Below are positions 1 to 64,000 of a stretch of DNA of 64,000 bases, piece after piece. Source of the DNA: Fistulifera solaris (lineage: Eukaryota; Bacillariophyta; Bacillariophyceae; Naviculales; Stauroneidaceae); the NCBI GenBank assembly GCA_030295235.1, contig AP026131.1, positions 1,426,001 through 1,490,000 of the forward strand, given 5' to 3'. The position numbers were made by a program, and so were the translations under genes. Position 1 is the stretch's first letter; the number at the start of each line of letters is the position of its first letter. The notes beneath the pieces are model-generated. The model did no database searches. It worked only from the letters and a program-made list of their open reading frames with translations, and was not told the DNA's origin.

Positions 1-1443
1 AGTCTTGGTTGGATAATTTTGTGACACACGAAGATGTCCGGGAACTCAAGAGCTTGGGGTTCAATATAATCAAGGCCCCCTTGCATTATGAATTGTTTAC
101 GTTGCCCATTCAAGAAGAGCCTGTTCGTGGACAAGATACTTGGATCATGACAGGATTCGAATTAGTGGATCAGCTTTTGGAGTGGGGCGGCGGAGGAAGA
201 GATATACGTGTTGCTGGATCTTCAAGCCGCTCCGGGTGGTCAGAACTTTGACAACGCTACAGATTACGACCCCAACTTTTATTCGTTTTGGCAAGATGGT
301 GAAAATCAGCGTAAAGCGATTGCCCTGTGGCGGGAGATTGCCATGCGGTACGCCGATAATCCTTGGGTAGCGGGTTACGACCTTTTGAATTCGGTTGGAT
401 GGAATTTCGACGAATTGGATATTACCAAACATCAAAATGGCTGTGACGAAGAGACAAATGGCCCCCTTCGTTTGTTTTACAATGGAGCGATCAATGCCAT
501 TCGCGACTTCGATACAAATCATATGATTGTGCTTGCTGGAAATTGTTGGGGTACGAACCACAAGGGTCTATTTCCCATGAATGACGATAATGTAGTTTTG
601 GGTTTCCGCATGTCTTGGACGTCGTTAAAAGAAGGAGAAAAGGCGCAGAGGGATGTGCCACCAGAAGAGACCATTTTTCAGCAACTATTCGAAAGGGAGA
701 AGTACAACGTTCCATTGCTAATGACACATGCAGGCGATTTTCACAACAAATGGTACTCGGATACAACGTCCATGCTGGAAGCGAATGATATTGGCTGGAC
801 ATGGTTTACGTGGAAAAAGATGAACTCAACGGATAGTCCCTTTGAAATTTACAGCACCACTTCGTACAATACTCTGCTTTCGCACTGGGATTACAACTGC
901 GATGACATTCATCAAGAAAGCGCTTTTCGCGCGCTCATGCAAATAGCAAACAATACACAGCTCAGCAAAACAAGGCGTAACCGACCAGTCATTGAAGCCT
1001 TGCTGAATGAAGTTCGAAATTGTGACTCAGCATTGCAATATGAAGTGACAACCGCTGAGCCTAGGCGAATTGAAGGTGAAGATTTCTGTATGTCCTTGGG
1101 CGTGGCTACAGAGCTTGGAGCAGACGTCGACTCGGTCGGATCTAATGTCGGCTGGCTAAACAGTGGATCGACCATATCATACAAAATTGGAGTCGCTGTT
1201 CCGGGCACCTATAACATAAAATTTCGAATAGCCAGCCCCTCGGGCGACGGTGGTCTTACCATCCAGTCGAATGGCGTCCAGATTGGATCGTCAAGCGGAT
1301 TCACGCGAACGTATGGCTGGCAAAATTGGGCAGACGTCGACACATCAGTGGTTTTGCCCACCGGTGTACAAGTTCTTGACATTATTTCAACAGGTCCAGG
1401 TTGGAATTTGAATTGGCTAGAGCTATCGTTCGTTTCCGCTTAG
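1..1443 (+). CDS. Secreted GH5-like protein with C-terminal CBM6, 5' end outside window, one frameshift
   Basis: The window opens inside this gene, so its N-terminus is missing. The visible part is a glycoside hydrolase family 5-like (beta/alpha)8 domain followed by a family-6 carbohydrate-binding-like module (from about 1065 to 1430, with the typical VGWLNSGSTISY start and a WNLNWLELS end). The reading frame changes at about 184-187, where a run of G has one base too many: upstream frame gives DQLLEW, and the downstream frame resumes with AAEEEIYVLLDLQAAPGG, matching the neighbouring paralogue at 1610-3992. The acid/base motif that family members show as NEP reads NSV here, and the nucleophile GE position reads TH, so hydrolase activity is doubtful. 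It is convergent with its paralogue, 166 bp away. Likely extracellular, binding cell-wall or storage glucans (inference). It may be a pseudogene if the frameshift is real. Confidence 0.75.
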
Positions 1444-1609
1444 TTTTGAATGGTTATGACTGTCCATTCGGCTTGTATCATATTATTTGATTCTTCAGCA
1501 TCACAGCAAAGGCGGTCAGTTGACCGTGTAACCAAGGCCGTAGTGACAAGAATAAGAGGCAGTCAGCTATAGCGATGTCCAGAGATACTAGAACTTTTCA
1601 TTATAAGTT

Positions 1610-3992
1610 TTAACCAATTTGACGGCTTTCCACTGTGTTATTACCTAGCAACATTTTGACAACCGACGATATTGGTTTTGCCCTGTACACCAGAGTGTTG
1701 TTGGCGATTTGCATCAAAGCACGAAAGGCGCTCTCTTCTTGGATGTTGCTGCAATTCTTGCTCCAATAATCTGCTAGTGTATTGTAGGACGTAGAACTAC
1801 CGAACTGAAAAGGCATCATTGTTGTATTGAGACCTTTCCATGTCCACCATAACCATCCCAGATCACTGGATTCCATTCTTTGAATGACACTCGCCGAAGA
1901 CTCATTAAGCTCGCCGCTGACATGCGTCATAATGACTGGCACGTTGTGTTTTTCTCTGTTTGCAATCAACGACTCTATGGTCTCCATCGCCGGTTCCATT
2001 CTGTATAAATGAAATCCAAGCGCTACATTCGTGTCATCAACCGGTAAAAGCCCTTGGTGATTCATGCCCCAACAATTGCCTGCTAATATAATCATATGGT
2101 GCTTATCAACTTCCCGGATGGCGGAAATGGCTTGTTCGTACAATGCCCGTAATGGTTTATTGGAGGTTTCGTCACAGCCATTCCAGTGTCGAGTCGCCCA
2201 TTCATCTTCTTGGAAATTCCAATCAACCGCGCTGAGCAGATCGTATCCCGCTAACCACGGATGCTCAGCATAGCGTCGGGCCAATTCTTGCCACAATGCG
2301 ATTGTTTTCCGTCTATTTTCCGCATATTCCCACAGCGAAGGGTTTTGCACATTAAAATCTGTGATGGGATCCAATCCCTGTCCTCCAGGTGCTGCCATCA
2401 TATCCAACAGTACATAGAGTTCGTGTTCCGAAGCCCAATCCATTAATTGATCCAACAAACGAAATCCTATAGCGGACCAAGTATCATATCCGGCCATCGA
2501 CTCTTCTTGTATCGGTAACGTAAAGAGTTTATAATGCAGTGGCACGCGAATGGCATTGAAACCAATTGCCTTGATCTCTTGCAAATCATATTTCGTGACA
2601 AACGATTGCAGCCAGGCTTGTTGAAAAGAACGACGAGAGTTCGTCCCTACCGTTGTTTCGACTCGTTTCCACCATTCACCCGCGGAAATGGAAGACGAAT
2701 TCATAACCAGATGCGGTGTCATCCAGCCACCCAATGCAACACCTCGTAGTAACAGAGGCTGATCTTTTGGATCACGTAAGATGGTTCCATCAGCGTGTAC
2801 AAAGCCTGTGGCCGTATCCGTAAACGATGTGGGTGTCGCTGTTGTGGGGGAAGACGAGGTAGGCGTTGCTGTAGGTTCCGCTGTTGGGAGAATGTCCTCG
2901 CTGGGTCTCGGCGTGAGAAGGCCATTGTGGGGTCTGGATGTGGGAGTCGCTGTGGGAATCTCCGCCTCCCAATCCCAACACCACCAGCGAAAATTCCATC
3001 CACCCTGTTCGACCGTCAATGTCATTGTAGTTCTTGCGGATGGCGTCAAATAGACCCATTCGGAGGATGCCTTTTCGTATTGGTACCAACTACTCGTCGC
3101 GGGCAATTGCGAAATCGTGAAGCGAATGGGTTCGGGTGCATTCTCTTCTATATTCTCTAATTCGACGCGAAAGGCTCCTTCACCACTGGGTGTGGAAACA
3201 CCAAAATGAAATTGATACCATCCTTCTCTTGGTAATGCCATATCATACACCACTAGATCCGAAGGATCCAACCAAGCCAAATTGGAAATTTCTTTTCCCT
3301 CAATGGTCATGCCTTGCACGAGACGATAGTCTCGAGCCGCTTGATACGTTTGTCTACATTCGCTGGAGGGTGTAGGAGTAATCGTCGTGTCCGGCACAAA
3401 GACGACCTTCGAGGGTGTTATCGAAGGCACCATCGAGGGTGTTATCGAAGGCTCCATCGAGGGCTCCATCGAGGGTTCCTTCGATACCTCCTCTGCGGCG
3501 GCGATGATGGTTGAATCGTTCGCAGACACAAGGATTGTAAATTAAAGCCACCTTGTAAAATCTGCAATTTCAGGGGAATCATGGCGGATTCGTTGCTCAC
3601 CGGGGGAATTGTGAATTGCGACGTCACGGATTGATAAGTATTCCAGTCGCCCGTGACAGGCATTTCGTACAAATGCGTATAATACTGTCGGGTGTCGGCA
3701 TGGACGACCATGACTTTTCCTTCTCCAGGAGGACTCGCAACCCTCCATTCGATTTCGTTATAGGAAGCAGAAGGAATTTCGTAAATAACCCAATCGTTCA
3801 CATCCAAATACCCCAATGCATCGGAAATTGGCAATACGCCTTGCATGGACGTATAATTTGTAGCCGGTACAAAAAGGTGCAGTTTTGAGCAACGGTGGCC
3901 GACGAGAAGCCCAACACGAGCACGGAAGCGACCGCTGCCGTTCTTCTCCGTTTTCGGCTGCGCTTCCCTTCACGCAAGGGTAAGAAGCTCAT
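1610..3992 (-). CDS. Secreted CBM6-CBM6-GH5-like protein, two frameshifts
   Basis: Read on the minus strand from ATG 3990-3992. A basic N-terminus and hydrophobic stretch ending in SSATVAQ form a signal peptide or anchor. Then come a first CBM6-like module (about 3885-3530), a short EPSMEPSMEPS linker, a second CBM6-like module (about 3380-2960), a Thr/Pro linker, and a GH5-like domain starting with LRGVALGGW (about 2790-1650). Joined length would be about 794 aa. Two single-base losses break the frame: one at the A/T run 3871-3875, one near 3515-3525. The first is placed by comparison with the second CBM6 of the gene at 7880-9283. The GH5 acid/base region reads DLLSAVDWNF instead of an NEP-type motif, and the nucleophile region reads IMTHVSGEL, so both catalytic Glu appear replaced. 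Inferred role: extracellular carbohydrate binding rather than hydrolysis. Confidence 0.75.
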
Positions 3993-4441
3993 TGTTTCGA
4001 TCGTTCTTCTGCAGTGGTGACTTGAAAGGAAGCTAATAACTTTGTAAGGGACTGTTCAATGGATGCTTCCTTCTTGAGGAAAGGAAAGTCGTTGTCGTCG
4101 ATCGATCTCGTGCAAGAAAACGTGTGAAGCGGCCGAAAAGGCCCGACAAAATTGTGCTCGGAGTTTATACGAGAAGTACTCTTTGGGTGAGTGCCATCGT
4201 CGCACCGCTGCCGAAATTAACGGCGACGAAAACTCATGACGCGTGACTGACTCGTGACTGCGTCGACGCATTCTAAAGCAACTATTTCCTTCATCGAGCC
4301 AAACTAAGACCTACTTTTGTTAATAAAGGATGAATGCAGTGTTATCCAGTTTCATTATGATTACTGTTTTATGAACGCTTGTTTTGATATGCATTATAAA
4401 CCGGAGCTGGATGCACCAGCTTTGTGTAGATCGGCGCTGGT
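3993..4441. other. Intergenic, 5' of the CBM6-GH5 gene
   Basis: This gap holds the presumed promoter of the minus-strand gene ending upstream at 3992 and the 3' flank of the next minus-strand gene. I see no ORF with family features. A short repeated word (cgtgactg) occurs near 4240-4260. Confidence 0.5.
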
Positions 4442-5398
4442 TTATTTCTGATACGCGACGGATCGAGCCATCCCAATGATGGGATCGTAATCGTAGACGG
4501 CGGCTCCTCCGGATTTAGGGAAACGAAAGACCAGTGTTTGTTTTCCACCGACGGTTTCTACTTTGGGATATCCGGTTGGCATTTTCACGATGCGACCATC
4601 GATGTTGATGTTTTTCGCCAACAAGAGAGGAATGCCGGCACCGAGATCACCGTTTTTAATTTTCTTGTTGCGGCCTTGAATTTCAATGCCGACATCAATG
4701 AAATCACCGGTACCGTCTTGGCAAGGACTGCACCATTTCCAATCCAACAGTTGCACAGAGAATTTGAAATCACCCGGCAAGACTTTCATCAATTCTCCGG
4801 TATTCGAAACGACTTCACCACCTTCCATCATAATGTAAGCGTCAATTTGAACGGATCCGACATTCGAGACAGCCGAAGTGAAGGAGAATGATTTGGCGTC
4901 AAGGCCGTACAAATCGGTGTCAAACAAAGAAGTAAAGGCGAACTTCTGACTAGCGAACGACTCGATGGTGTGTTTGATTTTGCCGGCCTTGCCCACAACT
5001 TTCCCGGTCTTGCCGCTCACTTCACGAAGGAAACCCATTCTCATGGTGACCGCATTGGGATCGGAAATGCCCGGATAGCGGTTGTCGTACAAGGTGATCT
5101 TGCCGCTGTTGCCGTGCGTAAAGACGGCCGTGTGAATAATGGGCTCGGGTTGTTCCGAAGGCGCTTCACTCGGACTGGAAGTAGGATTGGGGGTGGGAGC
5201 TCGAGTGGGAGCTCGCGTTGGGGCAACCGTCGGTGCTTCCGACGACAAAGTCGGTTCACTGGTGGTAACCCCGGAAGTCGGTTCATCGCTCGCCTGTACA
5301 GATGAAGGTGCAGGAGTCGGCACCTCGATAGCAATCGCTTGACTCACGAATGCGAGAAGCATGAGAGCTCTCACGAGTACTGTCATTGACGTTGCCAT
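4442..5398 (-). CDS. Secreted protein with Pro/Thr linker and an unrecognised conserved-looking domain
   Basis: ATG 5396-5398 is chosen because it directly precedes a clear signal peptide (MATSMTVLVRAL... ending SQAIA); an in-frame upstream ATG at 5467 would bury the signal. After the signal comes a linker of about 70 residues made of Ser, Thr, Pro and Glu with APTRAPTRAPTPNPT-type repeats, then a globular domain of about 215 residues with few cysteines (WKWCSPCQDG) and motifs LYDNRYPGISDP and FDTDLYGLDAKSF. I do not recognise the domain with confidence; it reminds me of extracellular matrix proteins of algae and corals, but that is only an impression. The protein is about 318 aa and complete. 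It sits in a row of secreted-protein genes. Confidence 0.75.
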   Translation of the reverse strand: MATSMTVLVRALMLLAFVSQAIAIEVPTPAPSSVQASDEPTSGVTTSEPTLSSEAPTVAPTRAPTRAPTPNPTSSPSEAPSEQPEPIIHTAVFTHGNSGKITLYDNRYPGISDPNAVTMRMGFLREVSGKTGKVVGKAGKIKHTIESFASQKFAFTSLFDTDLYGLDAKSFSFTSAVSNVGSVQIDAYIMMEGGEVVSNTGELMKVLPGDFKFSVQLLDWKWCSPCQDGTGDFIDVGIEIQGRNKKIKNGDLGAGIPLLLAKNINIDGRIVKMPTGYPKVETVGGKQTLVFRFPKSGGAAVYDYDPIIGMARSVAYQK

Positions 5399-5469
5399 TT
5401 TGAAAAGAGCCGTGCTTGTGTTGTTTTCGAGATGTTGTACGAAGCTCGATTGTATTTGTGAGAACAAGT

Positions 5470-6100
5470 CAAGGAAAGATGGCTGTTGAGTTCTTGAAAT
5501 AAATTGTGATCGTGAGGCCGATCTTTTACGGAGGAAAGGTAATCCTCCGGCAAAGAATATTCATTGAGACCCGTTTGGCGTTAACGGTTTCAAATGGGAG
5601 GATACACATGGGAGTGGTACTTCTTATTTTTTAGGTTGTAGGTTGTAGGTTGTAGCTGATAGTACGTAGTAGGGAGATAGAAACGGCGTTAAAATTCTGC
5701 CTCGCCCTAGGCTCTACGTAGAAATTTGTACTGAGAGGCAGAATTTTAACGTCCTTTCATACAGTACCAGGTAGCAGTTAGGTAGAAGTTAGAAGTTAAC
5801 TACACTGGTAGCGGCCTTTCGGCTTTCGGCTGAGATGATTTCCTACTGTTGGGTCATCGGTCATAGTCACAAGTCACAAAAAGACTTTAGAGGAAAATAA
5901 CCAGGACCAGGACCAGGACACAGGAGCCGAGCCCGCCCAGTTGCCAGGAGCAGGAGCCAGAGCCAGGAGCCAGGAGTGAAGACGAGGAACGAGGAACGAG
6001 GAACGATGACCAAAAGAACCAAGAACAAGAATCAAGAAATTACAACATACAACATACATGAATACAAGCACATCTCATGTCACACTTCACACTGTACTAC
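5470..6100. repeat. Low-complexity and microsatellite-like intergenic DNA
   Basis: The stretch has several short tandem words: gtaggtt at 5633-5655, caggac near 5908-5928, and gaacgag near 5985-6004. It also contains one copy of the short hairpin repeat listed separately. I see no gene. Confidence 0.7.
5687..5751. repeat. Hairpin repeat, copy A
   Basis: A 65-bp imperfect palindrome with 17-bp perfect arms: cgttaaaattctgcctc on the left and its reverse complement on the right. The loop contains ctacgtag. The same unit recurs at 44894-45747 (interrupted), 50268-50337, 50352-50416 and, inverted and partial, 50427-50475. Confidence 0.9.
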
Positions 6101-6134
6101 GTGTGTCGTATGTGACATATCACATGTTACAAGT

Positions 6135-7016
6135 AAGGACGTATAAAAATGTAAGGACGTGGAGCGTTTCTGGAGGTTTTGACACCCTGAGCGCTGAATC
6201 CCAGTCCGTCATGACACCGTTTTTCAGTACATTTCTACAGCACGTCTTGATTTTCGTACATGCGATAATTACCGGACCTGAGGAGGAGAAAACGCATCTT
6301 CATTACGTGAAATAACACGTGCAACCGACCATATTGTATTCGACTATTTTATATTGATTCTCAACTATCTTTGAATCTAATTTTTGTTTTAATCTACTTT
6401 AAATAATATTGGAATGTTGTGGTATGCTTGTTGTTCCAGGAATCAATGAAATAGCGGCTCATTAAGAAAATTTGGCTGTTGTTGCATGCACTCCTACCTT
6501 TATAAATGCACTTATTGAATCGTCTGGGGGTAAACTCCTGTATATTTTAATAGGAAAATGAAGTTTAAAAGCTATATTGTCAGTTTAATCAACTGCATCG
6601 CCATTTACCGGTTCCGCTGGTTGTGTGAACCTTGCCCATGGTCGGGGCTGGAGAATTGTTGAGAAGGCACTAGTTCAATTGTAACCTTTTCGGTCGACCA
6701 CAGAAGTATTTTCCGACCGGATCTCTCAATTGTCCTCAACTAGTGACTATAGAAGCTTTGTAGATTAAAAGATAACAATAACAATACATATTTCGATCAA
6801 AAGAGATCGTTTCTGTTGTGGTCCAAATTGCGCGCTTTTTCATGTAAATGAAGGCTCGTTTTCTCCACCGGGGTCCGGAAATTATCGCATGTACGAAAAA
6901 TAACATGGGCAAAAAACGGTGTGATAACAGACTGCGATTCAGCGCTCAGGGTGACACGGATCTATCACGGAGCTTGTGCGTGCGCCCCGCGTCCTTACAT
7001 TTTTATACGTCCTTAA
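6135..7016. mobile_element. Non-autonomous foldback/MITE-like element with 8-bp direct repeats
   Basis: The two ends are inverted copies: aaggacgtataaaaatg at the left and its complement at about 7000-7014. Similarity continues inward for about 180 bp on each side with mismatches (shared words such as ccctgagcgctgaatc and acatgcgataatt). The element is flanked by ttacaagt at 6127-6134 and again at 7017-7024, as expected for an 8-bp target-site duplication (hAT- or Mutator-like). No transposase ORF is visible. The flanking DNA is itself rich in ttacaag-like words, so the duplication is suggestive rather than certain. Confidence 0.75.
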
Positions 7017-7024
7017 TTACAAGT

Positions 7025-7879
7025 TACAAGGCTTTACATCTTATGACTTATGACTTATCGCTATCATCCATCATCCCACATCCCACCACCCTCCGTGTAC
7101 CTTGTACTCTATAATCTACGCTCATCCTACTTCTTCCGAACTCCGAACTCCGAGCAACTGAGAACCGAGCACCGAGAACCGAGAACCGAGCGCCGAAGAA
7201 CACCGAACACAGATACGCTGTAAAACGTAAAAGTACAGTGGTATGTGGTATACTTTGTAATCAATAATGACCTATGACCTATGACCAATGACGCCAAGGA
7301 CAGTACTAACGATGCGGAGTATAAGTATACAGTATACAGTGATGACGAAAAACTCAGGACTTGGCTCTTGGATCTTCCTATTTTTTTTTCATACTGAGTT
7401 AAGACAATAGACAATAGGTCTAACAAAATTTACAGACGCCCTAGACTACTCGTAGTCTAGTCTACCTTGCAGTGGCGACGACAGCAAATTTCATAACAAT
7501 AAAGAACGAAGCATTAGCGGAGTAGCTGATCAAGCTTAGCGAAGCCTGGTCTGCTGCTCTCTTTCCAATACACCGTAGTACTATATCTAGATAAGAAGAG
7601 CTAGGACGATTAATTCCGTTGCATAGTTTCGAGTTGAAAGTTCCACCTTTCATAACACCAACTGATCTTTTGTCCATGCGATGGCAAGAACTAGGTTTAC
7701 CAAGAAGAGCTCTAAAGCGGCCAATATTTCATGACTACCCAGCTGAAATCACATACACCATGCTTCCATGTACGTCAGGAGATGTTATAATGGATGCTTG
7801 TCATATGCGAACCGCCAATCCACTTGCAGCTTCGTTCACCTGTTATTTGGATTGTTTCTTTTATCTGTCAACAACTTTC
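7025..7879. other. Intergenic, low-complexity, no supported gene
   Basis: Short tandem words occur at 7155-7195 (accgagaaccgag type) and 7265-7290 (atgacct type). A small palindrome around agactactcgtagtct lies near 7444. The short ORFs here show no family features. Confidence 0.5.
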
Positions 7880-9283
7880 TTAAAAGGGTGAGGAACAGTC
7901 GTGAGGCGGCCGCACTGGTGCTTCAGAGTTAGTTCTCGTAAACGTCGCTGCTGCCGTCGGTTCCATCGTCGGTGGACCAGGAATCTGGAACGGTGGTACC
8001 TCAGAAGTGGTTTCTCGAAAGCAAAGAGATTGTAAATTCCAACCATCACTGTAGATTTTCATTTCGAGTTGATATGGTGTAGCTGTCGAGGTAGGCAAAG
8101 CAAGAACGGTACTGGCGACTTGCCAGGTTGTCCAGTTTCCCGTCATGGGTAATTTGTTTTGCAGCATCAACGGTGTTTGTGATGCGGCATCGAGCAACAA
8201 AAATGATCCCATTCCTTCAGGACTGGCGACTACAGTGTCTAATTGATATGTTCCGGATGGTAAAGTAGCATTGTAAACGATCCAATCTCCCGCGTCCAAA
8301 TAACCCACGTAATCTGTACCCACTTCGTAGCTCACACCTGACATAGAAGTATAGTCAGATGCATTCATGAACAAGCTGCACTCGTCAGGACTGTTCACAG
8401 GCGGAAGTATGGAGGTAAGTGGAACAGAGACGGGAGTCGTTACGGGGGCAATGGGCTTAGATACCGGTGCCGCAACTGGTATTACGACAGGAGCCATCAC
8501 CGGAGACGCCACAGGAACCGTGACAGGTGCTGAAACTGGAGCGAAGAGAGGAGGCATCGCTTCTGGCGCCATTGGAATGACCACTGAAGGGATGACCGGA
8601 GCAAGAGGAGCTGCCATAGGAGCACTTGTCAACACTGCCGGAGCAGTCGTCAGTGATGTTACTGTCGGAGCAGTGGTTTCTGAGACTGGTGGCATTACGG
8701 GAGCCATCGTTGTCGAGACATTAGGTGACGAAACAACATCCATCGGCAACAAATTCATCCATTGCAAACTCCATCCTCCTTGATCGACAAAGAATTCGAT
8801 GGTATGCAATCCCACGGGCAAGGTCAAATTCGTGGAAACTGTCGTCCAGGCACTGCCTGAAAAAGGCAGATCCGAAAATGTCGCCAAAACCGCACGCGTG
8901 TCAACCGAAACCACACGCACCGATCCCCCTTCCGCCGCGGACGAAATCCGCAACGACAACTGATACAATCCTTCCTCGGGTATCCCCAAGACATAGCGCA
9001 ACCAGTCATTTTGTTGTAAATTTATGACGCTCTTCGTTCCTTCGGACGATACAGCTACCGTGGCTGTACTGGGTGTTTGTGTAAAAGATGCTGTAGCATA
9101 ATCGGCGGCCGAAATAAGACTGGTAAAAGCCGGATGTTGGGAGCCCCATTGCAGTTGTCGTGTGTGTTGTGGGAAGGATTGCGTTCGTCGTCGCCGTACG
9201 GACTCTGTGTCGCCGTATGGACACGTAGCATTGACTGCCAAAGCAGTAATTGTGAGAATGATTGCAGATACAAGGGCCGTCAT
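7880..9283 (-). CDS. Secreted protein with two CBM6-like modules joined by a Pro/Val-rich linker
   Basis: ATG 9281-9283 begins a signal peptide (ALVSAIILTITALAVNA). The protein of 467 aa has a first CBM6-like module at about residues 50-180 (NDWLRYVLGIPEEGLYQLSL, GGWSLQWMNL), a linker of about 120 residues with repeated APV/PVxAPV units, and a second CBM6-like module at about 300-420 (VGYLDAGDWIVY, GWNLQSLCF). A Pro/Thr-rich tail ends in CSSPF. Unlike the two relatives at 1-1443 and 1610-3992 it has no GH5 domain, and none is seen downstream, so it is either a binding-only protein or a shortened copy. It is likely exported and may bind wall polysaccharide (inference). It is divergent from the gene starting at 9856. 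Confidence 0.8.
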   Translation of the reverse strand: MTALVSAIILTITALAVNATCPYGDTESVRRRRTQSFPQHTRQLQWGSQHPAFTSLISAADYATASFTQTPSTATVAVSSEGTKSVINLQQNDWLRYVLGIPEEGLYQLSLRISSAAEGGSVRVVSVDTRAVLATFSDLPFSGSAWTTVSTNLTLPVGLHTIEFFVDQGGWSLQWMNLLPMDVVSSPNVSTTMAPVMPPVSETTAPTVTSLTTAPAVLTSAPMAAPLAPVIPSVVIPMAPEAMPPLFAPVSAPVTVPVASPVMAPVVIPVAAPVSKPIAPVTTPVSVPLTSILPPVNSPDECSLFMNASDYTSMSGVSYEVGTDYVGYLDAGDWIVYNATLPSGTYQLDTVVASPEGMGSFLLLDAASQTPLMLQNKLPMTGNWTTWQVASTVLALPTSTATPYQLEMKIYSDGWNLQSLCFRETTSEVPPFQIPGPPTMEPTAAATFTRTNSEAPVRPPHDCSSPF

Positions 9284-9855
9284 TCGTCTGTTTGAAAGAA
9301 GTAAATATGGGGAGACTTGGTAGGAATCGCTCTCTCACGCGACAAGCTCGATCTGGAAAATTGAAAAGAAAGGTTCGTCTTTTCTTTCAGGGACAACAAG
9401 ACTTCTTGTAACAAGGGATAACAAAAGGACCGAAGGTGTTGATGCGAAAGAAAAAGCCATCGGCATCATCTCGCAACAATAGGCTTCGCGGGCATTTTCT
9501 GGACTTTTTACAGCTCGTTCTTTTGGCAAACAGTCAAAGTCCACCATACTCAAATGTTTATACTAAAATCAACTCCAAACTTCAAGGGCCTTATTGGGCT
9601 GAAATCATCATCGTGAATGAGCTTTCCGTGATTAAAATGTTGCATTCCATCCGTCCGTCGCTCGTATGTTCTGATCCGAAGCCAACAAAATGCGAGGAGC
9701 ACGTTTCCACTTGCGCATCGTTCCATAATCCATTCGAGCAAGAGGAGACGAGTGGATAATTTTCTTTGCTATAGACCAATCACTCAATCTTCTTTGCGTT
9801 TTAGCATACTCTAACGACTGATTTCGAGATACGAGCGCAAAAAAGTTGCGGAAGA
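9284..9855. promoter_or_regulatory. Divergent promoter interval
   Basis: About 570 bp separate the start codons of two divergently read genes. It presumably holds both promoters. I see no defined motif and no convincing ORF. Confidence 0.4.
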
Positions 9856-11681
9856 ATGGCGACACCAACCGAACTAATCCAGAAACAACACGAGGAAGCC
9901 CTTTCGTTGCTCTCCATCGATTCGTCGAACTATTGTCCTTGCGCCGAACGACACAATCACGGAGAAATTCCCTTAACCGCGAAGCGTTCTCCTAGTGCAG
10001 ATCGACCGTCGTGGTCGAGTCGGGGTCAAATTGATGTCACACCTATCCAAGAAATTGTTCGAGAAGGATACAATGTCAATTATCACAAAGACAAAACTGA
10101 CTCCAGCACTACGAATTTATGGCATCCCGTGACCGCCGCACAACACAATGTCTCTGTGTGTCGACCATCGCACGATCAATGGGGCATCGGAAAGATCGTC
10201 TTGATTTTTTGCGATGATTTCTTGCAGCAGTGTTATCATTTTCCGTATTGGCATATGCGTGCCGACATTCGTGCCGCCGTACAACCCATCTTGGATGTAC
10301 TGCAATTACAGGTATCACAATGTGTGCGATTGCTGTTGGCGTCCTTGCCACCCCAAACCACCATTCCGTTGCATCAAGACAGTGGTGAATGGGTCCATCA
10401 GACGCATCGTGTCCATGTTCCGATTTTAGTGCCATCGCCCGAGGATATTTTGTTTCGTTCGGGGCCCGATGATGCAACACTGCAACGGATCGATTGTCGC
10501 GAAGGTCATGTTTTTGAAATCAACAATGCCCAACGACATGCCGTCACCAACGGAAGTTCGGTACACTATCGTGTGCATTTGATTTTGGATTATACGGATC
10601 AACCGTTTCGATTACCGCCCGTGGTGTTGACGCCAGCGGAAGTCTTATATCAAACACGACGTTCTCTGAATCGCGTTTGCGATCAAGGGAGTCGTCCCAC
10701 GCCTTCCTTTATGATTTTGGGAGCGCAAAAGCCGGCACCACGAGTTTGTACCAGTATTTGACGCAGCACGATTTAGTCATTCCCGCGAAACGCCGAGAAA
10801 CTCATTGTCTGGACTGGCGTTGGAATGAGAAACTAAAAACGGTCGAGCAACAACGACAATGGTGTCAGAAATTTTATCACACGGAAGAATTGTACAAGCA
10901 CGCTGCTTGTTTGACGGGTGATTCGACACCGAGTTATCTACTGGACAGTCGTCGCGTAATTCCTCGGATCCAAGCCGTCTTTCCTTGGCCGTTGCGTTTC
11001 TTTGTGATGGTCCGTGAACCCGTCGCACGGGCCGAATCGCAGTACGCCATGGTTACGAGTCTCGTGGGGACCGAAGCGCAGCTGAAAACGCGGGGCGTAG
11101 AATGGCGGAACAAGTCCTTTTGGCAAGTGGTGCAAGAAGATTTGCAACACATGCACGAATGTGGATTGTTGCCGCATTGGAATGTGGAAGAGGGTATTTT
11201 CGATGCGAATGTTTGGAAGGAATTCAGTGGCAGTGCGGCCGAAGACCAGGCTTGGTCATTGTATTTGGAGCGGCATGTTCCCTTGAATACCGGTTCGTAC
11301 GGATTGCTTACACGGGGTCTCTACGAGTTGCAGCTACGTTCATGGTTGAAGACGTTCCCTGTAGAGCAGTTTCTTGTGTTGGTGTTGGAACGGGATTTGG
11401 CGGATACCGATTCTTTGCATGATACTATGGAACGTGCTTGGGCGCACTTGGGAATCCCGGGCATTACGTCTTTGGACACCACCGCTCAGAATACACGGGA
11501 GTACAAGAGTTTTCTGGAGGAAGAAAACGAAGAAAAGAAAGAAGAAGATGGGGAATCGGGAGGAACCAGAATCGCCAAGAAAGAATATTTGCAACGCTTC
11601 TTTCGACCGTACAACGAGCGACTCGAGCAATTAATGGAGGAGCACGCTTGGGGTAGTCATAGATGGAATTATGAATTTTAA
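9856..11681 (+). CDS. Fusion of an Asp/Asn beta-hydroxylase-like dioxygenase and a sulfotransferase, one frameshift
   Basis: ATG 9856. Residues about 120-250 match the aspartyl/asparaginyl beta-hydroxylase (cupin-type, 2-oxoglutarate/Fe) family: LHQDSGEW, the distal His in NNAQRHAVTN and the Arg in HYRVHLILDY. From about residue 280 the protein is a sulfotransferase: PAPS 5'-phosphate loop ILGAQKAGTTSLYQYL and 3'-phosphate motif FFVMVREPVARAESQYAM. The two parts are joined without a stop except for a one-base loss in the A run 10727-10730; adding one A restores exactly the PAPS loop. Restored length is about 608 aa. No signal peptide or membrane segment is obvious. The substrate is unknown. 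Family roles are hydroxylation of Asp/Asn side chains and sulfate transfer from PAPS; pairing of the two on one substrate is inference. Confidence 0.75.
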
Positions 11682-12030
11682 ATTGATGATTAATAAATTC
11701 TTCTTTTCTTTTGCTGAATGGGTAATGGGGACATGAAACTAGGGCGGCGAGGTGAAAGGCGACAGAATGAACTATCGATAAATAAGTAGCGAATAGACGT
11801 TTTATTCCTAAGATTACGGCGCGCGTTGTTGTTTTTTATAAATGTCGCGCCAGCCAAGCTCGTCCGCCTCGCAGTTGACATCATCGCAAATGGAGAGACT
11901 TCGAAGGATTTTTGTTGTTGTTTCACTCACTTCTTTGATTGCTTTTGTTGACACCTTAGAATGAATTCATTTCCTTGTTGACTGTTTTATTTTCTCACAA
12001 AATACAAGATAGATAGACACAAAAGCAAAA
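11682..12030. other. Intergenic between two plus-strand genes
   Basis: This holds the 3' flank of the fusion gene and the presumed promoter/leader of the CLC gene. Nothing else recognised. Confidence 0.4.
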
Positions 12031-15000
12031 ATGGATCCACCACGTTTATCGTACGCCGAACGCAAACGATTGCGCGAAGGTTTGCACATGCGACAGGATT
12101 CGACCGGAAGTGTCGGACATTCGTTCTATGCGACAAATGATAGAATTACACCGAACAAAGAAAAACGAAAGAATCATCGTCGTCGGTCGAAGAAGACACA
12201 GCCGAGCGTGGAGACGTTGTTAGACACGATTAACGACTCGTCGGAACATTCGAGCGAACACGCTCACTCGAAAAGTCTCACCGGAAAATTTTCCGCCAAT
12301 CATCCACGCGTGAGTGTCACGAGCCTCGAAGACAGTTTACGATACTCCACGATTTTGCCTTCCATGTCTACCATTGAAGGTATTTCCTTAGAAGATTACG
12401 GTTTGGATGCGAGACGATCGTCGGAATTGGATATTGCAGCATTTTCGGCCATGGTCTTGTCTCCGGAGAATCCTACTCCAGTAGCAGCAGCAGCTGCTGC
12501 TGTCGCAGCTCCAACGCCCTTACCGCCGGCGTTGCGGCCACCGCGACCAAAGCCTCGAAGGAAGGAGAGAGAAGAAGATGACTATGATGCGGATGAAGAT
12601 GAGCATCAAATGGAGGAAGAATCATCATCGGAATGGACCGAGGAAGAATCGCAAAGTTGGTGGGATTTCGTTTCACGTCGGTTGGATCCTACCGATTTCT
12701 TGATGCAAGATGCCAAGATAGGAGCCGATGGGAACCCGTATTTTGATCAAGATGAGGAACGATGGTGGTCTCTTGCCGCTGCCGCGCGAAACGTTTTTTA
12801 CAATCCTCTCGAACCAGAATTCACGTCGTTGCAACAATTCTCGTGGGCTGTCGTTATTGGTATCGTCATGGGTATTTATGTGAGCTTTTGGAAATCACTC
12901 ATCGAAGGAGGCGTGGAGTTTATGTGGAAGACACTGCCGGCGGAGTTATTGCGTCTGGGTGTCTTTACCGATCTTCATGGCTCGTTTCCCCTGTATCATT
13001 ACATGTGGATCTGTCCAGCTATATGGGGAGGAATACTGTCCTACATATTTGTCATTTTACCGTTCAAAATACCGGATCAAAACGAGTGGATTACCGGCGT
13101 GCATTCGAAAGGCATCTTGGATCACCGAGGATTTGGAGCTTTGTTTGTACTGTCGACGCTGGCAATGATGTCGGGACTCAGTCTAGGACCAGAACTGCCG
13201 CTGGTGCTGACCGCCGGGATGGTAGGATCCTGGTTTGGGCTCTTGTGTAAGCAGAGCATGTTGCAGGCTCGTGTACTCAATCTTACTGCCGCGTCGGCTG
13301 CGGTCGGAGGCTTTTTCGGTTTCCCTATGGCGGGTGCTGTGTTTGTATTGGAAATACCGCATCGAATGGGTCTGCAGTATTTCGAAGCTTTGTCGCCGGC
13401 GACAATATCATCGATTGTGGCCGTTCTGACGAATCGTCTCATCATCAACAACGATGTCACCGGATATTACAGTTATCCCTTTCTTTCCGCATCATTGCCC
13501 AGTGAGATATTCACCAGTGCCATTGTGTACGGATTGTATGGTACACTCGTGGGAGTACTGTATGGAAAGGGAGCGTTGCTTTTTAAGGGGTATGTGCACG
13601 AGTTTTTTCAAACTCCTTCAAAACAGCATATCACGGACGTTTCTTCTTCAAAGGAAGAAGAAACTCCTCTAATGGTTTCGTCCCGAAGAAAGAGAAAGAA
13701 GCGACGGCCGCCGACACCACAGCCAACGTGGAGAGAGCGCGTGTTCGGATTTGGCTGTATTTTCATCAAGGATGAGAAAACACGTGCTGGTTTTGCTGGC
13801 TTCGTTGCGGGTGCTTTGGTAGGTCTCGTCGGTATGTATCTTCCTCACACAATGTTCTGGGGCGAAGCGCAGCTCCAAAACTTGATTGATAAAGGAAGAA
13901 CGCCGCTGCCCATCTTCACGACTGGCATTGAACCCACAGCTGTCCTCACAGCTCGAAGCATGTGTATCATCGACCCCAAGGATCACGGAGCTGTTCTTCA
14001 GGGGTTCGGAATTGGCTGCTCCCTTCTCATTACCTTTGCAAAAATTGTGGTCGTTGGTTTGAGTCTCGGTACAGGAATCGTCGGTGGTCATTTTTGGGGA
14101 CCGCTGTTTTGCGGCTGCTCGGCTGCACACTTGTTTACGGATGTGTCCGTATGGTTATCGAAGACTTACGGTGTAGGTGCAAGTCTGTCGGCCTATCCAT
14201 GCGTAGTCATTCTCTGTACGATGGGAAGTGCACATGTTGTGACCTATCGAGCGCACATGGCAATTATGTTGATACTGACTCTCACAATTAGTGCATTCAA
14301 CCCGCAAAACGAGACAGAGGGCGTGGGAGTGGTTGGTGTTTCCGGTGATTACTCTGCCGTTTTCCCGTTACTAGTGGTTTCTGTGTTTGTGGCACTCATG
14401 GCATCGCGAAAGTTTTATTTTTACACCGCTCAACGTAGTAGAGGCGATATTTTGGCTGTTCCAGAAGTTCTCTGTGAGCCTGGAATGAAGGGGCGACCTG
14501 CCGTTATCGAGTACATTGACGGAAGCGACGACGAGGGCTTGGATAACGACGAGGGGTATGCATATATGGTTTCTAGTGCGGTAGAACCAACACCACACGA
14601 GACGGTTCATGTCAATATCGCTGGAGCTGACTACGAAGCAACGCATGTGAGTCCTCCTCCGGCGGGAAGTCCAACTCAGCATGATATAGAATGGGGATTT
14701 GCACAGACAAACGCAGAATTGTCCGAGTCGAGAAAACGAACGTCTGCTAGAGAAAATAGTAAACTTGAAGAGTCGTCTAACTTGGATCTATTTTCAACGG
14801 CACGACTGGATGAACTGCTGAAAGAGCCCCTTGAAACGGATGTTGAACCTCCTCAAACCAATCATCGACGGTTCCACAGTGCTCCTTCGATCCCCCGTGA
14901 CGCCGTTCGAGGGCGCTCGATTTCTCCAAAGCGACCTCCTGCGGGTAACCGAGACCGTGCTGATAGCGGTAACCTCCGTAAACACATGCTGCGCATCAAC

Positions 15001-15396
15001 AGCTACGGCGAGATTCATGAGCATCAGCCCTCCTTGATGGATCAGGCTCGCGAACGATCGGCTTCCTCCGCCGCCGACTCACTCCATCGTCGCGTGCCTT
15101 CAATAGATGCGAACGAAACCAAACAACATCAACGTCATCGACGCATCCCCAGTTCGCCTGGATTGCCCCGAAAGAGTTCCACCGATGGAAGTGTGGGTGC
15201 TTTGAGTAGTGAGTCGACAAAGAGACATCGTCGTAAAACGTCCAACGATAGCATCAATTCCGATCAGCACAAGATGATGGAAGAGACGGGTGCTTTGACG
15301 TTGGATGATATTGAGCAATCCTTTGATCAAGTCATGGCTGCACGACAATCCGATCTCTCGAGCAGTAACCTGTGGACACCGAATAGTTTGAGTTAA
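12031..15396 (+). CDS. CLC-family chloride channel or Cl-/H+ exchanger
   Basis: An intact 1,121-aa ORF. Residues 1-260 are hydrophilic, with basic and acidic stretches and an Ala run. The CLC membrane domain spans about 270-790. The selectivity/gating motif reads SGLSLGPELPL, the form of the family in which the gating Glu follows GP, and the later motif reads GTGIVGGHFWGPLF. A basic loop (RRKRKKRRPP) splits the membrane domain at about residue 550. The C-terminal 330 residues are Ser/Arg-rich and probably disordered; I see no CBS pair, unlike many eukaryotic CLCs. Function known for the family: anion transport across plasma or organelle membranes. It is convergent with the twin-CX9C gene. No intron and no frameshift in 3.4 kb. 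Confidence 0.92.
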   Translation: MDPPRLSYAERKRLREGLHMRQDSTGSVGHSFYATNDRITPNKEKRKNHRRRSKKTQPSVETLLDTINDSSEHSSEHAHSKSLTGKFSANHPRVSVTSLEDSLRYSTILPSMSTIEGISLEDYGLDARRSSELDIAAFSAMVLSPENPTPVAAAAAAVAAPTPLPPALRPPRPKPRRKEREEDDYDADEDEHQMEEESSSEWTEEESQSWWDFVSRRLDPTDFLMQDAKIGADGNPYFDQDEERWWSLAAAARNVFYNPLEPEFTSLQQFSWAVVIGIVMGIYVSFWKSLIEGGVEFMWKTLPAELLRLGVFTDLHGSFPLYHYMWICPAIWGGILSYIFVILPFKIPDQNEWITGVHSKGILDHRGFGALFVLSTLAMMSGLSLGPELPLVLTAGMVGSWFGLLCKQSMLQARVLNLTAASAAVGGFFGFPMAGAVFVLEIPHRMGLQYFEALSPATISSIVAVLTNRLIINNDVTGYYSYPFLSASLPSEIFTSAIVYGLYGTLVGVLYGKGALLFKGYVHEFFQTPSKQHITDVSSSKEEETPLMVSSRRKRKKRRPPTPQPTWRERVFGFGCIFIKDEKTRAGFAGFVAGALVGLVGMYLPHTMFWGEAQLQNLIDKGRTPLPIFTTGIEPTAVLTARSMCIIDPKDHGAVLQGFGIGCSLLITFAKIVVVGLSLGTGIVGGHFWGPLFCGCSAAHLFTDVSVWLSKTYGVGASLSAYPCVVILCTMGSAHVVTYRAHMAIMLILTLTISAFNPQNETEGVGVVGVSGDYSAVFPLLVVSVFVALMASRKFYFYTAQRSRGDILAVPEVLCEPGMKGRPAVIEYIDGSDDEGLDNDEGYAYMVSSAVEPTPHETVHVNIAGADYEATHVSPPPAGSPTQHDIEWGFAQTNAELSESRKRTSARENSKLEESSNLDLFSTARLDELLKEPLETDVEPPQTNHRRFHSAPSIPRDAVRGRSISPKRPPAGNRDRADSGNLRKHMLRINSYGEIHEHQPSLMDQARERSASSAADSLHRRVPSIDANETKQHQRHRRIPSSPGLPRKSSTDGSVGALSSESTKRHRRKTSNDSINSDQHKMMEETGALTLDDIEQSFDQVMAARQSDLSSSNLWTPNSLS

Positions 15397-15516
15397 TGAT
15401 AACCTGGATGTACCACTGTCTACTGGATGATGATCTATACACGACAGCAAGCGCCATATCCTCCTTAAACTTTTTAATTGTTCAAAAAGCTAAAGAAGTT
15501 ACTATTCCTTTCGTAC

Positions 15517-15957
15517 TTAGTCCAGCTTTCCGATATGTTTCGCGATGCAATCTTGCAAATCATTCATCATAGACTGACACTTCAAACGAGGATTCTTGGA
15601 CAAACAACGAGAGTAGTTTCGATACAAGTCATCGCAGGGTGTAGCATCCAATCGTTTTCTAGTTTCTTCTGCACATTGCATCATCTTTGTAAACAAAGTG
15701 AGTGAAATATCGCTGACATTCTTTCTTTTTATCTAAGTAATATTTCACACATACCTTTTCAGCAGCCTCCAGTGCCGTAGCAGGACCCCCTAACATGCTC
15801 TTTTTGTTGACATACTCGGAAATCGTATCCGCACAAGTAATTTGAATGCACTGGAAACACACAATTTGGAGTCAATCGATCGAAAAAGGTCTTGTCAGCC
15901 AGTGGAGCGACTTACCGGAGAGAGTGCATCTAACGTCGCTGCATACATAGGGGCCAT
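15517..15957 (-). CDS. Small twin-CX9C (CHCH) protein, three exons
   Basis: Three exons on the minus strand: 15957-15916, 15850-15755 and 15684-15517. The two introns carry GTAAGT..CAG and GTATGT..AAG ends and join codons in phase 0. The product is 101 aa. The last exon has two CX9C pairs (CDDLYRNYSRC and CQSMMNDLQDC), which is the signature of coiled-coil-helix-coiled-coil-helix proteins imported into the mitochondrial intermembrane space by the Mia40/Erv1 relay (family knowledge). Extra Cys residues occur in exon 2 (CIQITC). Which member of the family it is I cannot say; small assembly factors of respiratory complexes are typical. It lies about 300 bp downstream of the quinolinate phosphoribosyltransferase gene on the same strand. 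Confidence 0.8.
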
Positions 15958-16259
15958 TTTTTCTTTTTTTTCTTTAATTAAAATGATTGCTTCGGAATGT
16001 GAGTAATCGAATAGTGTAGCGAAACAACAACAATGCAATTACGGCTTCACAGCAATAACAGCAATCGATCAACAATCCTAAAAACGCCGAGCCGAAAACG
16101 TTTGCCGTTTGTGCAGTGTCATGGCCGCTTGTACGAAATCGCTCCGATCAAACGTCAGCACTATACGCTATAATGTAAGAGTAGAGAGACGTACCAGGGA
16201 CAGACTACTAAGGGCTATTACTCAGTATTATTTATAGGAGTAGTCTTCCTTGTTTAGTT
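15958..16259. other. Intergenic between two minus-strand genes
   Basis: About 300 bp with the presumed promoter of the twin-CX9C gene. Short aacaacaa-type words near 16020-16035. No other feature seen. Confidence 0.4.
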
Positions 16260-17216
16260 TTACGATGAAGCCGCCTGTTTCAATGATTGCTCTTTCGTCT
16301 TGGGTGGCAATACCTTCAAGCTATAATCAATGCAATCGTATCCTTGTGTCAATTTCCCCTGGGATACAATGTCGACGTCGTCACAAAGGTAATCTTTCAT
16401 AGTCTCAGTTGTAATTCCTCCACTGGCTTCAATGAGCACATGCGGATACTCCTTTTTCAACATCCGCGCCGTAACTTTCAGTACTTGTGGCTCCAAATTG
16501 TCCAGCATGACAATATCGGCTCCGGCTTGGGCGGCTTCCATGGCTTCCGCCAACTGACTGCATTCGACTTCGATCTTTTGACTGAAACCCGCGGCTTGTC
16601 GTGCCATTTGAATGGCAGAACGAATCGATCCCGCCGACTGAATGTGATTGTCTTTGAGCATGACCATTTGACTCAAATCAATTCGATGTGTGGCGGCACC
16701 GCCCACGAGTAAGCCATATTTTTCCACAATACGGAAGCCCGGAGTTGTTTTGCGCGTTCCGGCAACCCATCCTTTCCAGTGGGCGTCTCGCGCGGCAGTG
16801 ACAGCTTGTTGCGACAGTGTAGCGACTCCAGAACAGCGAGAAAGTGTATTGAGTGCGGTGCGTTCTCCCTGAAGTAATTTATGAATGGGACCGGAGACCG
16901 TTGCGAGTGCAAGTTTTTGTTCCGGAGAGGCCGAAAGGTAAACTCCTTCAGCAGCGGACGGATGCCATGTTACCGAGCAACCGAGAATACGAAAGACTGT
17001 TTCAAAGAAAGGCTTTCCTGCCAAAACACCGGGTGATTTCATCCACAAGGTCGCTTCTCGAGGAACATCACCCACTACTAATCCTCCGACATCGAGAGAC
17101 GGCATATCATCGTGCAGCCACTGTTGTACGATGACGTCTATTTGATGCTGAGGAAGTAATGTAGCGAAGAAGTCATTTGTTTGTTGATGTTGCTGATTAA
17201 TATTAGGTGAACTCAT
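16260..17216 (-). CDS. QPRT/nadC: Quinolinate phosphoribosyltransferase (nicotinate-nucleotide pyrophosphorylase, carboxylating)
   Basis: A complete 318-aa single-exon ORF starting at ATG 17214-17216. Family motifs are seen in order: GERTALNTLSRCSGVAT, GTRKTTPGFR, HRIDLSQMVMLKDNH, VECSQLAEA, DIVMLDN, EASGGI and DIVSQGKLTQ. The enzyme converts quinolinate and PRPP to nicotinate mononucleotide, CO2 and pyrophosphate, the committed joining step of de novo NAD synthesis. Length fits the family (about 280-320 aa). The N-terminus has no strong targeting peptide, so cytosolic location is likely. It is divergent from the MYND gene starting at 17729. Confidence 0.95.
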   Translation of the reverse strand: MSSPNINQQHQQTNDFFATLLPQHQIDVIVQQWLHDDMPSLDVGGLVVGDVPREATLWMKSPGVLAGKPFFETVFRILGCSVTWHPSAAEGVYLSASPEQKLALATVSGPIHKLLQGERTALNTLSRCSGVATLSQQAVTAARDAHWKGWVAGTRKTTPGFRIVEKYGLLVGGAATHRIDLSQMVMLKDNHIQSAGSIRSAIQMARQAAGFSQKIEVECSQLAEAMEAAQAGADIVMLDNLEPQVLKVTARMLKKEYPHVLIEASGGITTETMKDYLCDDVDIVSQGKLTQGYDCIDYSLKVLPPKTKEQSLKQAASS

Positions 17217-17728
17217 TTTCTAATAGCATTTGTGTCCTTGAAAATGAAGACGATGATTTTTTGAGCGGAAAAGAAAACGCGGCGATCGCGACGAGCGCCT
17301 TTCATTTTTGCCCTCGGCTCGTCGTCCGTCCTTCGTTTAGAAACTATTAAGGTTGGCGTTAAGTATAGCAATAAGGAAGCGGACATTTTGGTACTCTATG
17401 ACTCATAGTGCGTCAGGGTCATAAACGGAGTATCGGACAGACAATACTGTGCCCCATAATGTCCCAGTGTGTGCCACTCTAGAAAAATAAGTAGTTAACA
17501 CAAAGAGGATTTTTGCCTTCTCGCTTCTTGGCAAGCTTCTTGGGTCTTGCATTGATGCCAATTATCATTCATTCAATTGAACTCCTGGTATTTCGAAAGG
17601 ATTGGTTATTATTGGCCTTTCAACGTCTATCATCTCGGAAAACTGGTAGCTCTGCCTTCAAAACCCTATTCGTGGCCTATTGATTGACGTTCGCTTGAGA
17701 GTGCTTCGTCTTTGCGTCTATCGGCATC
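17217..17728. promoter_or_regulatory. Divergent promoter interval
   Basis: About 510 bp between the divergent quinolinate phosphoribosyltransferase and MYND-protein genes. No ORF with family features. Presumed to hold both promoters. Confidence 0.4.
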
Positions 17729-20700
17729 ATGGTAAAGTCGTCTTCTTCCAGGAAGCTCAAAGATGACGGCGTGAAGACTACCTGGATCAAGACAGAGGAG
17801 GCCAGTTTGGATATCGATACTCTTGTTCATTACGGTTTCGCGGAAGATAGGTGCCATAGATGCGGAATACATAATAGCGAAATCAGTGGCTTGCTCATGC
17901 AGTGTGGAAAGTGCAAAAGGCGTATTACTGCAGCATGAAATGCTTTAACGATGATTTGGCCTGGCATCAACAGTTCTGCCAAACTTCTCGTATCGACTAC
18001 GCCCCCTCGTTGGAAGATGCTACAAAGATCAAAGTCAACCTGCCTCCGCGCATCAGCATCGAACCAATCGGAGAGAATCTTTACAGGATCAAAGCAACGC
18101 ATCACCAGTCGATTTTAGCAACAGATGCTAGTGGGCATACGTTCAAACCGAATCTCAACGATGGAACCATTTTTTCTTACACGAAAGGAAAGTCACACGA
18201 GAAAAGGGGCACAGTCGATGGTCACAAGGACGTTAGAAAGCTCTATGGATCAGGCCCTCTTACTTTAACAGTCGACAATGGGAATGGGAAGAAAGTCTCT
18301 GTTACAGTGGATCCGGCGGAAGCCGGTCCTCCGAAAATCAAAATTGAAGAGATCAGGCCAGGATTGTACAAGATTGTTGCTTCAGATCAAGCAGGATTTC
18401 CCGTTACTGTCAAAGGTAGCGATTCGGAGGGCAATACTTTTCAGAACTTGGAGCCTGGTTCGTTTTTTTACCTATGACAAAGCTTGGAAAGGATTCCATC
18501 AGGAGGAAAACAAACACGTTCAGCAATTGGCAGGACAAGGCACGTTGCATCTGACTGCGGTGAATGTGGATGGTAAAGAAACGACGATCGAAGTAGCACC
18601 ATCGGATCCAAGTCAGCCAAAAATCAAGATACAAAATCTCACGGAGAATCTGTATAAACTGAAAATTAAAGACCCCGCAGTCTTCCAAGGACCACTCGAA
18701 ATCACGGCTAAGGACAGTGATGGGAGTCCGATCACTCTTAAAAACAACGATATTTTCAGCTATGTCGATGCAGGGTCCGGTAAGACCCATCAACAACCAG
18801 AAAACGATGAGGAACACGGAGCCTTTCAGAAAATCCGAGGCCACGGGAACCTTACAATTACCGTTGTCAACTGTTTTGGGAAGGAAGTGAGCTTCTTTGT
18901 ATCTCCCGGATCTGCTCCTCCACCGTCTCTTCGCTTTGGAGTCCTTAAAAGACGGTTATTACAAACTCCATGCTAGTGATCCAAATGATGAGCACTTGAC
19001 AATTCAAGTTGTGGATCACAATGGAGATACGTTTCTGCCTGCTCTGGAGAATGCGTCTGTATTTTCGTACACGGACGCGGGGTCAGGGAAGCAATCAGCA
19101 GACTGCGAATGAACACCCCTATTATGGCAGTGTGCAGAAATTGAGAGGTCACGGACAACTCACCGTAACCGTCACAAATGCCTCAGGAAAGACGGTGCAA
19201 GCTATGATCGAGCCTGCAGAAGCAAGTTCGCCTGTTGTGAATATTCATGAGTTAGAGAAGGGCGTGTATAGACTTGAAGTTTCTGATGAGAGCGTGTAAC
19301 CCAGTCACTATCCTGGCCGTTGACTCGGAACGTAACACGTTCAATGATGCATTGGCGGACCAATCCATTTTTCGGTACGAGGAAGCTGGTGAACGTTCTG
19401 CTACACAGGAGATTCAAGGAGATAGCAGGCACGGTGGTACGCAAAAAATCCGTGGAAAAGGTGATCTTACCATTACTGCAATCAATTCGGCTGGTAAGGA
19501 AAGTTCAATTGTACTGAAGCCCACGGAAGCGGATCCTCCATATCTTCGAATGGAAGATTTAGGAGACGGTTTCTTTAAAGTAATTGCGAAGCGACGGTGA
19601 TGGCGAGCCTGTCAAAGTCAACGCGGCAGATCAAGAAGGTAATGCATTTGCAGTGGAACCTGGCACAGTTTTCCGCTACGAAGTGGCCGGCAAACGCCCC
19701 GTGTTCACAAGAAGCACGAGAGGACGGCAGACTCGGATTAGTCCAAAAGCTATTCGGGAATGGAAACCTCACTTTCAAGGCTTTTAATGCGGCAGGCAAG
19801 GAGAGCACTCTTGTCATTCAGCCGACAGAATCGGATCCTCCCTCACTTAATACTCGAAGAGTTAAGGGAAAGCTTCTTAAAAATTGTTGCCGGTGACAGA
19901 GATGGCGAGCCTGTTGCAGTTACGGCCGTGAGATCAAGAGGGCAACGCATTTGTTATGGAGTCAGGGACAATATTTCGCTACGAAGAGGCCGGTAAGCGC
20001 ACTGCTTCACAAGACCAACGCGACGACCAAAGATTCGGCACCGTGGAGAAATTGTGTGGACGTGGGAGTTTGACTATCACAGCAGTGAATTTGGCAGGCA
20101 AGGAAAATTCAGTTGTAGTAACCGCGACCGAACCGGATCCGCCATCCCTCAGACTTGAGGATTTAGGAGACGGTCTCCGCAAAATAATCGTCAGTGGCAA
20201 GGACGGTGGAAATGTAGTCGTTACCGCCTTTGATAGTCAGGGAGTATGAGTTTACCGCAAAGCCTGATATGATTTTTCGCTATCTCGGGACGGACGGAGA
20301 TTCCGGGCAAACATACCAGCAGGATTCTAATCACGGCGATGTCAGCAATATGTATGGAAAAGGTGAACTGACGCTCACGGCGACTAACGATTCGGGCAAA
20401 CAGGCCACAGCGAAAATCCAAGCAACTCATTCTGACGAGCCAAAAGTTGAACTTGTTGAGGTGGAATCGGGTGTGTTTACAATCAATGCCATCGACCCTA
20501 ACGGCGATCCCATAATGGTACACGCCGAAGATGCCAACGGTGATTCCATCGTTACAATCCCCGTGAAATCAACATTCCGTTATTCAGACGTCGGACCCGA
20601 ATACAGTAAGAAAGACGGCGACGTGTATGATTTTCAGATGCCCGAGCTATGGATAACTTGCTACAATAAGGCTGGGAAGAAGACGAAAACAAAGGTTAAG

Positions 20701-21057
20701 GCACCGGAAAAGAAGCAGGCGGAAGAACCCAGCTCGCCTAAGCCTCCCGCAGTTAGTAGTTCCGCTCAGTCTTCTGGCGCAGGCGAGCCAGACTCTCCTT
20801 CCAAGCGAAAAAAGAGAATACTAACACGTGAAGTACGTGACAAACTAATTTTCTGGTATGGCCGTCTTGGCTACCCAACCCGCGACGAGATGATCAAGAA
20901 AGTAGCCCGCTTGCCTGAGTCGTGCGGAATAAGAGCAGAAGATGTCGAACTTCTGCCATGGATAATGAATGGGAGAATGATAAGGACGAAAGACTTGCAT
21001 GAAAAGGTATTGGAAAATACGACAGTTTACATTGAAAAGGAAGTCGACAGCGATTGA
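17729..21057 (+). CDS. MYND zinc-finger protein with tandem repeats, frame broken about ten times
   Basis: ATG 17729. A MYND-type zinc finger lies near the start: CHRCG, MQCGKCK, then AYYCSMKC and HQQFC after a one-base loss at about 17917-17921. It is followed by about eight repeats of roughly 100 residues (LTITAxNxxGKE...PPxLxxExLxxGxYKI...GNTF...IFxYxxAG) to about 20700. The last 80 residues are basic and include GYPTRDEMIKKVA and LPWIMNGRM, faintly like a homeodomain helix-turn-helix; this is a weak call. Repeat similarity carries on across about ten frame changes (near 17920, 18470, 18935, 19095, 19290, 19585, 19715, 19850, 19950, 20240). Between breaks the repeats are well kept with no point stop codons. 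Either a very recent pseudogene or a region of poor consensus sequence. Confidence 0.65.
18247..20710 (+). repeat. Diverged coding tandem repeats of about 310 bp
   Basis: Eight complete units and a partial ninth are seen at protein level within the MYND gene; their starts are marked by GxGxLTxTxxN. DNA identity between units is moderate, so they are old duplications. Confidence 0.7.
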
Positions 21058-22628
21058 TTTAAATGGCCTAGTTCTGGAAAACACAAATCAGTATTGAGAT
21101 GCGCATTGAAGCGATAACATAAACAGGCTTTCTCTCACAACTCAATGTCTGCAAGAATGTTAATAATTGTCTTCATTGCGATTTTGTTTTTTTTTGTTCT
21201 AACTATCGACGGATCTCAAGAGAGCCAAAGTGAAAATAACTTCAATAAGAGTAGACGACGCAAAAAACTAACACAATCCTAAATATTTATTCCTACCTGG
21301 TAATTTCCTAAAGTCCGAATGAATTTTGACACTAGACTGATTTTTCCACTGTTTTTCCTCCTTTGTCACAAATATTCCGATTCCGATATGGCACTTTGCC
21401 GAGTAAGTGCTAGGGCTCGAGAGCCTTAGTGCTAGTGGGGGGCAAAGTCCCGAACCCAACCCCAATGAGGGGGGAAATCGTCTTGGCATTCCTTCTCTTG
21501 GATATTCCGAAGAAGCATACTAACCGACCGGACAAGAGAAGGACGACTCCGATGCGCGCTTTGATGAACCGACAAATCTCTAAGTATTGCCTTGTTGTTC
21601 TCTCGATGCTGAAATTTCTTGCTGTCCCATCATATCGTCAATGGCATTCAGACGACGCGAAAATCATGAGTCGTCCATCAGGCACAAAAAGGTAGATTGG
21701 TAACAACAATAGACGACGCGAAAAATATGCGCCAGGCACACCACACACAGGTAGCTCGGTCTCGTAAAGATTAAGTGCGTGTTTTGTCCGTGCCTGATGA
21801 TAAGCTTGTAAACCACCATTTATGAGCGGTCGACATGGCGGCTGTGTCGACTGGTCAAGCTAACGGGACATGCTCCCGACGAGGGCGCCGCTAAAGCGCG
21901 GACATAATGGACGCCACTCCTCTTAATGGATAAAAGATTTCGGTGAACGTGCCACATCGATTTCTATTATCTTCAGACCCCATCAAAGTTGCTTTTAAAC
22001 GTCCTATGCATCCGCTTTGCACGTTAAAGGGCTTTAATACAAATAATTGTTTCGCCCTTCGAGGCTGCGTTGGGAATTGATCCGAATGCATTGATTACGC
22101 AATTTTTTCTTCTCACGCTAAGTCTGCTTCGAGCTTCAATTAAACCACCTAGCTTATAAACTATTAAAAATTCATTCATCACCAGATCAACTCAAATCAC
22201 TTGCTCCAGCGTTGCTGGTACACTCATGAATAGAAATGAATTTTTTGGGTGATCCGATATTATGCCCGTGAATGATTTGACGTGCATATTTCTTTAAGGC
22301 CAACTAACCAGAAAAATGTTAAGACATACAAGAACGGATAGGGTAGCCAACAACTCACTTGTATCGGGTGCTAGCGACACGGAAAAGAGAAAAGCGTAAT
22401 GCTTCTCAATCATTTTCATATTGAGTAAGATATGGTGTTTGCTAACTTTCAATTTCATTAACGTATGTTTGCAAACGTTACATAACAGCGTTGTCGAGCC
22501 AAATGGTTTTCAAAAAAGTATAATCAATCATGACTGTCCCTTTTCTTAGTAATTTTTTATTCGAAATGATTTTTATAGTTATTATACTTAACCGACTATA
22601 AAGTTTACCGCATGGATCAGAACCATAA

Positions 22629-22874
22629 TGTTTTGATTAACCACGTGTTCGTTACAACCGAAATGTCATCAACCGAAGTTGTTAAAAGACACCTAAGGGG
22701 GCCATCTGAGTGGAGATGTTAAAGGAAAGGGGGATTCCAGATGAGTAATACATGTTTCGATTAACCGTGTTCGTTAGAACCAAAATGTCATCAACCGAAG
22801 TTGTTAGAAGACACTAAAGGGGGCCATCTGAGGGGAGATGTTAAGGGGAAAGGGGGATTCCAGATGAGTAATAC
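22629..22874. repeat. Two-copy tandem repeat of about 124 bp
   Basis: Copies at 22629-22751 and 22753-22874 share long words such as aatgtcatcaaccgaagttg and gggggattccagatgagtaa with scattered differences. No coding potential seen. Confidence 0.9.
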
Positions 22875-23856
22875 CCAGTTGCAGTTCTAATAGGGCCCAC
22901 GCTGTTAGAGCGTCTCAATAGAGTATCCGAATCCAAACCAAATTGGTCTCCAATTAGGGCCGCCAATAAACGGATAAAATCCTGTACATGACGCGTCCAA
23001 CATGGTTTGTCTGATTTTCTTAAGAGCTCATTAACGCATCTGCTTAACCAGAACATATGCCAATAAAAGGGCTCAAACTTTTTCAAGGATGGATAGGCTA
23101 GGCTACGGTAAAATTAATGAGTCAAACGCTACTGGTTGCTTTCATTGAAAAAAAACTTGTGCGAATAAAAGATAGCTACGACCGGAAGCTTAACCGTTAA
23201 CCGATCTTTTTCCGTCGGCGTTAACTAAACTCTCGACGTCAAATCAGAAAACATGGATAAAAAATTCCTAAAAATGTGTAAAGAAGAAGATTTTGCTTGG
23301 CTTTCATCTCATATTTTTCCTTGTCGATTGTCCTTATCATGACTTCACTAAGAACACCAGAGATTGCGTGACGGCGTATCTTCAGATTCGGACAGAAAAA
23401 ATATGTGTGTTTGTCGTTGTCCTAAAAACTAACAAACAATTGGGCTACTGGAGTTGCCATGATACGCATTTGTGCTTTATCTTGAGTATATCACAATGAT
23501 GTGGACATTAGACGACGGCATGTATAGCGTTGGCATTTCAAATTGGGGATCGCTTTTGATCGTGGTTCTCCTACCATTGGATGTAAAATATCAAATTGTT
23601 CAAAACTAATCATTTCTCAATTAAAGCTAATGACCCCAATTCCCGTCGAACGAAAAAAAACAGAACCTGAGGAATGAAATCATAAGTTCAAATCTCAAAA
23701 CTATCCTTATTATGCATTCCCCAATGTCAAAGAATTCTCGTTTTTGTGGTAATGTAAGGCAGGACTCGCTCGAGTGAAGGGCAGGACCAGAGTACGTTTC
23801 CCAGTGAGGGGGATGACCAGTTGGAATACCACGTAATGTGTGGCACTCTTTCTCTC

Positions 23857-24021
23857 GTATTTCGAAGGAGCGTACCAACCGAGCGGCTCGAAGAAAAACC
23901 ACTTAATTTTTATCCTTGAAGGTACCTCTTGTATTTCGAAGGAGCGAACTCACCGAACGGCTCGAAGAAGGACCACTCACGCGCGCTTTAATGAACGATT
24001 TTTATCCTTGAAGGTACCTCT
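23857..24021. repeat. Two-copy direct repeat, related to 21499-21570
   Basis: Both copies run from gtatttcgaaggagcg to tccttgaaggtacctct (23857-23929 and 23931-24021). A diverged relative (ggatattccgaagaagc ... gcgcgctttgatgaac) is at 21499-21570. Origin unknown; could be remains of a transposable element. Confidence 0.75.
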
Positions 24022-24922
24022 CTAATGGATTTTTTAGCGCCACAAACAAAATCCTAAATATTATTGCTCCTTTTTCGATGAAGTTGCACTGCTAGCGCCT
24101 TGATAATTCATTCAGAATCATTAGATGCAATCTGTCAATGTGGAATAGACTGAGGGAGTAAAACATCGTATCTGTGTTTTAGCATGACAAGGTATAATAA
24201 GTCATGCGGAATGGCAGCCATTGGCTGATTGGCTTTAACTTCTACAAGCGTACCTGAAGCGACTGTCGGATCTTGTGTCTTGTTCCTGGATTCTGGATCT
24301 CTTGTTCTCCCCCTGTCCTCCGTCCTCTCCTTTACTTCTCAAGGCAACCAAAATCTAGATAGGATGTAAAAGTGAAATCAATTGTTTCCCATTTCCTTGC
24401 AGAGTGCAGAGCGACAGTTACTGGAACCGATTCACGAGTGTCAGTGAGGAGCAAGTTGTGGACTTAAGGCTCGAGGAAAATATGCATAATTATCCAAGTT
24501 CCAGTGAAACAAACAAAGAAGACCGAAAGACGGACGACTTGAGCCTTTACCACTCTAGAGATGTCTTTGTCCTAATTTCTTATTTCTAACTCCTAATGAT
24601 AATGATAGAGGATACTGTATAGAGAATAGAGAGAATGAATCAAGGTTCCAGGGAGCAGTACTATGGGTTCTATGGTACAATGCGAATGCTGCACGACTGC
24701 GCGAAGCGCGAAATACGAAAGACTTCTTGATCCTGGATCTTTTGGTTCTTTCGCTTGAAACTTGACAGCGTCATCTCTTGCATGCTGCCATGTGCCAGTG
24801 TATCATTCTTGACAAACTTTAACGAAAGTGCAGCGGACGAGTTCGCCGCTGACCTCGGATCTTGGATCGTGCTTGCTTAAAAAAAATCTTTTTTTGTGCT
24901 CTTTCTTTGACTCTTCCGCGCA

Positions 24923-26079
24923 ATGAAAATGGTTATTCACCGTCGTCCAGTTTTTCCGTCTCTGGCGCGTGTCTTTGTCGGCACTTTATTGTTGCTTTCG
25001 TTCGTTAACGACGTGAAAGCTCAGCAATCCTGCAGCGCCCCGCAAAGTGTGCAAGTCCCAACGTCGATCGACGTGGTGGTCGAAGGGTCCAACGATTCCG
25101 GTTTTCTCGATGACCCGTGCAACGCTCCTACGTTGCCAGCCGGTCAATGGCTGAGCTACACTCCTGTCGAGTCGCGCATTGTCCATTTGATCTTGACTTC
25201 CACCGACAGTTTCGGGGTGTCCATTCCCCCCAAAATTGCGGTCTATCAAGGCGAATGTGAGGCACTTAGCTGTATCGGTAAAACCGATATTTCCGAATAC
25301 GAGTTGCTTGTTGAAATGACCGGTGGCGAAGAATACTTGATCTTTATCTTTTCACGATATGGTCAGCCGTTCCCTCATGCGCTCTCCATAGAGGAATACG
25401 AGCCACCGACCGCTGAACGACAATTGGGACGGTGCCATTGAATTCATGCAAGATGATCTGCCTTTTCAGGCCGAACATTCTTTGGTGGGTGCACTCTCTG
25501 ATTTCGATCTCGATGATTGCAGCTTGGATGGGACTTATGCAGTGTGGTATAAGTACACCACAGCATTGCCAGAAGAAATCGTCTATTTCTCCGCGACAAC
25601 CAGAGATTACACGCTCAGCTTGCAGAGGTATAACGTCATTGGGGTTCAGTCGCTTGTGAATGACTTATTTACTTGTGTTGCTGCTGCCAACGATTTGGAA
25701 AAATCGGTTTCATGGGTTGCGGAAGCGAATGTTCCTTATTATATTCTTGTCGGCGACGTCGTTCCGTACAGCGACAGTATCTTTACGGTCACCGTGGAGT
25801 CCGGCGGCGTACCAGAGACCAGTATTCCTGAACCGGTTTCATCTCCGCCTGTTTCGGCGCCAGATACTATCGATGAAGGATCGGATTCAGCGACGTCTCC
25901 TGCCCCGATTTCATCCCCCCGTTGCTGATGATTCTTCGCCAGTTGCGGCGCCTACTACAACGACAGGAGGAAATTCTACTGCAGCTCCTTCCGTATCCGG
26001 AGCTATTGACTTGCTGGAATCCGCTTTCAAAACTCAAATGATGGCGTTTCTTTTCTTGTTGTGGTTCCTCGTCGCGTAA
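24923..26079 (+). CDS. Secreted protein with Pro/Ser linker and GPI-anchor-like tail, two frameshifts
   Basis: ATG 24923 starts a basic stretch and a signal peptide (LARVFVGTLLLLSFVNDVKA). Two similar beta-rich domains follow, each of about 130 residues (motifs LPAGQWLSYTP, and GTYAVWYKYTTALPEE; both read like bacterial pre-peptidase C-terminal type beta-sandwiches, a tentative call). Then comes a Pro/Ser/Ala linker and a hydrophobic end (MMAFLFLLWFLVA) typical of a GPI-anchor signal. The frame shifts at about 25418 (after EYEPP, resuming NDNWDGAIEF) and in the C run 25915-25920. Restored length is about 385 aa. Probable location: cell surface. Function not known. Confidence 0.7.
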
Positions 26080-26483
26080 TAAATGAGGCGCAAAGAAAGT
26101 ATGTTAAGTTTACCAGGTAGGGTCAAGAATGAAGACGCTCTTTACCAGTAAACCTTACGTAGCGATAAAAGTTGATAATCAGAGAGTTTACCTTCTTCAA
26201 AGGCTTGTAATGTTACGAAATGGGAGGTCAACATGCTTCAATAATAATGCAAACGATCGCTATCGTCGTTGAAAATCTCATCGCCATTGAATGACGTCGG
26301 TTTCGTGACCCAACTCGGTAAGACTCAGACCTCTTTTCAGAAAAAAAAATGACACACGCGATGAGATGCGACGATGACGATCATATAAATAATAATCATA
26401 ATAGCAAGTTACAAGGTATTGATTGTTATTATCTTTCATCCTCCTTGATTCATCTCATTTTCTGACAAGAAACTCTCGAAAAC
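26080..26483. other. Intergenic between two plus-strand genes
   Basis: About 400 bp, A/T-rich near 26385-26410. The presumed promoter of the dehydrogenase gene. No other feature recognised. Confidence 0.4.
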
Positions 26484-27500
26484 ATGTCAGCGGCAGCAAC
26501 TTCGTGCGAAGCCGACACAACGACGTCGTTCCTTTCGTCGTCTCTCTTTACGGCACTCGCTTTCCTGTTTGCCTTTCCGACACTCTTCTGGTTCGTTGCG
26601 TATTTGATTCCACAAATCTACATGGCCTTTCGACCCGTTCCTAATTTGAAAAAGAAATACGCCGCCGAATGGGCTTTAGTAACGGGTGGAGGCAGTGGAA
26701 TTGGGAAAGCATTGTGTTTTGCACTCGCACAACAAGGATTAAATGTGGTTGTCGTTTCCTTGGACGATGATTTTCTCAAAACGACGATGCAAGAATTAAA
26801 GCGACAATTTCCGAAACAAGAATTCCGTTCAGTAGGAGTCAATTTCGCACCCGGCGTGAAATACATGGATGCTGTTATTAAAGCCACGAAAGATATTCAC
26901 ATCCCCATCGTCTTTTTGCAATGCTGGGTTCATGGTGACGGGTTTTCTCGATCAAGCTCCTATTGAAAAGCTACTTGCCAATATTGAATGCAACGCTACT
27001 TCCGCCGTCAATGTTTCGCATCATTTCGTGAAAATACTGGTACAAAACAAACAAAAAGGTTGCATTGTCTTTACCAGTAGTGTCGCTGGATTCATTCCGA
27101 CACCGTTCGCGGCCATGTACGCCAGTACCAAAGCCTTTGTCTCCCAATTTGCCGCTTGTTTGCACATTGAAGTCAAACCGCTCGGTATTGATGTGTGTGC
27201 GATCCATCCATCGCCCGTGGCTTCCAACTTTTATCACAAACTTGATCACAAGGTGGATATGATTGAAGCGGCGGCGAAATCGGCCGTCACGCCAGAAAGT
27301 GTCACCAATGACATGTTGCGGAGTATTGGGCCTTGTGCTTTGCGGGATATGGGTGGATTGGCGTGGGGAACACGCATGGGGACATTCTTTTGCCCTACAA
27401 CTTCTTTGCGGAAGTGTTTGCATTCTTTGCACCCTTTTGCCGGATTGGAAGACGCACAATCAGCATCGTTGAATGGAGGACGAAGAGGATGAAACAATGA
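26484..27500 (+). CDS. Membrane-anchored short-chain dehydrogenase/reductase (HSD17B12/KAR-like), two frameshifts
   Basis: ATG 26484. A hydrophobic N-terminal segment (SLFTALAFLFAFPTLFWFVA) precedes a classical SDR fold: cofactor loop TGGGSGIG, CNAG, catalytic Ser in FTSSVAGF, and YASTK. The arrangement matches 17-beta-hydroxysteroid/very-long-chain 3-ketoacyl-CoA reductases of the ER. Two one-base indels: an extra T in 26913-26917 (removing it yields VFCNAGF) and a lost G at 27378-27381 (restoring it gives a hydrophobic, then basic C-terminus to TGA 27498-27500). Restored length is about 338 aa, normal for the family. Substrate could be a 3-ketoacyl-CoA or a steroid; sequence alone does not decide. 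Confidence 0.85.
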
Positions 27501-27676
27501 GGTTGTTGGAGAATGGCTTATCAGATTATGAATCAGCTACCGCTTATGTGGTATAAACACGTGGCTCAATAAATATTAACTGATTATTTGGAAAAACTGT
27601 TCACGATGTCAAATATGTATCAATATAGATTCAAAACAATTGTGCGAACACATGAACAAAAACGTCATCGTGTCGC

Positions 27677-30600
27677 CTAGTAACTGCCCTGTGGCTGGAA
27701 CGTCGTTGCGGTGGACTCTTCACCCAGCATTGTAGAAAGCGCTTGGCTCACCAAAGGATCTGCCGCGTACATGCGAATCCGTTCACTGGTTGCCGGCATT
27801 CGCATTTCAAAATACTGTTGGTCGTTCAAATTGGATTTGCGCGCGGCAATCAAAGCATCCTTAATGGCGTAAAAGACCTGTGGAAGAAAGAAAATATGAA
27901 AAGTTTTAGCAAACGACGTGTCAAATCAACAAGCGATCAACCATCTTGAACTCACAGATGTTCCCAAAACAAATGGTGGTTCACCGACAGCTTTGCTGCT
28001 GTGAACTGCGAACGGATTATCAACATTCTCGAGAAGCGAAACATTGAAAATTTCTGGAACATCATTGAAGGCAGGTATCTTGTAGGTTCCGGGTCCGGCT
28101 GTAAAGACAGTGCCCCGAGGACCACACCACCTATGATCGTCGTCCGAGTAAATGACTTCTTCCATCGTACTCCAGCCCATTCCCTGAATAAATGCACCTT
28201 CAATCTGACCGATATCGATGGCTGGGTTGATACTAGATCCGACGTCCACCAGGACATCAGCGCGAAGCGTCTTATGGTTACCAGTTAGTAGGTCGAGTTC
28301 TACTTCCGCACAGGCAACGCCCTGCGTGAAGCTGTTAACAAACAGAAAACAATGTTAGATGACGAACTGTCAAGGAGAACAAGTATTCATGACTTGCTTC
28401 TACTTACTAGTTGAAGGGATGCCCTTTCCACGAGTTCTCGGGTGCATCGTCAGGAAAGTCCTCGGGCTTGTTTTTGGTCCAATCAAACCCACACCTACTA
28501 GTGTCAAGCGCGAAGAAACCATGAGCGGAAAGATCTATCCTTTCCATGTGAGCAGCCAAAGCAATTTCTTTGAGCGTTGCGTCAGGGCCAAGCTTATGCT
28601 GAATAGGTTTAATGCGAGCAATTATCTGGCGACAAGCGTCCAAGGTTGCCATTCCGTACATATCCGTCGACATGGACGCCGCGGTAGGAATAGCATTGGG
28701 AACTTTGTCACTGCTGCTATCATTCACATAAACATTCTCCAGCGGGATTCCAAAAGCTTGTGCCGCGACTTGACAGACCTTCGTGTGAAGACCTTGTCCC
28801 ATTTCCGTTCCTCCGTGACTCACTAAGACAGTACCGTCTGTATACAAGTGAACTAGCGCCCCTCCCTGGTTCATGAACTTCGCAGTAAACGCGATTCCGA
28901 ATTTCGTTGGCAGAACGGCAAGTCCTCGCTTGACCCATTTGTGCTTGGCATTGAAAGCGTCGATTTCCTTGCGACGTTCAACGACATTTTGATCCCTGTA
29001 TATACGATCCCACATGGATGGCACATTCCACTTTCCTGAAAATTGTTCTCCAATTATCATGCCGAAATGCATGTGATGACCAATTTGATAAAAGTTATCT
29101 TTGCGAATCTTGTCACCGGGCACCTTGCATGCTGTCGCAAGGTGGTCGATCACATGTTCAGCAACAACCTGTTGAAAAGCAATTCAAGTTTAGTTACGAA
29201 AGTGTAACGCTGCCATCTACGCCGAAACAGATCTTCTTACCATGCCTTGGGGACCCTAAACAATGAATAGCATTTGCAACATAGTGAGAAATGACATTGT
29301 GCAAGACGACCACAGCCGAAGGTCAACGTATTTACTACTTACTCCAAAGCCTCGAAACGCTGTGTGGGGAGGCTGAACGGTCTTGCAAGGTACACCCTCA
29401 ATCCTAAAGCGCGTTGTATGTGTGAGTGACGAAAAACAAGAATCAGCCATTGTATAGACAAAGTGTGATCGTACCTGAAATGGGGATAATAATAGCATCC
29501 GTCTACATGAAAAAGAGCTCGATCCATCACTGGACTGGATAAGTCCAAGCCTGACCCAGCATTGTTGAATAGTTTGGCATCGAAAGCAACAAGCTTTGCA
29601 CCATTTTCCGTAATTTCGGCACTGGCTGAGTAATAGGTAATAAAACAGTGACGAGTACCTGTCGTCTCTGTCGACAAAAAGTTTACAGCTAAGTGAGCGG
29701 TGTGAATAGCGCCATCTTTTTCAGTTTTGCACTTACTCATGTCAACGTCACGTCCTAGTGTCAAGCGTACAGGTCGATTGGATATCTTCGCAGCGACAGC
29801 CGCAGCGCAAGAAGCAAAGACGCTCCTCGTTTCCTTTCCTCCAAAGCCGCCACCCATTCGCTTCATACGTACTACGACTTTATTCGCTGGCGTGCCAGTT
29901 GCTGATGCAGCAAACATCTGTGTTTTATTGGTGGCTTGGGTGGAGCAATAAATCGTCAAGTCATTTTCGGAGGGGATGCACAAACTACAGTTAGTTTCCA
30001 AATAAAAATGCTCTTGGGCACCCGATTTGAAAACTCCCGAAACTTTAACAATGTCTCCGACCTTTGGTTCGCCCTTGGAAATCCTCTGTGGTGGCCAAAC
30101 TGTTAAGAACGCTTACGTCACCACGTTCAAGTCCGTGACGTCCAATTTCGTAGAAACTTCCCGCTTCAATCGCATCTTCAATAGAAACAATTATCTTTTT
30201 GGAACTAGCAGCACCGTACTCAATCTTACAACTACGGGCGCCCAATTCAGCACTTTCCAGAGTTTCCGCGACGACGATAGCGAGAACCTGCCCGACCATT
30301 CGAATCTCTTCACCCGGTGGAAGGAATACGGTTTCGTCCTTGACGACTGGGCCATACTCGTTCTTTCCGCCAAGTTTGATCAAGTCGTCGTAGCCATAGA
30401 CCGCTACAACGCCCGGTATCGAAAGTGCAGGAGCCGCATCCAAAGATTCAAATGTCACCCCGCATTGCTTCGCTTGGACCAGATACGCTTGTAAGGAACC
30501 GGGAGGGAGTGGGATATCATCAACGTACACGGCTTCTCCCGTGCAATGAAGAGGACCCGACATGTGTGTAGCTGCTTTTCCCACTTCGGCCGCCACTTTT

Positions 30601-32760
30601 GTCGATTCGCTATCCAGGTCCACCGAGGGCAAGCTTTTGTCTTCAAGACCACTGGCCACTTTCGGAGCAGGATACGTTTGAACTCCGTAAAACTGGGGCT
30701 TTGGTTTGCTCAAAAACGTCTTGGCACCACTCATTTCTTGATCATCTACAGCCGGGGCAGTTGGCAAGTCACCAACCAATGACAACAACGAAGGATCTTC
30801 CTTAATCTTTTGAATGTCTACCTGCAATTCCTCGACGCACTGCAAGTAAAATTTGTAAAGGAAAGACGCCGCAAGTGACATGCGAAACGCTGCTTGACCA
30901 CCGGGAACACTCGGTGGGAGCTTGAGCTCGTTCAGTAACGTCTCCCGTGCCACATCGAATGTCGCGGCACAGAATTCGGCACCAATTAAGACAGCAGCCG
31001 TTTGACTGGCCATGACGGTCGTCGGAGCCATACCTCCAAACGCCAATGCCGCGTCAGCAATTTTGTACGTTCCATCTTGCACCTGTAACTTGATGCGCAT
31101 CGATGCGGTGACAATACTAATATCATCTTCTCGACGACGCGCCTGCTTGAATGGCTTGTAATACTCCAAAACAGGAGCCACCAAAGGAATCTCGACACGC
31201 TCCACAATTTCATTGGATTTCAAATCGACGGTACGGTATTTGAGAAAGAACTCCGATACCCGAATCGTTCGACGCTGGATGCTTTCGTCACTGAGCGATG
31301 TCAATACGAGTGTGGCGCCACTCGCCGCCAACATCGGATTCATGTCGGAAATGGGACTCGCCGTGACCAAGTTTCCTCCCAAACAGGCAACATTGCGAAT
31401 TTGCGTGGAAGCAAACCACCGGAGCATGTCATGAATGGGCAGAGTCGTGCGCAACAAACGATCTTGTTGCGACCATTCGTGACATTTCTGTTGAATTGTA
31501 CTCAACGGACAACACGATCCAATCATCAAACAATTGTCAACGACTTCCATGCCGTAGATTTCTGTAATTCGATCCGAAGGACTCACCAAACGCGGATACA
31601 CGGCTTGCTTGAATTTCGTTTCAATGCCCACTTCGGTATTTCCCACCACAATTTTGCATCCACCTGCAAATTCTTTCAACAATGAAAGTAATTCCACGAA
31701 TGTCGTCGGCTTGAACCAGGTTCCGCCGGCTTGATATTCCGTCGTATCCACAACCATGAGAGATTGTGTCAATGCTTCCGATTCCTCTAGTAACTCTGCC
31801 GGAAACATTTGATTGGCTTGTTGACTCCAATCTTCCTTGTGTTTCATAAAGGTCTCTTGATACATTTGTTGTTTGTCTTTTGATGAGGAAGAACAGCACT
31901 GGTCGTTGACATTGCATTCCTGTTGACACGTGTCTCGTTCGGGACAGTCCCGACACGGCGTCCCACACGGTCCTTTCACAGCATCATCACACAACGACCG
32001 CGCTGCATCCCAAATGGGACGATATCCGGTACAGCGACACAAATTTCCATCCAAATGTTCTTCCAAATAGTCCGTGGAAGGATGATTCGTCAACAATGTA
32101 TAAATGCTCACAATGATCCCGGGTGTACAGAATCCACACTGCGATCCATGCAAATCGACCATGGCTTGTTGGACGGGATGCAATTGGGTGTGCACGGAAC
32201 CAATCCCTTCAATGGTGGTAATATGATATCCATCTGCGGCCAAAATGGGCATCAAACACGCATTGGCGGCCATGTGTCTATTAGAGTAGAAATAGATAAG
32301 GAGAGAGTGAAGAGAAGAAGGAGAATGCAAATGTGAGCCTATATCTTTCACTGCATTTCTTCTTTAAACGCACACACACAATCTTTTGTACGTACTGTAA
32401 CGTCCCGTTACTACTATTCTTCTTGGACAACATGACGGTACAAGCGCCACAGCCTCCTTCCGCACATCCCAATTTGGAACCTTTCAATTGCAACACGTCT
32501 CTCAAGAAGGAAAGCAGTGTTTGATTCGGACGCGCTTTTACAGCCTGTGCGAGAGGAACTTTCCGTCCATTGACAAACAGAAGAGGCGTCGTGCGGTATC
32601 CTACGAGTATAGAATAAATAAGTGAGTATAAAATTCTTTGTATACGCTGGCAACTCTTCTAGATTCTTTTCGTTCGTTCCTTCGTACCTTTCTTTTGATA
32701 CAAGGGAATGCGTGACACATCTTCATTTTCGTAATACAACGTGGTTTGATTGGGTGGCAT
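27677..32760 (-). CDS. XDH: Xanthine dehydrogenase/oxidase, multi-exon
   Basis: Start ATG 32758-32760, exon 1 to 32688; stop 27677-27679. Exon 2 begins at 32600. At least eight exons are needed. Domains in order: first [2Fe-2S] ([15 protein letters not shown]), second [2Fe-2S] ([19 protein letters not shown]), FAD domain ([16 protein letters not shown]), and the molybdenum-cofactor domain with [34 protein letters not shown] and [11 protein letters not shown] Cys-rich insert ([21 protein letters not shown]) follows the second Fe-S domain and is unusual. The enzyme oxidises hypoxanthine and xanthine to uric acid in purine breakdown. One intron is about 35 bp (near 30070-30105). One exon is only 15 nt (29241-29255). 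No frameshift was needed. It is divergent from the HMG-CoA synthase fusion. Confidence 0.92.
29241..29255 (-). other. XDH: 15-nt microexon of xanthine dehydrogenase
   Basis: Exon ggtccccaaggcatg (read on the minus strand) encodes Gly-Pro-Gln-Gly-Met. The upstream exon ends at 29343 with FRGFG and a GTAAGT donor; the microexon is bounded by TTTAG and GTAAGA; the next exon starts at 29168 with VVAEH after a CAG acceptor. Together they give the conserved molybdenum-site motif FRGFGGPQG. All joins are in phase 0. Confidence 0.9.
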
Positions 32761-33252
32761 TCTTGCTGTTTGTTGCTTGTGATAGAACTTTCTTTCTTAA
32801 ATTGTTTCTGCTTTGGAGTAAATGAAATGCAATCTTTATTGCAATAGGAATGAATCTTTTATACCTTTTCCTTCGTTATAACTTCTTCATCGTCGTCGTT
32901 TTCCGGATCTTCCGAACGATCCTGCGGAACATCCCAAAAGGGAAACGGCGTTGTGGGGAGCTTTGTCGCGGTGACGTTTTCGAGAGTGGAAAACGAGTAA
33001 TTGTACGACATAGACCGGGAAACGATCTTCGGCTCTCGACTTGCCGGCGCGTTTCACCGTTGATTACCGTTAGTACAATTTAATTTAACACTCGGAAACA
33101 ACCTTTCTCCGTTGGTAGGTCAACAACGACCCAGAAGTCGTGCGGAAGGAGGAGCCAAAGACACACACGCGACGACACGAGTGTTGTCAAAACAAAAGAA
33201 GATCGGCTTCATTCTTTCATTCCTATCACTTCTTCTTTCCTTTCTTTTCAAC
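32761..33252. promoter_or_regulatory. Divergent promoter interval between XDH and the HMG-CoA synthase fusion
   Basis: About 490 bp separating two divergent start codons. No known motif identified. A C/T-rich tract lies just before ATG 33253 (33210-33250). Confidence 0.45.
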
Positions 33253-36200
33253 ATGTCACACAACAACAACAATCCCCTCCATATTGGTATTCTCGGCCTC
33301 GAAGTTTACACGCCGCGGACCTACATACAACAAACCGAACTCGAACAGCATCTCCAAGTTCCGGCGGGGAAATTTACGATCGGCTTGGGACAAGAAGGTT
33401 TGGCCGTGACCGGCGATGTCGAAGATATTAATAGTATTTGTTTGACGGTCGTGCATCAATTGCTCGAAAAGTATGTACGGAGTACAATTGTTCTGATGTG
33501 TAAATGTCACTAAGTATTCACTCAACTCATTCAAACTCACTCTCTCGAATAGATACAACTTGGATCCACAGTCGATCGGACGTGTCGAAGTTGGTACCGA
33601 AACATTGATTGACAAATCGAAAAGCACCAAAACCGTCCTCATGGAATTGTTTCCCGACAACAGTGATATCGAAGGTGCGACCATTGTCAATGCGTGTTAT
33701 GGAGGAACGGCGGCGTTCTTGAATGCGTGTGCGTGGTGTTCACTGGACGAACGACTAGCGATTGTGGTGGCGGCCGATATTGCCACCTACGCGGCCGGAC
33801 CGGCGCGTCCGACGTGTGGCGTCGGGGCCGTCGCTGTCTTGGTCGGACGCGATGCGCCGTTGGTACTTGGTGAGAGAGCGACGCATGCGTCGCATGTGTG
33901 GGATTTTTATAAACCCAATCCTGTCAGTGAATATCCCGTCGTGGAAGGTGCCTTATCGCAACTGTGTTACTACCAAGCCCTGGAAGATTGTTACGCCAGA
34001 TGGTCGCAAAAGACAAACACGACGGCGACTACACCGGATTATTGGGTCTTTCATGCCCCCTACAACAAATTGGTGCAAAAATCCTACGCGCGATTGTTTT
34101 ATATTGATTCTTTAAAGCAAGATAATACGCCTCTTGAAAAATGGCGTGATATGGATCGCATACAATCGTATCATGACAAAGAATTAGAGGCGGCATTGAA
34201 ACAACACAGTGCCTCCGCGTATCAACAAAAATTGACCGATGCCAATCACGCGAGTCAACAAGTCGGAAATACGTATACGGCCTCAGTCTTTTGGGACTCT
34301 GTAGTTTGATCAGTCGTCGCTCGTTGGTGCCGGAACAGCAGATTGCCGTCTTTTCGTACGGTTCCGGGGCACTCGCGACCTTGTATTCCTTGCATGTGTA
34401 AGTATTGCTTGTTGCGGTGTGTGTTTGTGTCGTTCCAAATAATTTCGTGCTACTCATCCTAATCTCTTTTTTATTCGAAACAGCCGCACACCGACGCAAC
34501 AAACCGAATTCACGACGGAACGGATGCAGCAGGTATTACAACTGGAGACACGATTGTCGATGCGCGAACAAGTCGCCGCGCGCGAATTGGATTTGGCATT
34601 GGATACAAGGGCCAAGATGCATACGAGTGGCGTGCCCTATACACCTTTCTATCCGCACGATCGATTGTTTCCAGGAACGTATTATTTGACGCACATCGAT
34701 GCGCAATGGCGACGACATTACGCCCGAACACCCGTCGGGCCGATGACGCCGTGGGACGGTGTCGTGCGTCCACTCCAACCGGCTCCCTCGATTCGATCGT
34801 TTGCGGATGAAACTGATCTTTCGGCGTGCTATATTACTGGGACAGCGGCGGGTTTGCCTGGACAAGAACAAGTGTTTCGTGCCGACAATTTGGAGCGTTT
34901 ACTGAAAGGTGAAAATTGTATTTCGGCTGTTGATGTTAAAGTGCAACAATCCATGTTGGACAAGAATATCATTTTATTGAAAAGAATCCCGACCAGACGG
35001 CTCACAAGATACCCTTGACGGAGACAACCGATATGATTCAATTGGCGGCGCAGCTGGGGGCATTCGATTTGACGGAACGGTATGGGGTACCGAGTGGTTT
35101 GGCCAAAACTATGGATGTGGCGGCACAAGTCGCGGTTGCGGCTGGATTGGAAGCCTTGAAGAATGCTGGGCTGGTTTCGGGACGATCGAGCGATTCGTCC
35201 GAATGGAAATTGCCGGAAGCTTTGCAAGCCGATACCGGTGTCGTGTACGCGAGTTCCTTTCCGGCCATGGATGCGGCCATTGGAGAAGTCGTCCGATATT
35301 TTTCCTCTTCCACTCCAAAAGATAACCATCAACTCATTCAGGCACTCCGTCAGCGAATGTTGGATGTTCAGGGTACCTTGTCGTCAGAAGATGAAGATGC
35401 TTTGGCCCATTTGAAACAGCAAGCAGCAATGACGAATGGGCACAAAACAACCACCCGCTACGCGTTCGACCGTAAGTTCTTGTTTCGGGTCCTTGTGTTG
35501 GGAAATGCACAGTTGGCGCAACTTGCAGGTTGCAAAGGCCCCAACACGCAGACCAATGCAGCGTGCGCCGGAACAACACAGGCGATCAGTATGGCTCACG
35601 ATATGCTAGTAGCAGGACGGGCGGCACGCGTCGTCGTGATAGCGGGCGACAATGCGGCAGGACCGACGCTACTTCCTTGGCTGGGCAGTGGTTTCCGTGT
35701 ATTGGGCGCTGCGACCTGCAAATCCACAGTAGAAGAAGCGGCTCTTCCGTTCGATAAGCGGAGATCGGGTATGCTGTTGGGCGCAGGAGGCATTGGACTG
35801 GTTTTGGAGACGGCCCCAAGCATTCGATTGCGACAACTCAGCACTCTTCCCTGCGTACGATTGTTGGCAACTCAGTACAGCAACTCAGCATTTCACGGTG
35901 CGGCTTTGGATCGCCATCATATTGGCTCCGAACTGGTTCGCTTTCTCAACGATATCCAGAAGCGTTTTGGAATCACCAAGACGCAGATTGCTACGGAAGG
36001 TGTATACTTTTCTCACGAAACGTGCACGCACGCATCTGATGCATCGTCTTGTGCCGGAAATGAAGTTGCGGCATTGCGTCAAGCTTTTGGTGACGATTTA
36101 CCGAAGCTGTTGATTGTCAATACGAAAGGTTACACAGGCCATCCCATGGGCGTCTCATTTGAGGACGTCGCCGCAGTGGCGGTTCTGCATCATCAACAGG

Positions 36201-36349
36201 TCCCTGCTATGCCAAATTACCGTGTTCACGATGAATACCTGGGCGACCTAAATTTGTCAAAGGGCGGACCCTACAGCTGTAAGTTCGCCCTCCGCTTCGC
36301 TGCTGGATTCGGAAGTCAAGTGGCGTTTGCGCTTTATGCCAAAGTTTAA
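33253..36349 (+). CDS. HMG-CoA synthase fused to a beta-ketoacyl synthase domain, three exons
   Basis: Exons 33253-33470, 33553-34397 and 34484-36349, with GTATGT..TAG and GTAAGT..CAG introns. Residues about 1-450 are HMG-CoA synthase with all catalytic residues: Glu in VEVGTETLID, Cys in NACYGGTAA, His in FHAPYNKLVQKS. Residues about 460-976 are a ketoacyl synthase: CYITGTAAGLPG start, Cys in TNAACAGTTQA, His in THASDASS, and His in TKGYTGHPMG. The join is inside one uninterrupted stretch (34484-34978), so the fusion does not depend on frame repair. Two one-base losses break the frame: in the T run 34289-34292 and near 34979-34986. Known function of the first half: acetoacetyl-CoA + acetyl-CoA to HMG-CoA (mevalonate pathway). 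The second half would make a Claisen condensation. About 976 aa if repaired. Confidence 0.85.
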
Positions 36350-37145
36350 TGGGCCGAAAGCTCCTTCTTGAAAAGAGTTTCTTTGGTCGGATTAAGGTGC
36401 ATGCTGTTGCAACATATCCTGGAGAGGTCTAGAGAATTGTTGCCCTATCAATGACCTTGCGCCGTATAACTTTTTGTTGTGAAAAGCAGGTGAGATGTTG
36501 CAGCCAAATTTAGCGCAATGAGCTGGCGTCTTCAAACAGAGTTGGGTAAATAAATAGCACTTTGCTTGATAACGTCTTTATTTGTGAGAAACCATTCGAT
36601 TGACTTCGCAAAAAAAGATGATCACGATTTTTGCACGGCTTCGCATGAAAACTACACACGACGTCAGCGTGGACACAAATTTGTCCATCTTATTTGCCAC
36701 GTTTCAAACTACAATAGTCGAAAAGAAGAAAATCTAAGCTAAGTTGGTTGCGTTTCAAGTTGCCGAGGAATTAAGACGTAGGTGTTATCAAACCATAGAG
36801 TATTACTTTGTCACGGAGAAGATCCAAACGAAGTCGAATCATGATGATGTATATTTACGGAAAGTGATAGGTCACTTTTTCACGGAGTAGCTTTACGAGA
36901 CAATTATACATAGATGAAAGTCAAAGCCGAATAGTTAGCTTACATTTCAGAAGATGCTCAGCAACAGCAATACGGGCTTAAATACGTAGCCGCGATCAAA
37001 ACGAATCGACAGAAGAAAACGATGTTCTCAATCTGCGAATTCAAGAGGGAAGAACCAAACCCGTCCGAGCCTGCATCATCTCATTGTTCGCCCTCTTCTC
37101 AAAACGAGCCAGCTTTTTCTCATTTCGACACATTAGACCATTATC
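36350..37145. other. Intergenic
   Basis: About 800 bp between two plus-strand genes. The word tcacggag occurs twice (near 36812 and 36877). No convincing ORF or RNA gene seen. Confidence 0.4.
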
Positions 37146-37525
37146 ATGAAATTGACACCCATTTATCTCCAAGTTGCGGCCATTGTCATTACTGGCGTCA
37201 TGAAGAGTTACGCGGACGACACTGCCTCGGGTTTGGATCCTACCATTGCACCCACTGTAACTCCGGCACCGACTTCCACGGGCACCAACATTCCTACGAC
37301 GGTCCAGCCGACCCTAACTTCTTCCGATACGGTGTCGGATATTCCTTCATTGTTGTCTTCGGATACAATCTCGGATATTCCTTCCTTTTGGAGTCGGATG
37401 AAGCGTCCGATGTTCCTTCCACTCTCCCCACAACTTTGACCCGCAGTGATCAAGAAGACAGTGGAGGTGCGGCGATGACGACGGGGCTGTTCGGAATGCT
37501 CTTGTTGTCGATGGGTCTCTTTTGA
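37146..37525 (+). CDS. Small secreted Ser/Thr-rich protein with GPI-like tail, one frameshift
   Basis: ATG 37146 starts a signal peptide (YLQVAAIVITGVMKSYA). The mature part is Thr/Pro-rich and holds three short repeats ending SDIPS, SDIPS and SDVPS. The frame is broken by one missing T in 37386-37389; after repair the protein continues to a hydrophobic tail (TTGLFGMLLLSMGLF) that looks like a GPI-anchor signal. Repaired length is about 126 aa. Function unknown; probable cell-surface protein. Confidence 0.65.
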
Positions 37526-38235
37526 GATTGTTGATCGAATTATGAAAAAGATCATCTGGAAAGCTTCGAATTCCTCAGACATATATTCCAAGAAGACGAC
37601 GAATCCCATGTACAACTTACACAATAACCGACAGATGAATGAGTCGGTAAATGTAGTAATGCTCCGTAACAAATAGAACCGCCTGAAAGTACATTGTCTT
37701 TCAAGAGGCGCTCTTCTTGCTGATCGACACTAGACTTTTCAAAAGAACTAATGTTGCTTTCCTGTCCATGTAGTGCGAGCAGCTTATTTCACTCCAGTTC
37801 CCACTCAACGTCGAGGGAGCAAAAGGAAAAATCACAAGCATGTCTAGACGAGGAGCATTTTTGTCTAACGGTTTTTGTTGCTTCCACTGACTTTTCAATT
37901 CGAGAGACTGTCAACGAGTGTCGTCGTCGTCGGCTTTTCTCCGACATCTTTCTCTGTCGCTATTTCAGATTCCTGTACAGCATCAAGAGCTTTACTATTG
38001 AAGCGAAAGGAGGAGTTCACGAAGACAAAAAGAACGCAACATTCCGAACGTCGACGATTTTTATTGGCAGCTAGCACAAGATGGTTGTAGCTTGTAGCTA
38101 TAGCCGTCTGCAACACATCGTAAAGTGACCGGTTACCGTGACTGAGATGGGTTGTGCCCATTGCTGCTGCGACTTCTTACAGTTGTTTGCTACAGTATGT
38201 TGCTGGGTATGACTTTTATTTTTTCATTCGATCTC
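37526..38235. other. Intergenic
   Basis: About 700 bp with only short unsupported ORFs. Bounded on the right by the target-site duplication of the next element. Confidence 0.4.
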
Positions 38236-38705
38236 CATAGGAGTAAGTAGAAACCCTGGGATGGAGATATGTCTGTTCTCGACCGTTTTTTACGCGATAC
38301 TCCGTCTTGTGAGCTTATCTGTCATTGTACACAGTGCGACATTGGTCGAAAATGGGTCGAATATCGAAGTCGAGGATGCCGCACCGTGTAATCATCACGG
38401 CAAAATGATCGATCTTTGCATGTCAATAACGTAATCAAAGTATGGTCCGACTTTTGGCCGTCATTGCAAATCTTTCTTTCTTAATATTTCAAAACAATTT
38501 AGTATCACGGCCAAGGGTCGGACCATACTTTCGTATTAAGGTAGGCCCACTAAGGTCAGCCTTTTGTCGTGCTGTTACGCGGTGAAAATTTCGCAGCAGC
38601 AGCGCAAAAGGGTCTGACGACGGACAAACGTTAGTTTAAGCGGTGAAACTATCAACGGTTGAAAACAGACATATCTCCATCCCAGGGTTTCTACTTACTC
38701 CTATG
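38236..38705. mobile_element. 470-bp MITE-like element with about 45-bp terminal inverted repeats
   Basis: The left end starts cataggagtaagtagaaacc and the right end is its reverse complement, with near-perfect pairing for about 45 bp. The element is flanked by cgatctc at 38229-38235 and 38706-38712, a clean target-site duplication. The interior has no ORF but carries a second inverted word pair (gtatggtccgac near 38442 and gtcggaccatac near 38518). Non-autonomous DNA transposon; superfamily not clear from a 7-bp duplication. Confidence 0.9.
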
Positions 38706-38739
38706 CGATCTCATCTCATTATCATTCGATGATGTTTTC

Positions 38740-39440
38740 TTTCAACCCGCTTCATACACTCTTGTTGCTTTACATTCCTTCTTTAAAACCAATTGAGAGC
38801 GTAAGAATTGAGGGCTATTCAATACAGCAATCAACGAGCGCAATAAGAGACGACAATGTATAAACTCGCACAATTTCTCGATCAATACGCTCTTTCTGTC
38901 GGAGCTTACTGCTTCGTTCTCATTAATCTATGCAGCTTGCGTGCGATTCTGCTGATCATTTGATTTGATTTTACTTGATTAGCTTGAGATTGCATCAGAA
39001 GAGAAAAGGAAGCAAGAAGAAACACAACAAGCGGACAGTTGCTGTCTCGGCTTCGACGTTTTTGTGCATTCGACAACTACGAAAGGATTCCTTTCATTCA
39101 TTCTTGTTGCTTTTCATTCGCTCTCATTATTTACACCTGGTGGAAGTGCAAAGAATAGGGTACTACAATACATCACTGACGCATCAATCAACGAGCGAAA
39201 ATAAAAGACGACAAAGTAAAAAATCGAAAGAGTTCGCGATCAATGCGATTTCCCTGTCGCTGCTGGTTAACTCGAACGCCTTGCTGTTTCATTCCCATTA
39301 TGTCCAGCAACTCGCGTGCGACTTCTTGACTCTGTAAATTAGCCGGCTATTGCACAAGCAGAAGCAACAATCAACACGAGAAGCGAGTCAACGATATTTC
39401 ATCGTTACACTCGATTGGGATTCTACAACTACGAAAATCG
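38740..39440. repeat. Diverged two-copy tandem repeat of about 340 bp
   Basis: Two units share, in the same order, cttgttgctt, a caatcaacgagcg word, agacgaca, gcgatcaa/ctcgatcaat, and caactacgaaa. The first runs about 38740-39085 and the second about 39085-39440. Alignment is by eye and approximate. No gene seen in either. Confidence 0.6.
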
Positions 39441-39504
39441 ACTCCTTTTCTTTGACGGTCCTTTTCACATCCGTTCTACATATGAATTAATCTTCCTATG
39501 AATC

Positions 39505-42500
39505 CTAAAAGGCACCCGCTTCCGCCATGTCCAAATCACCCGTCGACATGACATCGTAAATGCAAGATTCGCGCGTCTCTTCCGACCAGTCAGCGCAAGC
39601 CATCGCGGCATCTTCGAAGCTCACCAACGATTCCGACATGCGACGATTCATCAAGGCCAAAGGAGTGGGCATCTGGCACAACTGAGGATATTGCGGGCCT
39701 TCGACTTTCTGGAACAAGTTGCCGTCGGTGTCATGAACTTGCCAGCTCAATCCGAATTCATTGTGATCGGCGTGAACTTGACCGTTGCGTCCAATGAGAC
39801 TACCGTCCGTGAACGCACCCATAAGACCGACACTATCACCAAAGCCGTCACTGTGGGCGTTATCGACTTCGACGGCCAAGAACTCGTTGAAGACCTTGAT
39901 GACAATCACACCCATGTGTCCCAAATCAATCTCGAACTTGTGACGCTTGGTACCGAAGTGGGTCAAAGTCAGAGGGAATCCACCGACGGTGGCGGGCAAT
40001 TCGGCACCGGCAACACCGTTCAGGTAGTAGTAAGCACGAGTGCCGACTTCCAAAACATCATTGCCGATGCGAACCGCGGCATCCGAGATGAACGACCAGT
40101 CGTCACGGATCTTGGTGCGAATGTGCAAGTCGAGACCGGCTCCGTTGTGGAAGGTGGGAGTCTTGACCAACACCAAATCACAAGCACCGTGGAAATCGTA
40201 AACTTCTCCCATCCAAGTCTTCAAGTGAGGATCACCGTAACCACCGCCTGATTCGCCGTCGCCAATCGAGTTGGCCGTGGGGAAACCGACCGTAGGATCG
40301 TTATCAATCGTCGAGCCAGTGGGAGCAGCAACCGGGGTGGAGCTGACTTCGGTCGGCGATGCGACAGGTGTGTCTTCGGGAGTGCCTTCCGGAACGAGGC
40401 ATTCGGGGTAGTCCATGGAAGCACCGATGACCGTCGATGCGGTGTTGTTGAGCGAAATGCTGCCGGAGTAACCCCAGTCAGCGTGAATCTGAATGTTCTC
40501 TCCAGTGGCGCCCTCAGGGAGCTCGAAACAACCTTCCCATGTAATGACCTTGCCGTTGGGGTCGCGCGTGAGAGTGATTCCAGGAGCTAGGGGCTGAATG
40601 GCACTGTCCGAGCACGAGTAATCCTTGAACCAGGCCTCGGTGTTGCCAAGTTGAATTCCGGGAGCGGCTTGGACTTTGATGCACATCGCACCCGCCTTGC
40701 AATCGGCAAGGCAGTAAGCAGCGGCTGTTTCCACAAACTCAGGGGCTGTGGTGTCGTTCTTGCCGGCGTTGAAAATCTTGAAGCACTCCTTGTATTTCTC
40801 GGGTGTGGCAATGAGGTTGGAACTGGTAAAGTTGAGGACTGGTCGGACTTCGTTGCAATCCATGACACCATCTCCGTCCGAATCAATATCAAGCTCTTCG
40901 CATCCGCAAATTCCAGCATCAGTTTTGTCAGGGTTCAAAGGGCATTCGTCCTCACAGTCATAAACGCCGTCTCCGTCTGTGTCGACGTCGGTGGTCTTGG
41001 AGGGGTCCATGGGACATTTATCATTACAGTCAGGTGTTCCATCATTGTCCGAATCCGTGTCTTGAACATCGCATCCGCATACCCCAGGTTCGATCTTGTA
41101 AACGTCGTCAACACACAAATCATTGCAGTCAGGCGTTCCATCGCTGTCCGTATCCGTCTCCGGCTCGCCGCATCCGCATAGTCCTTCCTCTGTCGTCTTC
41201 TCGGGATCGTTGGGGCAAACATCATCGCAATCGAGAACTCCGTCCGAATCACTATCCACATCCGGCGAACCGCAACCGCATGTTCCTGGTTCTGTTTTGT
41301 CAGCGTCTTCAGGGCACTTGTCATTACAGTCGGGGACTCCGTCGTTGTCTTTATCATTATCCGGTGTGCCACATCCACACGCCCCAGGAGCGATCTTCGA
41401 AGGGTCGCTTGGACAATCATCATCACAATCAGGGGTTCCGTCGCTGTCAGAATCCGTGTCTGCTACGTTGCAACCACAGACGCCTAGATCGTTCTTTGTG
41501 GGATCATTGGGGCAGGAATCTTCATGGTCGCATTTTCCATCAGCGTCGGCGTCCGCATCAACCATGCCGCACCCACATTTGCCTGGGTCGGTCTTCTTGG
41601 GGTCCGCAGGGCACTTGTCGTTGCAATCAGCCGTTCCGTCATTGTCCGCGTCCACATCCGTCTTGCCACAGCCGCACTGCCCTGGGGTAATCTTTCCTTG
41701 ATCAACAGGGCACTTGTCGTTACAGTCAGGAACACCATCTCCATCTGAATCAACGTCTGATGTTCCACAGCCACATTCCCCTGGCGTAATCTTGTTGGGA
41801 TCGGCGGGGCATGTATCCAAACAGTCTGGCGTACCATCACCGTCCGTGTCCGTTTCCATTTGGCCACAACCGCACTTTTCTGGGCAGGTTTTTACAGGAT
41901 CGTTAGGGCACCTGTCCTGGCAATCCACTGTTCCATCACCGTCCGAGTCTTTTTCAGATTGACCGCATCCACAAATTCCTGGAACGATCTTGCTAGCATC
42001 TTGAGGACACTGATCAACGCAGTCAGGGGTTCCATCTTTGTCAGAATCGACATCCGAAAATCCACAGCCGCACACCCCTGGGGCGATCTTTTTAGGATCA
42101 TCAACGCAATCATCGTCGCAATCCATGGTGCCATCCTTGTCCGAATCCTTGTCTGGCTCTCCACAACCACACACCCCTGGAGCAACCTTGGTCTTGTCGA
42201 TGGGGCATGCATCTATGCAATCCGGTGTTCCGTCAAGGTCAGAATCTGTTTCACTCACACCGCAACCACACTTGCCCTTCTTGTTCTTGTTGGGATCCAA
42301 CGGGCACTGGTCGTTGGCATCACATGTTCCATCGTTGTCCGAATCTTGCTTGCCACATCCACAGAGGCCTGGCTCAATCTTCGTAGGATCATCTTGACAG
42401 GCGTCTTTGCAGTCAGGGGTTCCATCTTTGTCGCTATCAACATCACTGACTCCGCAACCGCACACGCCTGGTTTCGTCTTGAGAGGATCGCGCGGGCATT

Positions 42501-44078
42501 CGTCTTTGCAGTCGGCCGTTCCGTCCAAGTCCGAATCTCTGTCTGAAACACCGCATCCACAAATGCCAGGCGTAATTTTGAGGTTGTCCGAAGGACATCC
42601 ATCTTTGCAGTCAGGTGTTCCGTCCGTGTCTGAATCTCGATCCGGAACTCCACATCCGCACTGCCCGGGAGTAAGTTTGGTTCGATCTCGAGGGCATCCA
42701 TCCTTACAGTCAGGCGTTCCGTCGCCGTCCGAATCCACCTCTGAAGCTCCGCATCCGCAATGTCCTGCGCATGTTGTCTTGTTTCTATCGTTGGGGCATA
42801 CATCCAAACAGTCAGGCAAACCGTCACCGTCCGTATCCGTTTCCGGTCGGCCACAACCACAGCGTCCGGCACTTGTAGTCTTGAGGGGATCGTTGGGGCA
42901 GACATCAAAACAGTCCAAAGTTCCATCGCGATCCGTATCAATGTCTTGGCGTCCACAACCACATCTAGGACACGCTACCAACTGAGCAGCACATCCCGTT
43001 TGCAATTGAGCTTCGGTGGCAGCACAAGTGCAGCCCTTGAGACCGCTGGTAGTGGAAACGAATCGGTTGTTGGGGCAAACATCGCAAAAGTCGGGCACAC
43101 CGTCTCTGTCAGTGTCAATCTTGTCGTCGCCTCCAGCGCATCTGTCACATCCATCAGGGATGCCGTCTCTGTCGGCGTCCATTCTGTCATTGTGTCCAGG
43201 GCAACGGTCAACACAATCCGCAACACCATCACGGTCCGTATCTGTATCCGGGACTCCGCAACCGCACTGCCCTGGCTCCATCTTGTTGGGATCCAAAGGA
43301 CACTTGTCGTTGGGATGAACACCGCAGCATTCGCCTTTGGTCCAGTCACAGCACATTTTGCCATTCAACTTTGTGGAGCGGACGTAAGGGCACGCACGTT
43401 CCCAGTAGGACCAGTAAGCTTTCTCCTGGGACCAATTCCACGTCGGGTTTCTGGCCTTGACATCGTAGCGAGTGCCGTGGTCTCTGATCAAATAATCTTT
43501 CGTGTTAGGACCCCAGGGAGAATAATCGCTTCTCTTGCAGTCGACCAACACATCATGTTCACGCATGTGCCCTCCGCCAGTTCCTTTCGGACCGTACCAG
43601 GCGCTCGAATCAATGGTGATGCGCACCCATGGGTTGGTTGGCGAACAAGTGCGATGACAGATGGTCACACGACGAGAGCCGCATTTGCTGCTGCCATCTG
43701 GATCGGCAAGTCCATAACTGTCTTCTGGGTTGCAAATTCCTGTAAATATAGCGCCATCTGAGCCGTTGTCGTTGAGTTCCGAGCACACTAGCCCGGAAGC
43801 GCACGCCATGCCCTTGACACTTGTATACTTGTCGGCATTCGTGTTGTAAGTAACTTGACAAGATTGACCTTGAGTTCTCGCGGGAGCGCAACCGGAAAAG
43901 CTCTTTGTACTGGAATTTCGGAGAAAGCGCGGCGTCACCTGTGATGAAAAAGGAAAAGCACTGTCAGGATTCACGGTTCGCGTGCAAATGTTTTTTTTCA
44001 AAGGCTCGCACTTACCTGAGCATCTGCAACAGAGTTGAGGAGAGCCGCAGCGAACAGCAAATTGCTGATGAATTTCAT
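39505..44078 (-). CDS. Secreted protein with 25 Asp-rich Ca-binding-type repeats and a VWD-like C-terminus
   Basis: Two exons: 44078-44016, coding the signal peptide MKFISNLLFAAALLNSVADA, and 43938-39505; the intron has GTAAGT..CAG ends. Length 1,498 aa. A Cys-rich N-terminal region of about 210 residues is followed by 25 repeats of about 37 residues with the pattern DxDxDGxxDCxDxCPxDPxKxxPGxCGCG, like thrombospondin type-3/EF-hand-type calcium loops with added Cys pairs. A region of about 150 residues, a Pro/Ser/Thr linker, and a von Willebrand factor D-like domain (GYGDPHLKTWMGEVYDFHG, DSVGLMGAF) complete it. The function is probably extracellular, calcium-dependent adhesion or wall/matrix structure (inference). 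No frameshift in 4.4 kb. Confidence 0.9.
40840..43300 (-). repeat. Coding tandem repeat, about 111 bp per unit
   Basis: The 25 calcium-loop repeats of the large secreted protein. Most units are about 111 bp; the first few (near 43100-43250) are shorter and lack the CGCG tail. Confidence 0.85.
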
Positions 44079-44893
44079 TCTTTGCTTTGATATTGTTTAC
44101 TCAAAGAGAAAGGAAGAGGAAAACGAGGACAACGTTTTGTTGATTTCAAAAGTTGTGAGGCAAAGTCGGTTCTCCGTACAAAGTCATTGGGCACGAAAGG
44201 GAAGACGGGTAGTGAATACGGATGACCTGTCGGGCTTTGTTGATAAGGACTAGTCTTTTGTTTTCTTTATAGTTTCTCAGTCTTGCTCTTTATTATTCCA
44301 GCAACATTAGTATTATTTCGTCCCTTCCTGAATCACTAATCCTTGATCACTGATTAGTTTCATTGTGGAAAATGAAGTACATGCAAGATCTATGATAAAA
44401 CGATGGGTTCACTGTTTACGACTTTGTGTACGAAAACGATTTTTGGCACGATCGCTTCCATAAATATCTTGGGGTTTTACAGGCAACAAGTGACTCTCAG
44501 ACACGTGGAGTTACATGTACTATACAATTTTGTGATATCAAGGGAATAAGGGCCTTGAAGTGTTTTTTCGCCTCTACTACGCACTCGACACTCCACATTC
44601 AGCTGACTACTGCGGACAAATTTTGTCAGCTTTCGCTACATTGCACTATCGGGCTCATTTTTGTACGATCGCCTTGGGTATTCTAGTATTAGCTTTAATG
44701 TTGAGCATGTATCACGGCTGACGGCTGACGGCTGACTAAGACCTCGCAATTGCCAGCGAATTTTCAATCTTCTAAAGACCAGTTGTTACATAACGGAGAT
44801 ACCAGGTGGAGAATGGAGAAGAGTCAAGAGTCAAGTCACGCGCATCGCGGATCGTGATCGTAACGCGAAGACAAACAAATACTCTGGAAACGA
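44079..44893. other. Intergenic upstream of the Ca-repeat gene
   Basis: About 800 bp. Includes the presumed promoter of the minus-strand gene and a short direct repeat (ggctgac, 44717-44735). No convincing ORF. Confidence 0.4.
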
Positions 44894-45747
44894 CGTTAAA
44901 ATTCTGCCTCGCCGTAGGCTCTACCATTCGGGTCAAATGAGTTTCTGAGTACTGTAAAATATATAGGACACGATTACTATATACATTAGTGTATTTTTAC
45001 GACAGAAATCGTATACCGTGTCAAAATCGACCGTTTTTTCCTCCTCCGCACCACGATGATATCGCGGTTAAACCATGGTCTTTCGACGATGCACATTGGA
45101 GTTGTTTGTGGTGCTGCTTGTGTCGTTTTGCACCATTCGAACAAACGACGTAAGAGCGACAGAACGGTGCGGCCACGCAACAGCAGCTTGATAGATTGCG
45201 GAGATTTATGATCGCCTGTGGAGGACAGGAAAAATTCCTCCCGACACAACGATCTCAGCCTTCGATACCGAAATGAAGGTTCTCTTTGGATTTCTTTCAT
45301 CAATGGGTATCGTTTATAGTAATTTACACTATTTCTAAGTTTTGTTATGAGAGATGGACTTTAAGCACCTTTTTGCTTTAAATGCATGTCGAAGCTCATG
45401 TTTCGTGCGACCAAACAGAACTCTGAAAACTCGGCACTCTGTGGTTCTCCTTGTGATGTTTTGCGCCATTCTATCAACCTGCTCTCGTTTGTTCGAATGG
45501 TGCAAAACGACACAAGCAGCACCACAAACAACTCCAATGTGCATCGTCGAAAGACCATGGTTTAACCGCGATATCATCGTGGTGCGGAGGAGGAAAAAAA
45601 CGGTCGATTTTGACACGGTATACGATTTCTGTCGTAAAAACACACTAATGTATATAGTAATCGTGTCCTATATATTTTACAGTACTCAGAAACTCATTTG
45701 ACCCGAATGGTACGTAGAAAATTGTACTGAGAGGCAGAATTTTAACG
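44894..45747. repeat. Hairpin repeat, copy B, split by an insertion
   Basis: Arms cgttaaaattctgcctc (44894-44910) and its complement (45731-45747) are those of the 65-bp hairpin, but the loop is interrupted by the 787-bp element at 44924-45710. Confidence 0.9.
44924..45710. mobile_element. TA-flanked foldback (Stowaway/Tc1-mariner-like) element
   Basis: Ends ccattcgggtcaaatgag and its reverse complement. The inverted arms extend about 230 bp on each side almost without change (left to about 45155, right from about 45478). Removing the element and one TA joins ctcta to cgtagaaa, exactly the sequence of the intact hairpin copies, so the insertion site and a TA target duplication (44922-44923 and 45711-45712) are directly shown. 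The centre has no transposase. Long arms could make a strong RNA or DNA hairpin. Confidence 0.93.
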
Positions 45748-46102
45748 TCCTTTCCCCGTAACCTTACAGTACTGCATGAACAGATGACTGACTAATCTAA
45801 CACTCATGACTCATCACCCAAGACTATTAGGGAGTCGAGTTATCACCAACAAATTTCTAGGATTTATAAAAAAGTTGGTAGGTTACCATAAAGCAATACG
45901 AAGACACACTCGACGATCGACAATGATGCGAGAGGACTACTAGTAAGAGTAATTCAATCGATCCTCCACGTGAGTTGCCAGCCTATCATCGCCGCGCAAA
46001 GGATCAGAGAGTTTGGTCTACCCCGATTAAAGACGGCGAAATCACAAAATGTCATGTTATTTTTTTGCTGATCGGTTTTTAAAGAGAAGCTAAACAGAGA
46101 AA
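45748..46102. other. Intergenic
   Basis: About 350 bp at the 3' side of the glutamate dehydrogenase gene. Nothing recognised. Confidence 0.4.
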
Positions 46103-49100
46103 CTAGAAAACCCCCAAAGCCGTCCGGGCACCTCCCTTTTCCAAGAGCTGAATGACGGCTCGTTTCTTGTCCTCTGACATTTCCACATCTTCTAAGGACT
46201 TCAGCAGTACGGCAACTTCTTTTTCTTTTTCTAAGTATTGAAACAAAATCTTCGCCAACTTTTCTTTGGGTAGTGACATAATGAAAGTCGTTCCTTCCTT
46301 GTACACCATTTTCGCGGCTAAAGCAGAGCTAATCGCATTTTTAATGTATTGCTTCGGGACTCTATCGTGCACTCGATCAAAGGCTAGATCAGCAATCGTC
46401 TTTGGTAAATGCATTTGAAACAGAGGCAAAAGAGCTTCCTGATCTGCTTCCGACAAAGAATCCAACGCAAGAGTCAGCGCATCGGTGGCCGCATTGATAC
46501 AGTTACTAATGACCTGAGAAATTTCGGGAAGCGAACCTCCGTGTGCCTCATATTCACGAAACAGAAGCTCCGCTTCCAGTTTGGCCAGCATGCGCAGCTT
46601 TTCCAACACTTCTTGCACAATTTGAGCCTTGTTGGCAACAAATTCTTCTTCCGACAACAGCATGGCAGCACAAATCTCGTACGACGATGTTATCACACCG
46701 CCCTTGTTGGCCGATGAATCTTTGACAATAACGACGCCGGCATCTTGAAAGAGCGAATTTCTGGCGTCTTTTGTGATGAAAAGATTGGCTCCTTCCACAA
46801 TGAGCGGTGCTGACGGACGTCCATCTGCCATAATAAAGTTCTTGTAATTGGAGCAATCAATCGTATTCGGACGTCCTCCGCATGGCAGGAATGCATCTGC
46901 TTGAAGTCGATTGTGCATCGTGTTGCGTGCTTTGGTTCCTTCAGGAGTGTCCGTTGTGTGCAATTTGCCCGACGGTCCGAGCTTAGTCGCGTCGAAATAG
47001 GAAATGCAAAGTGCCGAACTGACTAGTCGCAACAGCTCGTCGTGGTTCAGTCCATCCGGATCTTCTGCGCAACCGGAGTGGTCCGCAATGCCGACAATCT
47101 TAACATTTTCACCATATTCACGAACCAAAATTTTGATTTCATTGCCCGCAACATCTCCATCCGGACCGCCCGTCATCTTTACAGTGAAAGAGTTCTTTTC
47201 TGGATCGATTCCCAGCACGCGGCGAAGTGCGGTATCTAGATACACATTGACGCCTTCGCTTGTTACACCGAATTGTTTGTGATTGATCCCCGCCCTCGGC
47301 TTGCTGCTCATAAAAGCAGCTGGTGTGTTGTACCCTCGCTCCGAGGCTCGCTTCACAATCCATTCAATGTCCCCCGGAATGATCTGCTCGTCCGGACCCA
47401 AATAAAGAACTTCTGGTCGGCCTAAGCGATCAATAACAAACCTTTTGGTCTCCTCGGTTTCTACGATAAGATCCAAAATGGTATCAGTGAATGCTTTGAC
47501 CGATTTACGCATCACAAAGTATTTGCCAGAATCGTTCAATCCTGTTGTATTGATCAGCGCAACGGCTTTGGAACCTCCCTCGGGGCTGAGTTGGAAAAGC
47601 GTGGTTAGGATATTGCTACAACAATAAGTAAAAACTAGGATTTCGTACTTACATATCTTTGTTTTTTAGTTGTTGCGCAAATGCCAACCCATAGCATTCG
47701 TCGTATTGCCGAGCTGATTCCAGAGCATACAATTCCGTGTTGGCGGGTGTCACCAATCGCAGTCCTCCTCGACTGATATCACGGAATCGTACGTGAAAGC
47801 CGTTAAAACGACGACCGTGAACGAATAATACTCCAAACGGCAATTCAGCAGCATTTCCCGGTTCATGCATGACGGAAGGATCAAGCCGAAGACCCAATGC
47901 GTAACGATTTGGCATGTAGGCGTTCGTTTTTAGAGTGCGATCCACAATTTCAAGCATTTTGCTCAAAATCGAGGTAGCTACCTGATCCTCTACTTCCTTG
48001 GAAATCATTTGCGTCAGATCATCACGTCTACTTTGATACGATTCGCCACTCAAAGGATGATCCGGATGAAATCGATCGAGAAACAGGTCAGCAATCAATG
48101 CTGCATGGCCGATGTGTTGATGCACAACTTCGGCAATATTCGCTTTCGAATACGCCATCGTATTAATCTTGGTCAACACTGGATGGATCAAGGAGCACAT
48201 GGCCGTAATCACTTCTCCACGCGCAATTCCCAACCAAGGCTCTTTGCCAAACACCAAATCGACTGTATCCGGGTCCAACCATTTTGCGCGTTTAAGTTCT
48301 TGCGCCAATGTTTGCCAATCCGTCGTGGCATCGGCCGACAACAACGAGGTGGGGCTGATCAACGTCCGCAAAATCGTTACACTCCCGTTTTCACCATCCG
48401 GCACAATATCCAAACGTGCCCGCTGCACATCAAACTTGTGATGGTACAGCAACTGACACAGATTCTCCAATGCGACTTGCGGAATACTGTTCGCGACCGC
48501 CATTTCGACCCAATACAGCGGTCCACTCGTTGGTAAATGCATTTCGGGCGTTTGATCGGTCGCCAACCCAATGTGTACCGCCACTCCTTCGGTCCCCGAG
48601 ACTTCCGCAAACAACAACCGCTGCATACAAAATCGCGCCGGATTCATAAGACCAATTTGCACGTATGTCGGCCGACACATTTTCATGTATTCGACCAGCG
48701 ATTCTCTTTCCAATAAAGGCGACAACGGCAATTCTTCATCTACCACAATCCCCTGCTGCACATTGGCCGCATACTCTAAAATTGGTTCCGCCAAGGCCAT
48801 GACGTCCATGTCGACATCTTCATCGTGTACGGGTCGATGCCCGTACACAAACATATTCAAGCTCATCGTTTCATCCACGGTCGAAAAGACGTGCAATCGA
48901 CTGAGGGGCATTTCGAGACTGTACTTGTACGGCAATTCTTGCACCATGTGCAACAGCGTACCGGGAGCGGTGCCGGGACGAATGAACGTCAAGACGGTAC
49001 GACCATCGAGCGTATGCGATTTGAGATTGAGATAGAGGTCCATATTCGCATCCTTGACGGCCGCAATTGCTTTCATGTGATCCATGCGGTATCTTTCGGG

Positions 49101-49529
49101 GACTTGTTGAAAGTAGCTGCATAATAGTGAAGGGATTAAATGGTGAGATAGATGTCAAATATAGCGAATCTCACAGGAAAACAAAATACGTAACAAATAC
49201 ACTAGCAACATAATCTCACTCTCTTCACGCTCGTTACTTACACTGCCGGCATATTTTCAAGAAACCACGGTACGACCGATTCAATTGTTCGTGTTTGTTC
49301 ATGGATCAATTCATATATCATGGCTTTTTTGTGTGACACGTTGCACTTCGACGTTGTGAGAAGCTTGCCACGCTTTCTCGGGGGAAAGAGACGTTGGTGT
49401 TTCTCCTAAACTTCCGTATTGATGCGACATGCCCGGAATGCGGTACGTGTCATTCTTCGATGTGAAGACTCGACGTTGGTTTGTCACTAGACGACGTGAC
49501 GACGTCGTTAATTTCAACCACAATGTCAT
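46103..49529 (-). CDS. GDH2: NAD-specific glutamate dehydrogenase, large type, probably mitochondrial
   Basis: Exons 49529-49242, 49116-47653 and 47615-46103, with GTAAGT donors. Start ATG 49527-49529 is chosen because MTLWLKLTTSSRRLVTNQRR is a good mitochondrial presequence; an earlier start at 49583 is possible. Joined length is about 1,087 aa, matching the 115-kDa fungal/protist type. Motifs: KNKDI, LSPEGGSKAV, nucleotide-site VGIADHSGCAEDPDGLNHDEL, EGANLFITKDARNS and SSANKGGVITSSYE. An extra A in the run 49325-49330 shifts the frame in exon 1; dropping it joins QRVTQK to AMIYELIHEQ. The enzyme oxidatively deaminates glutamate to 2-oxoglutarate and ammonium with NAD, feeding the TCA cycle. 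Confidence 0.92.
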
Positions 49530-50267
49530 GTTCTCGAAAGAGTTCTCGAAAGAGCGTATCAGAACGAATGATGATTCGAACAACAGTCGCTGTTGCCTTT
49601 GTTTGTGAGGAACGACTCTATCGCAATTTTAACCTTCCTTTGTGAAAGCTTCCAGCGTCAAATCAGAAAGAAGAATAACAATTGAAGCTTTCTTGACACT
49701 TGCTGTCAAGATGCATGTCTCTTGTCATCCAGAGAGGAAAAACGAAAAAAAGGACGACAAAAATCATCCTCGAGCGTCGAAAATGACCAGAAACGCGAAG
49801 AAACCGAAACCGAACCCAAACACATTCTGCGACTAATTAGAGTGAGAACCGCAAGGATATTTTCAACTGAGTTCAAAAGAATAGCAACGTACATCGAAGA
49901 GGTATTGCATTTAGCAGCTGAAGTACCGGTACCGCTGGAGGCCGACCTTCCGATGATCCCATTTTCTCAGCCACCGAACAAGAGGATGAATGAACCGAAG
50001 AGCGAGGCGTCTTAGACGTTTTATACGCCCTTGGATACAAATGGCTATCGGAATGAAAGCGTTTCGTGGTCATGCACTTATTCGTGACGCGGAGGAGGCA
50101 CCGGACTATCGGGAGATCAGCATATTTGACAGAAATCGATCGTTTTTAAAGTCCAGATTTTTGAGCCTGGTCGTATGATACGTCGCTTGTCAAATGATAA
50201 GAAAGCAAACGAAACAATAAAACCAAAAGGATGGTAAAATAATAGGAGAGAGTTTGTCTGGAAGCGA
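49530..50267. other. Intergenic upstream of glutamate dehydrogenase
   Basis: About 740 bp. Short ORFs on both strands without recognisable families. Presumed promoter of the minus-strand gene lies at its left end. Confidence 0.4.
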
Positions 50268-50337
50268 CGTTAAGATTCTGCCCGCCGTAGCCGTAGGCTC
50301 TACGTAGAAACTTGTACTAAGAGGCAGAATTTTAACG
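50268..50337. repeat. Hairpin repeat, copy C
   Basis: Left arm with one mismatch (cgttaagattctgcc) and a small duplication in the loop (ccgtagccgtaggctc). Right arm intact. Confidence 0.85.
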
Positions 50338-50351
50338 TCCTTCGAAAACGG

Positions 50352-50416
50352 CGTTAAAATTCTGCCTCGCCGTAGGCTCTACGTAGAAACTTGTACCGAG
50401 AGGCAGAATTTTAACG
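50352..50416. repeat. Hairpin repeat, copy D
   Basis: Perfect 17-bp arms, same loop as copy A, 14 bp from copy C in the same orientation. Confidence 0.9.
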
Positions 50417-50426
50417 TCCTTTCGCT

Positions 50427-50475
50427 CTCAGTACAAACTTCTACGTAGCGCCTACGGCGAGGCAGAATTTTAACG
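50427..50475. repeat. Hairpin repeat, copy E, inverted and partial
   Basis: Contains loop and one arm in inverted orientation (ctcagtacaaacttctacgt ... gaggcagaattttaacg) but lacks the outer part of the other arm. Copies C, D and E form a cluster. Confidence 0.8.
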
Positions 50476-51348
50476 TCGTTCCACAACGCTCATCTCGACG
50501 AGCTTTATTTTCCTTCATTCTATGATTGTCATCAAAAGGTTAACAATTGTTTGTTTATTCTATCGTCGGTCCAACTCCACAAAGGACTTTTTTCGGCGTA
50601 GCCCGCTGCGCCCTTTGGATTCGCATTGCAACAAATCCGCCGACCACAATGCAAGAAAAATGAAAAAAAAACCTTCTTTTTTTTGTACATTCACGAGACG
50701 GCAACTTTTCTTGACACTTTCTCTCGTTCCAGCAACACTCCTCTGTATGGAAGAAACAACCCTTTCCGGCTCCATAGTGATGCAAGAATTATCATAAGTT
50801 CAGGCACTGCGCCAATGAAAAGAGGATCTCGCCTTGGTATTTCATTCCTTTTTCCGGGTAGACGCACAAGGACGCACATGAATGAACCACGGGTTTGAAG
50901 GATGAGAAGTCGATGCTGAGAACATGTCAAAGAGCACAATGGATGCTATCCGACAAACAGAGCGTATCAACGTTTACGCCCCCACCTAGCGGATAATGGG
51001 CAACCGAGACGACAAAGTCTTCTGTTCGACAAAGAAGAAGTAGCAACAGTTCGAATGGTATCCGCAATGACGACGACGAAAAGACACAAATTGTCGAGCT
51101 TCGACCGCGGGAAGAGAGACTTTGCAAACAACGATATTTGGACCTGTGATATTGAGGTGCTATAAGAAGATTGCGTGCCTGCATGAAATTCCCTACGATA
51201 CCCTTAGACCAACACGCTACTATCACTATGTGGACGTCGAATATACTACGGAGTATTTTAGCTACAATCAACCGAGTTCAATGGAGTGAATTTACAGGAA
51301 TGATTTTTCAGGAAGTTTCTTGTTCTGTTGGAACTCCATCAAAATCTC
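50476..51348. other. Intergenic, no supported gene
   Basis: About 870 bp. Several frames stay open for 70-110 codons on both strands around 50930-51290, but no frame shows family motifs, so I call nothing. Confidence 0.35.
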
Positions 51349-51487
51349 TTACAACTTATCCACCACGGCGCACCTGTATCATGCAAATACTTTGAGAGCA
51401 TCCTCCAAAATCGACGCAGACATAACTCAGAAGTTTGTTAGAGACCTTTGAGATCGGCACAAGTCGGAATGCGCACGTCATACTTAC

Positions 51488-51795
51488 CCATCGCTGCAAT
51501 CTCGAGACGAACTGCACTCTTTGCCTTCGACTGTGTCACTGACACAAACTACGCCACGTTCGGTTGTCTTGACACAGGCAAAGCCACCGTCGCACGTGTC
51601 GAACGATCCGGTTTCAAAGTTTTCGCAACCGTAAACCGTACTTCGAAAGTTGCAATCATCGAACAACGGCAAGCACAAGGCGTTTGAAAAGAGCGCCGAA
51701 CGTTCCAACAGCTTGTTGCTTTCCAAGATATCGCCTTTGACGCAGGATGTCTGCAGGAAGAAGAGGTGGATAGCTACGAACAAATGATGATTCAT
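51488..51795 (-). CDS. Small secreted Cys-rich protein, first exon
   Basis: ATG 51793-51795 begins a signal peptide (MNHHLFVAIHLFFLQTSCVKG). The mature part is Cys-rich (DCNF, GCENF, TCDGGFACVK, VCVSD, ECSSSRDCSDG), resembling small disulfide-rich extracellular domains. The exon ends at a GTAAGT donor (51482-51487) in phase 2. The next exon is not certain; acceptors near 51372 or about 51395 would lead to a stop within about 20 codons. An in-frame upstream ATG exists but would bury the signal. Function unknown. Confidence 0.5.
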
Positions 51796-52311
51796 CGTGA
51801 TGAAACGTGTTTGTTGTAGCGTTGTTATTTTCGAAGGCTGTTGGGTCAAAGGTCCAAGCGAAGAAGTCATCAAATCATTGTTCATCGGAAGAGGGGGAAG
51901 ATACTGTATCTTTTGTTAGAGACTGAAGCACACGCAGAAGGGCGTCTGGCGTCTGACCGCATAGGCACGTCCCATTTCTTCAAAACCGCTCCGATTCGTT
52001 CATGTTCTTCATAATCCAGTACGATTTCTACATACGTGACGTCTCCGTAGGATGATGTAACCTTACCAGTTCCGCATGGCGCGCCTCCGAATTCGGAAAA
52101 TGGCGGAGCGCTTCGTTTTTCAAAGAACAAAAATCGCAACAATTCTGATTTCTCATTGTCACGAAAGGAAGGAATCACTTACTTTATGCTTCGCGTTGTC
52201 TTTCTCCCATTCTTTTTCATTGATAAGCTTTAACTGCAATTGAATTGACTGCAAAGTTCCTTCAAAAGCCCCTCTTTTGCCGTACCTACAAAAAAGAAAG
52301 AAGCTATCATC
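51796..52311. promoter_or_regulatory. Interval between divergent genes, possible small spliced gene on the minus strand
   Basis: Between the Cys-rich gene (minus) and the methyltransferase fusion (plus). On the minus strand, 52289-52184 reads as an exon-like stretch (YGKRGAFEGTLQ...KEWEKDNAKHK) bounded by TTTTTTGTAG and GTAAGT, and two further short exon-like pieces follow to about 52000. The starting exon would overlap the plus-strand gene, so I do not call it as a gene. Confidence 0.3.
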
Positions 52312-54189
52312 ATGACACGTTCGATGGTCGTTGTTTCGGATCATTTTCATTTCAGTCATTTTACCTGGAAGGCTTCCCCGCAGGATTCGGAAGAAGAGAC
52401 GACATCGACACCTTTGAAGTTGTCGTCTCCGCCACCGCAAGACATTAAATTGAAACTGTATTCGCGCATTCTTCATGATGACGAAAACAACATTCATTTC
52501 GGAAAATGGGATCGTGTTTCGCTGGAAGAGAAAGATGCGTATTCACAAGCGGCGCATCGCATGACTGACTATATGTACAACGATTTGGCCATACAACTGA
52601 TTCCGGAACATCGTCGTAATGCCAGCGACTTTCAATACATTGATTTGGGGAGCGGGACAGGAGCGAGTGCCTTGCGAATTGCTTCCCAATGTACGTTTCC
52701 GGGCAAGGTTGTGTGTTTGAATGTATGTCCGCAACAGAACCGCATTGCGCAACGCGCGGTCGCACAAGCCAACTTACAACAAACGATTCAAATTATGGAA
52801 GGCGATTTTGAGCAAATGCCGTTTGCCGAGAATGCCTTTGATGTGGCCTTTTCGCAAGATGCCTTCATTCATGCGCGCCGCAAACTGCAAGCCTTTCGAG
52901 AAGCCTTTCGTGTTGTCCGACCTGCGGGTGCCTTTGTCTTTTGCGATGTCATGGCGGGACCCATGACGACGGACGAACAAGTCGAACAACTCTCCAGAGA
53001 CAATGCCATTTCGAATTTGATGCGTCCGCACGAAACAGTCCAAGCGATGCAAGAAGCGGGTTGGAAGGACGTCCACTCGATCAATGTCACGAACGATATG
53101 CGGATTAGTTTTCAACTCATGCTACAAAAAGTGCACGCGAGCTTGGAGACGCATCAACAGGATCGCGATTTGTTAGAGTTGTACCGTCAGCAGATTCAGA
53201 CGCGCATTGATCAAATTGATCGTGGTATCATTCAGTGGTGTGTGTTTCACGGTCGCAAGCCCGTCGTACTGCAAATGTTGTGTCGACCGCCTTTTCCCTT
53301 GGTGAATACTTCGGAATTGATTGTGGTAAAAGAACAAGACAACGACCCGACGTCACAAGATCCGTCCATTGTGGTGGTGGACATTTTGACGCCCATGCCC
53401 CGCGCGAAAGTTGAAGCTTTGCCTTCTTCGGTGTCATTGTTGATTACCATGAGTGCCGGACTTGATCACATTGACATGGCAGCGTGTCACGAACGCAATA
53501 TTACAGTGCAACAGGCCGGTCGTCGCGCCATTACATCCCACGTCGCCCAATACGGATTGGCGTTGATTGTGTTGGGATTGCGGGATGCTTTGTCGCAACA
53601 ACAGGTTCCGTTTCCATCACAGGGATGGAATTTGACGTGGAATATTCCGGGAAAGCCTCTCGAGGAATCGAAGATTGCATTGATTGGTATGGGAACGATT
53701 GCGAAAGAATTGGTGCGTCAAATTCGTTGTTTGGCTCCCACCGCCGAAATTCTGTATCATGCCCGATCTCGTCATGAAACGGCGGAAGCCGAATATCATT
53801 TGCAATATTATGATGATTTGAAGGAAATGGCGTCCCATTGTGATATCTTAGTACCATTGTGTCCTTTGACCGATCAGACTCGCAATTTGATCAATGCCGA
53901 TGTGCTTTACCATTTACCGACGCACGCCGGATTGTTGAATCTGTCTCGCGGCGCCGTGGTCGATACGGAAGCTCTGACGCATGCTTTAGAAGCGAAGCAG
54001 TTTCGGTACGCCATTTTGGATACGACGGCTCCGGAACCTTTGCCGAAAGATCATCCCTTGTGGTCGTTGCCGAACTGTTTCATCTTTCCGCACTTTGCCA
54101 CCAACACTATGGCTGTTCGTCGTGCTTTGGTAGATGACATTCAGCCTTTAGTTGAAGAGTATTTTGGTCTGACATGCAGTGATGTGTGA
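52312..54189 (+). CDS. Fusion of a SAM-dependent methyltransferase and a D-2-hydroxyacid dehydrogenase
   Basis: One intact 625-aa ORF from ATG 52312. Residues about 60-270 form a class I methyltransferase: YIDLGSGTGASALRIA, VVCLNVCPQQNR, MEGDFEQMPF and DVAFSQDAFIHA, with most likeness to sarcosine/dimethylglycine-type methyltransferases. Residues about 340-620 form a D-isomer-specific 2-hydroxyacid dehydrogenase with the catalytic set: Arg in NLSRGAVVD, Glu in TAPEPLPKDHPLW and His in FPHFATNT. The dinucleotide loop is GMGTIA, and the strand after it ends YHARSR, with basic/Ser residues where NAD enzymes have Asp, which suggests NADPH. No targeting peptide is clear. The pairing suggests a methylated 2-hydroxyacid product; substrate unknown. 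Confidence 0.88.
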   Translation: MTRSMVVVSDHFHFSHFTWKASPQDSEEETTSTPLKLSSPPPQDIKLKLYSRILHDDENNIHFGKWDRVSLEEKDAYSQAAHRMTDYMYNDLAIQLIPEHRRNASDFQYIDLGSGTGASALRIASQCTFPGKVVCLNVCPQQNRIAQRAVAQANLQQTIQIMEGDFEQMPFAENAFDVAFSQDAFIHARRKLQAFREAFRVVRPAGAFVFCDVMAGPMTTDEQVEQLSRDNAISNLMRPHETVQAMQEAGWKDVHSINVTNDMRISFQLMLQKVHASLETHQQDRDLLELYRQQIQTRIDQIDRGIIQWCVFHGRKPVVLQMLCRPPFPLVNTSELIVVKEQDNDPTSQDPSIVVVDILTPMPRAKVEALPSSVSLLITMSAGLDHIDMAACHERNITVQQAGRRAITSHVAQYGLALIVLGLRDALSQQQVPFPSQGWNLTWNIPGKPLEESKIALIGMGTIAKELVRQIRCLAPTAEILYHARSRHETAEAEYHLQYYDDLKEMASHCDILVPLCPLTDQTRNLINADVLYHLPTHAGLLNLSRGAVVDTEALTHALEAKQFRYAILDTTAPEPLPKDHPLWSLPNCFIFPHFATNTMAVRRALVDDIQPLVEEYFGLTCSDV

Positions 54190-54421
54190 GCCACTTTTTG
54201 GAAAATAGATAGCCCAATAGATAAGGGCACTGCATAAATCTCTTATAGACAAAAACATTACATGATGCTTGTTTCAGTTAAATCAGTTGTAACCTTACGT
54301 AGTATTCATTAGAGCGGCCTACGACCGCAAAGGAAACGCAAAAACTAATGATTTGATTGTATTTACTTTAGAAGGCGAGTTAATGGTTAACCATCCACAG
54401 AAATTACCACGGAATTGCTCG
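54190..54421. other. Short convergent intergenic region
   Basis: 3' flanks of two convergent genes. Nothing else seen. Confidence 0.4.
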
Positions 54422-55257
54422 TCACGAACGGTGGGGTTCGAATGGAGAATCTTCGTTGCGCAAGAGGAAGGACTCTTTTGAAGTTATCGTGCGGAATCTG
54501 GCATCTAAATATTTGTGTTTCTGATAAGGAGTGTCTTTCTTTTTGTGTGTGCTGCGTTTAGGTACATACATCTTGCTTGGAGAAGTCTCTACATCGGTAG
54601 CCATCCAAACACCGGCGTATTGATCCCAAGAATACCCTTTCGGGGCTTTCCCCGGTGGCCGTGTCACAGTCCCGTCCTTGTTCAGCATAAGGAGGCGCTT
54701 GGATTTACGAAACATGGTGGGTGTAGTCTTTGCCAACTTTATTGAGGTCGGTCGTATTTTCCGATCCTTGTTGGACTTTCTCGTGTTCTTCTTTGTTTTC
54801 GGCAAGCTCTTTTTGTTGGCGGGTTCCTGTTCCGGCGAATGCAGCATCGCTAGTGAATCCATTTGTTGCAGAAGTTGCTTTGGAATGCCCGAGAACATCT
54901 TTTGAGTTCCTACCGATCTCGTAGTGGGACGTTGCAATTTCGGAGGAGACTTTCTTTTCGGCGTTGACACGCTCGGAGGTTTTCCTTTCGAAGAGCGTGC
55001 CTTTTTGGCTGGGTTGATCTTCCGTTTCGAAGGATTTGTCTTTTTTACTGGACTGCTCTTTCGCGGTGCTTTTCGCGGCATCTTGTACCATTCATTGTGA
55101 ATCGGATCCCAGGCATGGTCTTTCGGGGCACGTCCTTTGGGTTTAGGAAAAAGATGACATGCTCTTGATATCGTTGATGACCCACGCGCTTGCGGAGGAC
55201 GCGAGGACAACCTTTCTCATCTCCTGAATCACCAGCTGCAGCTTCTTTGTCTTTCAT
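54422..55257 (-). CDS. Basic Lys/Ser/Pro-rich protein with two PKG-W motifs, probable frameshift near its N-terminus
   Basis: The main frame (to about 55145) is rich in Lys, Ser, Pro and Arg and probably disordered; it could be nuclear or nucleic-acid-binding (inference). Two copies of a short motif stand out: APKDHAWDPIHNEWYKM near the start and APKGYSWDQYAGVWMA near residue 200, each preceded by a basic Pro-rich stretch. The main frame has no ATG at its 5' end. An ATG at 55255-55257 opens an adjacent frame (MKDKEAAAG ... RVLRKRVG) that joins the main frame if one base is added to the A/T run 55148-55152. I take this as the likely start. Family not recognised. Confidence 0.55.
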
Positions 55258-56025
55258 TGCATCTAAATACAGCACAAGCGAGGAGCACCAACGCACCTTG
55301 GCACCATTTTTCTTTCGGCTACGATCGCCAGTTTACCGACGACATCCTTATTCAGAATCCCATTTTTCACGGCTCTCCGAAATCAATGAGCGACCCTTTT
55401 CTACACTGTTGTGTCAATGTGCGACATTGCGACCGTTTCTTTTCATCAAATAACAACAGCAAAATAATAGGAAGCCGGTGTTTTCGAGGTGCACTCATTA
55501 TTTTTGCGCCCTTCCGCAGCGAGCCAGACAGTGCACACCGACATGACATTCGTGTTACTTTCTGGATGCTATAGTTCTCCACTTACACGATTTCTTCATA
55601 AGTGAAGAAACAGTTCACAAATTGAAGAAACTGAAACTCCGAGTAGTTTACGTCGGACTCACAACGTTCGCGGACTCATGACTGAACACAGTCGTGGCAA
55701 TCGTGAATGTATAAGTGCTTCTTTTGAGAGACTTCTTACCTAGATACGAAGGTATCTACTCTAAAAAATGCAGCTTGGTACTGCTATAGACGACATATGA
55801 TAAAGCGAAAGACTTTTGAACCTTACAAATGGAAAATGTAGTCACATCCCTAGCACCTATATCAATGAAACTGAAACCTCGTCTTGATGCACTAATTACA
55901 TCAAAGCAAGAAGCCATAAGGCCACGGAAGCGCCAGTCGCGAGGCGGAACGAGTGACTACTCTCCTCGGTGGTTCCCTCGTCGACGACGGGCTGGCAGTC
56001 GGCCAAATCGGCAAAAGGAACCGTC
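55258..56025. other. Intergenic
   Basis: About 770 bp. Small unsupported ORFs on both strands. A short repeated word pair (gtgaagaaac / ttgaagaaac) occurs at 55600-55632. Confidence 0.4.
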
Positions 56026-57885
56026 TCACAGGGCGGCAATGGCGGGACCATCCAGAATCGTATTGACGATACCACCTTTGGGGCACGCTTTCTTGGTCGA
56101 AAAGTAACTGAAGGAACCCACGGCTCCACGAAGACACGGCGGTGCAAACGGAGGATCGACGGTCATGTAGTAACCGTAATTGCCCGCGCTGTCTTCCTTT
56201 CCATTGCATTCATCCAAATCGTACGGCGCATCAACTGTCCTTGATCATCGTGAAATACCGAAAATGGGGAAACCATCGCGCGCCCATCCAATGACCGGAC
56301 TGGCGGGGCCCGTCGCAGGGAACTGGTTGGGCATGTCGGCGTACTCACGAACCTGATCCCCATCTTTCCACCAGTCGGCACTTTCGGCAAATTCCATTCC
56401 GAGCGATTCCAAGAAGCATTTCGGAGGAAGGTGGTAATGATACTGGTGCTTCTTGTCCGAATGCCCATTGCAGCTGTCATAACTCCAAGTCGGCTTGTGA
56501 CTATCGAGCAAAATGCCGTTGGTCATGACACCCACCACATCGTCATCTTTCAAGTAAGTTGGTTCGCCCGGAGTGCCTGGTTCGGAAGGAATGACCATGG
56601 TGTAATGCTGATACATCGGATCATAGGTACCATGTGATTCAGTGTGACAGGCGCCACATCCCCCGCACGATGCACCACAACCGCCACATCCCCCACAGCC
56701 ACCACATCCCCCACAGCCGCCACATCCACCCGCGCAGCATCCAGTCGAGTTGGAACCGCATCCGGCCGCACAGCATCCAGCACCACATCCGTCAGTCGCA
56801 TTGGCACCGCAAGAAGCATCGCAGCCCTGCAAGAACCGGTTCGCACTGGCCGCGTCGCATCCAGCCGAACAAGAGCCACAGCCCGCATCGCATCCAGCCC
56901 CGCATCCCGCCGAGCAAGAGCCACATCCGGCGTCGCATCCAGCCCCGCATCCCGCCGAGCAAGATCCACAACCAGCGTCGCATCCGGCACCAGAGCAAGC
57001 TCCACAGCCAGCGTCGCAACCAGCCGAGCAGGATCCACAGCCCGCCGAGCAAGATCCGCATCCGGCCGAGCAGGATCCACAGCCCGCCGAGCAAGATCCG
57101 CATCCAGCACCACATCCCGCCGAGCAAGATCCGCAACTTGCGCCGCAAGATCCACATCCGCCACCACATCCAGCGCCACAGGCTCCACACGAGCCGCAAG
57201 CCCCACATCCACCTTCACTGCTGGATTCATTTTGACCCGGAATCACGAAATCACCTTGCGGGTTCGCGACCGTTCCGGTGCTTCCTTGCATATTCGTATG
57301 ATCGGGACACCCGTTGCTTTCAATCACCATCGAATCGGCTTGCACGGTCACCACAACATCGGAACGGAAACAATAGTTGTTCGCTTCGAGATTGGGTTGC
57401 GTCGCATCTTCACAAACCACTTGATGCGTCGGTGCTCCTTGATAGTAAGAATCGTCCCAAGTATCTTGAATCGTTGCCTCAAACGCCAACGGATATCCGG
57501 CATCACTGGTTTCCGCGAGCGCTTCATCGTATTGTACCACAACTTTCGGAAACGGACCCGCCGTTTGACTTTCGATATACTGTACAGTCGTCGCTTGCGA
57601 TGCATTGCCGGCCAATTCGAGCAAAATGGAATGAATACCGTCACTATCGGGCGTTTCACTCAACAAGACGTATCCCGATTCGACACATTTAGGCAACAAT
57701 TTGCACCAGCCCGTGTGCAGTTGCGGAGTATAAAAGACGTTGATGCCATCGGGGGCACACGGGGCCGTCGGAGATGCACCCGTACACAACGCAATGCATT
57801 GCTTGTCAATCAAATAGCCCGACAACTCGGCGGCGAGTGTCGTAGAAAACAAGAGAACGCTCAAGAAGATCGATTTCATCATCAT
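56026..57885 (-). CDS. Secreted Cys/Gly-rich repeat protein with C-terminal YHYH domain
   Basis: ATG 57883-57885 gives a signal peptide ([20 protein letters not shown]). Residues about 20-210 are a Cys-containing N-terminal domain. Residues about 215-400 are a Cys/Gly/Ser/Ala repeat (units CGSCSAGCG and [11 protein letters not shown], ending in runs of CGG), interrupted by a short NRFLQ stretch. The C-terminus carries a YHYH domain ([31 protein letters not shown]). A TGA at 56245-56247 interrupts the frame, but the same frame resumes beyond it; a pair of nearby one-base errors (extra T at about 56252-56254, lost G at about 56235-56237) would remove the stop and restore [17 protein letters not shown]. 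Repaired length is about 619 aa. Likely a disulfide-rich or metal-binding surface protein. Confidence 0.8.
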
Positions 57886-59760
57886 GTTTTTGCGAGATTT
57901 GTGTGTTGTCAAAGGAAATCAAATAATCAAATCAATCGTTTCAAAATTGGTCAATGATCAATCGTGTCAAAAAATGAGATAGCCGTCGAATGCTGCTCGA
58001 GCTCATCCTCCGAAAGCGAATCTTTCACTGAATCATCCTCATGGTCGTCATAAAGATTGAAAATGGGCTCGAGCAGTTTTGGAGGATGTCGCGATGATTG
58101 CCTTGCGGAAAAGGAAGGAGGCTGACGAAAGCGTGCGTCCTAAAGAGGTGCGTCTGTGGATGTCATTTTGTACTTAGAAAAAAAAAAGGAGATTTATGCA
58201 GAGCTTGTCCGTTGCATAAATTCTCAACAGAAAAGATACTACGTACGCGGTACGCGAGGCCCATTCATTCGCGAGAGAAGTTGAGTCACGAGAGAGTTGC
58301 GCCGACAAAGAAAACAAGGATGAGTGAGGAGTCGATAAAGAACAACAACAGCAACAACAACAGCAACACTGTAGTCTAGTTTCATTCGAAGTGAAGGATG
58401 GCACCATCGCTAACAACGCAGCATCAATTTATGGAATGATATAAAAATGTTGCAGTCGACCAGAGACGTCGCTTGGAAGAGATCGGCTTCGTCATTCATT
58501 CAATCCATGAACGGGCCTCCGGTTTGCGACTCGAAGGAATGCTCCAGTATTTTTGCACCATTTACTCTTCTATTATTTGTCATAATCCTTCGAATGAGAA
58601 CGTCAGCTTGTGTTTCCAATTGTATCTTTTATTTCGATACAACACGGCGGCTTGAGGGCAGGTGCGGACGGCAGTCGTTTTGACGTCAGATCAAACGGAA
58701 GATTACATCCATCGCAGGATCGTAGCGAAGGATGAACATTATTGTGGATGTGACTGAAGACTGCCTTGAGAGCTTTTACGGCACATGCGATTGAGTCATT
58801 TTGGAAGTAATCAGTGCAAAGAAATGGATCCAAGCGAAAAAAACGTCGTTTCGTAGAACGAAGCACACAACCGTCACTCGATGCGCCCCGCTATCGACTT
58901 TCAAAAAGAATGATCGCTGCATTTGACGGCTATCTGAAACGGCAAATCATTTTTAGTGACGACTTTGGTTTTCGAAGGAGAAATGGAATTTGAGAGACGC
59001 TAGCAATCACTCTTGGAAGACTCGCAGCTGCTATCCATTACGCGGCAATTATCACATCTTAGCTTCATTCGAATGGAAGTGGACCGTATGAGTCAAGTCA
59101 TCGCGAAGAATCAGACATATTCTCCCACCGCCGTTTGCAGTTGGACGTTATCGCCCAAAACGAGTCGCTCCGGACAGCGAACCTCACAAGGTCCGCAGCA
59201 AAACAGCGTCTCGTGGCGTTCGGAAAGCGAAAATGGAGAAGTATATCGTTCAATGGGGATGTGTCAAAGAAGAATGAAGGATGATAATGAAGAAGTTGCG
59301 AGGACGAAGACTTTTCGATCGGCATAAAAATAAAATGGCGAAAACACGAAACACGAAACACGAAAGTGAAAACAGTGAAATTTGTCGTAGCGTTGACCGT
59401 TCAAAGTTTACTACCGCTGTAGTGGCTTTTGCTCTAGTATTGCAATAGGCTTAGAGTGTAGTAACACCTAACACTTACATAAACTCAAGCCTCGATCCAC
59501 ATTACTCCGTATTTATTTTTCAAAAATGCCTCCACCCTTCACCCTCACCTTCTCATGCAACTCCTTGCAATAATGGGAGTAAGAAAGGAAAGCTAGAAAG
59601 CTTATTTGTGACAGAGAATCGACAAAGGCATCTTTCAAGAATCAAGAAAGAAGATAATGTTGGAATTCACTTCCGGCTCGGAGCGACCTGCGGTGTTAAA
59701 CTTGTAGATCAATTAAGCTCCGAGCTTGTTAGTGAATAGGTAGATCAATAGTCTCTTTCT
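57886..59760. other. Gene-poor interval
   Basis: About 1.9 kb. Includes a caacaa/cagcaa microsatellite at 58342-58368 and words catcctcc and gctcgag repeated in opposite orientations at 57995-58088. ORFs are short and show no family features. Confidence 0.45.
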
Positions 59761-59801
59761 TGTCTCTTCTTAGTCTTAATTTTTACTGTCTACTGGATTC
59801 A

Positions 59802-59829
59802 TCCGAATCAATGAGCTCATTGATTCGGA
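59802..59829. repeat. Perfect 28-bp palindrome
   Basis: Half-site tccgaatcaatgag followed directly by its reverse complement, no spacer. It lies in otherwise gene-free DNA. Could be a binding site for a dimeric protein or the scar of an element. Confidence 0.9.
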
Positions 59830-61125
59830 CGAGCCTGGTTACTCCTCTTCCTGCCACTCGATCAGTCCACGTTACCGCTTTACTTGACTGCGCCGATATA
59901 GCCGACTGTACGACGACTTAGATGCTCAACGCCCTCTGCTAGTTTAAGCCAGATCGGGAGTCGTTCGAGTCACGACCAGTACTTGATTTTCTCCAACAGA
60001 TAATGCTGTTGTCGCCAAGGTTTTTGTTGCGTTGCAAAAGAGCGATGCACTTCTCCAATTGATTTTACAGCTTTTCTGTGTGATAAGCTAGTAGTCTTTC
60101 TTTTCAAGCACGTGAACACACCACTCCCCCAGATTTTCTGGGAAAGTCAAAATACCATAAACCTTACCGCACGACCAGATTTTCAAGGCACGTACAAACA
60201 CAACTCTCCCAGCTTTTCTGGGGACGTTTCTGGACAGGGAAAGAAACCAAATACAGTACTCAGAATTTCTGTATTATGAAGACGTCGTCAACGTCATCCG
60301 CGCCCCGCGCATTTGTTGCTGCGGAAATAAATAGCGATGAATAATGCGAGGGTGAATTATAAAAGCGAATGCATCTTTTGCCGCTTTTTGTCAAGTAACA
60401 AAAGAGAATACTATTCTCTCAAGCATTCACCGAAACGCGTCACTGCTATCAAAGGTTCTTTGGCACAAAAAATCTATGTCCGAGGAAGGGCCGACGAAAG
60501 TGTCGCGTGTTCATCATGTTGATGAAGGAAGGTATTCCGTTCCTTCATGGCGGTAATCTTTTTGAAGACAAGATGCTTGAGTGAGTCTTTCACGGCTTTT
60601 AGCTACTGCGGAGCACTCACGAGGATAATGGACTATCAACATCAGCAATTTGCAATTTGCCGCGAGATTTGACAACCATCTCAGCGTCCGTTGACCGTCA
60701 ACAAAAATCCTCTTTTCATTGAATCGAGCAAATCCGTTGCCGCTCCTCAAAAACGGTCGCTTCGGTCTGCGTATCAAGTCTCAAAGCTGAAGTGCTCCAC
60801 TTGATATTCGATTGCTAGTTACAATTTTGAAACAATCGGCCAAAGGCCGCGGCCAATCACTCCATGATCAGCACTGTGAAAAGCATCCCTCACAAGATTG
60901 ACAAGTCGGATGGAGTCAGCACCGGGAATCTGATAGTCCGGCGCGGCGAAGCATCCAGTCCAGCGGTGGCGAATTACGTGTTTAAGTCAGGTATTTGACT
61001 GGCGACAATAGTGGAATGAGGCGAATAGTCGCTGCTTGTCGCGATTCAAATATTTAAAGTCGTTATCATCTGCAGGACCATACAACAACGGACGACGATT
61101 TGGTAACAGGATGCTGATGACGGCA
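59830..61125. other. Gene-poor interval
   Basis: About 1.3 kb. Two loosely related segments near 60100-60150 and 60175-60235 share ca[c/a]gtgaacac-like and ttttctggg words. No supported gene. Confidence 0.4.
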
Positions 61126-61127
61126 AA

Positions 61128-61577
61128 TTATTTTTGAATATAGAAGGACCTTGTTGGTTTAAACTGCCGGGCGCGGATGCATTCTGGTGGTGAGTGGCAG
61201 GGCGCTTTCTGATGAATCATCTCTTTGAAAACGACTCTGATGGAGCGTAGTAGCAAGTACATTACCAGGAATCGTTCTTTCGACCAGATTTGTGAATTGG
61301 TCGCTCGTGGCACAGTATTTGGGCTTGCGTTCGCGTGGATGGTTTTCAGTGAGGCTAATTTGTCCAAGGCGATTGTTTTTTGGAGATCGGCCGTGTCGTC
61401 AAAAGCTCTTCGTACATCTGGACAAGCTCGATCCGCGATCACGTCAAGGCAGCAATTGCTTAGATCGCGGAAAGAGCAAAAAGGGTCTATTGATGGACGT
61501 CCACCTTGGCTAGAGTGAAAATAAAAAACGAGAAAACCGAATAGGAAAGCAGCGTTCAGTGTTGATAGAGTGGTCAT
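61128..61577 (-). CDS. Hypothetical ORF with N-terminal hydrophobic segment
   Basis: From ATG at about 61575-61577 the frame is open for about 149 codons, with a hydrophobic segment (LNAAFLFGFLVFYF) near the start. No motif or family recognised; a competing open frame exists on the other strand. Could be a chance ORF. Confidence 0.2.
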   Translation of the reverse strand: MTTLSTLNAAFLFGFLVFYFHSSQGGRPSIDPFCSFRDLSNCCLDVIADRACPDVRRAFDDTADLQKTIALDKLASLKTIHANASPNTVPRATNSQIWSKERFLVMYLLLRSIRVVFKEMIHQKAPCHSPPECIRARQFKPTRSFYIQK

Positions 61578-62242
61578 GAAGAAGTACGTGGCTATCGTGG
61601 CTATCGCGGCTAGCGAGTAATTGATCTGAATCGAACAGGCCGCGGCTCGTGCGATTGAGATATCAAAAGCCGCCAAAAGCGAGGACAGGGGGTCAACAGG
61701 TTGCTTGGCGGCGACACTGTTTCTTCAAAAAAAGGGCGAGCCTTGTCTGTGTTTTACTGCCTGACTCTGATGCCTTTTTGTTGCAATCAGCGACACTTTT
61801 TGATCAGTTGGTTTCCGAAAGCGTTCATGCTGGAAAGTAAGGAAAAGTATATCGATTGTTCTTCTGGCTCAATTTATGTGAAAGGGTCGCTTGTGGCAAC
61901 ACACACTCGATCTCGCTACGTTGTTCAGAGCACTTTCGATTGGTTTCGGTTGCGTCCTGTCGCGAAGGCGATGGAAATGGAGACAGGGGTGTAGAGGCCT
62001 GCTAAAAGAGTCTACAAGTGCATACAAAAAACTATAAGATATTGATTGATGAAATAAGCTATTAGAGAATTATCTTATAGTGTTAGATTATCTGAGGAGA
62101 ATATTACGGCTAGGTCACTAAACTGAGCAAGATGTACAAAAGTTACCGTTATTTGTGAATTGGAAGGGGCAACTCGTTTGAAAAAACATATTAAATTGAT
62201 TGGCGCCTGCGGTGATGTCTTTCATATTTTGTTTAAACAATG
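61578..62242. other. Intergenic
   Basis: About 660 bp, A/T-rich near 62030-62100. Nothing supported. Confidence 0.35.
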
Positions 62243-62605
62243 TCAAGCTTGAAAGAACATTTTGTCCAAGGCCGTTGCAGCTGACACGTCCCACCCACTA
62301 ATGTCTTGGTTGAAGGATGAGGCACGCCCGAACATCATAAACATATTGGTGACTGCGGATGTGTCCCAGTCACCGATGGGCTGGTTGAAAGCAAGGGCCC
62401 TCACAAACATGGCTTGCATATTTGTGACTCTGGATGTGTCCCAGTCCCCAATCGGCTCGTTGAAATTCGTGGCACCTTCGAATAGAGAGCTCATATCTGT
62501 CATTCTTGAGACATCCCAGCAGTTGGGTGGTGGCCCTGACAGAAATTCCGAGCGCACAGATAGCTCACGGAATTCAGAATGCGGAATATCCTCACGCAAA
62601 GGCGA
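62243..62605 (-). pseudogene. BspA-like (DUF285) leucine-rich repeat fragment
   Basis: Three DUF285 units are visible: [36 protein letters not shown] and [17 protein letters not shown], plus a fourth started ([19 protein letters not shown]) before a stop. An in-frame stop lies just before the open stretch and no ATG precedes the repeats, so start and end are both missing. Full-length family members, frequent in diatoms, have many more repeats and are usually surface proteins. I take this as a gene fragment, though an unseen upstream exon is possible. Confidence 0.7.
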
Positions 62606-62608
62606 CAA

Positions 62609-63374
62609 TCAACCAACTCAACACTCTTTGATGAGATGATCAACTGACAAGCGAAAGCACTGATATCGCAAACACTCTTTGATTGCAATGATCAGCAAAG
62701 ACAACCACACAGTGCGCTTGTTGTTACTTACTCACTGTCTGCCTGCCTGGACTCCAAAGGATGTAGATCGACTACGCCAAGGTTTGTGGCCTTGAGAATT
62801 TCACCACACAAAGAAGACTCAGTAAACTCGGTATAGATTGATTGATTTCTAATTTTATGAGACCTATTCTAATGGAAAATGATTGCACACCTTTCTCCAA
62901 TCTTCATGAACTTGTGCTGAGGTGGCAAAGAAAACAAGTACTGGATTCCTGTAGAAAATGAACATAGCTCCGTAGGCTTCCGTAGGTTGGCTACGACACG
63001 TAAGAAAATGTACTGAAGGTCTACGTGACAGTCAGTCGTGGCAAGAGAAGAAACATGTCCACGTCTGCAAAATTGTCGACGTTGCACTCTCAACGGTATC
63101 CAAACCTTGTAACTGCAACTTCAAATAACTCCCAATGGTATCCAAGTGACTCTATCTTCAAATCGACAGTCGAAGTCTAAATAGCAATACCGATGCGCCG
63201 TTTCTGTGTAGTATAAGTAGTACGGTACACAAATACAATGGAAATTCAGTCACTAACATGACTCGATCTTGCTAAGAAAATTGTCACTCCCCGTCTTCTC
63301 GAAGGCACGGCGGCTGCAATAACTGACTCGCATTCTCGTTGAAGGTCTTCCATTTTCTTCCTAAATCCTAATCA
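62609..63374. other. Interval between the BspA-like fragment and the copia remnant
   Basis: About 770 bp. It could contain the LTR of the copia element, since it lies on the 3' side of the integrase/RT-RNase H coding strand, but only one end is in the window so no LTR pair can be shown. Confidence 0.35.
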
Positions 63375-64000
63375 CTAACACATGCATTTCTCTCTAAACA
63401 AATATATCTCTAACCCAAAGTAGTACCTGGTACTCTTTAGTTCTTCAGTTCTGTGGTGTCTCCAGTCCAGAAAAGTATCGCCTTCAAAGCGATCCCATAT
63501 CTGCGAATAACCCCAATGTTTGCTGAGAATATCAGCTGGGTTCATCTCCTGGGAATATGCAAGAATGCAACCATTCCTGGCCTTAATAGCCTCGCGTACA
63601 CAGTGAAAAGAGAGCATAGTATGTCTCTTGTGTAGCTTTGCGTGTACCATGGTAGCACTGTTGACGACAGACTCATTATCCCCAAACATGTAGGCCTTCT
63701 CGCGAATCGGTACCCCTAAATATCGCAGTGTATTGCGGAGATCGATGATCTGCTCAACGCACGTTCTCGCTGCAATAAATTGAACCATAAGTAGCAGTCT
63801 CAACAGTTGCCTGCTTCTTGGAGTACCACTCGATAGGGGTCTTGTTAAGAAGGTGAAGAATTCCAGTCACAGATCTCCCGTAGCCATGCAGTGCATAAGA
63901 TTCGCATCTACAAAGTGTACTGATGTGACGAAGTTCCCAAGAGGTTTGAAGCATCTTTGGGTTCCGCTTCCTTGACATCACCGTACACAGAGCGCGACCA
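63375..64000 (-). mobile_element. Ty1/copia retrotransposon 3' end (RNase H), degraded, continues beyond the window
   Basis: Minus-strand RNase H of a copia polyprotein: GRSVTGILHLLNKTPIEWYS, KKQATVETATYGS, then after a frame break FIAARTCVEQI, FGDNESVVNSA and NPADILSKHWGY. The break at about 63783-63790 looks like a loss of two bases in the conserved TYGSEF-AARTC stretch, so this copy is defective. Reverse transcriptase and integrase would lie beyond 64000. The family fits the copia-like elements common in diatoms. Confidence 0.85.

Follow-up and report, generated by a model that had tools for sequence, protein, structure and literature searches.

In the diatom Fistulifera solaris, a single gene encodes an HMG-CoA synthase (HMGS) that runs on into a complete ketosynthase (KS) domain, with the catalytic residues of both enzymes in place, and the same architecture recurs from diatoms to oomycetes. 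Judged by sequence, the KS half belongs with the KS2 domains of prokaryotic type I FAS/PKS-like megasynthases, from which it is set apart by a glycine two residues after its catalytic cysteine, and it may supply the HMGS to which it is attached with an acetoacetyl thioester.

The gene was found in the window (the whole stretch of DNA analysed, 64,000 nt), on contig C9 of an assembly of 51.7 Mb in 61 contigs. Its features, all on the forward strand, are:

33253–36349, + strand: HMGS–KS gene, 3 exons, 976-residue product
33253–33470, + strand: exon 1, beginning of the HMGS half; PF01154 match
33471–33552, + strand: intron 1, GTATGT..AATAG
33553–34397, + strand: exon 2, HMGS core with Glu89, Cys121 and His240
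33599–33601, + strand: HMGS Glu89
33695–33697, + strand: HMGS Cys121
34052–34054, + strand: HMGS His240
34289–34292, + strand: T run with a one-base frame break, HMGS half
34398–34483, + strand: intron 2, GTAAGT..AACAG
34484–36349, + strand: exon 3, HMGS C-terminus, linker and entire ketosynthase
about 34728–34826, + strand: interdomain linker of 33 residues, within the open frame 34524–35018
34827–36346, + strand: ketosynthase half
34980–34983, + strand: A run with a one-base frame break, KS half
35564–35566, + strand: KS Cys716
35570–35572, + strand: KS Gly718, the Cys+2 position
36014–36016, + strand: KS His866
36125–36127, + strand: KS Lys903
36140–36142, + strand: KS His908
36347–36349, + strand: stop codon

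Both introns are of the GT..AG type, and the protein begins with MSHNNNNPLHIGILGLEVYTP, which would leave little room for a targeting peptide. Pfam matches to the two HMGS domains (HMG_CoA_synt_N, 9.4e-63; HMG_CoA_synt_C, 5.2e-66) lie within residues 8–436, and the ketoacyl-synt match (PF00109; 3.4e-10) covers residues 697–798. The initial annotation had credited the two halves with intact Glu-Cys-His and Cys-His-His sets; Glu89, Cys121 and His240 are indeed present in the first, and Cys716, His866 and His908 in the second, together with Lys903.

The same annotation had placed the junction in an uninterrupted reading frame; the junction is indeed situated inside an open frame, but the gene is broken elsewhere, near 34289 and 34980. 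An independent record covering the HMGS C-terminus and the KS (P0002) reads continuously across the 34980 break, with 607 of 608 residues identical and the sole mismatch being the X placed at that break in the window translation. Two further window genes, both on the reverse strand, are split into overlapping frames: a glutamate dehydrogenase gene (46106–47665 and 47652–49154) and a xanthine dehydrogenase region (29342–30112 and 30048–32363, the larger of which was the one domain-scanned). These look like breaks of the same type, as from small assembly indels. Since P0002 reads through the second break and two other window genes are similarly broken, both breaks in the HMGS–KS gene are probably assembly errors, the independent record lending its support to the second only.

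Elsewhere in the window, a 646-codon frame (52249–54186, + strand) combines a methyltransferase (PF08241) at its N-terminus with a D-2-hydroxyacid dehydrogenase (PF02826) at its C-terminus and is, from its domain matches, possibly another fusion. A 1531-codon open frame of high G+C content (39508–44100, − strand), opposite which long open frames also occur, had no Pfam match at 1e-5.

On the route to sterols and other isoprenoids, HMG-CoA is formed in the second step. The HMGS half scored 477.4 bits against the NCBIfam model for eukaryotic HMGS (TIGR01833; cut-off 286.2) and is 44–46% identical to human HMGCS1 and Brassica HMGS, with which it shares the fold and the Glu-Cys-His residues; these two enzymes are not known to carry a KS domain, and solved eukaryotic HMGS chains comprise about 450–460 residues. 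In the homologue P0008, HMGS identity is 46% to the Brassica enzyme and 19–24% to PksG/CurD. Family membership, the modelled fold of a relative and the active-site residues together establish the N-terminal half as the predicted mevalonate-pathway HMG-CoA synthase of the cell. It is the one HMGS gene found in the assembly, and a second HMGS–KS copy was not found there. Contigs of the assembly are paired—for instance C9 and C10, with 93% protein identity for a neighbouring channel gene—suggesting an allodiploid genome. As the homoeologous contig C10 terminates just beyond the xanthine dehydrogenase neighbour (1386707–1388766, with matches that contain stops), the homoeologue of HMGS–KS probably lies past the end of C10 and is unassembled; the 92% identical protein P0021 may be this missing copy.

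The domain order was sought in other proteomes, as the initial annotation had proposed, and proved widespread. With the whole fusion as query, 7991 candidates were scored and 423 homologous proteins obtained, of which 120 were listed; 116 of these 120 carry PF01154 and PF00109 together, and the remaining four (P0002, P0021, P0063, P0111) are without PF01154. This confirms that the pairing is not a chance event. A second search, started from eleven non-diatom fusions, scored about 8000 candidates and gave 292 proteins; both domains were again present in 116 of the 120 listed, and the four without PF00109 included two mosquitoes and one plant. That search overlooked known fused rows, e.g. P0103. 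A further protein search, again with about 8000 candidates scored, listed 120 of 530 matches. Among the listed matches, a minority of rows carry an organism name; all fused ones among these belong to stramenopiles (diatoms, Triparma, Phaeothamnion, brown algae, oomycetes), none being from a named non-stramenopile, and six of the placements were looked up. Eleven of the 120 listed homologues derive from transcriptomes (six mmetsp rows and five MMETSP identifiers via eukprot) and all have both domains; in several species, then, a single transcribed frame spans the fusion. That the halves are two genes joined by annotation or assembly, or two transcripts, is the least credible of the readings weighed here: the two frame breaks would fit it, but the junction is open, P0002 independently extends from the HMGS C-terminus across the KS, both domains are present in 116 of 120 listed homologues, and the 11 transcriptome-derived ones are fused as well.

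The architecture itself has been recorded before. Table 2 of Morris et al. 2009 (PMC2705460) gives HMGS–KS as a multifunctional protein of Phytophthora sojae (Ps128154), Thalassiosira pseudonana (Tp260768) and Phaeodactylum tricornutum (16649), the same two domains as here, likened by the table description. In the accessible text of that article the fusion is a table row, the two terms looked for occurring once each; catalytic residues, the source of the KS and its role are not taken up under either term. The accessible text of PMC9004409 does not mention the fusion. In the literature found on the fusion and on stramenopile HMGS, which included few subscription journals, there was no functional study of the fusion and no assay, structure or mutant of its KS half. 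What we have not met there is the intact double active site throughout the group, the scores of the KS below the KAS III and FabF model cut-offs, the KS2 kinship and the change at Cys+2.

Alignment of the window protein with the 120 listed homologues (121 rows) revealed the HMGS Glu, Cys and His in 117, 117 and 118 rows, the others being gaps. On the KS side, the Cys and the first His are present in every row, the Lys in 115 (one T and five gaps; the lone T, in P0104, adjoins an alignment gap) and the second His in 115, with six gaps. Of the 120 homologues, 110 retain all seven catalytic residues, while ten are incomplete and have gaps at some of these positions. Among 18 representatives, conservation was marginally higher in the KS half (0.565) than in the HMGS half (0.539), and it was so in 110 of 153 pairwise comparisons. 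Given its fold and the conserved Cys-His-Lys-His set, the KS half should be catalytically competent. The linker ranges from 22 to 206 residues across the aligned fusions (33 in the window protein); in a structure model of the relative P0008, residues 485–507 have pLDDT values below 50. This model gives no prediction of how the two domains are arranged relative to each other (pTM 0.55), leaving substrate channelling without structural support.

As to class, the best PDB sequence match of the KS half is FabF (E 1.8e-14), and the domain shows a KAS I/II (FabF)-type thiolase fold with Cys-His-His plus Lys. Its score against the FabF equivalog model TIGR03150 is 102 bits, below the cut-off of 493.75. 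Membership of the KAS III class, to which NphT7 belongs, was rejected (fabH model, 22.2 bits vs. a cut-off of 292.1); a weak Pfam match to ACP_syn_III spans 34 residues and scores 23.3 vs. a cut-off of 24.

Prokaryotic kin of the KS half were collected by a genome scan that confirmed at least 572 stretches, 80 of which were kept, so that nearer kin may exist. Within these 80, hosts include Heimdallarchaeota, Myxococcota, Acidobacteriota, Chloroflexota, Actinomycetota and marine archaea, among others, and the highest identities were seen in Heimdallarchaeota and Myxococcota. Fused KS and KS2 are 36–44% identical in the best segment (about 460 query residues) and share the motifs NTKG[FY]TGH and GFGS in addition to Cys-His-Lys-His; of the 80 loci, 78 gave a KS2 alignment longer than 400 residues, and these 78 all retain the Cys, both His, the Lys and GFGS. 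A KS1 precedes KS2 in the same frame in 67 of the 80 predicted KS2 frames, the common order being (ER-)KS1-AT-(ACP-)KS2-ACP-KR-DH(-PPT), with many frames clipped by locus ends, and in two frames (L032, L048) KS2 stands alone. PfaA gave the best NCBIfam score in the three KS2 proteins scanned and passed its cut-off in one. In the megasynthases KS2 is internal and accompanied by ACPs, in proteins of up to 3599 residues (L026), whereas HMGS and KS were the only domains detected in the fusion, which has no KS1-AT/ACP context. We also noticed how widespread KS2 is in (ER-)KS-AT-KS2-ACP-KR-DH(-PPT) megasynthases (L026–L105), including those of Heimdallarchaeota and Thermoplasmatota. A megasynthase on one metagenome-assembled contig (L063) has a KS2 that clusters with those of Myxococcota and proteobacterial MAGs in the tree described below; the Klebsiella pneumoniae label of this contig is probably mistaken.

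In a quick tree of 21 fused KS, 78 KS2 and three KS1 domains, the fused sequences formed a single clade (SH-aLRT 100). Within this clade, one group of five rows contains four named oomycetes (support 96), and another of fifteen rows includes the diatoms and a brown alga (87). Triparma (P0109), a bolidophyte and diatom relative, sits on a long branch outside the other ochrophyte rows, so the clade does not wholly follow the species. The fused clade emerges at an open fork beside groups of Heimdallarchaeota, Myxococcota/Pseudomonadota and Chloroflexota/Acidobacteriota, and the identities are indecisive on the donor. A single fused clade points to one capture: the KS was probably acquired once, in a stramenopile ancestor. 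A BLAST search with diatom HMGS (1e-4) against the predicted frames of the 80 loci found no HMGS gene beside a prokaryotic KS2, and an operon precursor of the fusion is thus not seen in these loci.

At Cys+2, all 121 fused rows have Gly in the KS, in contrast to the 78 KS2 kin, with Ser in 72 cases, Thr in four, Ala in two and Gly in none. The canonical KS of the same genome carry Ala, Ser or Thr there. KAS III enzymes have Gly at Cys+2, as does the window's own HMGS half (Cys-Tyr-Gly). We speculate from this correlation that the Gly marks a carrier-dependent KS adapted to CoA esters.

Our preferred proposal, to which we assign roughly an even chance, is that the KS would make an acetoacetyl thioester from acetyl-CoA and malonyl-CoA for the fused HMGS. 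Acetyl would be loaded onto the KS Cys, and the KS would then decarboxylate malonyl-CoA, or a malonyl carrier, to yield the acetoacetyl thioester, which the HMGS half would condense with a second acetyl-CoA. The result would be a malonyl-CoA-dependent and effectively irreversible entry into the mevalonate pathway, beside or instead of thiolase. Physical coupling of an acetoacetyl-CoA maker to HMGS has a parallel in the archaeal thiolase/HMG-CoA synthase/DUF35 complex, which, however, pairs a thiolase with a separate scaffold protein and is not known to contain a fused KS. The proposed reaction is that of NphT7 from Streptomyces sp. CL190, which forms acetoacetyl-CoA from acetyl-CoA and malonyl-CoA and has been coupled to a mevalonate pathway (accessible text of PMC5432608). 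The energetics given there (about +7 kcal/mol for thiolase, about −0.9 kcal/mol for NphT7) favour the malonyl-CoA route, and yeast without ERG10 is described there as a mevalonate auxotroph. Counting against the proposal, the KS kin sit in ACP-containing megasynthases. The broader idea—that the mevalonate pathway of stramenopiles begins with a bifunctional enzyme dependent on malonyl-CoA, in which a captured KS, retuned to CoA esters by Gly, would hand acetoacetyl-CoA to HMGS—is more tentative, and we rate it somewhat short of even.

Three thiolase pairs were found in the assembly by both PF00108 and PF02803, and one member of each was compared by sequence with solved structures. The first of these is ACAA2-like, with 498 bits to human mitochondrial 3-ketoacyl-CoA thiolase against 347 for the next match; the second is of the peroxisomal/KAT type; and the third, compared through a 294-residue C-terminal frame, resembles the beta subunit of the trifunctional enzyme (285 bits, against at most 131 for acetyltransferases). 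In none of the three was the biosynthetic ACAT/ERG10 type the best match. Both copies of the ACAA2-type gene (C42/C43) appear to lack a presequence, unless an upstream exon exists, and this enzyme could make cytosolic acetoacetyl-CoA, which weakens any argument from missing thiolase. Acetyl-CoA C-acetyltransferases are, moreover, annotated in Phytophthora infestans and Saprolegnia parasitica (accessible text of PMC5289490). With a thiolase that seems to lack a presequence in the diatom and annotated acetyltransferases in oomycetes, the KS may work alongside a thiolase instead of taking its place.

A thiolase able to supply HMGS also suits a different reading, in which the KS acts on another acyl-CoA or carrier-bound acyl group for lipid synthesis, or decarboxylates malonyl-CoA, its co-location with HMGS serving regulation or a shared acetyl/malonyl supply. 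Its kinship with lipid- and polyketide-type megasynthase domains points the same way, but the persistence of the HMGS fusion from oomycetes to diatoms argues for a job tied to HMGS, and Pfam detected no carrier or tailoring domain in the fusion; we regard this reading as unlikely, though it is the best placed of the rivals. Less probable still is a KS that in practice has ceased to condense and persists in a structural or regulatory role, such as a dimer element or malonyl-CoA sensor. The low ketoacyl-synt Pfam score (40.4 bits) and undetected PF02801 in the window protein could be taken in its favour; prokaryotic KS2 queries, however, are also weak in Pfam, making the low score a family trait. 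All 121 rows retain the Cys and the first His, and where a residue is present the Lys is kept in 115 of 116 and the second His in 115 of 115; this, and KS conservation at least equal to that of HMGS, likewise argues against such a reading.

The initial annotation had further considered a polyketide beta-branching tool, as HMGS-like and KS enzymes co-occur in such cassettes, where the KS usually lacks the active Cys. We rejected this as very improbable, because the only HMGS found in the assembly is of the mevalonate type, its eukaryotic-model score exceeding the equivalog cut-off, the KS Cys is kept in all 121 rows, oomycetes for which a mevalonate pathway is annotated have the fusion too, and the assembly yielded no further PKS-type KS in a PF00109 search (12 of 12 candidates scored) that returned at least three canonical KS pairs and the HMGS–KS.

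Whatever reaction the KS catalyses, an intact catalytic domain has been kept on a core enzyme from oomycetes to diatoms. Should it make acetoacetyl-CoA, as we propose, the textbook thiolase entry to the mevalonate pathway would be wrong or incomplete for a major eukaryotic group, with diatoms, brown algae and oomycetes among its members; isoprenoid supply would then vary with malonyl-CoA, and terpenoid engineering would gain a ready-made, irreversible acetoacetyl-CoA/HMG-CoA module. If stramenopiles do enter the pathway through this bifunctional enzyme, their sterol synthesis would be tied to acetyl-CoA carboxylase and depend less on thiolase.
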